Source: Bacteroidota bacterium
GTDB taxonomy: Bacteria; Bacteroidota; Bacteroidia; Cytophagales; Cyclobacteriaceae
Reading direction: 5' to 3'
Length of the DNA: 64,000 nucleotides
NCBI GenBank assembly: GCA_013285945.1
Contig: JABDGP010000004.1
Span: 1 to 64,000, forward strand
In this document: positions 1 through 64,000 of the stretch, piece by piece
How the letters are laid out: each line of letters begins with the position of its first letter
Numbering within the stretch: the stretch's first letter is position 1
The notes under the pieces: generated by a model
Told to the model about the DNA's origin: nothing
The model's input: only the letters and a program-made list of their open reading frames with translations
The model's database searches: none
Translations under genes and position numbers: made by a program

Positions 1-1
1 G

Positions 2-337
2 ATTGGTACCACGCTCGATCCGAGTTCACGCGTAATTAAGGTGCGCACCGAATTGAACAATAACGAAGGTCTTTTGAAACCTGAAATGTTTGCATCTATT
101 GTTGTGACGTCAAGGCATAGGCTTACAATTAATGCTGTGCCACAGACAGCCGTGGTGCTGGAAAATAACAGGTATTATGTGATGCGCGAAGCTAGTCATG
201 GTCAATTTGAAAAGGTGATTGTTACCATTGGCAAAGGTTTCGGAAGTTATTATGAATTGAGCAGTGGCTTAAAAGTTGGCGACCGCATTGTTTCCGATGG
301 CTCGCTGTTTGTACTCACTGCCTATAACCGTCTTTGA
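2..337 (+). CDS. RND efflux periplasmic adaptor (membrane fusion protein) C-terminal part, truncated by window edge
   Basis: Frame 2 is open from the window edge (IGTTLDPSSRVIKVRTELNNNEGLLKPEMFASI...), a typical HlyD/CusB-like adaptor C-terminus, immediately upstream of an RND pump. Confidence 0.85.
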   Translation: MGTTLDPSSRVIKVRTELNNNEGLLKPEMFASIVVTSRHRLTINAVPQTAVVLENNRYYVMREASHGQFEKVIVTIGKGFGSYYELSSGLKVGDRIVSDGSLFVLTAYNRL

Positions 338-346
338 TCTGAGCGT

Positions 347-3300
347 ATGAACAAATTTATAAAAGGCATTATCAGCTTTTCGCTGAAAAATAAGCTGATG
401 GTTTTTTTGGGCACCTTGTTCATCATTGCCTGGGGCATACGCAGTTTCCTTAATACACCAATTGAAGCATTTCCTGATGTGATCAACGCCCGTGTGATCA
501 TTATTACACAATGGCCTGGTCGTAGCGCAGAAGAACTTGAGAAATTTGTAACGATCCCTATAGAAACCGAAATGAATGTGGTGCCGCGCAAAACGAATTT
601 GCGCTCGATTTCGCTCTTTGGTTTATCCGTAGTGACACTTTTGTTTGAAGATGAAGTAGATGATTTCAGGGCCCGACAAATGGTGAACAACCAGCTTGTC
701 AATGTTGATTTGCCCGATGGAGCAGACTCTGAAGTGCAGCCTCCGTCCGGACCGACGGGTGAAATTTATCGATACACATTGGAAGGGAAAGATTATACCG
801 TTCGCCAATTGAAGGAAATTCAGGACTGGGTAATTGATAAAAGAATAAAAGCAGTCCAAGGCGTAGCTGATGTAGTAAGCTTTGGTGGGGAGGTCAAAAC
901 GTATGAAGTAACACTCGATCCTAATAAACTTACCGCTTTTGGATTTACAGCCGAGGATGTTTTCAATGCCGTTAAATCAAACAATGATAACGTAGGCGGC
1001 GATGTGGTTGAAAAGGGAACGCAGACATTTTTGGTGAGGGGCCTTGGGTTGATCAATGACATGGGCGACATCGAAAATATTATTATTAAAAATATCAATG
1101 GCACTCCGATTTTTGTTAAAGAAGTTGGTACGGTAAGCGAATCTTTCCGTCCGAAACTTGGTAAGGTTGGCCGCGATAGTGACACGGATGAGGTTGAAGG
1201 AATTGTGCTCTTGCGCCGGGGCGAAAACCCTAGTCAGGTATTAAAAGATTTGAATGTAACCATTGATGACATCAATAACCGCGTGTTGCCATCTGGCGCG
1301 AGGATCAAAGTTTTCTATGATCGCACAACACTGGTGAACCACACGATTCACACGGTAATGGAAAACCTCACTATTGGGATGTTGCTCGTCACTACAGTGC
1401 TGGCCGTGTTCCTTTTGGATTGGCGCACGACAGTAATTGTAGCTGTGGTAATTCCATTGGCATTACTCTTCGCTTTCATTTGTATGAAATTGAAAGGTAT
1501 GTCGGCCAACTTGTTGTCGATTGGCGCTATTGACTTTGGGATTATTATCGATGGGGCGGTGGTAATGGTAGAAGGAGCTTTTGCTTATCTCGCACACAAG
1601 CAAGTAGAGATGGGCGTGCGGCGGTTCAACTTAGCATCAAAGATGGGGATGGTGAAAAAAATCTCCATAGAGATGGGCAAGCCAATTCTGTTTTCTCAAA
1701 TTATCATCATCACCGCTATGGTGCCTATTTTTTCTTTTCAGAAAGTGGAGGGGAAAATGTTTTCACCATTGGCTTTCACCATGGGGTTCGCCCTGATGGG
1801 CTCTTTACTATTTACACTTACTCTGATTCCGTTGATGACTCGATTACTACTTTCAAAGAATGTAGCTGAGCGTGAAAATATTTTGGTTCATACTATTCAT
1901 CGTATTTATGAACCTTCTCTTGATTGGTGCCTTAAAAACGTGCGCAAAGTAATTTTGATTGCAGTATCGTTGTTGGGGGTAAGTTTGATTGCAGCTACAC
2001 AAATGGGTTCGGAATTTTTGCCTTCGCTCAATGAGGGTTCAATCTATGTGCGTGCCAGCATGCCTCAAAGTGTTGCGTTTTCCAAAGCGAATGTATTGTC
2101 GGATGCCATGCGGCAGATTTTTCGAGGTTATCCCGAAGTGAAAGGAGTGATCTCTCAAAACGGCCGGCCCAACGATGGCACTGACCCCACCGGGTTTTTT
2201 AACGTTGAGTTTTTCGTTGACCTCTATCCGAAAGAAAACTGGACAAGAGGCGTGAGCAAAGATGAGATCGTTACTGATATGCAAAAAAGGCTGGCCGCAG
2301 AATTCCCAGGTACTGTCTTTGGTTTTTCTCAACCCATCTCGGATAACGTGGAAGAAGCCGTGTCAGGTGTTAAGGGCCAAATGGCAATCAAGGTATTTGG
2401 CGACAATCTGGTGAAGATCGAACAGTTGGCAGATACCATCCAGGCGATAATGAAAACCGTAAAGGGTGTTGAGGATCTTGGTATTTTTAAAAGCTTGGGC
2501 CAGCCGGAATTGCGCATCGAAATTGATCGCATCAAGTTAGCACGTTACGGTGCCAATATTGCCGAAGCCAACGACATTATCGAGATGGCGGTGGGAGGAA
2601 AGCAAGCAACTACAATGTATGAAGGCGAGCGAAGATTTGATATCCGCGTGCGGTTCTCACCACAATATCGTGGTGATGAAAAAGAAATTGGCAAGCTGTT
2701 GATCCCTTGCACCAATGGCACTAAAATCCCGATGCGTGAAATTGCAGACATTAAATTGGCAACTGGCCCGGCATTTGTTTACCGTGAAAGCAATTTGCGG
2801 TTCATTCCAATCAAATTCTCTGTGCGTGGTCGCGACTTGGGCAGCACTATTGCAGAGGCGCAACAGAAAGTGGAGAAAGCAGTGAAGTTGCCGCGTGGGT
2901 ACTCAATTGCATGGAATGGTGAATTTGAAAACCAGGTGCGTGCCACTAATCAATTAAAAGTAGTTGTACCAATCTCCATTGGATTGATCTTCCTGCTTTT
3001 GTTCTTTATGTTCAATTCACCAAAATATGCCGGCATCGTCTTAATGAATGTGCCGTTTGCGCTTATCGGAGGAATTTTGGGATTGTATTTTACAGGGATA
3101 CACTTCAGTATATCTGCAGGTGTTGGGTTTATTGCATTGTTTGGGGTATGCGTACAAAATGGTGTGATTCTCGTTTCCGTATTTATTAAAAATCAAGGTT
3201 CGGGTATGCCTTTTGAAGAATCGATTCGCCAAGGGGCATTGAGTCGTATGCGGCCGGTATTGATGACAGCCATTGTGGCGAGCCTTGGACTGTTGCCGGC

Positions 3301-3472
3301 AGCGCTTTCAACGGGTATTGGCTCAGAAACGCAAAAGCCTTTGGCCGTAGTGGTAATCTGTGGATTGGTTTCTGCTACAATTCTTACGCTTTTGATATTA
3401 CCTGCTATTTTCAAATTACTTAATCAGCGAAAGTTTAAACATTACAGTAAATCGAAAGGCAATGAAGAATGA
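347..3472 (+). CDS. Heavy-metal-type RND efflux transporter (CzcA/CusA family)
   Basis: 1041 aa; RND N-terminus, TM4 motif GAIDFGIIIDGAVVMVEGA typical of HME-RND pumps; adjacent adaptor. Confidence 0.92.
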   Translation: MNKFIKGIISFSLKNKLMVFLGTLFIIAWGIRSFLNTPIEAFPDVINARVIIITQWPGRSAEELEKFVTIPIETEMNVVPRKTNLRSISLFGLSVVTLLFEDEVDDFRARQMVNNQLVNVDLPDGADSEVQPPSGPTGEIYRYTLEGKDYTVRQLKEIQDWVIDKRIKAVQGVADVVSFGGEVKTYEVTLDPNKLTAFGFTAEDVFNAVKSNNDNVGGDVVEKGTQTFLVRGLGLINDMGDIENIIIKNINGTPIFVKEVGTVSESFRPKLGKVGRDSDTDEVEGIVLLRRGENPSQVLKDLNVTIDDINNRVLPSGARIKVFYDRTTLVNHTIHTVMENLTIGMLLVTTVLAVFLLDWRTTVIVAVVIPLALLFAFICMKLKGMSANLLSIGAIDFGIIIDGAVVMVEGAFAYLAHKQVEMGVRRFNLASKMGMVKKISIEMGKPILFSQIIIITAMVPIFSFQKVEGKMFSPLAFTMGFALMGSLLFTLTLIPLMTRLLLSKNVAERENILVHTIHRIYEPSLDWCLKNVRKVILIAVSLLGVSLIAATQMGSEFLPSLNEGSIYVRASMPQSVAFSKANVLSDAMRQIFRGYPEVKGVISQNGRPNDGTDPTGFFNVEFFVDLYPKENWTRGVSKDEIVTDMQKRLAAEFPGTVFGFSQPISDNVEEAVSGVKGQMAIKVFGDNLVKIEQLADTIQAIMKTVKGVEDLGIFKSLGQPELRIEIDRIKLARYGANIAEANDIIEMAVGGKQATTMYEGERRFDIRVRFSPQYRGDEKEIGKLLIPCTNGTKIPMREIADIKLATGPAFVYRESNLRFIPIKFSVRGRDLGSTIAEAQQKVEKAVKLPRGYSIAWNGEFENQVRATNQLKVVVPISIGLIFLLLFFMFNSPKYAGIVLMNVPFALIGGILGLYFTGIHFSISAGVGFIALFGVCVQNGVILVSVFIKNQGSGMPFEESIRQGALSRMRPVLMTAIVASLGLLPAALSTGIGSETQKPLAVVVICGLVSATILTLLILPAIFKLLNQRKFKHYSKSKGNEE

Positions 3473-3537
3473 GATGTCAGCAACTAATTCATAGCGAAAA
3501 AGTTTGGCATTACTTTAAAACGAAAAAAATAACAGAG

Positions 3538-4236
3538 ATGAAACTCCTGAAGATAGTAGCCTGTATCATGTTGATTTTTGGAGAAGTGTGCGCGCAGGAT
3601 TTTGTGAAACCAAACGATGGTATTAAATCGAGTGCGTTTGAAAAGAAATTTTTATGGGGATTTACATTCACTCAGAGTTGGTCAACCATTAAAGGAAGCA
3701 GCCTTCCCAAAAACTATTTCACCAAGGCATCTGTAGGCTTGCAGATTTCTGCAGAATACTATCCATTAAATTTTCTGGGATTTTCGTTAGGCGCTGGTTA
3801 TCAACAACGCGGAGCAGGTATAAAAAATATCCCAACACCCGGTACTCCCGATTCTACTTATCGTGAGCGGTTGCGCTTCAACTCATTTGAGTTTCCGATT
3901 GCTGTGATTTTGCGTACCCCCAAAGATTTGGTCAAAGGATTGCGACTGTCCGGATCGTTGGGAATTGTTCCGATAATCAACCGTAATGCCCGTGATACCA
4001 AAATTTCCCTTGAACCAAATGTTGCAGATTTGGATAAAACAGTAGACGTCTCACCTAATTACTTTAAAAGCGACCTGGCATTTCAATTTACCTTTGGCCC
4101 TGAAATCGATATGGCGGGAAGTCAAGTCATTAAAATTCAATTTTATTATTCACAAGGAACTACCAATGTCTTTACTGCCGGCCAGGGCACAGGGCATAAT
4201 CAAAATGCAGGGATAAGATTCGGCTGGATGTTTTAG
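3538..4236 (+). CDS. PorT-family / outer-membrane beta-barrel protein
   Basis: Likely start at ATG 3538 giving signal peptide MKLLKIVACIMLIFGEVCAQ; beta-barrel-like C-terminus (AGIRFGWMF). Confidence 0.7.
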   Translation: MKLLKIVACIMLIFGEVCAQDFVKPNDGIKSSAFEKKFLWGFTFTQSWSTIKGSSLPKNYFTKASVGLQISAEYYPLNFLGFSLGAGYQQRGAGIKNIPTPGTPDSTYRERLRFNSFEFPIAVILRTPKDLVKGLRLSGSLGIVPIINRNARDTKISLEPNVADLDKTVDVSPNYFKSDLAFQFTFGPEIDMAGSQVIKIQFYYSQGTTNVFTAGQGTGHNQNAGIRFGWMF

Positions 4237-4239
4237 CGA

Positions 4240-4587
4240 ATGCTACGACCAATCGATAATTTTTATTTGCATAAAGAGGAACCTGTCAAAAGCTGTCTGC
4301 AATTCTTGCGTGAACACATTTTAAAACAGAATGCTGCAATTACCGAATCATGGAAATACGGAATGCCATTCTTTTGTTATCGTGGAGAGATGTTTTGTTA
4401 CTTGTGGGTTCATAAAAAATTTCATCAGCCTTATATCGGTATTGTTAAAGGAAAGAGCATTAATCATCCAGACTTGCTTCAGGAAAAGAGAGCACGCATG
4501 AAAATTTTATTAATTGATGCGGAGAAAGATATTCCTGTCGGAAAAATAAATTCGATTCTAAAGAAGGTGCTTCAACTGTACAAGTGA
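4240..4587 (+). CDS. DUF1801 domain-containing protein
   Basis: 115 aa; AITESWKYGMPFFCYRGEMFCYLW... pattern of the DUF1801/YdhG-like family. Confidence 0.7.
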   Translation: MLRPIDNFYLHKEEPVKSCLQFLREHILKQNAAITESWKYGMPFFCYRGEMFCYLWVHKKFHQPYIGIVKGKSINHPDLLQEKRARMKILLIDAEKDIPVGKINSILKKVLQLYK

Positions 4588-4609
4588 TTCTGGAGCGGGT
4601 AGGAAGAAT

Positions 4610-5872
4610 TTATTCTTCAGCTTTTAGTTTCCCATTATTGAAAACAGCTACAGCCTTTCCCTTTAGCTTTTTGGTGAGCCAAGGTGAGTTTTTTGATTTC
4701 GAGAAATTATTCTCTGCACTGAATACCCATTCACAATTCGGATCAAACAAAGTTAAGTTAGCTTTTTCATCAATATCAATCTTTGGTAGATCTAGTCCAA
4801 GTAATTTACGTGGTGCTTCGGCTACTTTAAGAATGAGCTCCTCTATTTTCACTTCTTCTGAAATTTGAGCCAACTGTGAAGCAAAGGTTTGCAGGTTGAT
4901 CATTCCAAAGTCGGCCTGATCAAATTCCAGAAACTTACTTTCATCATCTACTGGCAAATGCCCGCTGCACACTACATCAATGGTTCCATCACTCAATCCT
5001 TTAAGTAAAGCATCAGCGTCACTCTTTTCACGTAGCGGTGGATTGGTTTTATAATTTGTATCAAAGCTTCCCAGCTCGCTATCCAGCAAAAGTGTTTGAA
5101 ATCCGGTGATGTCACAACTAACGTTCAAACCTCTTTTCTTGGCAGCGCGAATCAGGCTTACACTGGTGCTAGATGAAATTTTTGAAAAATGGAGGCGTCC
5201 GCCAGCATATTCAAGTAGTTTCAGGTTACGGCTCACAGCAATCTCTTCGGCAATGCGGGGCATTCCCTTTAGGCCCAAGGCTGCACTTTGCGGACCTTCA
5301 TTCATTTGGCCAAACAAATCAAGCCATACATCTTCGGGATGATCGATGAGCAGGCCTTTGAACTTTTGTAAATACTGAAGTGACTTAAGGAAAACATCTG
5401 TGTGCCATAGCGATTTTAGCCCATCGGTAAAAGCGACCGCACCGGCTTCGTGCAAGTCAATCATATCCGTCAACTCTTCGCCTTTGCAATTTTTTGTAAC
5501 CGCGGCAAGTGCATGAATTTGAACTAATCGATTATCGTTGTTTTGCGTAAGGTAGCTGACTTCATTTTTTGTTTGAATCGCCGGTTGGGTATTAGGCATG
5601 ACTGCTAATGCGGTAAACCCGCCAGAAGCTGCGGCCTTAGTAATTGAGTTGAGGTCTTCTCGATGTTCAAGCCCCGGATCGCCTACGACAGCTCCAAGAT
5701 CAAGCCATCCGGCACTCAGGATCATTTCATCACCATTGATAACTTTATCAGCCTGAAAGTTTTTATCGCCAATCTCTGTGATGCGGCCATTGTTGATGAG
5801 TACATTTTTTCTCTTGAGATGAAAAGGTGATGCTGTATTGACAATGCGAGGAGTTTGAATGAGGATTTTCAT
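4610..5872 (-). CDS. pyrC: Dihydroorotase-like protein (Bacteroidetes-type, degenerate metal site)
   Basis: GFTALAVMPNTQPAIQTK, NEGPQSAALGLKGMPRIAEEIAVSRNLKLLEYAGGRLHF, NPPLREKSDADALLKGLSDGTIDVV match the dihydroorotase core; start MKILIQTPRIVN at 5872. Confidence 0.85.
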   Translation of the reverse strand: MKILIQTPRIVNTASPFHLKRKNVLINNGRITEIGDKNFQADKVINGDEMILSAGWLDLGAVVGDPGLEHREDLNSITKAAASGGFTALAVMPNTQPAIQTKNEVSYLTQNNDNRLVQIHALAAVTKNCKGEELTDMIDLHEAGAVAFTDGLKSLWHTDVFLKSLQYLQKFKGLLIDHPEDVWLDLFGQMNEGPQSAALGLKGMPRIAEEIAVSRNLKLLEYAGGRLHFSKISSSTSVSLIRAAKKRGLNVSCDITGFQTLLLDSELGSFDTNYKTNPPLREKSDADALLKGLSDGTIDVVCSGHLPVDDESKFLEFDQADFGMINLQTFASQLAQISEEVKIEELILKVAEAPRKLLGLDLPKIDIDEKANLTLFDPNCEWVFSAENNFSKSKNSPWLTKKLKGKAVAVFNNGKLKAEE

Positions 5873-6068
5873 TTTCGAATTGTTGCCCAATAAAAAAGGT
5901 AATTTAATCGAAAGTAGCTCGGGTGGTTCAAAGAGCAGAAGTTGAAATCAATTCGATGCCTCATCTGTTTTCGGGATGCTCTGTTTTGAAAGATGAGCCT
6001 CTGTTTTTCTAATGACCTTCTCGAGAGTGATAGTGCTTATCAATATGTCAGTCATATCAGGAACAAAG

Positions 6069-8039
6069 TTATTTCAAAAACCGGATTAAAAGAACTTCGC
6101 TTAATAAAAATAACAAAGACAATAACACGGCATATTTCCACAACTGCTTACCTAGATATTTTTCCCTGATTTCGCTCCTGAATTCCTCAGGTGAAGATGC
6201 CTTAAAGCTTGAAATGGATGGACTTCCGCCTAGTGCTACTTTGGTCTCTTCTGTAGTCAGTTGCTCCAATATTGATTCTTCCTTATCAAGGTCAAATGCT
6301 ACCAGTCCGAGTGTATCACGTTTGTCGATCACATGATAAAAACCTGCCGATACAGCATGCTTCGGCAGATCCATCACCAGCCGGCCGTCTGTTTTTCGTT
6401 GCGAAGGTATTATTTCCTGACTTCCTACGAGTTTGGCTGGTTCTTCATCCATCAGGCTATCAGATGCTAAGGTTATCGTTGACGAGTTGAGGGTATAATA
6501 CAACTGTTGTTCGTGCTTTTTGCCCGAGGCAGCGACACGGTACATCACGGGTACAAACAAAGCATGACTCTGGAAATCTGTGTATTTTTTTTCGAGAGGG
6601 CTTGATACCAGAAAAATATTTCCAAACTGTGAAAGAAACGGCTGATTGCTCTTGAATTTTAGCAAAGCAGATCCGTCAATACCCCAATCCATTACTCTGG
6701 TTGCATGCGGCATGGCAATGGAGGAAGTCTTATCTTCGAATACATTCTTAAAAAAAGGATTTTTAAAGTCGGGCTTATCAAGTTCAGTCATCTCTATGGC
6801 TGCTGCCTTAGTCAGCGGCAGTGGACTTATTTTTTGATAGGAACTTAAATCGGGCTGCGCTCCGGGTACAAGCAATAAGGCGCCAAAATTCTTTTTAAAT
6901 CCAATGATTGCTGCAGCTAAAGGTGCATCCACCCGATCAAGACCGTTAATGATAACTAAGTCGGCTGTAGCCAGTAAGCTGTAATTAAGATTGGCCGTGG
7001 TGAAGCTTTTGAAAGAGAATAGCTCACGATTACCAAAAACTTTTTCAACGAAAGTAGACTGATTGTCTGGCCTCACTTCTACGATTTTTAATTTCGAAGA
7101 GTAGTTGAGGGTAAAATAGAAATCATTATCAAAGCCAACGGGGTAGTCGGTAAAACTGATAATTGCTTTGTTGTTGCCACTTAGCCCGGAGGCGACATCA
7201 AAAGGAACTTCTGTAAAACTATTCGGGTCAATGTTTGTGGAAGTCGCGGCAGCCTGCACACCATTAATAGAAAGTTTCACCGTTAATCCTTGTACATTTT
7301 TTTTGCCACTGCTTCGCAGCCTTACTTTTAGCGTATTTTTTTCGCCACCAATAGCGAATGGGTTTTCTAAATAAACCGAATCGGTAAATACGTTGGAATA
7401 ACTTTCGAGCTCAAATGGTACCAACTGTATTTTTAATGTAGAATCGATTTTGACCGGTTTGCCAAAAGTCGATTTTTGAAAATCAGAAAGCCAAAAAAGT
7501 GTTGCATGACTTTCTTTTACATGACTGAGTATTTCGCTTGCACTTCGGCTTACCGGTGACAGCCTGATTTGTGAAAGCAAGTCTGTGATTTCAGCTTTGG
7601 TTTTGAACGAATTCGAATACGAAGCAAAGTCATTGGTAAGCAATTGATAACGGGTATCTGCCGGAAATAAGTCGGCAATACTCTGCGCAATCCGAATCCC
7701 TTCATCCAGTGCCCGCTTTTTCTCGCCTACCGGTGTGGCCATGCTAAATGAATTGTCAACATAGATTACAATGCTTCGCAGACCTGTCAGTTGTTCGCGG
7801 GCTGGAAGGAAGGGCTGGGCGAAAGCAAGTACCAAAAACAATAAAAACAACAGTCGCGAGGCGAGGACAAGGTACTGCTTGAGCTTGCGTTTCTGAGTAG
7901 TTTCTTCTTTTACCAATTTTAAGAAACGCGTATTCGAGAAAAAGATTCGAGTCGTTTTTCGAAAATTGAAAAGATGAATAATAATAGGGATTGCGAGCAC
8001 TGTCAATGCCCAGAGAAAGGAAGGATAACCAAAACTCAT
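6069..8039 (-). CDS. BatA / N-terminal aerotolerance-regulator domain membrane protein with VWA-like region
   Basis: MSFGYPSFLWALTVLAIPIIIHLFNFRKTTRIFFSNTRFLK is the BatA N-terminal domain; VIYVDNSFSMATPVGEKK MIDAS-like motif; C-terminal TM. Confidence 0.8.
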   Translation of the reverse strand: MSFGYPSFLWALTVLAIPIIIHLFNFRKTTRIFFSNTRFLKLVKEETTQKRKLKQYLVLASRLLFLLFLVLAFAQPFLPAREQLTGLRSIVIYVDNSFSMATPVGEKKRALDEGIRIAQSIADLFPADTRYQLLTNDFASYSNSFKTKAEITDLLSQIRLSPVSRSASEILSHVKESHATLFWLSDFQKSTFGKPVKIDSTLKIQLVPFELESYSNVFTDSVYLENPFAIGGEKNTLKVRLRSSGKKNVQGLTVKLSINGVQAAATSTNIDPNSFTEVPFDVASGLSGNNKAIISFTDYPVGFDNDFYFTLNYSSKLKIVEVRPDNQSTFVEKVFGNRELFSFKSFTTANLNYSLLATADLVIINGLDRVDAPLAAAIIGFKKNFGALLLVPGAQPDLSSYQKISPLPLTKAAAIEMTELDKPDFKNPFFKNVFEDKTSSIAMPHATRVMDWGIDGSALLKFKSNQPFLSQFGNIFLVSSPLEKKYTDFQSHALFVPVMYRVAASGKKHEQQLYYTLNSSTITLASDSLMDEEPAKLVGSQEIIPSQRKTDGRLVMDLPKHAVSAGFYHVIDKRDTLGLVAFDLDKEESILEQLTTEETKVALGGSPSISSFKASSPEEFRSEIREKYLGKQLWKYAVLLSLLFLLSEVLLIRFLK

Positions 8040-8169
8040 CGTGGCAAGTTACAACAGGCCATTGATTTTTTCATACCCCAATATAAAGTATGACTGGAAT
8101 TCTTGACCGTTCATAAAATGTCTGGCATTAAGCCGATTGTACCCTATCTTGCATTCGATTATACCTGTC

Positions 8170-9939
8170 ATGTTTATTCATCGGTTGATTCGCAGATTGA
8201 TTCTTTACTTGCGCCATAAGTTTTCGGCCCGGCAGTTTTTTATTTTTTCGAGCGTGTTGGTCGGGCTATCGGCAGGGCTATCGGCTGTCGTGCTTAAGTC
8301 TCTTGTTCATGCTACCAGTGGGTTCCTCCTGCGTTACTCCGAAGAAAATGGTTTGGTTTGGCTAGTTGCTTTTTTTCCTTTGATCGGTATTTCACTGGCA
8401 GTGGTGTACGTAAGGAAATTTTTACAAGGCGACTTTCGCAAAGGCACGGCCGAAATCCAATATTCGATAGCAAAGCAATCGAGCATTTTACCAAGAAGCC
8501 AAATGTACAGCCACCTGATCACCAGTGCGGTTACAGTTGGTTTTGGTGGATCGACAGGTCTTGAGTCACCAATGGTGAGCACAGGTGCAGCCATCGGTTC
8601 AAACTTTGGCCGGGCCTATACACTTAGTTACAAAGAGCGGACTATTTTGCTCGCCTGTGGTGCCGCTGCCGGAATAGCTGCTGCGTTTGATGCTCCGATA
8701 GCCGGGGTGCTCTTCGCTATTGAAGTGGTTCTTACGGATGTCAGCCTTACGGCATTCATCCCTTTGATTATTGCTGCCGCCAGCGGAGCGCTGGTTTCTA
8801 AAATTATTTTGCAGGAAGGATTAGTGCTTAGCTTCAAATTGCAACAGCCGTTTGACTATCACAATGTGCCGTTTTATATTTTGCTTGGGCTGTTGGCTGG
8901 ATTGCTATCGCTGTATTATGCCCGATCGTTTACTTCTATAAGTACTTGGGTTCAGAAGATAGAAAAAGTCTGGATGCGAGCATTGATTGGAGGCGCTTGC
9001 CTTGCTTTGCTGGTTATGCTTTTCCCGCCCCTCTTTGGGGAGGGATACGGTACAGTAAAAACACTAGCTGATTTAAAACCGGAGACGTTATTTAAGCAGA
9101 GTATTGTCAGCCCGTGGTTAACCAGCGAATGGCCACTTCTTATTTTTCTCGTTTTGGTTATGCTTGCCAAATCTGTAGCAGCAGGTTTTACTCTAGGGAG
9201 CGGCGGTAATGGTGGAAATTTTGGCCCTTCGATGTTTATGGGCTCATATCTGGGCTACACTTTTGCTCACTTGATTAACCTTACTGGCTTGGCACAAATA
9301 CCGGAGACTAATTTTGCATTGGTAGGAATGGCCGGAGCGCTAAGTGGTGTTTTTCATGCGCCGCTTAGCGCCATATTTCTTATAGCAGAAATCACTGGAG
9401 GGTATGAATTGATGATTCCATTAATGATCGTGTCTGCACTTAGTTTGGCCGTCATTAAATATTTTGACCCGCTTTCGATGGAAGCGAAAAAACTTAAAGA
9501 GAGGCTGAAGCATTCCATTGAAAACCGAGACCAATTCTTATTAGGCAAGCTGCAATTGAACAAACTGATTGAAACCGATTTTTTGCCACTTCATGTTAAT
9601 GATTCTCTGCAGGCCTTAGTGAGTGCTATCTCACAATCGCACCGCAACACCTTTCCGGTGCTGGGTGAGAAAAGAGAACTCGTTGGCCTGATCCATTTGG
9701 ATAATGTCAGGGCAACAATTTTCCAAACTGAACTATATCAATCGGTAGGAGTAAAGGATTTGATGGTAGCGCCATCATCTGTGATTGCGCCTGACGAAAG
9801 CTTGCCCGATGTTCTTAAGAAATTTGATGAAGTGCATCAGTGGAATTTGCCAGTAATAGAAGACGGCAGGTATGTAGGCTTTGTGTCTAAGTCAAGCATT
9901 CTTTCCAAATACAGGGAGGAGCTTCTCCATACGCAGTAA
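8170..9939 (+). CDS. ClC-family chloride channel/antiporter with C-terminal CBS domains
   Basis: GFGGSTGLESPMVSTGAAIGS and GSGGNGGNFGPSMFMGSYLG ClC selectivity motifs; two CBS-like repeats at C-terminus. ORF-track TTG start at 8137 also possible. Confidence 0.9.
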   Translation: MFIHRLIRRLILYLRHKFSARQFFIFSSVLVGLSAGLSAVVLKSLVHATSGFLLRYSEENGLVWLVAFFPLIGISLAVVYVRKFLQGDFRKGTAEIQYSIAKQSSILPRSQMYSHLITSAVTVGFGGSTGLESPMVSTGAAIGSNFGRAYTLSYKERTILLACGAAAGIAAAFDAPIAGVLFAIEVVLTDVSLTAFIPLIIAAASGALVSKIILQEGLVLSFKLQQPFDYHNVPFYILLGLLAGLLSLYYARSFTSISTWVQKIEKVWMRALIGGACLALLVMLFPPLFGEGYGTVKTLADLKPETLFKQSIVSPWLTSEWPLLIFLVLVMLAKSVAAGFTLGSGGNGGNFGPSMFMGSYLGYTFAHLINLTGLAQIPETNFALVGMAGALSGVFHAPLSAIFLIAEITGGYELMIPLMIVSALSLAVIKYFDPLSMEAKKLKERLKHSIENRDQFLLGKLQLNKLIETDFLPLHVNDSLQALVSAISQSHRNTFPVLGEKRELVGLIHLDNVRATIFQTELYQSVGVKDLMVAPSSVIAPDESLPDVLKKFDEVHQWNLPVIEDGRYVGFVSKSSILSKYREELLHTQ

Positions 9940-9949
9940 TCGACAGTAC

Positions 9950-11062
9950 TCAGAAGCTTTCTGCAAAACCCAGATAGAAGTAGCCAAGGTATTTAGGATC
10001 ACCCAAAGCATAATCCAGGCGAAGGTTGAGACGTTCTCTTTTGTTGACGGTTACGCGAATACCTCCGCCATAAGAATAATGCAGCCCCTCGAAATTCACT
10101 TCCGTGGGATTATACACTTTGCCAAGTCCTGCAAACGCCACAACTCCAATTCGTTTATACACAGGCATACGGTATTCGGCTTGGAATGCAGTAAGGTAAT
10201 TGTCACGGAAGCGGCCCCGGTAATATCCTCGCATGATGCGCGCACCGCCCAACTCAGAAAGCTCTTTGAATGGAGCATCGCCCCGAACGAAATTTCCAAA
10301 TAATTCGAAGGCTGCGATGTGCCTCGCCCTAGGAACAACATTAATGTATTTACGAAAGTCGATGAGCAGCCGATGGTAGTTGACGGTTCCGCCTAATGAT
10401 TTGGAGTACATAGAGTACCGAACATCCCAGAAGAACCCACTGCTCGGGTTAACAATATTATCGCGTTTATCCCATGTAAGCGTTGGCCCAAGCCCTATAG
10501 ATGACGATCCATTGTAACCTGTAATTTTTTCAGTGTCTAGCAATCTGCCTGGCCGTCGATGAACATTGTAATACTGAATTGCCCGAGCCTCCATTCCAAG
10601 AAAAAGTTTACGTTTCTTAAATACTTTACGGCCGATTTTATTTTCAAATGAGACCGCATCGTACATAATGGTATCGCGGTTGGATATTGGCGTTGCATTG
10701 CCTCGTCCAAAATAAAAATCCCGATAGTCGACCAAAGCTTGCCCAAGCCCTTCAATCAGGTAATTTTCTCCTTTAGTGAAAATAGTGTAGCGAGGTAATA
10801 TGATCAATTGCTGCCGGCTGGTGTAAAGAATCACTAATTCGGCATTGGAGGTACGGGTGGGTATGGTAGGATGCTGGTTTTTCCATAAGGCTACCGCCAA
10901 TGCTCCTACACTAAAGTGCGTTTCGGGAGAGTAGCCCAAAATTGGTAAAGTGATCCTGCGGGAGTTTTTTGCAGTGTCAGACCAAAAGCGGAATTGCTGA
11001 GCAACTGCCTGCGACGATAAAACTGCCAACAAGGAAACTCCTAATAATTTTTTAAAATTCAA
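9950..11062 (-). CDS. BamA/TamA (Omp85)-like outer-membrane surface antigen protein
   Basis: Signal peptide (MNFKKLLGVSLLAVLSSQAVAQ); GPTLTWDKRDNIVNPSSGFFWDVRYSMY, LGGARIMRGYYRGRFRDN, Omp85 barrel motifs. Confidence 0.8.
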   Translation of the reverse strand: MNFKKLLGVSLLAVLSSQAVAQQFRFWSDTAKNSRRITLPILGYSPETHFSVGALAVALWKNQHPTIPTRTSNAELVILYTSRQQLIILPRYTIFTKGENYLIEGLGQALVDYRDFYFGRGNATPISNRDTIMYDAVSFENKIGRKVFKKRKLFLGMEARAIQYYNVHRRPGRLLDTEKITGYNGSSSIGLGPTLTWDKRDNIVNPSSGFFWDVRYSMYSKSLGGTVNYHRLLIDFRKYINVVPRARHIAAFELFGNFVRGDAPFKELSELGGARIMRGYYRGRFRDNYLTAFQAEYRMPVYKRIGVVAFAGLGKVYNPTEVNFEGLHYSYGGGIRVTVNKRERLNLRLDYALGDPKYLGYFYLGFAESF

Positions 11063-11239
11063 GATGACAGCTTTTCAGGCCGCCAAATTATTCAAAAAGA
11101 ACTGAATACCAGTTTTCTTTTGAGAAATCAGAATTTTCAAAGTTTAGTCAACAGGGTTTTTAAAGCAGAACAAGATTCTGATAAGAACACGAGGTGCAGA
11201 TAATGAGCGAATTGCTCTGTACAAGACTCAATTCTTAGG

Positions 11240-12682
11240 CTATGCCGACATTCTCGACTTGAATTTCTTAGTTAATTCATCTACGCTGTTCTTGAAATTA
11301 GCGTCTACTTTCATCATGTCTTCCACCGATTCAAGGGCATGAATAACTGTACTATGATCGCGGCCACCAAAATTTTCACCGATCAGAGCCAATGTCAATT
11401 GCGTGTAACGTTTGCAAAAGTACATGGCGGTTTGACGAGGGATAACGAATTCACGCTTCTTCACTTTGCCTTTCATCTGATCCATTTCCACTTTGAAGAA
11501 ATCGGCTACTGTCTTTTGGATGTAATCTACGCTGACATCACTTTGAATTTCTTTAATGATGTTTTTTAATACTTCTTTCGCCAGATCCAGATCAATATTT
11601 TTCTTCAACAAGGTTGCGTGAAACAGAAGTGAATTGAGCACGCCTTCCATGTCGCGAAGGTTAGTATCTACGCTATACGCTAAGTATTCGGCGACTTCAG
11701 TAGGAATTTCAATCCCATCAGATTGCATTTTATTATTGATGATCGCGAGCTTGGTTTCGAAATCAGGCTCTTGTAAATCTGCAGTAAGGCCCCATTTAAA
11801 ACGTGAAAGCAAGCGCTCCTGAAATCCTTTTAGATCACGTGGAGGGCAATCGCTGGTCATAATGATCTGCTTGCCCGATTGATGAAGCTGATTAAAGATA
11901 TTGAAGAAAATCTCTTGGGTTTTTTCACGGCCCGCCAGAAACTGAACATCATCTAGAATAAGTAAATCCACCTGTAGGTAAAAATTTTGAAATTCCTGCA
12001 TTTTCAGATTTTGCAAAGCATTCAGGAACTGGTTGGTAAAATCATTTTGATCAACATACAAAACAACCTTGTCTGCCATGTTTTTTTTGATCTCATTGCC
12101 CACAGCTTGCACCAAATGAGTTTTGCCAACGCCCACACCGCCATAAAGCATCAATGGGTTGAATGATGTCGTACCGGGTTTTTTTGCGACTGCAACGCCC
12201 GCTGATCGCGCCAGGCGATTACAGTCACCTTCTACAAAATTTTCAAAAACGTAATTTGGGTTGAGTCTTGAGTTTACAGTACGCGGATCTAATGCTTTAT
12301 AGGCAAACGGAGAATACTCAGCATGCGAATGGCCATTACCATTTCCATTGGGTTGCTGGTTGTTATTTTTCTTATTACCGCTTCCGGTTGGATAGTTTAC
12401 TGTTAGCGACGGATTCTGTTGATTTCCGCTGTCTACGACTACTGAATACTCAAGGCGGCCATTTTCACCGAGCACCTGGCGCACCGCTTTTTTTAATACA
12501 GGAACATAATTCTCTTCAAGCCACTCGTAAAAAAACTGGGAAGGCACTTGTATGGTTAGCACATCGCCTTCTGTGCGTACCGGTGTGATTGGTTTAAACC
12601 ATGTATTGAAATTTTGCTCATCTACATGTTGCTTGATGATCTCAAGGCAATCAGTCCAAACGGTAGGGATTTCAACTTCCAT
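11240..12682 (-). CDS. dnaA: Chromosomal replication initiator protein DnaA
   Basis: LMLYGGVGVGKTHLVQAVGNEI Walker A, LLILDDVQFLAGREKTQEIFFNIFNQLHQSGKQIIMTSDCPP, GGRDHSTVIHAL DnaA signature; start MEVEIPTVWTDCLEIIKQ at 12682. Confidence 0.98.
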   Translation of the reverse strand: MEVEIPTVWTDCLEIIKQHVDEQNFNTWFKPITPVRTEGDVLTIQVPSQFFYEWLEENYVPVLKKAVRQVLGENGRLEYSVVVDSGNQQNPSLTVNYPTGSGNKKNNNQQPNGNGNGHSHAEYSPFAYKALDPRTVNSRLNPNYVFENFVEGDCNRLARSAGVAVAKKPGTTSFNPLMLYGGVGVGKTHLVQAVGNEIKKNMADKVVLYVDQNDFTNQFLNALQNLKMQEFQNFYLQVDLLILDDVQFLAGREKTQEIFFNIFNQLHQSGKQIIMTSDCPPRDLKGFQERLLSRFKWGLTADLQEPDFETKLAIINNKMQSDGIEIPTEVAEYLAYSVDTNLRDMEGVLNSLLFHATLLKKNIDLDLAKEVLKNIIKEIQSDVSVDYIQKTVADFFKVEMDQMKGKVKKREFVIPRQTAMYFCKRYTQLTLALIGENFGGRDHSTVIHALESVEDMMKVDANFKNSVDELTKKFKSRMSA

Positions 12683-12946
12683 TGAGTGAGTATCTGAGGT
12701 TAGAGTTTTTTTCGCTTTTTTTTGAGAAAGGGAGACAAAGGTGTAAAAAAAATGAAGAACAAAAAATAAATTTTCGTCTTGAGTTTCTTGTCTTTTTTTC
12801 AGTTTAAAAACGAGACAGGAAGATACCGAATCCACTGAAATTTCAAGGAGTCAGGTAAGAAAAAATAATTTTTTATTATTAAATAAGATTTGATTTTTTT
12901 AATGCGCTTTAAAAACGAAACTTGAATCGTTATTTCAATCTGTTCA

Positions 12947-14014
12947 ATGGAAGAAAATAATTTTCTAAAAGATTTCGCTGCGCACACTGTCCGTGATTGG
13001 GAAAAAGTGGCCCAGCAAGAGCTAGGAGATAAGAATCCGTGGGAAAGCTTATCAAATAACAAGGTTGGCGTTATTATTAAACCTTACTATGATGACAGTG
13101 ATGCAGTAACTGAAAATGAAATCAGCTTCAATCGTGATGTAGCAGGCTGGCAAAATATTCCTAAAGTATCCGTCAGCAGTGAGATAAATGCTAATAAAGC
13201 AGCATTGATGCATTTAAACGCAGGCGCTGATGGTATCTGGTTTGAAATTCAATCGAATCAAATCGATTTTGATGTGCTGCTCAAAAATATTGAATTGCCC
13301 TTTTGCATGGTTTTTTTCAGCATTAGCAATGATTCAACCTTAATAACTGAGTCATTAGCTTCATTCATTGAAAAAAAAGGATGGCAACAGGAAATTACGG
13401 GCGCAATCTTATCGGAGAGCTTCAATGAAAACTTGACACAAATGGTTGGCTGTAAAAAATTCAGAGCTAATGGAATCATTGTCAAGGAAAACAAAAATGT
13501 TGTTGATGAAATTGTGGATAGTTTGTTAACGGCTGTGGATATCATTGAAGGATTGAAAAGTAGAAATTTCTCAGCTGATGAAGCTTTTCTTTCGATTGCT
13601 TTTTCAATTTCAGTGAATGCCGATTTTTTCGTTTCAATTGCCAAAATACGAGCACTGAAAAATCTATGGATCACACTTCAGGAAGCGTATCAGATAAAAA
13701 AACCTTCATTTGCTTTTATTCAGGCTTATTCCAAAAAGTGGAATTTGGAAAGCTATCAGCCTCACGGCAACATGTTAAAGCAAACTACTGCGGCTATGGC
13801 AGCTGCAATAGCAGGATGTGAGGTGATTACAGTAGAGCCTGAAGAAATGGAGAGCCCGATGATGCAACGCATAGCGCGAAATGTTCCTTCAATGCTGTTC
13901 GAAGAATCTCATCTTTCAAAAGTTAATGATCCGCTGGCCGGTTCGTTTTATATTGAATCACTCACGCATGAAATCGCGGCCCAGGCCTGGAAAAAAATTC
14001 AACAGTATTCATGA
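12947..14014 (+). CDS. mutA: Methylmalonyl-CoA mutase small subunit (MutA), short form
   Basis: TIM-barrel similarity to MCM ([44 protein letters not shown]); overlaps mutB start by ATGA. Confidence 0.85.
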
Positions 14015-16128
14015 CCCCCGATTTTTCCAAAATAGAATATAAGCCAACACGCGCAGTTATTAATTCAAATGCCGAGCACTGGCTTACTCCGGAAACATTT
14101 TTGGTCAAGCCTTCTATTGATGAAACCGATCTTAAAAACCTTTCACTAAAGAAATTTACTGCAGGGCTTCCGCCATTTTTGCGCGGACCGTATGCCACCA
14201 TGTATTCAGTACGGCCATGGACGATTAGGCAATACGCCGGTTTCTCAACGGCCAAAGACTCGAATGCATTTTATCGTAGAAATCTTGCAGCTGGGCAAAA
14301 AGGCTTATCTGTAGCATTTGATCTGGCTACCCATCGCGGTTATGACTCAGATCATCCTCGCGTAGCCGGCGATGTAGGTAAGGCAGGTGTTGCGATAGAT
14401 TCGGTACTCGACATGAGAATTTTGTTTGATCAGATTCCTCTGGATCAAATGTCAGTGTCGATGACGATGAACGGAGCTGTCATTCCTATCCTTGCTTTTT
14501 ATATTGTTGCAGCCGAAGAGCAAGGGGTGAAACCTAATCAACTTAACGGCACCATTCAAAACGACATCCTTAAAGAGTTCATGGTGCGCAATACATACAT
14601 TTATCCGCCGGCGCCTTCGATGCGTATTGTGGCTGATATTTTTTCGTATTGCTCCAGGCACATGCCAAAGTTCAACAGCATTAGCATCAGTGGTTATCAC
14701 ATGCACGAAGCGGGAGCGCCAGCGCATATTGAACTTGCCTATACGCTCGCCGATGGACTTGAATATATCCGGGCCGGATTAAAAGCGGGCATTGCTATTG
14801 ATGATTTCGCTCCGCGATTGTCTTTTTTTTGGGGCATTGGAATGAATTTTTTTATGGAGGTAGCAAAAATGCGCGCCGGCCGCTTGCTGTGGTCGAAACT
14901 CGTAAAATCGTTCAATCCGAAAAATGAAAAATCAATGGCGTTACGTACGCATTGCCAGACGAGCGGCTGGAGTTTGACTGCTCAAGATCCATATAATAAC
15001 GTTACCAGGACGTGCATCGAAGGGATGGCTGCGGTACTTGGGGGTACGCAATCATTGCATACAAACTCATTGGACGAAGCAATTGCATTACCGACTGATT
15101 TTTCTGCACGCATAGCGCGTAACACACAGCTCTATTTGCAAAAAGAAACAGGTATCACGCAAGTTGTGGATCCATTAGGCGGCTCCTATTATGTTGAATT
15201 CTTGACTGAGCAACTTGCCAATAAGGCATGGGCGTTGATTGAAGAAGTGGAAGCTCTGGGAGGCATGACGAAAGCTATTGAACGTGGATTGCCAAAATTA
15301 AAAATCGAAGAAGCTGCTGCTGCCAAGCAAGCCCGAATCGATGCGGGTGATGAAGTCATTGTAGGAGTGAACAAATATCTCACAGACGAAAAACCCGATT
15401 TTGAAATTCTTGAAGTGGATAATACAGCTGTGCGCCTCGAACAAATTGAGCGGCTTGAAAAGTTAAAGCGTGAACGTGATAATGTAACTACGCAAAATGC
15501 CCTCACGGCAATAGAAATCGTAGCGCGCGGAAATGGAAATTTACTGGAAGCCGCGATTGTTGCGGCACGAGCACGAGCTACACTTGGGGAAATATCGATG
15601 GCCATGGAGAAGGTTTTTGGTAGATACAAGGCAACCATTCAAACGGTTTCTGGTGTATATTCGGGTGCAATGAAAAACAGAAAAGAGCTTGAGGAAGTAC
15701 AAAAACTCTCCGACCGTTTTGCAAAGAAAGATGGCCGCAGGCCTCGCATATTGGTAGCGAAAGTGGGGCAAGATGGTCATGATCGCGGTGCGAAAGTTAT
15801 TGCTACAGGTTTTGCTGATTTGGGTTTTGATGTCGATATCGGGCCACTCTTTCAAACTCCGGCCGAGGTAGCAAAGCAAGCAATTGAAAATGATGTACAT
15901 GTAGTAGGAGCGAGCAGTCTCGCCGGCGGGCATAAAACTCTGGTTCCGGAATTAATCAACGAACTAAAAAAGATTGGCAGGCCTGATATTTTGGTGGTTG
16001 CGGGAGGCGTGATTCCTCAGCAGGATTATGATTTTTTATATAAGGCCGGTGTTGCAGGAATTTTCGGACCTGGAACTTCTGTGGCGCAAGCTGCTAAAAT
16101 GATTTTGGAGAAGATGATTGCAAAGTAA
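14011..16128 (+). CDS. mutB: Methylmalonyl-CoA mutase large subunit
   Basis: [66 protein letters not shown]12-binding [32 protein letters not shown]. Confidence 0.97.
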
Positions 16129-16130
16129 AA

Positions 16131-18074
16131 TCAGCTGGAACCTGTTGGAACCGTAAAATAAAAAGTTGACCCTTTGCCCTCAATACTTTCTACACCAATA
16201 GTCCCTCCATTCTTTTCAACAAAATCCTTGCAAAGAACTAGCCCCAACCCCGTTCCTTTTTCTTGGGCTGTTCCAAGGGTAGAGTGTTTAGTGCCGATTT
16301 TGAAGAGCCTCTGTATTGCGGCTTCACTCATCCCCACACCTGTATCTTCAACTGAAACGCGAAGCTGTCTCTCGGCGGGCTCAACTTTCAATGTGATCTT
16401 GCCGCCCTCGGGCGTAAACTTAATTGCGTTCGATATCAGATTTCTAACTACTGTGTTGATGGAGTTGTGGTGAGCTTTCACTGGCAACGAGGCAGCATTG
16501 TCATTAACGATCGTGATCTTTTTATTTTCTGCCAGACCCTTGAGCAAATCTTGGTTCTCCTTTAAAACTATTGCCAGATCGAAAGCTTCGGGTTTAAAAT
16601 CGATGTTGCCCGATTGTGAGCGTCCCCATTCAAGAAGATTTTCCAATAGGGTAAACAAATTCTTCAACGACTTGTCAAGATCAAGCGAAAGCATCTTTAT
16701 TTCATCTTTTGTCAGACTGTCAGTATGATGCAATAACAAAGTAGAAAACGCAGTTAGCGAATTGAGCGGCCCCTTTAAATCGTGACCAATAATGGAGAAG
16801 AGTTTGTCCTTAGTGTCATTAATTTCCTGCAGCTTTCGATTCGATCTCCGTTTTAAAAAGTAGAGATACAAAACCAGTAAACTGATTACCATACCTAAGG
16901 CAATAAGAAGAAAAAGGAAATTTCTCAGCTTGGTCTGCGCTTCAATTACTTTTTCGCGTTGGGTGCGATCAAGTTCCAGCTTGTCAATCTCACCCTCCTT
17001 CTTTTTCATCTGATATCGATTCTGTGTTTCCAGCAGCTGGCGCTCGTTTTTTTCGTTTTGGATAAAATCCAGAATTCCCAGTGATGATTCTTTAGATTCA
17101 AGCGCCTTTTTATAATCTTTCAACTCTTTATAACACTGGCTCAGGTATTCGTAAGTTTTTAGTGTTTGTTCCTGATCATGTACTTCACGACTGGCCTGTA
17201 GCGCTAGTTCGAGGTTAGCAATAGCTCTTTTATAATCTTTCTTGGCAATGTATAGTGCACCTACGCTATTGTATGACTCAGCAAGACCCGATTCATCTTT
17301 TAATTTCTGCCGAATTTCAAGAGCAGCCACATGGTTGGCCAGCGAGCGCTCATAATTTTTTGTCGAGCGATACAACTCACCAATGTCATTGAGTGACATT
17401 GCCTCTTTGCTTTTGTCGTGAATAGATCTTCGAATGGTCAACGCTTCTTTGTGTGATTGGAGCGCTTCTTTGTATTTTTTTTGCCGGGTAAGTAATTGAC
17501 CCAGATGAAAAAGTGCATCCGCCTCCTGTGCCCGTAATTCCAATTGCCGTGAATAGATGAGTAATTGACGGTAATCATCGAAAGCTTCATCAATATTTCC
17601 GTGCGCTGCATTCACTTGGCCGGCTTCATTCAAAATCAATGAACGCATTAGCAGGTCGTCATCATTGGCATCAAGCGCCTCAGCTTCTTTCAAGAAATCA
17701 GCGCTTTTATAATAATCGCCTACAGCTTCAAATACTCGTGACATGGCGATGTAAGTAAAAATCTTTTCCCGATGAAGCCCAAGTGAGTCTTCTAACGTGA
17801 GCGACCGGATCAGCCAGCCCAAAGCTTGCTCATAATCATTGACGCGGGTGAGGTGAAGAACTCCAAGCTCAATCAATGTTCGCACTTCTCCTTCCTGATC
17901 GTGAGTTTCCAGTGCATTAAGCCTTTTTAGTTCGGCAACGCGCCGCTCTTCATCAATCGGTTTATTTTTTGGAATGATAAATAAATCTTCAAACCAGCGA
18001 ACGTCAGCATCGTTCTGGGCGGTAATTGCACCGCTGCTCAGCAACAATACCATAAATGCAAAAAATACTTTCAT
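16131..18074 (-). CDS. TPR-repeat sensor histidine kinase
   Basis: Signal peptide, multiple TPRs, TM, H-box SIIGHDLKGPLNSL, N-box NLISNAIKFTPEGG, G-boxes DTGVGM / GTGLGLVL. Confidence 0.93.
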   Translation of the reverse strand: MKVFFAFMVLLLSSGAITAQNDADVRWFEDLFIIPKNKPIDEERRVAELKRLNALETHDQEGEVRTLIELGVLHLTRVNDYEQALGWLIRSLTLEDSLGLHREKIFTYIAMSRVFEAVGDYYKSADFLKEAEALDANDDDLLMRSLILNEAGQVNAAHGNIDEAFDDYRQLLIYSRQLELRAQEADALFHLGQLLTRQKKYKEALQSHKEALTIRRSIHDKSKEAMSLNDIGELYRSTKNYERSLANHVAALEIRQKLKDESGLAESYNSVGALYIAKKDYKRAIANLELALQASREVHDQEQTLKTYEYLSQCYKELKDYKKALESKESSLGILDFIQNEKNERQLLETQNRYQMKKKEGEIDKLELDRTQREKVIEAQTKLRNFLFLLIALGMVISLLVLYLYFLKRRSNRKLQEINDTKDKLFSIIGHDLKGPLNSLTAFSTLLLHHTDSLTKDEIKMLSLDLDKSLKNLFTLLENLLEWGRSQSGNIDFKPEAFDLAIVLKENQDLLKGLAENKKITIVNDNAASLPVKAHHNSINTVVRNLISNAIKFTPEGGKITLKVEPAERQLRVSVEDTGVGMSEAAIQRLFKIGTKHSTLGTAQEKGTGLGLVLCKDFVEKNGGTIGVESIEGKGSTFYFTVPTGSS

Positions 18075-18198
18075 GAAGGAAAATACATTATGATATCCTC
18101 AAAGGTGAGGAAAAGGGTGAGCACAAGAAAAGAAACTTGAAAAGAAATCTTACATCCTTTCAAGTTTCACGAAAGTAATAGCAAATGATATTTCCCTA

Positions 18199-18609
18199 TT
18201 ACACTAACTGTGCGTCAGACGAAATAGGCGCGCTGATAATCTTAGAGATCAAACAATTTTGTTCTGCACCTTTCACGATCCCGGCAAATTGTTCTGCTGA
18301 AATATTCGGAATTTTTCCTTTGATGGAAAGATGAACTCCCGTGATGGCAAGACCTTCAAGTGTTACCGCGGCAACCGTATCAAGCGCTGTTGCTGTAAAA
18401 CCGCCCTGGCCAAGAAGGCTACTCACGGCCATGGTAAAGCAGCCCGCATGAGCCGCGGCAAGCAGTTCCTCGGGGTTTGTACCCGCTCCGTTTTCGAAAC
18501 GGGTGTTAAATGAATATTGCGTTTTATTCAATACTGTACTTTGCGTGGAGAGATTTCCTTTGCCGGCTTTCAAATCTCCTTCCCAGTGTGCTGATGCTGT
18601 CCGTTTCAT
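18199..18609 (-). CDS. OsmC-family peroxiredoxin / organic hydroperoxide resistance protein
   Basis: MKRTASAHWEGDLKAGKGNLST, GTNPEELLAAAHAGCFTMAVS conserved Cys motif of OsmC. Confidence 0.92.
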   Translation of the reverse strand: MKRTASAHWEGDLKAGKGNLSTQSTVLNKTQYSFNTRFENGAGTNPEELLAAAHAGCFTMAVSSLLGQGGFTATALDTVAAVTLEGLAITGVHLSIKGKIPNISAEQFAGIVKGAEQNCLISKIISAPISSDAQLV

Positions 18610-18691
18610 AATTGGTGTTGTTAATGGTTTGACGTGTAACTAATTAATTCTAAATAAGGTTTCCAGGTGATTCGATATCTTCAAGTTGTTT

Positions 18692-19432
18692 TCAAAGTCC
18701 CTTTATACTCATTCCTCCATCTACCATAATGTTTTGCCCGGTGATGTAACTCGCTTTGTCCATTGCAAGAAATGCAACAATACTTGCCACTTCTTCGGGC
18801 TGACCAACACGGGCCATCGGAGTGCGTGCAAGAATTTTTTCAAGGCGATCAGGTTGTGAAAGGACGCTTTCAGTTAATGGAGTTTCAATATACCAAGGCG
18901 AAACCGAGTTGACACGAATGTGAAACGGTGCCCATTCAGCTGCGAGGTGACGCGAAAGCTGAATGATCGCTGCTTTTGTCATTCCGTAAGGCGGACCGGT
19001 TTGAAGATCAAATGTGCCGGCCACTGAAGCAATATTAACCACACTGGCATTGCCCGATTCCTTTAATAATGGAAAAAACTGACGTGTAATTTCTGTGAGG
19101 CTGAACAGGTTGACTTCAAAAAGCTGACGGTATTCTGCTTCGTTGTAGTCAATAAATTTCTTGCGAACATTTGTCCCGACATTATTTACCAATACATCGA
19201 GCTTGCCCCAATCTTCTTTCACCTTTTGCGTCAATTTTTTTCTAAACTCAGTATCTGACACATCGCCTTCAAGCGTGGTTAGCTTTGATGAATTGTCAAT
19301 TTTAAAATTCTTGACACTGCGCGCTACGATCAGCACTTCTGCACCCAGTTCTAAAAACTCTTTTGTAATAGACTGCCCGATGCCCTTGGTGCCACCTGTC
19401 ACCAACACCTTTTTATTTTGTAATGACCACAT
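18692..19432 (-). CDS. SDR-family oxidoreductase
   Basis: [27 protein letters not shown] catalytic motif ([11 protein letters not shown]), C-terminal [11 protein letters not shown]. Confidence 0.93.
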
Positions 19433-19546
19433 AAATGAATTTAAAATCCTTTCAAATAAGGAAAAAACAGCGCAATTATACTTGCTCTAAAATTGGTCAA
19501 TAATTATTGAAATGAAAACAGTAGTTTTCTGTAAAAGAACAAGCTG

Positions 19547-20722
19547 ATGAAATCACTCCAGGAGCGGATCAAAGAATTCAATTCGGATCGGCAACAGCCA
19601 ACACTCGCAAGGAAATACAAACTCATGGCAGATAATGAGTTTACTTTCTTTCGCGCTACCTGCCATTTGTTTTATGAAGACCTAAGCTCTGATCCGGCCT
19701 TGGCTCAAGGCCCGCTGGTTTGGAGTTGTGGTGATCTTCACCTCGAAAACTTTGGAAGTTATCGTGCCGCCAATGGCCTGGTTTATTTTGATATCAACGA
19801 CTTTGACGAAGCGATGCTCGCGCCTGCCTCGTGGGAACTCACCCGCTTTCTTTGCAGCATTGGCATGGCCTCTGATCTTTGGAAATATTCAGCCAAGGAA
19901 GCTGAGGCATTGATGATTCTCGTAGTAAAAGCTTACACTAATCAATTGGCTGGCGGAAAGGCTTATGCTATCGAACGGGAGACTAGCCCGACACTAATTC
20001 AGGAATTTTTTGAATTGGCAGAAAGGCAAAAGGAGAAAGCAATGGTTAAGGCCCGGGTAGACAAAAAAAAAGAAAGACTAAAAATCATTACCGACAAAAC
20101 GCTGCTGCTAGAAAAAGAAATTCAAAAGCAGATAAAAACTGAGGTGAACGATTTCTTGAATGAACATTACGGTTACCTGAAAGTCATAGATTCAGCGTTT
20201 CGGATTGCCGGCACAGGAAGTTTAGGAGTGAAACGCTACGTGCTTTTGGTGGAAGACTCTCGGCAAGAACGTTTACGATTGCTTGACATCAAACGGGCTA
20301 TGCCCTCCTCGCTGGCACCATATTTAAAATCACGTCAGCCCAAGTGGACTTCTGACGCTGAACGAATTGTAACAGTTCAGGACTTCATGCAGTATGCGCC
20401 TCCCCGGTTTATGGGCACCCTTTCTGTTGATAATGAAAAATATGTACTAAAACAATTGCAGCCCAGTGCTCAGAAAATTGATCACACTCTTTGTCATAAA
20501 AAAATGAAGAATGTTGAGACTGTCATGACGACGATGGCTCAGGCGCTTGCTTCTGCACAAATTCGAAGCACATCTCGCAAAGGTTCGGCCGACGTAGAAG
20601 AATTAATGAAGTTTTCTGTCAATTCACTTTGGCAAACTCAGGTGGTTAGTACTGCCATTGCGTATGTTTCTGTGATGAAGAGTTACTTTAAAGAATACCG
20701 GAAGTTGTATAAGGAAAAATGA
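19547..20722 (+). CDS. DUF2252 domain-containing protein
   Basis: WSCGDLHLENFGSYRAANGLVYFDINDFDEA, a hallmark of the DUF2252 kinase-like fold. Confidence 0.85.
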   Translation: MKSLQERIKEFNSDRQQPTLARKYKLMADNEFTFFRATCHLFYEDLSSDPALAQGPLVWSCGDLHLENFGSYRAANGLVYFDINDFDEAMLAPASWELTRFLCSIGMASDLWKYSAKEAEALMILVVKAYTNQLAGGKAYAIERETSPTLIQEFFELAERQKEKAMVKARVDKKKERLKIITDKTLLLEKEIQKQIKTEVNDFLNEHYGYLKVIDSAFRIAGTGSLGVKRYVLLVEDSRQERLRLLDIKRAMPSSLAPYLKSRQPKWTSDAERIVTVQDFMQYAPPRFMGTLSVDNEKYVLKQLQPSAQKIDHTLCHKKMKNVETVMTTMAQALASAQIRSTSRKGSADVEELMKFSVNSLWQTQVVSTAIAYVSVMKSYFKEYRKLYKEK

Positions 20723-20729
20723 GATGGAT

Positions 20730-21092
20730 TTATTTGCTCTCTTTTCGTTCAACTAGCAGAAACCAATCTTTGTCCGTTTGCAAGTAACCTTGCTCGTAAC
20801 AAAAATGATACACAGCACCCTCTTTCGTTTTGTAGAGACTTGTTAAATAATGGAAGTCAAAACCTTTCTCCATTAGTTTTTCCCGATGGACCTTCGTTTT
20901 TCCCGAAGGGTTTAGCTCTAAAAGTATTCGCCTGTTTTTGCGTAAGGCGTTATTTGTATTACGAACAAGATTGGTATTGTCGCTGTTCAGCCGGTTGTTG
21001 TAGGATATTCGGCACTGGTCGGAGCAAAACTTTTTATCGGCACGTCCTCTGATCTTATCGCCACACTCGAGGCATTTCTTTTCCACTGTCAT
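20730..21092 (-). CDS. Zinc-ribbon small protein of unknown function
   Basis: N-terminal CLECGDKIRGRADKKFCSDQC zinc ribbon; 120 aa; Bacteroidetes-like composition. Confidence 0.7.
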   Translation of the reverse strand: MTVEKKCLECGDKIRGRADKKFCSDQCRISYNNRLNSDNTNLVRNTNNALRKNRRILLELNPSGKTKVHREKLMEKGFDFHYLTSLYKTKEGAVYHFCYEQGYLQTDKDWFLLVERKESK

Positions 21093-21131
21093 TTTTACTA
21101 TCCGGTTTTGAAAATAAGGCTTGGCGCTCCT

Positions 21132-21656
21132 TTATTTTTTGCAGGAGTTGTCTTCCATCACACTCATTCCTCCTGCCATGTTTGTAATATCGGTGAAGCC
21201 TTTCTGTGTAAGCAAATAACTGGCTTGCGGACTCCGGTGGCTGTGTGAGCAATAGACAATGATTTCCTTATTCTTAAATTTATTTAACTCGGCAGCACGA
21301 CCCTCAAGTTCTTGAATAGGTATGTTGATAGCATTTTTTAGACTGCCAAAATTTGGCTCCGCTTTTCCATCAAACTCTTCTTTGGTTCTGACATCCAATA
21401 AAACAACCCTTGGATGACTGGCGATGTACGCGCAGATTTTTCCTGGCTCAATTGTTTTGAAAACAACTGTAGATTTTTTGACTAAAGCCATTTGACAATG
21501 CTGACATTGCCCCGGTTTGTTATAGTCCGCTTTATCACAGTCGCGACCACAAGGCAAGCAGGCATATAGCTCTGATTTCGCTGTTGTTTGCGAAAATGCT
21601 GAGGTGCAAATCAGCAACGCGAGAAATAAAACAGGTTTTTGAATTAGCTTTTTCAT
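21132..21656 (-). CDS. Rhodanese-like protein with N-terminal heavy-metal-binding (Cys-rich) domain
   Basis: Signal peptide; YACLPCGRDCDKADYNKPGQCQHCQMALVKK; rhodanese VVLLDVRTKEEFDG and VYCSHSHRSPQASYLL active-site Cys loop. Confidence 0.85.
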   Translation of the reverse strand: MKKLIQKPVLFLALLICTSAFSQTTAKSELYACLPCGRDCDKADYNKPGQCQHCQMALVKKSTVVFKTIEPGKICAYIASHPRVVLLDVRTKEEFDGKAEPNFGSLKNAINIPIQELEGRAAELNKFKNKEIIVYCSHSHRSPQASYLLTQKGFTDITNMAGGMSVMEDNSCKK

Positions 21657-21763
21657 AAGCTAAAACTAGGATATTTTAACTTATGTCCTTTTGAAGATTA
21701 GAATTTTTAGTTTCTAAATCATTGAGAGAAAAGAAGTCGGTTGATATTCCTTGCTTTGGAGAC

Positions 21764-22837
21764 TTACTCTTCGCCTTCGACTTCCTGCCTTTCGGTCATT
21801 TCAAGTTGCATGATCTTTTTCTCCAACTCACGGAGTCGTTCATTAATGTCGGGCAGGCGCTTGAACATTGCGTATGCCTTGAAGTATTCTTTTACATCAA
21901 AGGCGGGAGAGCCAATAATACGCTGCCCTTCGTCTTTGATTGATTTACCGATACCTGCCTGTGCACCAATGCCTGTGTTATTAGCAATTACCAAATGTCC
22001 GGCAATGCCAACCTGCCCGCCAATCATATTGTTTTCGCCAACTTTTGACGAACCTGAAATCCCAGTCTGAGCCGCTATCACCGTGTTCTTTCCGATTTCA
22101 ACATTATGCGCTACCTGGATTAAGTTGTCAAGTTTCACTCCTTGTCGCACCACAGTGCTATCACCAAAAAGGGTGGCACAATCAATCACTGTATTGGCGC
22201 CAATCGCGACATCGTCTTCAACAATCACATTGCCAAGCTGCGGTATGGTCTTGTACGTTCCGTCTTCCTGAGGTGCAAAACCAAAACCATCACTTCCAAT
22301 TACTGTGCCCGAGTGAATCACGCAATTGTTGCCAATCTTGGTATCGGCATAGAGTTTTACATTGGGATGAAGAATGGTATTGTTGCCTATCGTTACATTA
22401 TCTCCAACAAACACATGGGGATAAATTTTTACATTATCGCCGATCCTTACATGGTTTCCGATATAGGAAAAAGCGCCACGATAAATATTGTTTCCAACAG
22501 ATACATTAGCTCCAATAAAACTTGGCTCCTCAATCCCCGTTTTTTGAAAACTGATCACTTTATGATATTCTTCAAGGAGTAACGTGAAGCTGATGTATGG
22601 ATCGTCAACCAGAATAAGTGCTGTTGTGATTTCTTTCCTCGCCTGAAAATCCCTTTTCACTATAACGGCACTCGCCAGTGTCGTGTAGATGTATTGTTCG
22701 TATTTCGGGTTTGACAAAAATGCGATCTGGCCCTTTTTCGCATCCTGAATTTTTGCCAACATATTGATCTTCTCGCCGCCATTACCCCGCACTTCGCCTT
22801 TCAGCATGCCCGCGATTTGATTGATCGTAAATTCCAT
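21764..22837 (-). CDS. lpxD: UDP-3-O-(3-hydroxyacyl)glucosamine N-acyltransferase
   Basis: Left-handed beta-helix hexapeptide repeats and LpxD N-domain; [50 protein letters not shown]. Confidence 0.95.
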
Positions 22838-22905
22838 AGTGAGTTTTTAAGCATTTAGGGGAAGCATTGAGCAGCCAATTCGTTGACTCTCAGTGGCTCC
22901 ATAGC

Positions 22906-24198
22906 CTAAAGTGCATTAGACAAAGATAAGTTTTTAGGCCAGCATAAATAGTTTTTTTTCAGGATTTTGCTCATTGCCTGGATGGTAGGCAAGTCGCTGG
23001 CTTGAGCAATATCCACTACTTTCCCGGTTTTCATCAAAATATTGATCGACGGCCCACCAGTAACATAGGCTTCGTTGGTCACGGTTCCATGGGAAAACAG
23101 ATAATTCGCATCATTGCGCAGAACGCCAAAAGAGCGGTGGATTTCTAGTAGGGCTTTCTCAATATGAGCTTTTTTGATTGGTGTGGTTGTCAAGCGAATT
23201 TGAAAAAGTTCACGTTGCAAAAGCCGGTTACATAGTCCGCTCAGGATAGTATCCGGATGATTGCGCCAGAGTTTAACAGAGCCCCATATGTCATTGTCGT
23301 CAAGCTGGCCGAAGGCTTCAAGTATTTCGGGTTGCTGAGCAAATTCTGACGCTGAATATTTCCTTTTCAAGAAAAAAAGCAGTGCGTCGCTGGCATTAAT
23401 TTTATTACCTCCACCGGCAAGATATTGCGCGCGCCTTATAATGTTCACTACCATCCGCTCGGCACTCACGGCGGTTTTGTGCAAATACACTTGCCAATAC
23501 ATTAGCCGGCGGGCGTGCAAAAAACTTTCGATGCTAAAAATACCTTTCTCTTCAACTACCAATTGGTCATCGTGCACATTCAGCATTGCAATAATCCGGT
23601 CGATCCCAACAGTGCCTTCCATAACTCCCGTGAAAAAACTGTCGCGGGTGAGGTAATCCATCCGATCGATATCAAGTTGACTGCTTACGAGGTGGTGAAA
23701 AAACTTTCTCTTATAGCTGTTACGAAAAATTTTTAACGCTAAATCCAGCGCTCCATGATATGTTTCATTCAAGGCTTTCATAAACTGATATGAAATGCTT
23801 TCGTGGCGAATGCCGGGCAATAATGTTTCTTCCAGCGAATGCGAGAGCGGCCCATGACCGATGTCGTGCAGGAGAATTGCAATTTGCGATGCTTCAAATT
23901 CTTCCTCGCTAATTTCTATTTCTTTATTGCGAAGACTTTCAAGTACACGGCCCATCAGGTGCATCGCGCCAAGCGCATGATGAAAACGGGTGTGAACTGC
24001 ACCCGGATACACGAAATCGCTTACTCCTAATTGTTTTATAAAGCGCAGTCGCTGAAAATAAGGATGGGAAACTAAATCAGAGATCAATCCGCTCGGGATG
24101 GAAACAAATCCATACAGGGGATCGTTGATGATTTTGTTTTTGCTCAAAGTGATAACCCGATTGAAGTTTAAATAGTAACTTAGATTTTTTAAACGCAT
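22906..24198 (-). CDS. HD-superfamily phosphohydrolase (dGTPase-like)
   Basis: HTRFHHALGAMHLM, ILLHDIGHGPLSHSLE HD motifs. Start ambiguous: ATG 24198 or TTG 24147 (LSKNKIINDPLYGFVSIP). Confidence 0.9.
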   Translation of the reverse strand: MRLKNLSYYLNFNRVITLSKNKIINDPLYGFVSIPSGLISDLVSHPYFQRLRFIKQLGVSDFVYPGAVHTRFHHALGAMHLMGRVLESLRNKEIEISEEEFEASQIAILLHDIGHGPLSHSLEETLLPGIRHESISYQFMKALNETYHGALDLALKIFRNSYKRKFFHHLVSSQLDIDRMDYLTRDSFFTGVMEGTVGIDRIIAMLNVHDDQLVVEEKGIFSIESFLHARRLMYWQVYLHKTAVSAERMVVNIIRRAQYLAGGGNKINASDALLFFLKRKYSASEFAQQPEILEAFGQLDDNDIWGSVKLWRNHPDTILSGLCNRLLQRELFQIRLTTTPIKKAHIEKALLEIHRSFGVLRNDANYLFSHGTVTNEAYVTGGPSINILMKTGKVVDIAQASDLPTIQAMSKILKKNYLCWPKNLSLSNAL

Positions 24199-25756
24199 GC
24201 AAAGATACACCATTCTGTGGGCTGATGACGAGATCGATTTGCTCAAACCTCACATTCTTTTTTTACAACAGCGCGGCTATGATATTACGCCTGTAAATAA
24301 TGGCTCAGATGCTGTTGAACTCTGTGAGTCGCGCCATTTTGATGTGGTCTTTCTAGACGAACACATGCCGGGTATGAGTGGACTGGAGGCGCTCAGCCTG
24401 ATTAAAAATAGCAAGCCCAATCTTCCGGTGGTGATGATCACCAAAAATGAAGAAGAACGTATCATGGAAGAGGCGATTGGTGCCAAGATTGAAGATTACC
24501 TCATTAAGCCAATCAACCCAAGCCAGATTTTGTTGTCAGTAAAAAAGATATTGGATAACAAGAGGTTGGTTATTGAAAAAACCAATCAAGGCTATCAGCA
24601 AGAGTTTGGGAAAATAGGAATGGCTCTGCTCGACAATATGAACCATGAGCAATGGGCCGATATTTATAAGAAGCTTGTTTTTTGGGAGCTGCAGATGGAC
24701 GAAGCCGACAACAATGAAATGGCGGAGGTTTTGGAGAGCCAAAAGGTAGACGCCAACACGAATTTCTGCCGGTTCATAAAAAAGAATTACGAAAGCTGGC
24801 TCAACAATCCTAACGTAGATCGACCGATGCTATCACACCAACTGATGAAGAAGGTAGTGTTCCCAGAGCTTTCGGCAACCAAATCAACGTTTGTGTTTAT
24901 CATTGACAACCTGCGATATGATCAATGGAAAGTGATCGAGCCGGTGCTGGCCGAATTTTTTAATGTCGATAAGGAAGAAACCTACTATTCTATTTTACCA
25001 ACAACAACCGCGTATGCGCGCAATTCTATTTTTTCAGGCATGCTTCCGTCAGACATGGTAAAAACTTATCCGGATCTTTGGGTAGGTGAGGAAGATGATG
25101 AAGGCAAGAATAATTTTGAAGATGAATTTCTTGCGCGGCAGTTGAAGCGTAATAACCTGAACATTAAGTTTTCTTATCATAAAATCAAACAGCTGGAAGA
25201 AGGCCGTGATCTGGCAGACTCTGTAAATAATCTTTTTGGAAACCAGTTGAACGTGATCGTCTACAATTTTGTGGATATGCTGTCGCACGCACGCACCGAC
25301 ATGGCCATGATTCGCGAGCTCGCCCCCGATGAAGCTGCTTACCGTTCTATTACAAAATCATGGTTTATTCATTCCCCATTGCTGGAAATTCTTAAAAAAG
25401 TTTCCGAGAAAAATACCCGCGTGATCATCACCACCGACCACGGTACTATTCGCGTTAAGCGTCCTTTTAAAATTGTCGGTGATAAGACCGTCAATTCTAA
25501 TTTGCGCTATAAGCAAGGAAAAAATCTGGGCTATGAAGGCGACAAAGTAATGGAAGCACCAAAGCCCGAGCGTTTCTTTCTGCCCAAGCAAAATGTCTCG
25601 ACATCGTATGTGTTCGCTATTGAAGACCAGTTTTTTGCTTATCCCAATAACTATAATTACTACGTTAATTTCTATAAAGACACCTTTCAGCATGGTGGCG
25701 TAAGTCTGGAAGAAATGATTATCCCTATAATTTCTTTAACTTCGAAGAATGCCTGA
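24197..25756 (+). CDS. porX: PorX: response regulator with PglZ (alkaline-phosphatase superfamily) effector domain, type IX secretion-linked regulator
   Basis: MQRYTILWADDEIDLLKPHILFLQQRGYD; receiver Asp in VVFLDEHMPGMSG; PglZ motifs FIIDNLRYDQWKVIEP and IITTDHGTIRVKRP. Confidence 0.93.
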   Translation: MQRYTILWADDEIDLLKPHILFLQQRGYDITPVNNGSDAVELCESRHFDVVFLDEHMPGMSGLEALSLIKNSKPNLPVVMITKNEEERIMEEAIGAKIEDYLIKPINPSQILLSVKKILDNKRLVIEKTNQGYQQEFGKIGMALLDNMNHEQWADIYKKLVFWELQMDEADNNEMAEVLESQKVDANTNFCRFIKKNYESWLNNPNVDRPMLSHQLMKKVVFPELSATKSTFVFIIDNLRYDQWKVIEPVLAEFFNVDKEETYYSILPTTTAYARNSIFSGMLPSDMVKTYPDLWVGEEDDEGKNNFEDEFLARQLKRNNLNIKFSYHKIKQLEEGRDLADSVNNLFGNQLNVIVYNFVDMLSHARTDMAMIRELAPDEAAYRSITKSWFIHSPLLEILKKVSEKNTRVIITTDHGTIRVKRPFKIVGDKTVNSNLRYKQGKNLGYEGDKVMEAPKPERFFLPKQNVSTSYVFAIEDQFFAYPNNYNYYVNFYKDTFQHGGVSLEEMIIPIISLTSKNA

Positions 25757-26192
25757 CCGAACCGCAACTGGTGAAGGGATCGAATTTTCCCAAGTAGAAA
25801 TCAGCCAAGTGGCCAAAGAACTCCTGAAGGCCGGCGAAGGCCAATTTGTATGGGCTTTATATGGCTCTATGGGCGCTGGCAAAACAACATTGACGAAGGC
25901 AATTGTAGCCGAATTGGGAGTACAGGAAACAGTAACAAGCCCCACATTTTCTATTGTAAATGAATACCGCGGCAGCAATGAACAACAGATTTATCATTTT
26001 GATTTTTACCGGATAAAAAATGAGATAGAAGCCTATGACCTGGGCATTGATGAATATTTTGACTCCGGGCATTTGTGCCTGGTGGAGTGGCCCGAAAAAA
26101 TCCCTACCCTGTTGCCGCCGAACCATTTCGAAATTCAATTGAAAATTATTGGAAAACAAACCCGATTAATCCAATACGCGACCCATGGCTGA
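25749..26192 (+). CDS. tsaE: tRNA threonylcarbamoyladenosine biosynthesis ATPase TsaE
   Basis: FVWALYGSMGAGKTTLTKAIVAELGVQETVTSPTFSIVNEY, HFDFYRIKNEIEAYDLGIDEYF. Confidence 0.96.
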   Translation: MPDRTATGEGIEFSQVEISQVAKELLKAGEGQFVWALYGSMGAGKTTLTKAIVAELGVQETVTSPTFSIVNEYRGSNEQQIYHFDFYRIKNEIEAYDLGIDEYFDSGHLCLVEWPEKIPTLLPPNHFEIQLKIIGKQTRLIQYATHG

Positions 26193-27408
26193 AAAAAAGA
26201 ACACTGGTTTTGAAGCATTAGCGAAGACCAGTTTATCACCGCAGGAACAATTGGTAAAAGTGAAAAAAGGAAAGAACTCTTTTTTTATAGGCTTACCCAA
26301 AGAGATTGCTTTACAAGAGAATCGCATTAGTCTTACACCTGATGCTGTAGCGCTGCTGGTAAATAACGGTCACGAGGTGTGGGTGGAAAGTAATGCCGGC
26401 GCTGGAAGTAAGTTTACCGATCGTACCTACAGCGAAGCGGGAGCAAAGATTGTTCATTCACCACAGGAGGTTTATAAAGCGGATATTATTTTGAAAATAG
26501 AGCCGCCCACGATGGAGGAGTTGGAACATTTCAAACCAGGGCAAACGCTGATCTCGGCTGTGCAAATGGGCTACCTTGATGAAGAGCGTATTCACGCGTT
26601 GCTGAGAAAAAGAGTAACGGCTCTTGCGTACGAGTTTATTGAAGATAAAGTGGGAGGTATGCCAATCATTCGCGCTATGAGCGAAATTGCCGGCAGCACC
26701 GTAATGCTTATAGCGGCAGAATATCTGAGTACGGTTAAAAATGGTAAAGGAATTATTTTGGGAGGTATTACCGGAGTGCCTCCTACAAAAGTTGTCATTA
26801 TTGGGGCAGGCACAGTGGCAGAATATTCAGCACGCGCGGCACTTAGTCTTGGCGCAGAAATCCAGGTATTTGATAATCATCTTTACAAGCTTCGTAGAAT
26901 AAAGCATACACTTGGTCATCAATTCTACACATCTACAATTGACACAGTCACGCTGAGCGAAAGTTTGAAAAACGCTGATGTTGTGATTGGTGCATTGCGT
27001 GCCGAAAAAGGACGCGCGCGCCATGTAGTGAGTGAAGAGATGGTAAAAGCTATGAAGCCGGATTCACTGATCATCGATTTAAGCATCGATCAGGGTGGAT
27101 GTGTCGCTACTTCTGAAATTACATCGCACGCCAAGCCTGTTTTTAGAAAATACGATGTCATTCACTATTGCGTACCCAACGTAGCATCGCGTGTAGCAAA
27201 TACAGCTACAACGGCCCTCAGTAATATTTTTACACCTACCATTTTGCGGGCGGCTGAAGAAGGCGGGGTGGAGGAAATGATTTTTGCACACAAGTGGTTT
27301 ATGAAGGGCGTGTATACCTACAAAGGAAGCCTCACCAATGAAAGTGTGGCTCGTAAGTTTGCCATGAAATTCAGAAACATTGAGTTGTTGATCGCGGCAA
27401 GGGTATAA
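26185..27408 (+). CDS. ald: Alanine dehydrogenase
   Basis: GLPKEIALQENRISLTPDAVALLVNNGHEVWVES, KVVIIGAGTVAEYSARAALSLGA, TATTALSNIFTPTILRA. Confidence 0.93.
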   Translation: MAEKKNTGFEALAKTSLSPQEQLVKVKKGKNSFFIGLPKEIALQENRISLTPDAVALLVNNGHEVWVESNAGAGSKFTDRTYSEAGAKIVHSPQEVYKADIILKIEPPTMEELEHFKPGQTLISAVQMGYLDEERIHALLRKRVTALAYEFIEDKVGGMPIIRAMSEIAGSTVMLIAAEYLSTVKNGKGIILGGITGVPPTKVVIIGAGTVAEYSARAALSLGAEIQVFDNHLYKLRRIKHTLGHQFYTSTIDTVTLSESLKNADVVIGALRAEKGRARHVVSEEMVKAMKPDSLIIDLSIDQGGCVATSEITSHAKPVFRKYDVIHYCVPNVASRVANTATTALSNIFTPTILRAAEEGGVEEMIFAHKWFMKGVYTYKGSLTNESVARKFAMKFRNIELLIAARV

Positions 27409-27525
27409 ATTCCTGACACAATTTGGGTTAGTTTCGTCACTTTGAATGTGATCTCGATTTACCGTTTGTAGAATTAACCGATAAAGGAACAGTTGGCTGC
27501 ATAAATTTGTTTACTGTTCTGTGCT

Positions 27526-27762
27526 ATGAAATACCTTGATCTTTTGTGGATGAGTGACTGGCTGAAGCGGTATTACCCAAAATATTACTCTAATGAACTG
27601 ATGTTGCTGGCAGATGATATCCTCAAATGGTTTCATGAGGAGTTGCCTGAAGACAGCAGCACCTTGATTTACCTTAAAAGTCTTTACGATTCGCCAAGCG
27701 ATGCTCTTCGCTCGCTCTGGAAAGAAATTCAATTGCTGACAGGGTCGTATTGGGGAAATTAA
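27526..27762 (+). CDS. Small hypothetical protein
   Basis: 78 aa ORF filling the ald-paaA gap with ATG start; no recognisable domain. Confidence 0.4.
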   Translation: MKYLDLLWMSDWLKRYYPKYYSNELMLLADDILKWFHEELPEDSSTLIYLKSLYDSPSDALRSLWKEIQLLTGSYWGN

Positions 27763-27768
27763 GTCCGA

Positions 27769-28755
27769 TCAAGCCAACGGCATCATATAAGAGGTTGACG
27801 GAGTCTTCAGTGCTTCACGCACCCAGCGGCCCCGCTCTTCTGCAATTCTTCGGACTTCCAGTCGCTCTTTGTTACATGGGCCATCGCCATTGATAACTCG
27901 CTTAAATTCTTCCCAGTCGGGCTCGGTGTAATTCCATTTACCTGTTTCAGGGTTTTTCTTCAACAACGGATCAGGAATTGTAAAGCCAAGCTCCCAGATT
28001 TTAGGTACATACATATCCAGGAACTGGTTGCGCATATCATCGTTGGTACCCATTTTCACTTTCCAGCGCATGAGCACTTCAGTGTGGGTAGAAATTTTAT
28101 CGCTTGGCCCAAAAAAGTGCATCATTGGTGGCCACCAGCGGTTGAGCGCTTCCTGAAACATATCGCGCTGCTTTTGAGTACCTGCTGCCAAATAGATCAC
28201 ACAATGGTGTCCGTATTTTAAATGGAAAGATTCTTCAGCGCAAATTCTATCCAATGCCCTGCAATACGGCCCGTAACTTCCCTTGGCATTCGCCAACTGA
28301 TTAACAATAGCTCCTGCGTCGACAAGCCATGATATAAAACAGCAGTCGGCCCAAGTGAATGTTGGGTAATTGAAGATGTTAGAATATTTGGATTTACCTG
28401 TGATCAGGTCGTCAATCATTTGTTCGCGGGGCTTTCCAAGGGTCTCGGCTGCGCTGTAAAGAAGTTGTGCGTGGCCCACTTCATCCTGAACTTTAGCCAT
28501 CAGCGACATTTTGCGTTTGAAGCCCGGCGCACGTGTTATCCAGGTTCCTTCGGGCAGAGCCCCAATGATCTCACTGTGCCCATGCTGTTCGATCATGCGG
28601 ATGAGCTGCTTGCGATAAAGCTGCGGCATCCAATCGGTAGGCTCTATTTTTTCACCACGAGCTATTCGAGCTTCAAAAGCCGATAATAATACCGGATCTT
28701 CTTGAGCAACGCTATCCGTCTTTACACCCTCGAAAGTATTTCCGCCACCGTACAT
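27769..28755 (-). CDS. paaA: 1,2-phenylacetyl-CoA epoxidase catalytic subunit PaaA
   Basis: [22 protein letters not shown] and [20 protein letters not shown] di-iron EXXH motifs; [18 protein letters not shown]-type PaaA N-terminal region. Confidence 0.92.
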
Positions 28756-28886
28756 CGCTGATTTTCTTTAGACTACAAAAATAGCAAACTGAACAGAGAA
28801 ATGTTACCGAAATGTTTATCACTGATTCTGTCGGGCGAAAGACACTAATAGCCAGTGGAAACGAATATTTTGGTCAAAAATTAACG

Positions 28887-29474
28887 ATGAAAAAATTTAT
28901 TGTAATGACGCTCGTCTTGATGATGACGACCGGGATCTTGTTTTCTCAGAGCACACCGAAAGGCCTAATGGTGGGCGATACTGCTCCGGATTTTACTTCC
29001 ACAGATCAGAATGGAAAAACGGTGAACCTGAAATCCTTGCTGCGTGACGGTCCGGTGGTGTTGGTGTTTTATCGTGGCGAATGGTGTCCGTATTGTAATA
29101 AGTATTTAAAGCAGTTGGAGGATTCGCTACCGATGCTTACGAGGAAAGGTGCCAAAGTAGTAACAGTGTCCCCCGAGAAGTCAGAGAACATTGCGAAGAC
29201 CGTGAAGAAGACCAAAGCGACTTACTCTATTATTCATGACGATGGATTAACTATTATGAAAGCGTACGATGTTTCTTATCCCGTGGACGAAAGCACAATT
29301 CTGCGGTATAAAAAATATGGTATCGATTTACAATCCGCGAATGGCGATAACGGGGCAAATCTACCGGTTCCGGCGGTCTACATTATTTCGGAGACCGGAA
29401 GAGTTACATACCGTTTCTTCAATTGGGACTACAAAATCAGAGCCAGCGTGAAGGAGATTCTGCGGAGTTTGTAA
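28887..29474 (+). CDS. AhpC/TSA-family redoxin (peroxiredoxin-like), exported
   Basis: Signal peptide MKKFIVMTLVLMMTTGILFSQ; GDTAPDFTSTDQNGKTVNLKSLL, VLVFYRGEWCPYCNKYLKQL. Confidence 0.88.
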   Translation: MKKFIVMTLVLMMTTGILFSQSTPKGLMVGDTAPDFTSTDQNGKTVNLKSLLRDGPVVLVFYRGEWCPYCNKYLKQLEDSLPMLTRKGAKVVTVSPEKSENIAKTVKKTKATYSIIHDDGLTIMKAYDVSYPVDESTILRYKKYGIDLQSANGDNGANLPVPAVYIISETGRVTYRFFNWDYKIRASVKEILRSL

Positions 29475-29555
29475 TTGTTGAAGATGAAAGAAGTTAGGAG
29501 ACAGATTTTAGTGTAAAGTTTACTTCTATCTCCTAACTCCTGAATGTCTATTACT

Positions 29556-32012
29556 TCATTCGTACCTCAATGTATTTGATGGGTTGGTCATCGCAGCCTT
29601 GATGGTTTGCGCACTTACCGTAACCAAGGCAACAAAAACAGCGGAGATTGCCGCCAGTGCGTAGACCATCACATTCATATCGATATGATAAGCGAAGGTG
29701 TTCAGCCATTTGCCCATCAAGTAGGCAGCCACAGGCCATGCAACAACATTGGCAATTAAGATCAGGATAACAATCTCTTTGGAGAGCAAGCCAAGTATGT
29801 TGGGAACCGACGCTCCGAGCACTTTACGAATTCCTATTTCTTTGATACGCTGCATGGTATTGAATGTAGCTAAGCCAAACAAACCAAGTGACGCAATGAA
29901 AATTGCCAACCCTGAGAAAATAGTAAACAGTTGATTTTCCTTCTTTTCAGAATTGTAAAGCTGAGCATAACGTTCGCTGGTAAAGCGATATTCGAAAGGG
30001 CGAATTGGTAAAAATGATTTCCATACCTTTTGCAAATGATCGAGTCCTTCCTGAAAATTATCTCCTGAGATTTTTATGGTCAGGTAATTGTAGTTTGATT
30101 GTTTTACAGGCAAAAAAATCATGGGCACGATGCGCTGATGGAGAGATTCGAAGTGAAAATCATTCACTACACCAATCAGCTTTCCGCGAATACCTCCATA
30201 TTGAAATTCCTTGCCAATTACTTCTGCATTCGATTTCCAACCTAATTCTCTTACGGCTGCTTCATTCACTATATAAGCCAATGAGTCGTCTGTTTTTATT
30301 TCCTTTGAAAAATCTCGCCCCGCTGCAAAAGTGATTCCATGAGTACTGAAAAATTCATAGTCGGTGGAGATCATTTTCAAAACAACAGAGGCGGGAATCA
30401 ACTGACCATCATTTACAAGTGATGCACCACTGCTATCCAGTAAACGACCGGTAGGTATACGCGAACTACGACTTACATTTTTGATGGTAGAGGATTTTAC
30501 AGCCTCATTATAGAATGCATCGTAGTTAGTGCCTAGTTCGTTGTAATAGGTTAGCGTGACCAATCGATCTTTGTCAAAACCCAGACTGGTATTGTTCATG
30601 AAATTTAATTGCTGAGTTGTCACCAGCGTTGCGATAATCAACACAATAGAAATTGCAAATTGTGCCACGACCAACGTCTTGCGGATACCACCTTTTCCTT
30701 GCACTGATCCTTGTTGCCCTTTCAAAACAAGAGCAGGTTTAAATGATGAAATCACAAAGGCGGGATAAATGCCAGCAAGCAGACCAACCAGCAATGCAAA
30801 ACCGATCAGCCCCAATGTAAGCGGCCAGTTTTCAAAAAATTGAAAAGTGAGATGTTTGCCAGTAAATTGATTGAGCCATCCAAGCGCAACCCATGCAAAG
30901 GCAACTGAGATTAATAAACCAAAGAAAGAAATCAAAACGGATTCGCTCAGGTACTGCCCGATCAGCTGGTTTCTAAACGCACCTACAGTTTTTCTCAAGC
31001 CTACTTCTTTGGCCCGTTTGATGGCGCGTGCTGTTGAAAGATTTACAAAATTGAAACATGCAATGAGTATGATGAACAACCCGATCACAGCCATCATGTA
31101 AACCGTGTTGATATTACCGCCGGCCTCTATTTCATCGTCAAGGTGCGAGCGCAAGTGAATGTCTTGAATATTTTGAAGAGAAAGCCTTGTACTTTTTGAG
31201 GCAACGAAATCGGCAGGCGCACCAAAGTTAGCTTTAGCATATGGGCCAAAATGCTTGTCGAGAAATCCCGGAAACCGTGCTTCGATTTTATTCGGGTCTG
31301 TTCCTGGTGCAAACACCATATATGTGCTGAAAGCATTGTTGCCCCAGTTAGTCTCTAACCCTTTGCGGCCGTAGATAGTACTATCATAAAGTGTGCTGAA
31401 CGAAATTAGGAAATCAGGATGCCAATGAGTTTGGCTTGGAAAATTTTTATAGACACCAGTCACTTCCAAGGTCAGCTTTTGGCCGCCCTTTAATTGTTTG
31501 CCAATGACCTCAGTAGTTCCAAAGTATTTCTTTGCTGCACTTTCTGAAAGCATTACAGTTAGTGGCCGTTCTAGTGATTTTTGTGGATCACCTGAAATCA
31601 CAGAGATATCTAAGATTTTGAATAAGTCGGGTTCTGTCACGAAAACATTTTCTTCAGATGCCAATTTTGTACGCTCTCCGTTTTCTTCGATGGCCATTAC
31701 GACAGGGTATTGTACTGTTCTTGCCAATAATTCTATTTCACCAAAATCGTTTTTAAGAAGCGGCCCTATCGGCGGAGCAACAGTAGCCAGGTGAAGATTA
31801 GATGACCCGTCGCGACTAAAAAATTCGCGTGTGACCCGAAACGTTCTGTCCGCTTTGGCATGGTAGCGGTCATAACTAAGTTCATCGGTAATAAACAGAT
31901 AGATCAGCACAGCCGAGGCCATTGCCAATGCAAGGCCCATAAGATTGATAAACGATGTCAGGCGGTTGCGCAGAATGGCACGCAAAGCAACTTTCAGATA
32001 GTTTTTTATCAT
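29556..32012 (-). CDS. ABC transporter permease, FtsX/MacB-like
   Basis: MIKNYLKVALRAILRNRLTSFINLMGLALAMASAVLI; two FtsX domains; RAKEVGLRKTVGA and RIKEIGIRKVLGAS motifs. Confidence 0.92.
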   Translation of the reverse strand: MIKNYLKVALRAILRNRLTSFINLMGLALAMASAVLIYLFITDELSYDRYHAKADRTFRVTREFFSRDGSSNLHLATVAPPIGPLLKNDFGEIELLARTVQYPVVMAIEENGERTKLASEENVFVTEPDLFKILDISVISGDPQKSLERPLTVMLSESAAKKYFGTTEVIGKQLKGGQKLTLEVTGVYKNFPSQTHWHPDFLISFSTLYDSTIYGRKGLETNWGNNAFSTYMVFAPGTDPNKIEARFPGFLDKHFGPYAKANFGAPADFVASKSTRLSLQNIQDIHLRSHLDDEIEAGGNINTVYMMAVIGLFIILIACFNFVNLSTARAIKRAKEVGLRKTVGAFRNQLIGQYLSESVLISFFGLLISVAFAWVALGWLNQFTGKHLTFQFFENWPLTLGLIGFALLVGLLAGIYPAFVISSFKPALVLKGQQGSVQGKGGIRKTLVVAQFAISIVLIIATLVTTQQLNFMNNTSLGFDKDRLVTLTYYNELGTNYDAFYNEAVKSSTIKNVSRSSRIPTGRLLDSSGASLVNDGQLIPASVVLKMISTDYEFFSTHGITFAAGRDFSKEIKTDDSLAYIVNEAAVRELGWKSNAEVIGKEFQYGGIRGKLIGVVNDFHFESLHQRIVPMIFLPVKQSNYNYLTIKISGDNFQEGLDHLQKVWKSFLPIRPFEYRFTSERYAQLYNSEKKENQLFTIFSGLAIFIASLGLFGLATFNTMQRIKEIGIRKVLGASVPNILGLLSKEIVILILIANVVAWPVAAYLMGKWLNTFAYHIDMNVMVYALAAISAVFVALVTVSAQTIKAAMTNPSNTLRYE

Positions 32013-32106
32013 GGCAAAGTAGTTTTAAGGGTAACTCCAGCTATTGTTAGAGGTTACCTTAATTGACGGCCGAATTTGAAAATGGTTGCCTTATTTCTAC
32101 AAAAAA

Positions 32107-34776
32107 TCAGTTCAGAGTAGCAAGACGTTCTTCCAATGACTTGATTTTTGTTTCGGCATCGGCTTTCTTTTTGCGCTCAAGTTCTAAAACCTGAGGAGGA
32201 GCACCAGCTACAAATTTTTCATTGGAGAGTTTCTTCATCACCGAAGTAAGGAAGCCTTTGTTGTACTCGATTTCTTTCTGAATTTCTTCTTTCTCTTTGG
32301 TGGAATCCACTTTCCCTTCCAGGGGAATATAAAATTCGCGTGTGCCAATCAGAAACGAAGTAGCGTTGGCTACTTTATCGGCAATAAAATTAATGGAGGT
32401 CAAATTTGCCAGCTTACTTACAATTGAAGAGAATCGGGTGATTTCATCGCAAACTCCATTCACACTTAGTGGCAGAGATTCCTTTGGCGATATTCCTTTG
32501 GCATTTCGCACATTTCGCACCTGGGTGATCGCTTCAAATGCAACTTCACTTTGCCTAATAATTTTCTCGTCAAACTCTTTCGCCTTTGGCCACTGTGCAA
32601 CAATAATACAGTCTTCGATCTTTCTGTCCCTAAGCTCGTGCCACAGTTCCTCAGTAATGAATGGCATGAACGGATGTAACAATTTCAACAGCGATTCAAA
32701 AAACACGATCGTGCGTTCGTAGGTGACTTTATCAATTGGCTTTCCAAACTCAGGCTTAATCATCTCCAGATACCATGCACAGAAATCATCCCAGACTAGT
32801 TTATATAGGGCGTGCAGCGCATCTGATAGCCTGAATTTCGAAAAATGATCTTCCAGCTCTTTCATCGACTGGTTCAACTTCGCCTCAAACCACTCAATGG
32901 CAACTTTGTTTTCTTCGGGCTGAGCCTGCTCCGAAACTTCCCAGCCTTTTACCAACCGGAAAGCGTTCCATATCTTATTTGAAAAATTTCTTCCTTGCTC
33001 ACAAAGTTTTTCATCAAATAGAAAATCATTACCTGCTACCGAACTGAAAAGCATCCCGGTTCGCACGCCATCGGCTCCATATTTTGAAATGAGTTCCAAG
33101 GCATCGGGGGAGTTGCCGAGCGACTTGCTCATTTTTCTTCCCAGCTTATCGCGAACAACTCCGGTGAGGTAAACATCCTCAAACGGCTTTTCACCTGTAT
33201 ATTCATATCCGGCGATAATCATCCGCGCCACCCAGAAGAAAAGAATCTCCGGAGCCGTTACCAAAACATTTGTCGGGTAGAAATATTTGAGATCCGGGTT
33301 TTTAGAAGCGTCTATTTTTCCATCATTAAAGGATATATCATTAAATCCGTCAAATACTTGCATCGGCCACAGCCACGATGAAGCCCAGGTATCAAGCACG
33401 TCAGAGTCCTGTTTCAATTGGACCGTCGTCTGTTGACCGTCTACGGCAAATTTTTTATTATAAATCTTAATTGCCTCTTCCTCATTTTCAGCAACTACAA
33501 AATTGCCATCGGCATCGAACCAAGCCGGGATGCGGTGTCCCCACCACAGCTGCCTCGAAATGCACCAGTCGCGCACATTCTCCATCCAATGCCGGTAGGT
33601 GTTTTTGAATTTGGCCGGATACAATTTGATTTCATCGTTCTCCACAGCATCCTTCGCACGCACCGAAATCTCTTTCATCTTCACAAACCATTGCAGCGAA
33701 AGCTTAGGTTCTACTACCGTGTTGGTTCTTTCACTTCGCCCTATGCGCGTTACAAACTCTTCTTCTTTTACCAAGTCTCCGGCTTCGCGCAAGTCTTTTA
33801 CAATTTCTTTGCGCACGGCAAAACGGTCCTTACCAAAAAATTTAGGCAGTTCACACTTTTCGTTCAGTGTACCGTCATCGTTGATGGTGTCAATCACCGG
33901 CAGATTATGACGCAACCCGATTTCATAGTCATTAACATCGTGGGCCGGAGTTACTTTCAGACAACCGGTACCAAAGGCTTTGTCAACATAATTATCGGCT
34001 ATCACCGGAATCTCACGATTGATAAAAGGAACCAGTACCTTCTTGCCGACCAGGCCTTTGTAACGCTCGTCTGTTGGGTTTACCGCGATTGCCACATCGC
34101 CCATGATCGTTTCTGGCCGCTGGGTGGCAATGGTAATCCAATCGTTCGTGCCTTTTATTTTATAGCGAACAGAATAAAGTACCGATCGGTCGCCGTCTTC
34201 TTTATATAAAACTTCTTCGTTTGACAAAGCCGTCTTCGCTTCGCAATCCCAGTTGATCATCCGCAGCCCACGATAGATGTAGCCTTTGTTATACAAGTCT
34301 ACAAATACTTTGATCACCGCTTTATAATATCCAGGATCCATAGTGAAGCTTGTCCGTTCCCAATCGCACGACGCTCCGAGCTTTTTTAACTGATCGAGGA
34401 TGATTCCGCCATATTTATCTTTCCATTCCCACGCGTATGTCAAAAACTCATCGCGCGTAAGCGAAGATTTCTTAATTCCCTTCTCACGAAGCATCGCGAC
34501 AACGCGCGCTTCGGTCGCGATAGAGGCGTGATCAGTGCCGGGAACCCAGCAGGCCTCCTTTCCTTCCATACGAGCCTTGCGGATAAGCACATCCTGAATA
34601 GTATTGTTAAGCATGTGGCCCATGTGCAATACGCCCGTCACGTTGGGCGGAGGAATCACAATAGTAAAGGGCTCTTTATCCGGATTGGGTTTGGCTCTAA
34701 AGAAGCCCCTCTCCATCCAGTATTGATACCATTTATTTTCTGTTTCGGCCGGATTGTATTTCGTAGAAAGCGCCAT
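32107..34776 (-). CDS. valS: Valine--tRNA ligase
   Basis: PPPNVTGVLHMGHMLNNTIQD HIGH-type motif, KMSKSLGNSPDALELI KMSKS motif, C-terminal coiled-coil. Confidence 0.98.
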   Translation of the reverse strand: MALSTKYNPAETENKWYQYWMERGFFRAKPNPDKEPFTIVIPPPNVTGVLHMGHMLNNTIQDVLIRKARMEGKEACWVPGTDHASIATEARVVAMLREKGIKKSSLTRDEFLTYAWEWKDKYGGIILDQLKKLGASCDWERTSFTMDPGYYKAVIKVFVDLYNKGYIYRGLRMINWDCEAKTALSNEEVLYKEDGDRSVLYSVRYKIKGTNDWITIATQRPETIMGDVAIAVNPTDERYKGLVGKKVLVPFINREIPVIADNYVDKAFGTGCLKVTPAHDVNDYEIGLRHNLPVIDTINDDGTLNEKCELPKFFGKDRFAVRKEIVKDLREAGDLVKEEEFVTRIGRSERTNTVVEPKLSLQWFVKMKEISVRAKDAVENDEIKLYPAKFKNTYRHWMENVRDWCISRQLWWGHRIPAWFDADGNFVVAENEEEAIKIYNKKFAVDGQQTTVQLKQDSDVLDTWASSWLWPMQVFDGFNDISFNDGKIDASKNPDLKYFYPTNVLVTAPEILFFWVARMIIAGYEYTGEKPFEDVYLTGVVRDKLGRKMSKSLGNSPDALELISKYGADGVRTGMLFSSVAGNDFLFDEKLCEQGRNFSNKIWNAFRLVKGWEVSEQAQPEENKVAIEWFEAKLNQSMKELEDHFSKFRLSDALHALYKLVWDDFCAWYLEMIKPEFGKPIDKVTYERTIVFFESLLKLLHPFMPFITEELWHELRDRKIEDCIIVAQWPKAKEFDEKIIRQSEVAFEAITQVRNVRNAKGISPKESLPLSVNGVCDEITRFSSIVSKLANLTSINFIADKVANATSFLIGTREFYIPLEGKVDSTKEKEEIQKEIEYNKGFLTSVMKKLSNEKFVAGAPPQVLELERKKKADAETKIKSLEERLATLN

Positions 34777-34827
34777 GCGGGGTAAAAACTAAAGATTAAG
34801 TCGGCAAAAATAGAAATTAAATATTTC

Positions 34828-34958
34828 TTGGCGGCATCGCCTTTGCCAGTGGCCTCCGCTGGCAAAGGCGGGCGGGCTTCCCGATAATTCGGGACGCTGC
34901 AAGTCCTGCCATTACACATGCCATCGCACTTCGGGCTTTCCGCTACTATCCCTTGCCG
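34828..34958 (+). repeat. Dispersed intergenic repeat, copy 1 (with 12-bp hairpin insert)
   Basis: Shares TTGGCGGCAT...cttccc..ATTCGGGAyGCTGCAArTCCT...CCATCG...GGGCTTTCCGyTAcyATCCCTTGCCG with 61880-62003; contains hairpin CGCCTTTGCCAG-tggcctccg-CTGGCAAAGGCG (34838-34870) and TCCCGA-TAAT-TCGGGA (34879-34894). Confidence 0.75.
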
Positions 34959-35034
34959 GACGCATTGGCAAAGCGAGCGGTCAGAATCCAAACCGACCGG
35001 CTCTTTCGTAGATTATAGAAATACAAATCCCTTT

Positions 35035-36165
35035 ATGAATACGAATGCAACGGTTTCTATGGAGAACACGGCCACCGGCGGTATCGAGTGGCGTCAGCTT
35101 TGGAGTTTGGCCGCCCTCTATGCTTCAATTGTTATCGGCTGGATCGCCTACCATAATTACCAACCGAAACTGTTGGTCAAATTTCATTTTACCGATTTTA
35201 CTTTCTTATTGATGGCAGTGCAAGGCGTCATATTAGTACTCACGCCTCCAATTGCCGGAAGAATGGGCGACCGTTTTCGGTTTCAGCAAGGAACACGCAT
35301 CCCGGTGATTTCAACAGGGATAAGTTTCGCTGCCATGATTTTTATGGCGGTGGCTTTCACGTTGCTCGGCAATCCGGGAGAGGTATTTAAATGGATTCTT
35401 CCTTTGCTCATTATTTTCTGGCTTATCGCGATGAGCATTTTTACCAGCCCCGCGCTTTCTACGCTCGAGCTTTTTACACCGGTAGATAAACTTCCGCGTG
35501 CCATGGCGATTCTTACGATTGTAGCAAACTTGTTGTATTCGCTAGAGCCGGTAATCATCGACTTGATCGACTACTTGGGTGCTCCAATTACTTTTATGAT
35601 TGGCGGAATTGCAGTTTTCGTTTCCGGCCTTGCTTTAAAGAAAAATTCAATCAGTCTCTTTAATAATAACCAAGGAAAACCAAAGACTGAGATGAAACTC
35701 GACACGCAGAAGTCTTCGTACGGATACATCTTCTTTTTGGGAACTGCGCTTGGGTTATCAACCACAGTGCTGTTCAATTACTTCCCTGATATTCTTCAAC
35801 GTAACCTTGGTGCTTTCGCTTTCGGTCTTCAGGGCAAATGGATTTTAGTTTTGGTTTTGATCCTATCCACCATCGTTATTCTGCCTGTGAGTGATTGGGT
35901 AAACAAAAAAGGAATTGAGAAATCATTCTGGCTAAGCGTTACCATAAATATGGTGAGTATGGCTGGCGTGTTGCTTTTCAATATTCCGGTGATTGCATTG
36001 GTAATGGTTATTGTCTTTACGTTGTCGTTCACTTCGCTGTCTGTGAGTTCACTGCCATTAGCCATAGCGCGAGCTAATTATTATGAGAAAGTTTTTTGTG
36101 TAGGGATATTTTTCTCGGGAGTAGCTTTCCCCGACGGGATTGTCGAAGCAATACAAGCCTATTGA
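35035..36165 (+). CDS. MFS-like multi-pass membrane transporter
   Basis: About 12 hydrophobic segments; GRMGDRFRFQQGTRIPVI loop 2-3 MFS-like motif; start ATG 35035 chosen over ORF-track start 34918, which would run through the repeat. Confidence 0.75.
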   Translation: MNTNATVSMENTATGGIEWRQLWSLAALYASIVIGWIAYHNYQPKLLVKFHFTDFTFLLMAVQGVILVLTPPIAGRMGDRFRFQQGTRIPVISTGISFAAMIFMAVAFTLLGNPGEVFKWILPLLIIFWLIAMSIFTSPALSTLELFTPVDKLPRAMAILTIVANLLYSLEPVIIDLIDYLGAPITFMIGGIAVFVSGLALKKNSISLFNNNQGKPKTEMKLDTQKSSYGYIFFLGTALGLSTTVLFNYFPDILQRNLGAFAFGLQGKWILVLVLILSTIVILPVSDWVNKKGIEKSFWLSVTINMVSMAGVLLFNIPVIALVMVIVFTLSFTSLSVSSLPLAIARANYYEKVFCVGIFFSGVAFPDGIVEAIQAY

Positions 36166-36185
36166 GATTCTCTGGTTTATAGTTG

Positions 36186-36222
36186 ACAGCCGCGCTGAGT
36201 GATCAGACGGCTGTTTTTTTTT
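36186..36222 (+). terminator. Rho-independent terminator downstream of the MFS gene
   Basis: ACAGCCG (36186-36192) ... CGGCTGT (36208-36214) followed by T8. Confidence 0.65.
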
Positions 36223-36376
36223 GAATAGCTGGAAATATTCAATCGATTGAGTTCGATTTATACTTCCGATCCCTACTAAATGTTAGTTCGCTCCAAAAAA
36301 TTCTTTTGGAACCTAATGATTGTTATACAACCCTTCGAAGATACATTTAGGCTAACAAAAAAATATCTTTTACGAA

Positions 36377-39300
36377 GTGGACGATCAAGATCAGCGGCCT
36401 CAAGGCCTTTACCATCCGCAATTTGAGCATGATGCCTGTGGAGTAGGATTCATTGCAAACATAAAAGGAGTAAAATCACACCAGATTATTAAGGATGGAT
36501 TGACCATGCTCGAGCGCATGGCACATCGTGGTGCCTGTGGCTGCGAAGCCAATACCGGAGACGGCGCAGGAATTCTTATTCAGGTGCCTCACGAGTTTTT
36601 TGTGAGTGAGTGTTCAAAAATAAATATCAAACTGCCACCCTTTGGTTCTTATGGAGTGGGTTTGGTTTTCTTCCCTCGCGATGCGAAAGTGCGTGAAGAA
36701 TGCCGCACAGTGCTCAACCGGCAGATCAAGAAAATGAAAATGAGTTTGTTGGGTTACCGCACCTTGCCCACAGATCATAAGGATATAGGCGAAACAGCTT
36801 TGAAGTCAGAGCCGGTGATGGAGCAGGTTTTCATCAAGCGCCCCGAGAACATCAACAACCCGGATGATTTCGAACGGAAGCTTTTCATATTGAGAAAATA
36901 TTCAACGCGCATCGTAACAGAATCGGTGGCGAAGGTGAACAACCAGTTTTACTTTTCATCGCTTTCTTACAAGACTATCGCTTATAAAGGAATGCTTACC
37001 AGCGGGCAGCTGCGTTATTATTTTCCTGATCTGCAAAATGAAGAAGTTGTTTCGGCATTGGCTGTTATCCATTCCCGATTTTCAACCAACACGTTTCCGT
37101 CCTGGCGACTTTCTCAGCCATTCAGATTTATTGCACACAATGGCGAAATCAATACAATTCAAGGAAACATCAATTGGTTGAAGTCGAAAGAAGCATTTTT
37201 TGCTTCTCCACTTTTTTCGCGCGAAGAGCTAGACATGATTCTTCCGATCTGTAACCCTGCTCAGTCCGATTCTTCGAACCTTGACAATGCTATTGAGTTA
37301 CTCATGCACGCAGGCCGCTCAATGCCGCACGTGATGATGATGTTGATTCCGGAAGTTTGGGACGGAAATGAGAACATGAGTCAGGAGAAAAAAGATTTTT
37401 ATGAATACCACGCCAATCTCATGGAGCCGTGGGATGGCCCGGCTTCAATAACATTTACTGACGGAAAAATAATTGGAGCAACTCTTGATCGGAATGGTTT
37501 GCGCCCATCACGGTTTATAGTTACCAACGATGATCGCGTAATGATGGCCAGCGAAGTTGGTGTTCTTGACATTGATCAGTCAACAATTATTTCCAAAGGC
37601 CGACTTCAGCCCGGCAAAATGTTTGTGGTTGATTTGGAGCAGGGTCGTATCATCAGCGATGATGAACTTAAGCAGGACATTTGCACACGCCAACCGTATG
37701 GACAATGGTTGAAAGAGAATAAAGTGAGATTGCAAGATCTGCCCGAGCCAGGCGGAAGTTTTCATAAGTACGATCCAAACACATTCCTGAAAAGACAAAT
37801 CTCATTTGGATACACCAGCGAAGACATTCGTGTAGTGCTGGCGCAAATGTGTGATACGGGCAAGGAAGCACTTGGCTCGATGGGAAGCGACATCCCACTG
37901 GCTGTGCTGTCTAATCAATCGCAACATTTGTCGAGTTACTTTAAACAACTCTTTGCACAAGTTACAAACCCGCCCATCGATCCTATCCGAGAAAGAATGG
38001 TGATGTCGCTGGCTTCGCATGTAGGCGGTTCATTGAATTTATTGGAAGAAACTCCTGAGCACTGTGTCACACTTGAGTTGCCCGTTCCGATTCTTTCAAA
38101 CAATGAGTTGGAAAAAATCCGGTACATCGATCACCGACATCTTCAAACCAAAACCATCTATACTTATTTTCGCGCCGACGGTTTGGCAGGGTCGCTCGAA
38201 CGCGGACTAAGCCGGATTTGTCAGTATGTATCCGATGCGGTAGAAGATGGTTTTACAATCATTATTCTCTCTGATAGAAGTTTTGACAGCGGTCACGCCC
38301 AGATACCTTCCTTACTTGTAACTGCAGCTGTGCATCATGATTTGATCCGCAAGGGGTTGCGCGGAAAAGTAGGCCTGCTCGTGGAAGCTGGAGATGTATG
38401 GGAAACTCATCATTATGCAACGTTGCTTGGCTATGGAGCATCAGGGATAAATCCATACCTTATTTATCAGACTATCCACGACATGAAGAAGAGAAATCTT
38501 CTTTCAGTAAGTGTTACCGAAGAGAAAGCTGTTTACAATTACAAGAAAGCAGTATGTGGTGAATTGCTCAAGATCATGAGCAAAATGGGGATTAGCACAC
38601 TACAGTCGTATCACGGTGCGCAGATATTTGAAGCGCTCGGTATCAGCAACGAAGTGGTCGATCAATATTTTACAGGAACCGTTAGCCGTATTGGTGGACT
38701 GACTCTGGATGACATTGCACGTGAAGCCTTGGTCAAACACAGTCTTTCATTTCCAAAGACTTCTCTCAACACCAGGCTGGAAGTTGGAGGCATTTATCAA
38801 TGGAAGCAACGTGGCGAGGCGCATTTGTTCAATCCTCAGACGATTCATCTTCTTCAGCATTCTACCAAAACCAACGATTACGGTCTTTTCAAGAAATACA
38901 GTAATCTCATTAATGATCAAAGCGAAAAAGCAATCACGCTTCGCAGCCTGTTAAGATTCAAGAAAGGAAAATCGATTCCGATAAGTGAAGTAGAACCAAA
39001 GGAAAACATTTTCAAAAGGTTTGCCACCGGAGCAATGTCGTTTGGTTCAATCTCGTATGAAGCTCACAGTACGCTTGCCGTTGCTATGAACAGGATTGGA
39101 GGCAAAAGCAACTGCGGCGAAGGCGGTGAAGATGAAATTCGCTTTCATAAAAAAGAAGATGGCACGTGGGAGAACTCGGCTATCAAACAAGTTGCATCGG
39201 GTCGCTTTGGCGTGACGAGTTATTATCTCGCCAATGCACAAGAATTGCAAATTAAAATTGCACAAGGCGCAAAGCCCGGTGAAGGAGGGCAGCTTCCGGG

Positions 39301-40915
39301 TTATAAAGTAGATGAGTGGATCGGTCGTGTTCGTCATTCCACTCCGGGTGTTGGGTTGATTTCGCCTCCACCTCACCATGATATTTATTCTATCGAAGAT
39401 TTGGCGCAACTCATTTTTGACTTGAAGAATGCCAATCGCAATGCCCGCATCAGCGTGAAATTAGTTTCTGAAGCCGGCGTTGGAACAATTGCTTCCGGAG
39501 TAGCGAAAGCTCATGCCGATGTTATCCTAATTGCCGGCCATGATGGCGGAACGGGCGCTTCACCCTTGAGCTCTGTTCGTCATGCAGGCTTGCCCTGGGA
39601 ACTTGGCCTTGCGGAAACACACCAGACCCTGGTACGAAATAAATTACGCGGCCGTGTTGTGGTGCAATCCGATGGACAGATCAGAACGGGGAGAGATCTC
39701 GCTATCGCCGCATTGCTAGGCGCAGAAGAGTGGGGAGTGGCAACGGCCGCATTGGTAACTGCAGGTTGTATTATGATGCGCAAGTGTCATCTCAACACAT
39801 GCCCCGTTGGCGTGGCTACACAAGACCCTGAGTTGAGGGCACTGTTCACTGGTAAACCGGAGTATGTAGTAAACCTTTTCACTTTCCTGGCTGAAGAGCT
39901 GCGCGAGATCATGGCCGAACTTGGATTTCGTACGGTTAATGAAATGGTGGGACAAGTTGATCATCTGTTGCTAAAGGATCTCAAAGAAAACTGGAAACAA
40001 AAAAATCTCGACCTTTCACCGATTCTATTTAAGGAGCCGATGAGTCTTGACACTCCGCTTTTCCGGCAGGAAGAGCAAGATCACGGAATAGATGCAGTTC
40101 TTGATCGCGAATTGATTCGTGTAGCGCAACCCGCGCTGGAGAACTTGGAAAAAGTGGAGCACTCTTTTGAAATCACAAACCAGAATCGCGCCGTTGGTGC
40201 AATGTTATCAAATGAGATTTCAAAGAAATTCTTTGGGCCGGGCCTGCCGAAAGGAACTGTTCATTATAAGTTTAAAGGAACTGCCGGACAAAGTTTTGGG
40301 GCATTTGCAACCTCTGGTTTGAATTTTGAATTGGAAGGTGATGCCAACGATTATTTTGGCAAAGGACTTTCGGGAGCACAACTTATACTATACCCTCCAA
40401 GGCAGACAGGCTTCATTCCATCAGAAAACATAATTGTAGGCAACGTAGCTTTCTATGGAGCAACATCGGGTGAAGCTTTTATCAGAGGCCGCGCAGGTGA
40501 ACGCTTTGGGGTGAGAAACTCGGGCGTAAACGTAGTGGTGGAAGGTGTTGGCGATCATGGATGTGAATACATGACGGGCGGTACCGTAATTGTACTTGGC
40601 GATACCGGAAGAAACTTTGCAGCGGGAATGAGCGGCGGTGTGGCTTATGTCTATGACAAGAACAATGCGTTCAGGAAAAACTGCAACATGGAGATGGTCA
40701 TGTTTGATGAAATGGATTCCGGTGACGAAGAAAAAATCAAAAACAAAGTGATGGATCATCTTACGTTTACCGGAAGCGATGTAGCGTCCGCACTTCTTAA
40801 AAATTGGCTGGAATCATTTAGCAAGTTTGTGAAGGTTATGCCGGTAGAATACAAAGCCGTGCTGGAAAAAAGGAAGGCTGCAAGTAAACTGGTGATTGTG
40901 CCAGTGAGCCATTAG
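36377..40915 (+). CDS. gltB: Glutamate synthase large subunit
   Basis: HDACGVGFIANIKG N-terminal nucleophile Cys; GGKSNCGEGGEDEIRF; CHLNTCPVGVATQDPELR; 1512 aa. GTG start. Confidence 0.97.
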   Translation: MDDQDQRPQGLYHPQFEHDACGVGFIANIKGVKSHQIIKDGLTMLERMAHRGACGCEANTGDGAGILIQVPHEFFVSECSKINIKLPPFGSYGVGLVFFPRDAKVREECRTVLNRQIKKMKMSLLGYRTLPTDHKDIGETALKSEPVMEQVFIKRPENINNPDDFERKLFILRKYSTRIVTESVAKVNNQFYFSSLSYKTIAYKGMLTSGQLRYYFPDLQNEEVVSALAVIHSRFSTNTFPSWRLSQPFRFIAHNGEINTIQGNINWLKSKEAFFASPLFSREELDMILPICNPAQSDSSNLDNAIELLMHAGRSMPHVMMMLIPEVWDGNENMSQEKKDFYEYHANLMEPWDGPASITFTDGKIIGATLDRNGLRPSRFIVTNDDRVMMASEVGVLDIDQSTIISKGRLQPGKMFVVDLEQGRIISDDELKQDICTRQPYGQWLKENKVRLQDLPEPGGSFHKYDPNTFLKRQISFGYTSEDIRVVLAQMCDTGKEALGSMGSDIPLAVLSNQSQHLSSYFKQLFAQVTNPPIDPIRERMVMSLASHVGGSLNLLEETPEHCVTLELPVPILSNNELEKIRYIDHRHLQTKTIYTYFRADGLAGSLERGLSRICQYVSDAVEDGFTIIILSDRSFDSGHAQIPSLLVTAAVHHDLIRKGLRGKVGLLVEAGDVWETHHYATLLGYGASGINPYLIYQTIHDMKKRNLLSVSVTEEKAVYNYKKAVCGELLKIMSKMGISTLQSYHGAQIFEALGISNEVVDQYFTGTVSRIGGLTLDDIAREALVKHSLSFPKTSLNTRLEVGGIYQWKQRGEAHLFNPQTIHLLQHSTKTNDYGLFKKYSNLINDQSEKAITLRSLLRFKKGKSIPISEVEPKENIFKRFATGAMSFGSISYEAHSTLAVAMNRIGGKSNCGEGGEDEIRFHKKEDGTWENSAIKQVASGRFGVTSYYLANAQELQIKIAQGAKPGEGGQLPGYKVDEWIGRVRHSTPGVGLISPPPHHDIYSIEDLAQLIFDLKNANRNARISVKLVSEAGVGTIASGVAKAHADVILIAGHDGGTGASPLSSVRHAGLPWELGLAETHQTLVRNKLRGRVVVQSDGQIRTGRDLAIAALLGAEEWGVATAALVTAGCIMMRKCHLNTCPVGVATQDPELRALFTGKPEYVVNLFTFLAEELREIMAELGFRTVNEMVGQVDHLLLKDLKENWKQKNLDLSPILFKEPMSLDTPLFRQEEQDHGIDAVLDRELIRVAQPALENLEKVEHSFEITNQNRAVGAMLSNEISKKFFGPGLPKGTVHYKFKGTAGQSFGAFATSGLNFELEGDANDYFGKGLSGAQLILYPPRQTGFIPSENIIVGNVAFYGATSGEAFIRGRAGERFGVRNSGVNVVVEGVGDHGCEYMTGGTVIVLGDTGRNFAAGMSGGVAYVYDKNNAFRKNCNMEMVMFDEMDSGDEEKIKNKVMDHLTFTGSDVASALLKNWLESFSKFVKVMPVEYKAVLEKRKAASKLVIVPVSH

Positions 40916-40970
40916 ATGTTTGTTGAAATTTTGATTGTGAATTTGTTTTAAGGTTAATCGTAAAATAGAA

Positions 40971-42434
40971 ATGGGAAAACCATCTGGATTTTTAGAATTT
41001 GATCGTGAACCTGCACCGAAGCGTGATCCGAAAGAAAGGATTGCCGACTATAGAGAAATTGAAAAATCGGTAAGTACAGATCACACACAAAAGCAGGCGG
41101 CTCGCTGTATGGACTGTGGTATTCCGTTTTGTCATCACGGATGCCCGCTGGGAAATATTATCCCTGAATTCAACGACGCTGTCTATCAAAACAACTGGAA
41201 GCTGGCCTATGAAATACTGATCTCGACAAACAATTTCCCTGAATTCACCGGAAGGATTTGTCCAGCGCCGTGCGAAGCCTCGTGCGTGCTCGGAATCAAC
41301 AAGCCGGCTGTAGCTATTGAATTTATTGAGAAGAACATCATTGAGAAAGCTTTTGAAGCTGGTTATGTGAAGGCGAATGTTCCCTCTGTTAGAACCGGAA
41401 AGAAAATCGCTGTCGTTGGCTCGGGTCCTGCCGGCCTTGCAGCTGCTGCGCAATTGAATTCAGCCGGACATTGGGTTACTGTGTTTGAAAGATCAGATGA
41501 AATTGGAGGATTGCTCCGTTACGGTATTCCGGATTTTAAACTTGAAAAAAGAATTGTTGAACGCAGAGTAAAGCTCCTCGAAGTAGAGGGGGTGCAGTTT
41601 GTCACCAATGCGCATGTTGGTGTCAACGTTTCTGTTGCTAACCTGCGCGAAGAGTTTGACGCGATCTTACTTTCAGGAGGCTCCACGATTCCGCGCGATT
41701 TACCTATCAAGGGAAGAGAATTCTCGAGTGTACACTTTGCTATGGACTTTCTTACCCAGCAAAACAGAAGAGTGAGTAACCATAAAGTTGAGGCCAAGGA
41801 TATTTTGGCTACCGGAAAACATGTGGTAGTGATCGGAGGAGGTGATACCGGTTCGGATTGTGTAGGTACAAGCAATAGGCAGGGTGCTGCCTCAGTTACT
41901 CAGATTGAAATTATGTCTAAGCCCCCCAAAGATCGCACAGAGTCAATGCCGTGGCCTAACTGGCCAATGATTTTACGCACGTCTACTTCACACGAAGAGG
42001 GATGCGACAGGAACTGGAGTATTCTCACTAAAGAATTCATCAGCGATGAAAATGGAAATGTCACAGGACTGAAGATCGTTGACCTCGAATGGAAATCAGA
42101 AACCGGAAAACCTGCAGGTTTTTCTGAGGTTGCAGGAAGTGAACGTATAATTCCATGCAACCTTGCATTATTGGCCATGGGATTTCTTCATCCGCAGCAT
42201 CAGGGCTTGCTCGACCAACTTGGTGTGCAACTTGATGAACGGGGCAATGTAAAATGTACACGCTATCAAACTTCAGTGGAAAATGTTTTTTCCGCTGGAG
42301 ATATGCGCAGAGGTCAGAGCCTCGTAGTGTGGGCTATCAGCGAAGGCCGCGAAGCTGCACGCGCAATTGACCAGTACTTGATGGGGCAAAGTATGCTCGA
42401 AGCAAAAGAAGAGGGGATGCTGAACTTGCGATGA
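40971..42434 (+). CDS. gltD: Glutamate synthase small subunit (NADPH)
   Basis: QAARCMDCGIPFCHHGCPLGNIIPEFND, VVGSGPAGLAAAAQLNSAGH, VVIGGGDTGSDCVGTSNRQGA. Confidence 0.97.
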   Translation: MGKPSGFLEFDREPAPKRDPKERIADYREIEKSVSTDHTQKQAARCMDCGIPFCHHGCPLGNIIPEFNDAVYQNNWKLAYEILISTNNFPEFTGRICPAPCEASCVLGINKPAVAIEFIEKNIIEKAFEAGYVKANVPSVRTGKKIAVVGSGPAGLAAAAQLNSAGHWVTVFERSDEIGGLLRYGIPDFKLEKRIVERRVKLLEVEGVQFVTNAHVGVNVSVANLREEFDAILLSGGSTIPRDLPIKGREFSSVHFAMDFLTQQNRRVSNHKVEAKDILATGKHVVVIGGGDTGSDCVGTSNRQGAASVTQIEIMSKPPKDRTESMPWPNWPMILRTSTSHEEGCDRNWSILTKEFISDENGNVTGLKIVDLEWKSETGKPAGFSEVAGSERIIPCNLALLAMGFLHPQHQGLLDQLGVQLDERGNVKCTRYQTSVENVFSAGDMRRGQSLVVWAISEGREAARAIDQYLMGQSMLEAKEEGMLNLR

Positions 42435-42445
42435 GCCTTGAAACC

Positions 42446-43519
42446 TTAAGACCGCTTCGCATGAACACTCATCTCACAATTGAATTTCTTCACAAGGAAA
42501 TCATCCATTTCATCGGCCTTTGCAGGCAAGCCAATTAGATCCTTTTGAATCGCTGGTGCGTATGAACTAAAAAGATCATTTAGTGCCACGCGATAGGACA
42601 AATGAATTTGATTCTCCCAGATTCCCAGCCGGTAAGGTGCTATCGGACTACTTAACATATACCGAAGCAATTCATCCAGATTTCCTTTGGGAAGTTTATT
42701 GATTGGGCAATTAGCATGGAAATAATTGCTGTTATATATAAAGAGTCTCACCAATGAGCTTCCATGATGAAATTCCCAAAACTCATTACCCATTCGCGCA
42801 AGCACGGGATTGTGGCCCATGCCGGCGATCGTTGATTCAATAAAGTTGCCGAGAGCGGTGAGGGGAGTTTCGTCAAATATTTTAGCGTCCATGGTTTCAC
42901 CACAGCTCGGACAATAGTCGGAAGGAGTATAAGAAAGACTTCCGCACGAATTGCATTTCACCGAAAACCCTCCACCATGTGAATCTAAACTTTGCAGTTC
43001 CTCCAAAAGGACAGAACCCGGTATTGCAAAGCCCATATTATCGGCCTGTGTAAATTTCGAGGTTGTAATACCAACAAGGTTGCCGTCAGCGGTCACTACA
43101 GGACCTCCACTATTGCCTGGGTTTACGGCTGCATCTATCTGCACATAAAATCGCTCATTCATTAATTGATTTGCAGAAGTAATAGTACCCTCGGTAACCG
43201 TGTATGGCATTCCGAATGGATAGCCCAGCACATATACCTGCTGGCTGGTTTGTAACGCGCTTGGAATTTCAAACCCGGCAGCAGCCTGTGGTGAGAAATC
43301 AGACTTTAATATCGCTACATCGGCGGCAGGATTTACCAAAATGACCTCGGCGAGATAACGATTCATGTTCTGATCTTGAAGAGCTACTCGTTTATTGCCT
43401 TGCACCACATGGTAATTGCTGATCCAAAGGTTTTTATCACGAAGGTAAAAACTGGTGCCGCTTCCGCCTGCGGTAATAACTTTGGCGACTAAATTGGATA
43501 AATGCTGTAAAGACTCCAT
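42446..43519 (-). CDS. Trypsin-like (HtrA/DegP-type) serine protease with zinc ribbon and C-terminal YbjN-like region, no signal peptide
   Basis: Triad motifs ISNYHVV (His), AADVAILK (Asp), NPGNSGGPVV (Ser); CNSCGSLSYTPSDYCPSCG ribbon; C-terminal ~130-aa domain. Confidence 0.85.
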   Translation of the reverse strand: MESLQHLSNLVAKVITAGGSGTSFYLRDKNLWISNYHVVQGNKRVALQDQNMNRYLAEVILVNPAADVAILKSDFSPQAAAGFEIPSALQTSQQVYVLGYPFGMPYTVTEGTITSANQLMNERFYVQIDAAVNPGNSGGPVVTADGNLVGITTSKFTQADNMGFAIPGSVLLEELQSLDSHGGGFSVKCNSCGSLSYTPSDYCPSCGETMDAKIFDETPLTALGNFIESTIAGMGHNPVLARMGNEFWEFHHGSSLVRLFIYNSNYFHANCPINKLPKGNLDELLRYMLSSPIAPYRLGIWENQIHLSYRVALNDLFSSYAPAIQKDLIGLPAKADEMDDFLVKKFNCEMSVHAKRS

Positions 43520-43540
43520 CGGGATTTTTGTGAGGGTAAA

Positions 43541-44677
43541 TTATTTATTAAGTGTAGCCAAGTGCGCTTCATAAAGCTTGGGGTCTAAAATGACATCATA
43601 CGCATTACGTAAAGTGACTGCCGCTTCTTCCCATGTCTTTCCCGACGCGTTCAGCAAAGCCTCTTCACACAAGCGGGTGACATTACCATCCATTCGATTA
43701 TAATAGAGTGAGCGAAGCAAATTGTATTGCATTGTGAAATAAGCCGACATGTAGTTCTTATTCTTTATACTTTCTTGTGAGGCAGTATTAGCATGGCTTA
43801 AATTTTGGCGCACATTATCAATTGAATTACCCGACCGGAATGGGATGAACGTTTCTGCTTTGTAAATGCTGTCGAGGAATTTTTTCTTGTCATACTTTTT
43901 TAGTCTTTCCAGAAACCCTTTTGCATACTGTACTCGCTTGTTGTAGTCTGCATGATTGTCGTGAAGATCTGAAATGGCCTTATCCAATTCGGAGTGCACA
44001 AAGCCCTGAGGTGCGGCGAAGTAATCGATTTGCATAAGCGTGCAGGCCAATATATCCCAAAGATATCCCCAGCGCTTTTCTTCAAATTGCTGTAGATACG
44101 ATAAGCCTTGGTCTGCATAGCCTTGCATCGTATTCCAGATGACCTCCAGTTGGGGTTCGGGGTAACGTTGAATTTTTGGTTCTTGGATGTATGAGGCTTT
44201 GAACATTTCAATGAAGCGGTCGTCATTATTGTCAGCTTCCTGGCACATTTCCTTGATTGTATAGAAAATTTTGAAAGGCTCCGCCAATTCGATGGGGCAA
44301 CTGAAGTGAAATGTGATTTTATTATCGGTGAGTGTAGCCGTACTAATCGTAAGAGGCCAAAAACTAAGCTGGGCTACTTGTCGCATCAGAGGTACTGAAG
44401 AAACCGCTGGCAAGTTGATAAATGGCGTAGTGATTTCTAGGGTCTTGCCAATTTTGAGGTTGACGATAGTTGATCCGTGGGGGACATTAAATTCAGTTTG
44501 ATCAGCATTGCCATATTTTGAAATCAACGATTCGTCGATATACTTGATCAAGGCCACGACAGACTCCTTGTATTGTTTGTTATCGTATAAGTCGGTCACC
44601 GTCTTCCAGTAGTCGAAATTATATTTGTTCTCTTCAACTCCGGTAAGTGAGCGATCAAAACGAAAAGCGGTAGTCAT
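43541..44677 (-). CDS. Hypothetical protein with YbjN/sensory-transduction-regulator-like region; probable operon partner of the protease
   Basis: STIVNLKIGKTLEITTPFINLPAVSSVPLMRQVAQLSFWPLTISTATLTDNKITFHFSCPIELAEPFKIFYTIKEMCQEADNNDDRF; 21 bp upstream of the protease start. Start MTTAFRFDRS at 44677. Confidence 0.7.
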   Translation of the reverse strand: MTTAFRFDRSLTGVEENKYNFDYWKTVTDLYDNKQYKESVVALIKYIDESLISKYGNADQTEFNVPHGSTIVNLKIGKTLEITTPFINLPAVSSVPLMRQVAQLSFWPLTISTATLTDNKITFHFSCPIELAEPFKIFYTIKEMCQEADNNDDRFIEMFKASYIQEPKIQRYPEPQLEVIWNTMQGYADQGLSYLQQFEEKRWGYLWDILACTLMQIDYFAAPQGFVHSELDKAISDLHDNHADYNKRVQYAKGFLERLKKYDKKKFLDSIYKAETFIPFRSGNSIDNVRQNLSHANTASQESIKNKNYMSAYFTMQYNLLRSLYYNRMDGNVTRLCEEALLNASGKTWEEAAVTLRNAYDVILDPKLYEAHLATLNK

Positions 44678-44836
44678 AAAATTCAAATTTTGTTCGAAAA
44701 TAAAAGATTTGAGCAGCAATGTTAAGATATGAAATTAGAAACTGGGTTCCGATTTAGCAATCCCATCTTACGGGCTACCACGAGCCCGATTCTGGTTATC
44801 AAAAAGCAATTGTAAAGTTGGCGTTCGAGAATGACG

Positions 44837-46204
44837 TCAACGATTCACACTTCTTACTTTCAGTGTTATGCCTTCTGTACCCACCACTTCAATTGCTTCG
44901 CCTTTCGGTATGTATTCACCACGGGTAAATGCATCGTATACCTGATCATCGATCATTACCTTGCCGCTAGGCCGCAGCACCGTGTGTGAAATTCCGGTTT
45001 TTCCAATAAAACTGGGCTCAGTTGATCTCACCGAATATCCTTTCGAACTTTCTTGTGTATCTGTTAACGCTATCCTTTTAAAAGCTTTCGTTTGTGTGAG
45101 TTTGGCGCCTCCAAAGAACAAAAGGAGCGCACCTCCTGCGAGTCCGCCCACAGCTGCAAAAGTTGCAGTTAGAATATCCCCCAGCGGAACAAATTCAAAA
45201 TTGAAAAAATCATTATTGAGCATGATAAGCACCAGCGATACCACCGTAAGTGAAATGCCGAGCACGCCGGCCACGCCAAAGCCAGGAATGATAAATATTT
45301 CTGCGATGAGCAAAATGATACCCACCAACAGCGCTATGATCTCCCAGTATTGGGCAAGGCCATTCAAATAATAAGGCACGAGATAAAGCACAAGTGCCAC
45401 CATAGCGGCAGCAATTGGAAAAACTGTGCCGGGAGCTTGTAGTTCAAAATAAATTCCGCCGATAATGAGCAAGATCAGAAGCCCGCTGATGAATGGATTT
45501 AAAAAGAACGCAATGATTTTTTCGGTGGCACCGAGTTGAAAATGATCCAGTTCGTAGTTGTGGATTTCGTTTCGGGTCAGTATTTCTTCTATTGAATTTA
45601 CTTTCGCTTCGCAATAATGGTATTTGATAGCTTCATTGGTAGTGAAAGTGATCACTTTGCCCGCTTGCTTAATGCTGTCTACCACAACACGTTCGTCTAC
45701 CATACCTTCGGCAATGCGCGGGTCGCGGTGATTTTCTTCGGCAGTAGATCGCATAATCGAGCGCATGTACGACTGGTATTTGTCGGGCGCAGCTTTACCA
45801 TCACCTTCGACCACGGTGGCTGCTCCGATGCTTGCCCCAGGTGACATATAAATGCTATCGCAGGAAATGGAAATGAGTGCGCCGGCCGAGGCTGCATCTG
45901 AATTGATGTACACCCAAATTGGCTTCTTATAATCCATAATCAGGTCAACAATTTCTTTGGCATCTGTGAGCACCCCGCCATACGTATCCATGTCTACAAT
46001 TACATAATCGGCCTTAGTTTTTTCGGCATGTTCCAACGCCAGTTTTACATAGCGAAGCATGCGCGAATCAATCTCCGCTTTGATGTCCATGACCATTACT
46101 TTTGGCTTTCCAACGACGGCTTGAGTGGCTACTGGTTTTTGAGCGAAGGCTCCAAATGCAGCTACAAGGCAGATTTCGATTATAAAAAGTAGTTTCCTCA
46201 TCAT
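44837..46204 (-). CDS. NfeD-family protein with N-terminal ClpP-class protease domain
   Basis: VIVDMDTYGGVLTDAKEIVDLIMDYKKPIWVYINSDAASAGALISISCDSIYMSPGASIGAATVV; C-terminal multi-TM and OB-like NfeD domain. Confidence 0.92.
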   Translation of the reverse strand: MMRKLLFIIEICLVAAFGAFAQKPVATQAVVGKPKVMVMDIKAEIDSRMLRYVKLALEHAEKTKADYVIVDMDTYGGVLTDAKEIVDLIMDYKKPIWVYINSDAASAGALISISCDSIYMSPGASIGAATVVEGDGKAAPDKYQSYMRSIMRSTAEENHRDPRIAEGMVDERVVVDSIKQAGKVITFTTNEAIKYHYCEAKVNSIEEILTRNEIHNYELDHFQLGATEKIIAFFLNPFISGLLILLIIGGIYFELQAPGTVFPIAAAMVALVLYLVPYYLNGLAQYWEIIALLVGIILLIAEIFIIPGFGVAGVLGISLTVVSLVLIMLNNDFFNFEFVPLGDILTATFAAVGGLAGGALLLFFGGAKLTQTKAFKRIALTDTQESSKGYSVRSTEPSFIGKTGISHTVLRPSGKVMIDDQVYDAFTRGEYIPKGEAIEVVGTEGITLKVRSVNR

Positions 46205-46240
46205 CACAATCAGTTGTATTTTTGTATAAAGATACTGAGA

Positions 46241-47254
46241 ATGGTAAATTCAAAATTTAAGATTCGGCAAAGGCCCTTATCGGGGAAAGGACACGTAAAT
46301 CAGACGATAATTTCTTGCATCTTTTGCTTTGTATCTTTTGCCGGCCTGGCTGCTCCTGCCGATTCCCTTCGCATTGAGACAATCAACGGAAAGCAATTCA
46401 TCATTCATCAGGTTGACCCCAAAGAAACTCTGTATTCTATTTCCAGAAGATACGGGGTTTCGGTGGCTATGATTATAGAGCAAAACCCAACGGCCGATTC
46501 GGGGCTGGCAGTAGGTCAACAGTTAAAAGTGCCCTATGTCCCGAAAGGAAACCCTGAAAAAGGTACTGTTTTACACAAGGTAGTTGCCAAAGAAACGTTG
46601 TTTTCGATAGCAAAACAGTACAATTTGAATATCGACGACTTGAAAAGCTGGAATAACTTAAAGGACAATTCAATTAGCATAGGTCAGGAGCTGATTGTGA
46701 GTAAAAAAATTATCCAACCGGTAGTGAAAACCATTGACCCTCGAAAATTGCGTGGTACACATACCGTTACGGCCAAAGAGACTTTGTTTTCAATTTCAAA
46801 AATGTATGGCGCCAGTGTGCAGCAATTGAAAGAATGGAATAAACTCTCTACAGATGAAGTGAAACCAGGACAAATGCTCTTTGTACTTCCGCCGGTGACA
46901 AACTTTGACACATTTAAGGCTGAGGTAAAGCGAACTGAAACTCCGAAAACGACTAATCAGGATATGAAGATCTCTGAGACTGTAATTGGTTCAGACGAAG
47001 TTCATGAAAGGGGTGAAGCTGCTTTAATGGATGGAACCGATGGAAACCGTAAATACCTGGCACAACACAAAACTGTAAAGGCAGGGACGATTATGAAAGT
47101 ACGCAGTGAAGCAACCAACCGCGAAGTGTTTGTGCGCGTGATCGGGCCTCTCAATGAAGACGACAGTACGGTAATTAAAATATCAAAATCAGCTTTCGAC
47201 AGGCTTGGAGCGGTTGATCCAAAGTTTAGAGTTGAAGTAGTCTATTATAAATAA
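46241..47254 (+). CDS. LysM peptidoglycan-binding domain protein
   Basis: Three LysM motifs (HQVDPKETLYSISRRYGVSVAMIIEQNP; HKVVAKETLFSIAKQYNLNIDDLKSWNNL; HTVTAKETLFSISKMYGASVQQLKEWNKL). Confidence 0.93.
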   Translation: MVNSKFKIRQRPLSGKGHVNQTIISCIFCFVSFAGLAAPADSLRIETINGKQFIIHQVDPKETLYSISRRYGVSVAMIIEQNPTADSGLAVGQQLKVPYVPKGNPEKGTVLHKVVAKETLFSIAKQYNLNIDDLKSWNNLKDNSISIGQELIVSKKIIQPVVKTIDPRKLRGTHTVTAKETLFSISKMYGASVQQLKEWNKLSTDEVKPGQMLFVLPPVTNFDTFKAEVKRTETPKTTNQDMKISETVIGSDEVHERGEAALMDGTDGNRKYLAQHKTVKAGTIMKVRSEATNREVFVRVIGPLNEDDSTVIKISKSAFDRLGAVDPKFRVEVVYYK

Positions 47255-47255
47255 A

Positions 47256-48350
47256 ATGAAGGCTGGGACAATACTATTGTTGCTGGCTTTTGTTCAAGTT
47301 TGCAAGGCCCAAAACCTTGTACCGAATCCCGGCTTTGAGCAATATTTCGATTGCCCTGGCTCATACAATCCTCAGGGTTCTGATAGAAATTTTGCTCCAG
47401 GTTGGATTTCGCCAACGCTGGGCACTCCCGATCTTTTTAATCGATGCAGTTTTGGTAACGCAGGCGTGCCGCACAACTGGGCTGGTGTTGCACATGCGCA
47501 CAAAGGTTTTGGCTACTCAGGTATTTATGCATGGATCAACAACAGCAATTACCGCGAATATCTTCAGGCGAAGCTGGCGAGTAAACTGGTTGAGGGAAGA
47601 AAATACAGAGTCGAATTTTTCTTCAGGCTTTCGGTCTATTCAAAATACAGTATCGATCGTGTCGGTGTATTACTTTCAGATTCAACACAGCAAGTGGCAC
47701 ACGACCGCATCTGGACGGTAGAGCCCACTTTTACTCATGTGATGGATTCCGCATATAGCACAAAGACAGGAATATGGAATCATTTTTATTTTGAATACAC
47801 AGCGAAAGGCGGAGAGCAGTATATCAGCATCGGAAATTTTTCTCCTGATGAGGAGATACGAAAATTCCATATCCAACATTCGGATGCCAGTGAACCCATG
47901 CTGAGCAAGGCAGCCTACTTTTATATTGATGACGTTTCGGTTACCCCACTGAACAATGCCGAGCGGGATTCTAGAGACCTGGCCAGCCGTGAAGAAGTAA
48001 AACCAAATGAGGTCTACATTTTAAAACACATCTTTTTTTCATTTAACAGCTATGATCTCATGCCGCCATCGTATGAGGAGCTCAATCTTCTGCTGTCGAT
48101 TATGAAGAAAAACCCAACATGGAAAGTTGAGCTTAGCGGGCATACAGATGACAAAGGCAACAATGTTTATAATTATAATTTATCTTTAAACCGTGCCAAA
48201 ACGGTTGGCAGGTACCTGGTGCAGGGCGGAATTGCTGTAGAAAGGATAAAAACGAAAGGTTTTGGCAAATTAAAGCCCCTGAAACCAGCAAAAACTGAGG
48301 AGGCACGGATGGTTAATCGAAGAGTAGAAGTTAAATTCGTAACCAAATGA
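47256..48350 (+). CDS. OmpA-family protein with N-terminal carbohydrate-binding-like domain (paralogue 1)
   Basis: QNLVPNPGFEQYFDCPGS...; C-terminal OmpA peptidoglycan-binding ELSGHTDDKGNNVYNYNLSLNRAKTVGRYLV. Confidence 0.88.
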   Translation: MKAGTILLLLAFVQVCKAQNLVPNPGFEQYFDCPGSYNPQGSDRNFAPGWISPTLGTPDLFNRCSFGNAGVPHNWAGVAHAHKGFGYSGIYAWINNSNYREYLQAKLASKLVEGRKYRVEFFFRLSVYSKYSIDRVGVLLSDSTQQVAHDRIWTVEPTFTHVMDSAYSTKTGIWNHFYFEYTAKGGEQYISIGNFSPDEEIRKFHIQHSDASEPMLSKAAYFYIDDVSVTPLNNAERDSRDLASREEVKPNEVYILKHIFFSFNSYDLMPPSYEELNLLLSIMKKNPTWKVELSGHTDDKGNNVYNYNLSLNRAKTVGRYLVQGGIAVERIKTKGFGKLKPLKPAKTEEARMVNRRVEVKFVTK

Positions 48351-48363
48351 CAATAATAAATCT

Positions 48364-49452
48364 GTGAAATGGCTTCTCGTATTATGCTCTTGTTGGCTTG
48401 GTCATTGGTGTTTAGGGCAAAACCTAGTACCTAATTCCGGTTTCGAGGAATTTAACAGATGTCCTACTTCGTTTAGCACAGACCCCAAGCATTTTGGCCC
48501 CAACCAATGGAACTCGCCCACGATCGGTACGCCCGACTATTTTAATAAATGCAGCATCGGCGAAAATGGCGTTCCTAGAAACTGGGCGGGAGTTTCGTAT
48601 GCCCATTCGGGAGTAGGCTATTCGGGAATTTACGCCTGGAACAATAAGACCGGAAATTATCGCGAATACATTCAATGCAAATTGAAGGAGCCTCTTAAAA
48701 ACAGAGCTTCTTATTATATCGAATTCTATTACAGGATATCATCGTATTCAGTGTATGCAATTGACAGGATTGGTCTTGCCTTGTCAGATTCGGCTGTGTG
48801 GGTCAGACGTGATAACTGCCTCGAAATAACACCTGTGTTTTCTGAGAAAAAAAAGCTGGAGACACTCACAAACGGATGGCAACGCGCTTCGGCACAGATC
48901 ACAGCTCGTGGTGGCGAACAGTTTTTAATTATTGGGAATTTTTCTGACAACGAATCCACTGAAAATACAAAGATTGATTATCGGGAAGGGAAAAGCCCGA
49001 TGCTTGGCGGCAGTGCTTACTATTATATAGACGACATCTTAGTCTCACCTATAGATGATGCTCCGGTTATAGATTCAGTAAGCTTAGATTCACTACCTGC
49101 GATCCGGCCCAACGAAGTTTACATTTTAAAACACATCCATTTTCCATTCAACAGCTATGAACTGCTGCCTTCTTCATTTCAGGAACTTGACGCATTGATT
49201 GCTATCTTAAAAAAGAATCCACAGTGGAAAGTCAATCTTAGTGGCCACACTGATGATCAGGGTTCTGACGACTACAACCTTGTACTTTCGGCTAACCGTG
49301 CCAAAAGCGTTGGCAATTATCTGTTACAAAATGGCGTGCAGGGCGATCGGATACTAACACAGGGATTTGGCAAACAGAAACCGTTGCACGATGGAAATGA
49401 TGAGCAAGCACGAATGCTCAACAGGAGAGTGGAAGCAAAATTCATAGACTAA
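48364..49452 (+). CDS. OmpA-family protein (paralogue 2 of tandem pair)
   Basis: QNLVPNSGFEEFNRCPTS... collinear with the preceding gene; NLSGHTDDQGSDDYNLVLSANRAKSVGNYLL. Confidence 0.88.
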   Translation: MKWLLVLCSCWLGHWCLGQNLVPNSGFEEFNRCPTSFSTDPKHFGPNQWNSPTIGTPDYFNKCSIGENGVPRNWAGVSYAHSGVGYSGIYAWNNKTGNYREYIQCKLKEPLKNRASYYIEFYYRISSYSVYAIDRIGLALSDSAVWVRRDNCLEITPVFSEKKKLETLTNGWQRASAQITARGGEQFLIIGNFSDNESTENTKIDYREGKSPMLGGSAYYYIDDILVSPIDDAPVIDSVSLDSLPAIRPNEVYILKHIHFPFNSYELLPSSFQELDALIAILKKNPQWKVNLSGHTDDQGSDDYNLVLSANRAKSVGNYLLQNGVQGDRILTQGFGKQKPLHDGNDEQARMLNRRVEAKFID

Positions 49453-49460
49453 CGGTTATC

Positions 49461-50243
49461 TTGAAAACAGACGGTAGTCGGCTGGCAGATCTCAAAAACT
49501 TTCTTGATGAGAAAGCTGATCAATTTAACAAGCCCGATTTTATAGAACACGACCCTGTTTCGATTCCTCATCAATTCAAAAAGAAACAAGACATTGAGAT
49601 TGCCGGACTGATGGCAGCGGTACTGGCGTGGGGACAGCGCATCACCATCATCAACAAGACCTGGGATTTTCTAAATCGGATGGATAACTCACCCCACGAT
49701 TTTGTTTTAAACCACAGGTCGCAAGACTTGAAACGGTTTCATGGGTTCCGGCACCGTACTTTCAATGAAACCGATGCTCTATACTTTATTGAATTTCTGA
49801 CTTTCTTTTATAAGAAAAATCAATCTCTTGAGCAGGCCTTTCAAATAAGCCAAACAGATGAACATGTAGGTCGGGGGTTAGAGAATTTTCACAACCTGTT
49901 TTTTAGTTTAGACGATTTCCCGACACGAACGAAAAAGCACATTGCAACACCCGCAAGGAAATCGGCCTGCAAACGTTTGAACATGTTTCTACGCTGGATG
50001 GTGCGTAGTGATGATAATGGCGTTGACTTTGGTATCTGGAGGCATATCTCGCCATCTCAGCTGATCTGTCCATGCGATTTGCACGTGGAACGGGTAGCAC
50101 GAAAATTAAAACTGATCAGACGAAAACAAATGGATTGGCAAACGGCTCTTGAGCTAACAACTGCCCTGAAAAAACTTGACCCCGACGATCCTGTGAAATA
50201 TGATTTTGCACTTTTTGGCCTTGGAATAATGGAAGGTTTTTAG
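49461..50243 (+). CDS. TIGR02757 / DUF2400 family protein
   Basis: EIAGLMAAVLAWGQRITIINKTWDFL, KRLNMFLRWMVRSDDNGVDFGIWRHISPSQLICPCDLHVERVARKL. Confidence 0.88.
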   Translation: MKTDGSRLADLKNFLDEKADQFNKPDFIEHDPVSIPHQFKKKQDIEIAGLMAAVLAWGQRITIINKTWDFLNRMDNSPHDFVLNHRSQDLKRFHGFRHRTFNETDALYFIEFLTFFYKKNQSLEQAFQISQTDEHVGRGLENFHNLFFSLDDFPTRTKKHIATPARKSACKRLNMFLRWMVRSDDNGVDFGIWRHISPSQLICPCDLHVERVARKLKLIRRKQMDWQTALELTTALKKLDPDDPVKYDFALFGLGIMEGF

Positions 50244-50332
50244 TTAAAAATCTTCTAAAAAGTGATGGAAGGACTACAAGCGTCTGGAAAAATTTCTACC
50301 TTAATACCTCGAAAACAACCAAAATAATATAC

Positions 50333-52036
50333 ATGAACTTGAACGTTGAAGCAGAAAAGAAAAACACTTACGATGCCATCGTGGTTGGTACAGGTATCGC
50401 CGGAGGTTGGGCCGCCAAAGAGCTTTCAGAAAAAGGCATGAAGACACTGGTACTGGAGCGAGGCCGCGATGTAAAGCATCCCGATTACCCAACGGCTACT
50501 CTAGATCCATGGCAATTAGCCAACGGGGATAAGCCGACCCAGGAAGACTTGAAAAATCAAGGTGTTCAAAACCGTACCGGTTACACTATAAGGCAGAGTT
50601 CAAAGCACTGGTTTGTGAATGACCTTGATCATCCCTACACAGAAACGAAGAGAATGGATTGGATGCGTGGCTACCACGTAGGTGGCCGCTCGATTATGTG
50701 GGGAAGACAAAGCTATCGATGGAGTGACCTGGACTTTGAAGCAAATCTAAAAGATGGTGTGGCGGTAGATTGGCCGGTTCGCTATAAAGAGATTGAGCCA
50801 TGGTACGACTATGTAGAATCCTATATTGGTGTGAGTGGACAAGCTGAGAACTATCCTTACCTGCCCGATGGAAAATTCCTTCCTCCCATGGATTTGAATT
50901 GTGCAGAGTTGGAGTTGAAAAAATCTGTGAAAGAAAAATTTGATCGCTTATTGACAATTGGCCGGACTGCGCATGCTACTGCCCCGCTTCCTCACACTCC
51001 GTGGCGTGGCCAATGTCAATTCAGAGATATGTGTATCCGCGGCTGTCCTTTCGGTGGGTACTTTAGTAGCAATTCATGCACACTTCCTGCAGCAGAGAAA
51101 TCTAAAAACATGACGCTACGGCCCAACTCGGTAGTCTATGAAATGATCTACGATGAGCAAAAAGGAAAGGCAACGGGGGTGAAAGTGATTGATGCAGAGA
51201 CCGGTGAGCAAATGGAATTTTATGCTAAGGTAATTTTCCTTTGCGCTTCCACATTCGGGTCAACTTACATCATGCTTAATTCTATTTCCAAACGTTTCCC
51301 AAATGGCTTTGGTAATGATAGTGGAGAACTTGGCTGTAATATTATGGATCACCACTTGGGTGTTGGAGCAGGAGGGAGCATTGAGGGTTTTGAAGACAAG
51401 TACTATTCGGGCCGGCGCGCAAATGGTTTTTATATTCCCCGCTATCGCAACATTGGTAAAGACAAGCGTGATTACGTACGGGGCTTTGGCTATCAAGGTG
51501 GTGGAGGCAGACAGGGATGGCAAAGAGCCGTGGCCGAACTTGCAATTGGTGCCGATTTGAAAAAATTCGTTTCCGAACCGGGCAAATGGACTATCGGGAT
51601 GACGGGCTTCGGCGAGTTCTTGCCCGTGCATAGCAACCGAATGACAATCAATCACGACAAAAAAGATAAACACGGTTTGCCGGTAATCAACTTTGACGCA
51701 GAGTTTAAAGAAAACGAAATGAAGATGCGCAAAGACATGATGGCCGATGCAGCTGAAATGCTGGAAGCAGCAGGTGTGAAGAATATTCATACCTATGATC
51801 ACATTGGCGGACCAGGCTTGGGGATTCATGAAATGGGCACCGCGCGCATGGGTAAAGATCCGAAGACCTCTGTATTGAATAAATACAATCAGGTACATGC
51901 CTGCAAGAATGTGTTTGTCACTGACGGCGGATTTATGACATCGGCTTCTTGTGTAAACCCGTCATTGACTTACATGGCCTTCACGGCACGAGCAGTGGAT
52001 TATGCAGTTAACGAACTAAAAAAAGGAAACCTGTAA
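50333..52036 (+). CDS. GMC-family oxidoreductase
   Basis: AIVVGTGIAGGWAAKELSEKGMKTLVLERG FAD motif; C-terminal NVFVTDGGFMTSASCVNPSLTYMAFTARAVDYA. Confidence 0.93.
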   Translation: MNLNVEAEKKNTYDAIVVGTGIAGGWAAKELSEKGMKTLVLERGRDVKHPDYPTATLDPWQLANGDKPTQEDLKNQGVQNRTGYTIRQSSKHWFVNDLDHPYTETKRMDWMRGYHVGGRSIMWGRQSYRWSDLDFEANLKDGVAVDWPVRYKEIEPWYDYVESYIGVSGQAENYPYLPDGKFLPPMDLNCAELELKKSVKEKFDRLLTIGRTAHATAPLPHTPWRGQCQFRDMCIRGCPFGGYFSSNSCTLPAAEKSKNMTLRPNSVVYEMIYDEQKGKATGVKVIDAETGEQMEFYAKVIFLCASTFGSTYIMLNSISKRFPNGFGNDSGELGCNIMDHHLGVGAGGSIEGFEDKYYSGRRANGFYIPRYRNIGKDKRDYVRGFGYQGGGGRQGWQRAVAELAIGADLKKFVSEPGKWTIGMTGFGEFLPVHSNRMTINHDKKDKHGLPVINFDAEFKENEMKMRKDMMADAAEMLEAAGVKNIHTYDHIGGPGLGIHEMGTARMGKDPKTSVLNKYNQVHACKNVFVTDGGFMTSASCVNPSLTYMAFTARAVDYAVNELKKGNL

Positions 52037-52041
52037 TAACT

Positions 52042-52641
52042 ATGGATCAAATGATTAATAGAAGGGATGCATTGAGGAAGACAGCATTGCTGATGGGTGC
52101 AGCCGTTTCAGCATCAACGGTAGCTGCGTTTTTGCAAAGCTGTAAGTCTACACCCGAGCTCAATTACAAACCAAGTTTCTTCACCGAAGATCAGGCTAGC
52201 CTTGTGAGTGAAGCAGCAGAAATTATTTTGCCTAAGACTGATACGCCTGGAGCTAAAGATGTCGGTGTACCCAGCTTTATTGACCGGCTGGTGAAAGACT
52301 GCTACAAGGAAGAAGACCAAAAGTTTTTTTTAGATGGTCTCCACGAATTTGATCAAAACGCAATCAAAGCTTTTGGCAACCGGTTTATAGAAGGAAGCCC
52401 TGAAGAGCAGTTAGGTTATTTGAAAAAGGTCCACGATGATGCTGTGGCAGCTGCAAAGAGTGACCCCAAGGCACCACGTCCGTTTATTTTGAAACTGAAG
52501 GAATTGACCATACTTGGCTATTTTGTATCTGAGCCTGGCGCTACCAAAGTGCTGCAATATGAAGCTGTGCCTGGTGCTTATAAAGGATGTATTCCGCTGA
52601 GCGAAGCTGGAAACGGTAAAGCTTGGGCAACCAATAGTTAG
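52042..52641 (+). CDS. Gluconate 2-dehydrogenase subunit 3-family protein (Tat signal and lipobox)
   Basis: MDQMINRRDALRKTALLMGAAVSASTVAAFLQSC; 5 bp after the GMC gene. Confidence 0.88.
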   Translation: MDQMINRRDALRKTALLMGAAVSASTVAAFLQSCKSTPELNYKPSFFTEDQASLVSEAAEIILPKTDTPGAKDVGVPSFIDRLVKDCYKEEDQKFFLDGLHEFDQNAIKAFGNRFIEGSPEEQLGYLKKVHDDAVAAAKSDPKAPRPFILKLKELTILGYFVSEPGATKVLQYEAVPGAYKGCIPLSEAGNGKAWATNS

Positions 52642-52674
52642 TCATTAGTGATAGTGAGATTTCTCTGAAATTTG

Positions 52675-52710
52675 AATCCCCTGTTTTCAACGGGGGATTT
52701 TTTATTTTTG
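52675..52710 (+). terminator. Rho-independent terminator after the GMC operon
   Basis: AATCCCCTGTT-TTC-AACGGGGGATT hairpin followed by T-rich tract. Confidence 0.8.
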
Positions 52711-52729
52711 AATTGACTAAATTGCCCGA

Positions 52730-53146
52730 ATGAAAAATTTAGTGTTTATAGTGGAAGACAGTCCGGTTCAGCAAAAAATGCTACAAGTACATTTTGAAGA
52801 GACGCTTGGCAATTATACGGTTCGAACATTCTCCAACCCCGATGATTTATTAGTTAACCTCAATCAAAAACCCTTTGCGATTGTGCTTGATCATTTTTTC
52901 GACAGCAAGTCTGATAAAACGGGATTATTTTACCTTAAAGAACTTAAGAAGAGTTATGGATCTATTCCGGTTATCTATCACACCACGCTCAATGACGACA
53001 GTGTTAAGAAAGAGGTAATGGATTTGGGTGCCGAACAATATATTTTGAAAGACTCTGCGTCACTGGTGCGCCTGCGTACGGCTTTGGATTCGCTTCACGA
53101 AAAACTATCTAAGAAAGGACTGTTGCAGCGTTTGTTCAGGAGATGA
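52730..53146 (+). CDS. Single-domain response regulator
   Basis: LVFIVEDSPVQQKML, phospho-acceptor Asp in FAIVLDHFF, YILKDSAS Lys. Confidence 0.9.
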   Translation: MKNLVFIVEDSPVQQKMLQVHFEETLGNYTVRTFSNPDDLLVNLNQKPFAIVLDHFFDSKSDKTGLFYLKELKKSYGSIPVIYHTTLNDDSVKKEVMDLGAEQYILKDSASLVRLRTALDSLHEKLSKKGLLQRLFRR

Positions 53147-55075
53147 TCAAACTGGTATAACTACATTAAAAGAACTTCCTTTTCCTTTTGCGCTTTCAAT
53201 AGTTAGTAGCCCGCCTGCTTTTTGTAGGTAATCGCGGCATAATGACAGCCCCAGTCCCGTACCTTTTTCCTGAATTGTTCCCGAAGTACTTACTGTAAAT
53301 CGATGATCGAGAAGAGATTGAATTGTGATGTCATCCATACCGATACCCTGATCTTTCACTTGTAACAGAATTGAATCCTCCGTTTGGGTAATAACAATAT
53401 CTATTCGCCCGCCTTCGTAGGAAAATTTTATCGCATTCGAAATCAAATTGCGTAACACCATATTCAGGATGTTGCGATCAAACTCAACTGTCACGATTTC
53501 GGCGCTGGTACTTTTGACTTCGATTTTTTTGTTTGCAGCAATGGTCTCAAACAACCGCATGTTCTCTTCGGTAAGTTGCTTCAAATCAAACTTTTCTTTT
53601 TGCAACCGAATTCCCTTTAGCTGACTGGCTGTCCAAAAAAGAATGTTTTCCACAAGCATACTTGTTTTGCCAAGATCACCTTCCAGCTGCTGCGCGAATC
53701 GGTTAAACTCTTCTTTGGTAATTAACCCTTTATTATAAACCTGTAAAATGCCCCGCAACGAATTAAGTGGACTCTTTATATCGTGAGACATCACTGAGAG
53801 CAGTCTATTCTTCACGGTATTGGCTGTGGTCAACTCTCCTGTGCGCTCTTCCACTGTTTTTTCAAGATTCTTATAGGACTTGGCGTAATGATTGGCAAGC
53901 AGGTAAACTTGAAAAAGTAAAAACACAAGCACGCCCAGTTCTACCATATAAGCGGACTTGATGTTGAGTGGGTAGAGCAATGAGTTTTTTAAGATTTCGG
54001 CTAAAATGAATGGAAACGAGGTGAGTACGCCAACTAAAATCACTCTTGCATCTTTGTTTCCGGCTCTCCACGCTCTGCTTATGGAGTACACAGCGTAAAC
54101 AAAGGAGAGCAGTAAGCACACATGGCAAACATCCAGTAATTTGCCGTAGATATGCTGTGGCGTGGTGATTACGGCGAGACAAAGAAATGAGGCTACGGTT
54201 ACAAAAAAAACAATAGGTTTTTTTGGTGAATGATCGATGAAGAGATGGTAGACATACAATGGGAAGAGCGCCACACTGGCATACACACCTATGAATTCTA
54301 TTTTTTTCCAGTACTCCATTGTAACCGTTGGAAACAAATTTGGAAGCAGGAAAGAACCACCGTGTACGATCATAGCGCGTAGTGCCACACCGAGACATAT
54401 TAATGCCAGCCAGAGGTAAGGCTTGCCACGATAATACACGAAATAGAGGATAAGCTGATAAATAAACATGGCGATAAGACTGCCGGCAAAAAAATTCTCA
54501 ACGCCATTCATTCGGTTCAGTGAAGAAACAATACCAGCCACGGTGTCGAGCCGGGGAGTTCCTGCCAACCCACCACTGAAGTAAGTAAAGTTCACCACCT
54601 GGATGACCAGCTCTGCTTCAACAACATTATCGGGAAGGGATATAGTTGTACTGGTGAGCTTGGGGGAATAAGTTTTTTGGTCTGTACTTACTACTCCGGT
54701 TTCTGTAATTAAAATACCGTTTACCCATATTTTGGCAGCCGAATTAATTGTAGGGAAATAAAGCACGAGGCTTTTTCTTTTTTCAGGCAAAATTAGCTTG
54801 AGCCTGTAGGTAGCAAATCCAATCGCCGGATAATTGCCTTGCCTGTTCCACGAGCCGGGTACACTCATCCATTGCGGATTTCGGCTCTTGTTGAAATCGG
54901 CGGGTTCAAGTAATTGATTCCAATAAAATTCCCATGTTCCTGAAAAACCATAGGCACCATCAACTTCAAAATTGTAATGAGATAGATCAAGAGTGCCTTG
55001 TTGAGCTTGCTGTGCAATGCCAGAAACGCTCAATGCAAAGAGAGAAATTGCCGTTATCCAAAAGGGGGCTTTCAC
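53147..55075 (-). CDS. 7TMR-DISM sensor histidine kinase
   Basis: N-terminal jelly-roll-like 7TMR-DISMED2 region with signal peptide, seven TM segments, H-box SVMSHDIKSPLNSL, NLISNAIKFSYEGG, DQGIGMDD, GTGLGLSL. Confidence 0.93.
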   Translation of the reverse strand: MKAPFWITAISLFALSVSGIAQQAQQGTLDLSHYNFEVDGAYGFSGTWEFYWNQLLEPADFNKSRNPQWMSVPGSWNRQGNYPAIGFATYRLKLILPEKRKSLVLYFPTINSAAKIWVNGILITETGVVSTDQKTYSPKLTSTTISLPDNVVEAELVIQVVNFTYFSGGLAGTPRLDTVAGIVSSLNRMNGVENFFAGSLIAMFIYQLILYFVYYRGKPYLWLALICLGVALRAMIVHGGSFLLPNLFPTVTMEYWKKIEFIGVYASVALFPLYVYHLFIDHSPKKPIVFFVTVASFLCLAVITTPQHIYGKLLDVCHVCLLLSFVYAVYSISRAWRAGNKDARVILVGVLTSFPFILAEILKNSLLYPLNIKSAYMVELGVLVFLLFQVYLLANHYAKSYKNLEKTVEERTGELTTANTVKNRLLSVMSHDIKSPLNSLRGILQVYNKGLITKEEFNRFAQQLEGDLGKTSMLVENILFWTASQLKGIRLQKEKFDLKQLTEENMRLFETIAANKKIEVKSTSAEIVTVEFDRNILNMVLRNLISNAIKFSYEGGRIDIVITQTEDSILLQVKDQGIGMDDITIQSLLDHRFTVSTSGTIQEKGTGLGLSLCRDYLQKAGGLLTIESAKGKGSSFNVVIPV

Positions 55076-55242
55076 ATACCAAACATAGAGAGAATTGAAT
55101 TATAAAATAATTGAGTTGCTGGCAAAAAAGTACAGCATCGTAGAGAGCCATACATTATAAATTTACGCCAATAGCACTCATTTTCATTTTGAATTGAGCG
55201 GCCGTTGATCGTACTTAGTAGCTCATCAATGATGTTTTTTGT

Positions 55243-56772
55243 ATGTCTGTTTTAGCTCATCCCGGCAAATCCCTACGTGCAGTAATTGCAGCATCATCGG
55301 TAGGCACCCTTATCGAATGGTATGATTTTTACATTTTTGGAAGCTTGTCTACGGTTTTATCACAACAATTTTTTCCAAAAGGAAACCCAACAGCAGCTTT
55401 CCTGTCTACGCTTGCGTTTTTTGCAGCGGGCTTTGTAGTCAGGCCATTTGGCGCCTTGGTTTTTGGGAGGCTGGGCGACAAGGTAGGGCGTAAGCATACG
55501 TTTTTGGTTACACTAATTCTCATGGGTGGCTCTACATTTCTTATTGGGCTGGTGCCGGGTTACGGCACTATTGGTTTGTTTGCCCCGCTGATAGTTTTGC
55601 TGCTGCGATTTGTTCAGGGATTGGCATTGGGTGGTGAATATGGAGGGGCGGCCACGTATGTAGCTGAACATGCCCCAAATGATCAGCGCGGTTTTTATAC
55701 GAGTTTTATTCAAACTACTGCAACACTTGGGTTGTTTGTTTCACTCGGTGTGATATTGTCCGTGCGTCAATCTATGGAAGCGGATGCATTCAATACGTGG
55801 GGCTGGCGTATTCCTTTTTTAGCTTCCGCAATATTGGTCGCTATTTCGGTTTATATCCGGCTACGTATGGAAGAGTCTCCCTTGTTTGCAAAAATCAAGG
55901 CCGAGGGAAAACTTTCTAAAAATCCTATTAAGGAAAGTTTCGGAAAGAAAGAAAATCTAAAGCTGGTGCTGCTTGCATTGTTCGGTGCTGCGGCTGGCCA
56001 GGGAGTAGTTTGGTATACGGGGCAATTTTATGCGTTGTCATTTATACAGAAGACATGCAATATTGAATTTGTTCAGTCAAACTATATTATCGCTACTGCA
56101 TTGGCTGTAGGCACACCATTGTTTATTTTCTTTGGCTGGTGGAGCGACCGCGTTGGAAGAAAATACATAATGATGACAGGATTGATTCTTGGCGTTGTGT
56201 TGTATCGCCCGATCTACCAGAAAATGTATGCGCTGACTGACATCACAAAGAAGGCTGAGATAGAAAGCTCGCGGAGCATAGAACATCTAACCTCTTTCAC
56301 CAACTCAGGTGATACGGTTGTGACCACTTCGATGAAAAAACTCTTTTCAGATGCAACTGTTCAGGCAGAAATAAAGAAAAAGATTTCAGCTAAAGACCAT
56401 TCTTCCTCCGAAGAAACAAAAAAGGAAACAACACTGGCGGGCTCAAACTATTGGTGGATGGTAGGCTTGATTGCAATACAAGTAATTTTTGTAACGATGG
56501 TGTACGGGCCTATTGCAGCCTTTTTGGTGGAGTTATTCCCAACCAAAATAAGATATACATCGATGTCGCTGCCATATCATATCGGCAATGGAATTTTTGG
56601 CGGGCTCACTCCATTGATCGCAACTAGTCTTTATGAGTATAGTAAAACGGATTCCAACCCCTCGGGCGATCCAATTGCCGGGCTTTGGTACCCGATCATC
56701 GTGGCAGGAGTTTGTTTTGTCGTGGGAATGATATTTTTAAGTAATAGGAAACCAGTGGAAGTAACTGAATAA
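55243..56772 (+). CDS. MFS transporter, metabolite:H+ symporter (MHS)-type
   Basis: GTLIEWYDFYIFGSLSTVLSQQFFP, GRLGDKVGRKHTFLVTLILMGGSTFLIGLVPGYGTIG. Confidence 0.92.
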   Translation: MSVLAHPGKSLRAVIAASSVGTLIEWYDFYIFGSLSTVLSQQFFPKGNPTAAFLSTLAFFAAGFVVRPFGALVFGRLGDKVGRKHTFLVTLILMGGSTFLIGLVPGYGTIGLFAPLIVLLLRFVQGLALGGEYGGAATYVAEHAPNDQRGFYTSFIQTTATLGLFVSLGVILSVRQSMEADAFNTWGWRIPFLASAILVAISVYIRLRMEESPLFAKIKAEGKLSKNPIKESFGKKENLKLVLLALFGAAAGQGVVWYTGQFYALSFIQKTCNIEFVQSNYIIATALAVGTPLFIFFGWWSDRVGRKYIMMTGLILGVVLYRPIYQKMYALTDITKKAEIESSRSIEHLTSFTNSGDTVVTTSMKKLFSDATVQAEIKKKISAKDHSSSEETKKETTLAGSNYWWMVGLIAIQVIFVTMVYGPIAAFLVELFPTKIRYTSMSLPYHIGNGIFGGLTPLIATSLYEYSKTDSNPSGDPIAGLWYPIIVAGVCFVVGMIFLSNRKPVEVTE

Positions 56773-56800
56773 TAACTGTGTTTATTTTAAACACTCGCTT

Positions 56801-57868
56801 ATGAAATCTAAGACCCAATTTGCCACATGCCTGTTATTATTTTTATTGCTGTCATGCAAAAAGGATAGTGTGACACCACCTCTTTCAGGAGTATTTGTTG
56901 GTGGTTATGAACTAAAGTCCAGCAGTGGCGCTGGTGGTTTTGGTGTCTCTTCGTACAATAACGCAAAATATTGGTCCAATAGTAAGGAAGTCAGTTCTTC
57001 GGAATCCTCAACAGCATTAGGATCTGCAGCTCAATCGGTCTTCGTTTATGGTTCAGATATATATACAGCAGGAAATGAACAAACTTCCAGTTTGAGTTCA
57101 AATGCTAAGTATTGGCAAAATGGTGTTGAGGTTAGCTTAACTACCGGAACTCATACCTCAACGGCGCAAGCAATTTATGTTGATGCTGCTGGTGTGTATG
57201 TAGCCGGCACAGAGAATGATGGACTCTATGGAGCTCCAGTTGCGAAGTATTGGAAAAATGGAACGGCAACAAGTATGACAGATGGCACCCTTTCGTCTAG
57301 TGCAGAATCAATATTTGTTTCCGGTAATGATGTTTATGTATCCGGGAACATCGAAACAATAAATGATTATATCATTGCTGCATATTGGAAAAACGGAGGC
57401 CTGGTGAATCTTGGTGTTGATGGGACTAACTCTGATGCGAAATCAATTTTTATTGCAGATGCTGAAGTTCATGCCGCCGGAATAGAACTTACAGCAGATC
57501 TTATGAGCTCCATTGCCACCTATTGGAAAGATGGTGTTAAGACAAGTCTCACTTCGGGTGCAACGGTGGCGGGTGCAACATCAGTTTTTGTTTCAGGATC
57601 GGATGTTTACGTAGCGGGATATGAAACAAATGCTGCAGGAAACCGGGTAGCTAAATATTGGAAAAATGGTGTCGAGGTTGTGCTTTCTGATGGAACACAC
57701 ACTGCAATGGCAAATTCAATTTTTGTTTCAGGTAGCGATGTGTACGTGGCTGGCCGTGAAATAAACTCTGCCTACATTGGAGTAGCTAAATATTGGAAAA
57801 ACGGGACTTCGATTAGCCTGACTGACGGGACTTTAGATGCCGCAGGCAATTCGATTTTTGTTAAATAA
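56801..57868 (+). CDS. Lipoprotein of ~47-aa tandem repeats, putative beta-propeller
   Basis: Lipobox LLLSC; repeats AKYWKNG.xxSLTDGTxxSxAxSIFVSGSDVYVAGxE. Confidence 0.75.
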   Translation: MKSKTQFATCLLLFLLLSCKKDSVTPPLSGVFVGGYELKSSSGAGGFGVSSYNNAKYWSNSKEVSSSESSTALGSAAQSVFVYGSDIYTAGNEQTSSLSSNAKYWQNGVEVSLTTGTHTSTAQAIYVDAAGVYVAGTENDGLYGAPVAKYWKNGTATSMTDGTLSSSAESIFVSGNDVYVSGNIETINDYIIAAYWKNGGLVNLGVDGTNSDAKSIFIADAEVHAAGIELTADLMSSIATYWKDGVKTSLTSGATVAGATSVFVSGSDVYVAGYETNAAGNRVAKYWKNGVEVVLSDGTHTAMANSIFVSGSDVYVAGREINSAYIGVAKYWKNGTSISLTDGTLDAAGNSIFVK

Positions 57869-57887
57869 AATATCCTTGAGTGGCAAA

Positions 57888-57921
57888 AAAGGCAACTATC
57901 CCTAAGAATAGTTGCCTTTCT
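57888..57921. terminator. Bidirectional-type hairpin terminator between convergent genes
   Basis: AAAGGCAACTAT (57888-57899) / ATAGTTGCCTTT (57908-57919), 12-bp perfect stem, flanked by A- and T-rich ends. Confidence 0.8.
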
Positions 57922-57930
57922 TACTTACGC

Positions 57931-59130
57931 CTAAGGCTTCTTATCGGGGTTAAGCAATTTTACTCCCAGAATACTTTCCAGTAATGAAGCATCTTTGTTT
58001 CCTCCACCGCCATTCATGTAAGTAGTAGGTAAAACAATTTTAGAGAGAGCTTCGGCTACACCAATTTTTGTGTCTTTATCAAATTGAGCGCGCTCCTGAG
58101 GAGTCAAGCCAGCAGTAACCAATCGGGTGTTTGCATATGCTTTTGCATCAGCATCTGTTTTTACTTTTTGGGAAGATAGCAACGCCGTCTGTGCTTCAAG
58201 AGCTGCTACCTCTTTCTCTTGCTGCGCCTGAGTTATGGCCTGAGCCTTGATTACTTCCTGTTCCCATTTCGCTTTTGCGGCCGCGGCTTTTCCTTGCAAT
58301 TCGGTAGTAATAGCATCTTGCTCTGCTTTTTTAGAATTGGCGATAGCCGTTTGCACTTGCATATAAGCTTGTTGCTGCACTTTGATTTGATTCTCTACAT
58401 CAGAGTCATAATCAATTGAATTCAAAGCCAAACCTTGCAAATCAACACCATAAATTTTTACACTTGATACTTCCTGTCGCATCGGCAAGCCTTTTTCATC
58501 CTGAACAATTTTAACAACAGTTATCGTTTTGTCGGTGTTCATTAAATCATCGTGAACTTTAATATCTTCTTGTTTGGTACGATAGACTCCGTTAATCGAT
58601 TGATCTTCGATATAGGAAAGCAAATCGTTTCTTTTTTCAGCCGACGATTCTTTTGATGACATCAATGGCCCCGTCATAAAGACCGCTTTGGTTACTACCT
58701 GACGGATCAATTGCTGCTCTATGGCATCTTGCGAACCAAAGTCGGTGTGAAGTTTTAATGTAGCTTTTTCATTCACCGGCATGTACCAGCGAACCGAACC
58801 TGAAATCTGAGCGTGACCCCCATCATTAAATCTAATTTTGATGGACTGATCTTCATTAACGTTATTTTTCCCTTCATCTTTTTTAATACTAAACCAAAAC
58901 TGGTTAGACTTTTTATAATGTGTGGCTGTCCCAAAATTTTGTAAAACCGGCCCTGGAGTAGAGTAAATTGAGATTTTACCAGAGAATGCACTTTGAATGA
59001 TAACGATCTCGGAGTTGTCTACATTCTCAATTAGTTTTCCCGAGAACAAAATGAAAATGAGCAAGAGAAACCCTAAACCGATCATAAGAATTTTCCTCGA
59101 ATTAAGTGAAGGAATAGTTACGCCTTGCAA
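57931..59130 (-). CDS. SPFH/band-7 domain membrane protein
   Basis: N-terminal TM, SPFH-like region, then A/Q/E-rich coiled coil QQQAYMQVQTAIANSKKAEQDAITTELQGKAAAAKAKWEQEVIKAQAITQAQQEKEVAALEAQ. Confidence 0.85.
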   Translation of the reverse strand: MQGVTIPSLNSRKILMIGLGFLLLIFILFSGKLIENVDNSEIVIIQSAFSGKISIYSTPGPVLQNFGTATHYKKSNQFWFSIKKDEGKNNVNEDQSIKIRFNDGGHAQISGSVRWYMPVNEKATLKLHTDFGSQDAIEQQLIRQVVTKAVFMTGPLMSSKESSAEKRNDLLSYIEDQSINGVYRTKQEDIKVHDDLMNTDKTITVVKIVQDEKGLPMRQEVSSVKIYGVDLQGLALNSIDYDSDVENQIKVQQQAYMQVQTAIANSKKAEQDAITTELQGKAAAAKAKWEQEVIKAQAITQAQQEKEVAALEAQTALLSSQKVKTDADAKAYANTRLVTAGLTPQERAQFDKDTKIGVAEALSKIVLPTTYMNGGGGNKDASLLESILGVKLLNPDKKP

Positions 59131-59426
59131 TGGGTTACGCTATAGGGTGAAAATTTAGATTGTTTACTTGTTAAAGAATGTTCCGCCTCTTCGTTGAGTT
59201 GCCCACTAGATTTGGAGTCAGCATTTATATTGTCGTGCGTACTTTCCTCTTCAGCAATTTTTCTCTCTGCCTTAGGTAGCTCACCCTCGTAGCTGACAGA
59301 CTGCTCTTTCTTCTTTTTGCGGAAAGAATTGAGAAGAGGCTTCCCGGCAATTAGCGGGTAGAAAAACTCCGTGATCGAGATTAATACGATAGCTGGTAAT
59401 ACTAAGAATTCAAAAATTGCCCACAT
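59118..59426 (-). CDS. Small membrane protein, partner of the SPFH protein
   Basis: MWAIFEFLVLPAIVLISITEFFYPLIAG TM plus charged tail; overlaps the SPFH ORF start by 13 nt. Confidence 0.65.
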   Translation of the reverse strand: MWAIFEFLVLPAIVLISITEFFYPLIAGKPLLNSFRKKKKEQSVSYEGELPKAERKIAEEESTHDNINADSKSSGQLNEEAEHSLTSKQSKFSPYSVTHCKA

Positions 59427-59558
59427 AGATTTTAGATTTAGGTGAAAGCGCCCAAAGTAGGACAATTCCACTGCGCCACTTATTCAAATGAGTAAACAGC
59501 TATTCTAATTTATTCATACCTTCAAATTCTTAGGAGTAAATAGTATTTTTAATCTGGC

Positions 59559-61871
59559 ATGGCAAAAAAATCAACGTGGACAACCATCGGCAAACGGAAG
59601 ATTGAGCTTTCCAATCTGGAGAAAGTCCTGTTCCCGGAAGATGGCGTAGTCAAAGCCGAAATAATAGAATACTATCTCAAGATTGCTCCCACATTATTAA
59701 CGCATGTAAAAGGCCGAGCACTTACGCTGATCCGTTTCCCCGATGGTGTAGGTGGCGAAATGTTTTACCAGAAGAATCGCCCCGAGTGGGCACCCGATTG
59801 GATTGAGTTTGAAGTTTTAGGTAAGGAAAAGAAGGATTATATCATCGCGACAGAGCCTGCATCATTGGTATGGCTTGCCAATCTTGCCGCACTCGAACTT
59901 CATCAGCTTCATAGCCGCAAACCCAATTATGAGTTTCCCGATTATATGGTCTTCGATCTTGATCCCCCCGAAGGCTATACGTTTTCAAAAATAACAGAGC
60001 TTGCTTTTGATTTGAAAACACACGTAGAAAGTTTTGGCTACACTGCTTTTGTGAAAACAACCGGAGGGAAAGGTGTTCATATCTGCTGCCCGCTTGAGCC
60101 GAAGGCAGATTTTCATGCCGTGTTTGAGGCAGCACAAATGATTGCTCAGCCTTTCGTTGATAAGAATACATCTACTACTACACTTCACATCAAAAAAGAA
60201 GCGCGCAAAGGAAGGGTGTTGATCGATATTTATCGTATTCGTTCCGGACAAAGCATTGTATCGCCATACAGTTTGCGCGGAAGAAACGGTGCCCCGGTTT
60301 CTATGCCGCTGTCGTGGGACGAACTTTCGAAATTAAAAGACCCGAAGGAATATAATATCAATAACGCGGTAGAAAAAGTATTGCGCGATGGCGATGCATG
60401 GGAAGGGATGGACGCTTATTCGGTAGAGATTCATACACAACGGAAGAAAGTTGTAGCGAAAGAATTGCCGGTTTCAAAGAAAAGAAAGACGCCTGAGCAA
60501 CTGGAGTCGTACGAGAAGAAGCGCGACTTCAAAAAGACTACTGAACCCAAACCTCAGATCGATATCAGCGGCGGAAATAATTTTGTAGTACACAGGCATC
60601 ATGCCACCAATTTGCATTATGATCTTAGGCTCGAACAAGATGGCGTGTTGAAATCGTGGGCTGTGCCACGCGGCCTGCCTCCGCATCCGGGTGTGAAGCG
60701 GCTGGCAGTGCAAACAGAAGACCACCCCATGAAGTATCTTACCTTCGATGGTAAAATCCCCAAAGGTCAATATGGTGGTGGCGACATGTGGATTTATGCA
60801 CTGGGAAAATACCAGATCACCAAAGACAAGAAAGACGGATTTTATTTTCGCCTTAGCAGCAAAGAAATTTCCGGCGAATACCGGATTTATAAAATCAAGA
60901 ACAAAGAGTTTTTGCTAGAGCGTGTGGACGAACCGCAATTCAATTATCTACACAGCGACATCGAGCCGATGCTTTCTGCCAGCGCCGACAAGCCTCCGCT
61001 CAACGATGACTATCTCTATGAAGTGAAGTGGGATGGCATCCGTGCGCTGGTATATCTTGAAGACGGACAGGTGCGCATCACCAGTCGCAACAAAAACAAT
61101 ATCACCAAACAGTTTCCCGAGTTGCTCGATGCAAAATCATTTCGTGCCAACTGCGGTGTGTTTGATGCCGAGATTGTTTGCCTCGACAAAACCGGCAAGC
61201 CTGAGTTTAAAAGAGTAATCAACCGCTTACAGACTTCCGGCGATTCTAATATTCAGAAGCTCAGCAAAACCAATCCGTCGTACTGTTACATCTTTGATTG
61301 CCTTTACCTTGATGGAAGAAGTTTGGTAAATGAGCCGCTTACAAAACGCAGAGAGTGGTTGAAAGATGCGGTGCACACCAACAAAGCCTATCGCATCAGC
61401 GACATAGAAGACGACGGCCAACTCTTGCTTGATGCAGCCCGTGCACATGCACTCGAAGGCATCATGGCCAAGCGCAAAGACAGCAAGTACCTGCCCGGCA
61501 AGCGCACCGATGCGTGGGTGAAAATAAAAATCCGCAACACGAGCGAGGTCGTGATCATCGGCTATAATCCCGGCAAGGGCAATCGCGCCAGCGCCTTTGG
61601 CGGACTGCATATAGCCGAGCGCGATGGCGATAACTTAACCTACCGCGGCAAGGTGGGTACCGGCTTTGACGATGCCACACTCAAAGAAATATTTGCCGAC
61701 ATCAAAAAACTGGAAGAGATAAAAAAGCCCATCCCTCAAAAAACACTGGACGACAAAACGAGCAAGTGGGTAGAGCCCAAACTGATTGCCGAAGTCACCT
61801 ACGCCTCACTCACCCCCGACAAAATCTTCCGCGAGCCTGTGTTTGTAAGGATGAGACCGGATTTGGGTTAA
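59559..61871 (+). CDS. ligD: Multifunctional DNA ligase D (polymerase - 3'-phosphoesterase - ATP-dependent ligase)
   Basis: POL: IELSNLEKVLFPEDGVVKAEIIEYYLKIAPTLLTHVKGRALTLIRFPDG; PE: FVVHRHHATNLHYDLRLEQDGVLKSWAVPRG; LIG: YEVKWDGIRALVYL nucleotidyl-Lys motif and EGIMAKRKDSKYLPGKRTDAWVKIK. Confidence 0.96.
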   Translation: MAKKSTWTTIGKRKIELSNLEKVLFPEDGVVKAEIIEYYLKIAPTLLTHVKGRALTLIRFPDGVGGEMFYQKNRPEWAPDWIEFEVLGKEKKDYIIATEPASLVWLANLAALELHQLHSRKPNYEFPDYMVFDLDPPEGYTFSKITELAFDLKTHVESFGYTAFVKTTGGKGVHICCPLEPKADFHAVFEAAQMIAQPFVDKNTSTTTLHIKKEARKGRVLIDIYRIRSGQSIVSPYSLRGRNGAPVSMPLSWDELSKLKDPKEYNINNAVEKVLRDGDAWEGMDAYSVEIHTQRKKVVAKELPVSKKRKTPEQLESYEKKRDFKKTTEPKPQIDISGGNNFVVHRHHATNLHYDLRLEQDGVLKSWAVPRGLPPHPGVKRLAVQTEDHPMKYLTFDGKIPKGQYGGGDMWIYALGKYQITKDKKDGFYFRLSSKEISGEYRIYKIKNKEFLLERVDEPQFNYLHSDIEPMLSASADKPPLNDDYLYEVKWDGIRALVYLEDGQVRITSRNKNNITKQFPELLDAKSFRANCGVFDAEIVCLDKTGKPEFKRVINRLQTSGDSNIQKLSKTNPSYCYIFDCLYLDGRSLVNEPLTKRREWLKDAVHTNKAYRISDIEDDGQLLLDAARAHALEGIMAKRKDSKYLPGKRTDAWVKIKIRNTSEVVIIGYNPGKGNRASAFGGLHIAERDGDNLTYRGKVGTGFDDATLKEIFADIKKLEEIKKPIPQKTLDDKTSKWVEPKLIAEVTYASLTPDKIFREPVFVRMRPDLG

Positions 61872-61879
61872 TGAAAAGT

Positions 61880-62003
61880 TTGGCGGCATGGCGCTGGTGA
61901 GACGCGCACACCGGACTTCCCAAGGATTCGGGATGCTGCAAATCCTCACGCCCATCATACCATCCCATCGCTGCGGTGGGCTTTCCGTTACCATCCCTTG
62001 CCG
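61880..62003 (+). repeat. Dispersed intergenic repeat, copy 2
   Basis: TTGGCGGCATg...CTTCCCaaggATTCGGGATGCTGCAAaTCCT...CCCATCGCTGCGGTGGGCTTTCCGTTACCATCCCTTGCCG; same boundaries as copy 1 at 34828-34958. Confidence 0.75.
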
Positions 62004-62271
62004 ATTCCATCAAATTCCGTAAGATTTCTCTTCAACAATGCTCAAAACTGCCTTTTTGAGTTGATTTTGGACATTTAAAAGTTTCCCGATGTTCCAGAAA
62101 ATTTTCGATGGTTGAGAAAGTTTTCCCGGACGCTCAGAAATGTTTCAAAACGATTTTATAAGTTTCCCCTAACGTCGGGCGGAGTGGGACTATCCTTCCC
62201 AAGAAATCTCTTCGTAAAGTGTTATACAAACCAGACTTTCCATCCTAACTTATGGTGCCTTGACTCTAACT

Positions 62272-64000
62272 ATGAAGATAGCCTCTCTTCTCGTTTGCCT
62301 GCTTTGCAATCTTAGCCTGTTTTCTCAGAAGCAGGCGCAAGCCCGGGTTGATTCCCTGCTTGAGCGATTAAGAACTGCAGATGACGGCCTTGCCAAACTG
62401 AGTTTGTACGTGCAGGTGATGACTGTCTACAATGACTTTGATAAGCAGGCTGCACTAAGCTTTGAAAAAGATGCCATGGCCCTGGCTACCAAAATAGAAT
62501 CCAAAGCTGGAATAGCCGATGTAAAAAATGTGGTGGGAAGAATTTATTGGCGTCTTGGTAATTTTAACGAAGCACTGAAATACCATCACGAGGCAAAGCA
62601 AATTTTCGAACAACTTAATGATGCAAAAAAAATTGCGCTCTCTGTTAGATACATCGGCCAGGACTACGCCGATGGAGGATACTACCCTGAAGCATTGAAG
62701 CATCTGAATGACGCCCTGGACAAGTACAAAAAAACTGGTGACCGTGGAAACGCAGCACTGCTCTACAATCTTCTTGCATGGGTATATGCGAAACAGGGGA
62801 ATTATGTGGAGGCATCCAGAAATGGCTACTTGTCACTTTCTATATTCGAGGAACTGGGTGATGAAAAAAATAGCGCACTCGCCGCCTCAGATATAGCAGA
62901 TTATTACATTCAGTTGGGAAATTATTCTGAGGCTCTTAAATATTTTAGACAAAGCGAGACAATCAACCGCTCAGAAGGTGATATCCTTAACCTGGGATAC
63001 AATCACATTATGGTGGGAAGGGTTTACCGGTTGATGGGTCAGTATTCCAAATCACTGAAGAACCACAAGGCAGCGCTTTCGATAGGCAGAGATGCACATG
63101 ACCCGAATATTGCTGCCAAAGCCTATGAAGGCATGGCTGAGGTTTATAAAGCGAGTAGCGAATATTCCAAAGCATTGACACATTACATGTCTTCGGCACA
63201 ACTGTTCAAAAAATCTTCTAACCGCAGAGACCTTGCCCGTAGTTATTGCTTTGTTGGTGATTGCTATCGTATTGTTGGTAAGTATTGGCTTTCAAAAATC
63301 TATTATGACAGTGCCTTTACTTTATCTAAAGCGCTCGACAGTAAAGCTCTCCTGGCGGACTACTACCATGGAGTAGAGGAACTCGACAGCGCCCGGAATA
63401 ATTGGATGGGAGCCTACTTCAATCATAAGAATTACATCCTCAATAGAGACAGTCTTCTAAATGAGGGTAGCGTCAAAAAAATGATGCAACTAAAACTAAA
63501 CTACGAATTCAATAAAAAGGAAGCGGCACTCAGGGCCGAGCAACATGAAAAAGATATCCGGCAACGAAACCAGTCTCTTTTTCTGGGAATTATTGCTTCC
63601 CTGATTTTAATCCTGGCAATCGTTTTATATCGAAATAAGAACAAGCAGGGTAAGATTAATACGGAACTAAAGCATAAATCAGAAAGCCTAGAGGAAGAAA
63701 ACAGAGAGAAGTTGAGCATTCTGAATATTATCTCGCACGATCTGAAAGCTCCCTTTAATAAGATAAAAGGATTAGTTGATCTGATGCAGATCACCGAAGA
63801 CCAAAGCGAGACTGATAGAGAACAGTACATCGAACACATCAAAGCCTCTATAGCCCAAGGTAATTATTTAATCAATAAATTATTAGAGGCTCGCAATGTT
63901 TACACTGAAACTAAACCACCGGTTTTTGAATCAACAGACCTGCCTAGGTTCATTCATAACTTTCAGGCAGCTATGAACGGACAACTGCGTGTAAAGCAGC
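62272..64000 (+). CDS. TPR-repeat sensor histidine kinase, truncated by the right window edge
   Basis: Own translation from ATG 62272 (MKIASLLVCLLCNLSLFSQKQAQARVDSLLERL...) stays open to the edge; TPRs, TM (SLFLGIIASLILILAIVLY), H-box ILNIISHDLKAPFNKIKGL. Not in the ORF track because no stop is reached. Confidence 0.9.
   Translation, partial: MKIASLLVCLLCNLSLFSQKQAQARVDSLLERLRTADDGLAKLSLYVQVMTVYNDFDKQAALSFEKDAMALATKIESKAGIADVKNVVGRIYWRLGNFNEALKYHHEAKQIFEQLNDAKKIALSVRYIGQDYADGGYYPEALKHLNDALDKYKKTGDRGNAALLYNLLAWVYAKQGNYVEASRNGYLSLSIFEELGDEKNSALAASDIADYYIQLGNYSEALKYFRQSETINRSEGDILNLGYNHIMVGRVYRLMGQYSKSLKNHKAALSIGRDAHDPNIAAKAYEGMAEVYKASSEYSKALTHYMSSAQLFKKSSNRRDLARSYCFVGDCYRIVGKYWLSKIYYDSAFTLSKALDSKALLADYYHGVEELDSARNNWMGAYFNHKNYILNRDSLLNEGSVKKMMQLKLNYEFNKKEAALRAEQHEKDIRQRNQSLFLGIIASLILILAIVLYRNKNKQGKINTELKHKSESLEEENREKLSILNIISHDLKAPFNKIKGLVDLMQITEDQSETDREQYIEHIKASIAQGNYLINKLLEARNVYTETKPPVFESTDLPRFIHNFQAAMNGQLRVKQ

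Follow-up and report, generated by a model that had tools for sequence, protein, structure and literature searches.

A trypsin-like protease with a YbjN-like domain and its co-inherited partner, a putative cytosolic protease-adaptor pair of Bacteroidota and Campylobacterota

Domain organisation and a fold common to both proteins

The window analysed here is a stretch of 64,000 nucleotides at the start of contig JABDGP010000004.1, from a bacterium of the Cyclobacteriaceae. It contains a gene for a trypsin-like protease and, immediately before it on the same strand, a gene for a second protein, here termed the partner (Table 1). A first-pass annotation had described two open reading frames separated by 21 bp, with His-Asp-Ser triad motifs and a CxxC-x10-CxxC ribbon in the protease, and each was found exactly where it had been claimed. 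Elsewhere in the window, reading by eye picked out tandem paralogues of ~360 aa on the plus strand (47256-48350 and 48364-49452), whose start reads NLVPN.GFE and whose C-terminal part is OmpA-like, and a multidomain DNA ligase resembling LigD of non-homologous end joining (59559-61871, plus strand).

Table 1. Coordinates of the two genes and of the features assigned to their products.
Feature	Position in window	Strand	Description
Protease gene	42446-43519	-	357 aa; HtrA-type trypsin, zinc ribbon and TY-Chap (YbjN-like) domain; second in pair
Trypsin-like protease domain	42980-43468	-	Residues 18-180; Trypsin_2 and HtrA structure matches
Catalytic codons	H37 43409-43411; D67 43319-43321; S137 43109-43111	-	
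Zinc ribbon	42902-42955	-	C189/C192/C203/C206
C-terminal TY-Chap/YbjN-like domain of protease	42482-42856	-	Residues 222-346; AlphaFold topology and hhalign against partner
Partner (putative adaptor) gene	43541-44677	-	378 aa from its ATG; first in pair; 21 bp before protease
N-terminal helical hairpin of partner	44513-44617	-	Residues 21-55; helices in model; TPR-like by appearance only
TY-Chap/YbjN-like domain of partner	44201-44494	-	Strands and helices 62-159; first helix in preceding hairpin
C-terminal all-helical domain of partner	43547-44158	-	Residues 174-377; model

The triad of the protease is formed by the motifs SNYHVV (H37), ADVAIL (D67) and GNSGGP (S137), and its ribbon reads CNSC-x10-CPSC. 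Pfam assigned the catalytic domain to Trypsin_2 (E 3e-24) and matched ribbon models weakly. The nearest solved structures by profile were those of HtrA (E 3e-41), and a fold search with the whole chain returned HtrA only. The NCBIfam equivalogs DegP, DegS, MarP and MamE matched only the protease domain, far under their cut-offs; PADLOC matches were generic to trypsin domains and were discarded. No PDZ domain was matched in Pfam or NCBIfam, and the place of PDZ is occupied by the ribbon and the TY-Chap domain. In agreement with the first reading, no signal peptide was apparent when the N-terminus was read by eye, and a simple hydropathy scan of 42 family proteases detected no segment of transmembrane strength (no 19-residue window above 1.6). 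His, Asp and GNSGG were intact in 40/42 distinct family proteases, and the four ribbon cysteines were present in all 42. These sequence features support a cytosolic location, intact catalysis and the absence of PDZ.

The two exceptions were inspected individually. In one (L063, G235:C2:126674-127717) TYGGGP replaces GNSGGP and the catalytic serine is lost; in the other (L062, G095:C58:25496-26548) the motif is MFSGSP, such that the serine is retained and the active-site/oxyanion loop is altered. Both belong to one family with long protease branches, both retain the ribbon and the TY-Chap residues W248, P277 and E228, and each of the two genomes retains a partner gene elsewhere. They may constitute a pseudoprotease offshoot.

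Searches with the whole partner returned nothing significant from Pfam; its hairpin had no Pfam TPR match, and its C-terminal helical domain corresponded to no known family in Pfam, NCBIfam or PADLOC. Matches to HTH_37 (Pfam, E 0.075) and to PADLOC models (E >0.005) were discarded as chance.

The first-pass annotation had proposed that the N-terminal half of the partner and the C-terminus of the protease share a YbjN-like fold. Alignment of the family profiles with hhalign matched partner residues 22-166 to protease residues 214-357 with a probability of 97.6% (E 3.3e-12, 116 columns), compared to 0.1-0.6% for three control domain pairs, and cross-matches between the two proteins were also obtained from single profiles. 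AlphaFold models, built solely from the sequences of the window and of fetched relatives, were confident for both the protease (pLDDT 88.7, pTM 0.84) and the partner (pLDDT 87.8, pTM 0.81), and the element order α-β-β-β-α-β-β-α was present in both domains. Published work describes this order in DR1245, in YbjN and in type III secretion chaperones (PMC3575483). The best PDB match of the partner model was 2PLG (YbjN), followed by ExsC, SigE, other type III chaperones and the YbjN structure 6VU7. Thus, rather than unrelated folds, the two proteins display a common one, and judged by their profiles the α/β domains are homologous.

The name YbjN-like stands on profiles, relatives and models, since the window's own two proteins fall under the Pfam thresholds for YbjN and TY-Chap1. 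Among 21 partner relatives, ten matched PF22551 (TY-Chap1; best 2e-6) and two matched PF10722 (YbjN). The family profile of the protease C-terminus retrieved a stand-alone protein from the window's genus (E 1e-11) that scores above the Pfam YbjN threshold. Two such stand-alone YbjN-type proteins of ~150 aa, related to the protease C-terminal domain, were noted in this genus (L088:1480-1926 in G203, and G031:C1:3610466-3610873).

Distribution and co-inheritance of the pair

An initial search identified two relatives of the partner within the genus (34% and 74% identity), with a protease gene next after each. Partners in ten named genomes, including Flavobacterium, Spongiivirga, Ulvibacterium, Pseudochryseolinea and a Sulfurovaceae MAG, were likewise followed directly by a protease of the same architecture. 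The partner profile was found in 14 of 396 Bacteroidota genomes drawn evenly, and strong matches to the ribbon-TY-Chap half of the protease occurred in the same 14. If kinship between genomes is ignored, the odds of such a coincidence for two random sets of 14 are 10^-25. Further matches to the protease half in Bacteroidota were weak: one was a stand-alone YbjN protein and the rest were mostly ribbons alone. The pair was also found in 7/200 Campylobacterota genomes, adjacent in every case. This taxonomic range is a lower bound, with phyla outside Bacteroidota and Campylobacterota covered by one contig scan using two strict patterns.

Across 41 genomes the genes were adjacent in 38, in the order partner-protease and mostly with a gap of -4 to 30 bp; in the remaining three (G095, G235 and G762) both genes are present but unlinked. 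Conserved pairing across Bacteroidota, on which the first reading depended, was therefore observed, and it extends to a second phylum. No conserved third gene was detected in 35 loci, where the neighbours were solely lineage-specific. In three Campylobacterota loci an oligopeptidase of the M3 family (HExxH; M3 by Pfam) lies directly after the pair, and in a fourth it lies one gene apart (L131, L132, L133 and L135); a conserved exported protein of ~335 aa is next after the oligopeptidase in these loci. The M3 neighbour is limited to this one lineage.

Trees built by maximum likelihood from 40 proteases and from 40 partners both resolved one and the same pair of clades (17 and 23 rows), with support of 100/100 in each tree, and concurred on most supported groups. 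Campylobacterota were placed twice in both trees, once per clade, indicating two separate entries of the pair into this phylum. Protease and partner distances correlated at 0.95 and 0.82 within clades, and none of 2000 permutations was as high. Species history is included in this correlation and contributes to it, but does not explain the two matching Campylobacterota placements. Co-function of the protease and the partner is well supported by these results. A 602 kb Bernardetia plasmid (NZ_CP147018.1) encodes an intact family protease (L032:11995-13074), and no partner was found on this replicon.

The most conserved elements of the partner are α2 and α3, and its termini vary between lineages. 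Two clade A Campylobacterota encode partners with a hydrophobic C-terminal helix (L031 and L130), many clade A partners end in KKGFFSKLF-like tails, tails of the type KKGFFS-x-LF were noted in the Flavobacterium partners L022, L024 and L025, and many clade B partners carry an N-terminal M-x-x-F-x-x-LF-like motif. The window's own partner carries no such tail or motif. These tails and motifs may provide optional membrane attachment.

A candidate protease-adaptor complex

ATP-driven machines are generally regarded as the agents of regulated bulk proteolysis in the bacterial cytosol, and HtrA proteases act mostly in the envelope under PDZ control. The pair described here is probably one undescribed machine that hands selected intracellular proteins to the protease. 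We favour a model (probability roughly 0.6) of a cytosolic HtrA-type protease in which an assembly of two TY-Chap domains, formed with a dedicated adaptor, takes the role of PDZ as client receptor. A heterodimeric receptor is proposed because each protein has one TY-Chap domain, α2 and α3 of the partner are conserved and the protease lacks PDZ. Both gene products would thereby form one cytosolic complex, with the TY-Chap domain of the partner pairing with that of the protease in the manner of class-I type III chaperone and YbjN dimers. The resulting peptide-binding platform would stand in for the PDZ domains of HtrA, catching unfolded or tagged client segments and perhaps activating the protease, and the trypsin-like domain would then cut clients without ATP. 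The helical domain of the partner, together with the hydrophobic or amphipathic tail of some relatives, may determine client choice or membrane location, and the ribbon could act as a rigid or metal-dependent linker. The interpretation originally offered, a cytoplasmic two-component proteolytic module, is supported by the shared fold and conserved pairing; the ribbon and YbjN-like parts may, as it suggested, sense clients or partners. More tentatively, and at somewhat less than even odds, the pair may represent a new ATP-independent class of cytosolic HtrA-type protease in Bacteroidota and Campylobacterota, where a heterodimer of type III chaperone-like domains from protease and adaptor replaces PDZ in both client capture and activation.

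Most class-I type III chaperones form homodimers, so each of the two proteins could self-dimerise. Structures of YbjN and DR1245 show that proteins of this fold dimerise with the α2 helix at the interface, and like class-I type III chaperones they are believed to engage extended or unfolded chains independently of ATP (PMC5398634, PMC3575483); SycN-YscB provides a precedent for a heterodimeric chaperone (PMC3553376). The conservation of α2 and α3 in the partner sequences fits both dimerisation and the binding of unfolded segments. In Deinococcus a YbjN-like gene lies near oligoendopeptidase F, and a role in degradation has been proposed (PMC3575483). This arrangement and the M3 neighbour would favour proteolysis.

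Alternative explanations were weighed against this model. The protease domain taken by itself is an ordinary HtrA domain, and the enzyme might simply be an ordinary HtrA relative adjoining an unrelated gene. This is the least credible explanation: neighbourhood and co-occurrence data refute it, since the genes co-occur perfectly, are linked and have congruent trees, and the lack of PDZ and the domain common to both proteins oppose it. It is also very unlikely that the complex is mainly a scaffold or chaperone in which the protease domain is a peptide-binding module and proteolysis is secondary. Such a role would account for proteases that keep the ribbon, W248, P277 and E228 after loss of the serine (G235) or change of the oxyanion loop (G095), and because their genomes still keep the partner the function is perhaps partly non-proteolytic. 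However, the full triad is present in 40/42 proteases, and the two exceptions, which form a single long-branched family whose genes are unlinked, look more like decay or late repurposing.

Two further explanations are considered unlikely, both to the same degree. The partner could be a stoichiometric inhibitor or antitoxin, with the protease a dormant effector in the cytosol, restrained through TY-Chap contacts until a stress or phage signal frees it. A two-gene module with the partner first, its patchy spread (14/396 and 7/200 genomes) with two entries into Campylobacterota, and the occurrence of trypsin and TY-Chap domains in predicted conflict systems are all compatible with this. Yet no defence family recurred among 107 neighbouring proteins, the recurrent neighbours include dnaN, NusA and GldN, searches of phage, plasmid and viral collections did not find the partner at the sensitivity applied, and in three genomes the genes are apart with neither lost. 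A viral fold library gave no credible match. Alternatively, the TY-Chap assembly could recruit one client, such as a regulator or an envelope protein precursor, whose site-specific cleavage is a signal rather than quality control. Class IA type III chaperones do bind single effectors and the tails on many partners suggest a defined cellular place, but no conserved third gene is present as a possible client. Delivery of clients by a TY-Chap adaptor to a cytosolic protease remains our preferred reading. If correct, a conserved HtrA-type protease that lacks an export signal and has a chaperone-fold adaptor would represent a second mode of regulation for this protease fold. The YbjN/TY-Chap domains, which are widespread but poorly understood, would in that case gain a testable function, namely presenting unfolded segments to a protease.

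Relation to known systems

A search of the open-access literature, to which most subscription papers and all preprints are external, returned no description of the pair and no paper joining YbjN with a trypsin-like protease. The closest relatives of the enzyme are the S1C proteases HtrA, DegP, DegQ, DegS and AlgW, which share its trypsin-like fold and H-D-S triad and are its nearest structures by both profile and fold. S1C proteases usually, though not universally, carry C-terminal PDZ domains, are exported to the periplasm or anchored in the membrane, and form trimers or higher oligomers that cleave without ATP. In contrast, the present protease has neither PDZ nor an apparent export signal, contains a zinc ribbon and a TY-Chap domain instead, and has an obligate neighbour gene.

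Both proteins share their α-β-β-β-α-β-β-α fold with YbjN, DR1245, TY-Chap1 and class-I type III chaperones, a likeness that implies no type III secretion. While known YbjN/TY-Chap proteins are mostly stand-alone (~150 aa), here the domain forms part of larger proteins, joined to a protease in one and to a helical domain in the other. DR1245 neighbourhoods in Deinococcus also bring the YbjN fold near peptidases, an Xaa-Pro dipeptidase and oligoendopeptidase F (PMC3575483), but there no trypsin-like protease is fused to the YbjN domain.

Cytosolic trypsin-like domains with partner genes are also found in predicted conflict systems (MoxR-vWA/VMAP with Trypco, and NucA-trypsin), where the partners are different ones (PMC7159879, PMC8195603). 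TY-Chap1, a domain of peptide-binding type, was named in a study of predicted conflict systems based on ADP-ribosylation, in which it is coupled to partner genes; that paper makes no mention of trypsin (PMC9503650). No NTPase core, EAD or Trypco partner was conserved in the 35 loci, no Trypco or EAD family appeared among the partner matches, and no recurrent neighbour family was of the ADP-ribosylglycohydrolase type. The present pair therefore differs from both kinds of conflict system: it lacks an NTPase, an EAD, Trypco, an ADP-ribose enzyme and a variable effector, and is a two-gene module in housekeeping surroundings.
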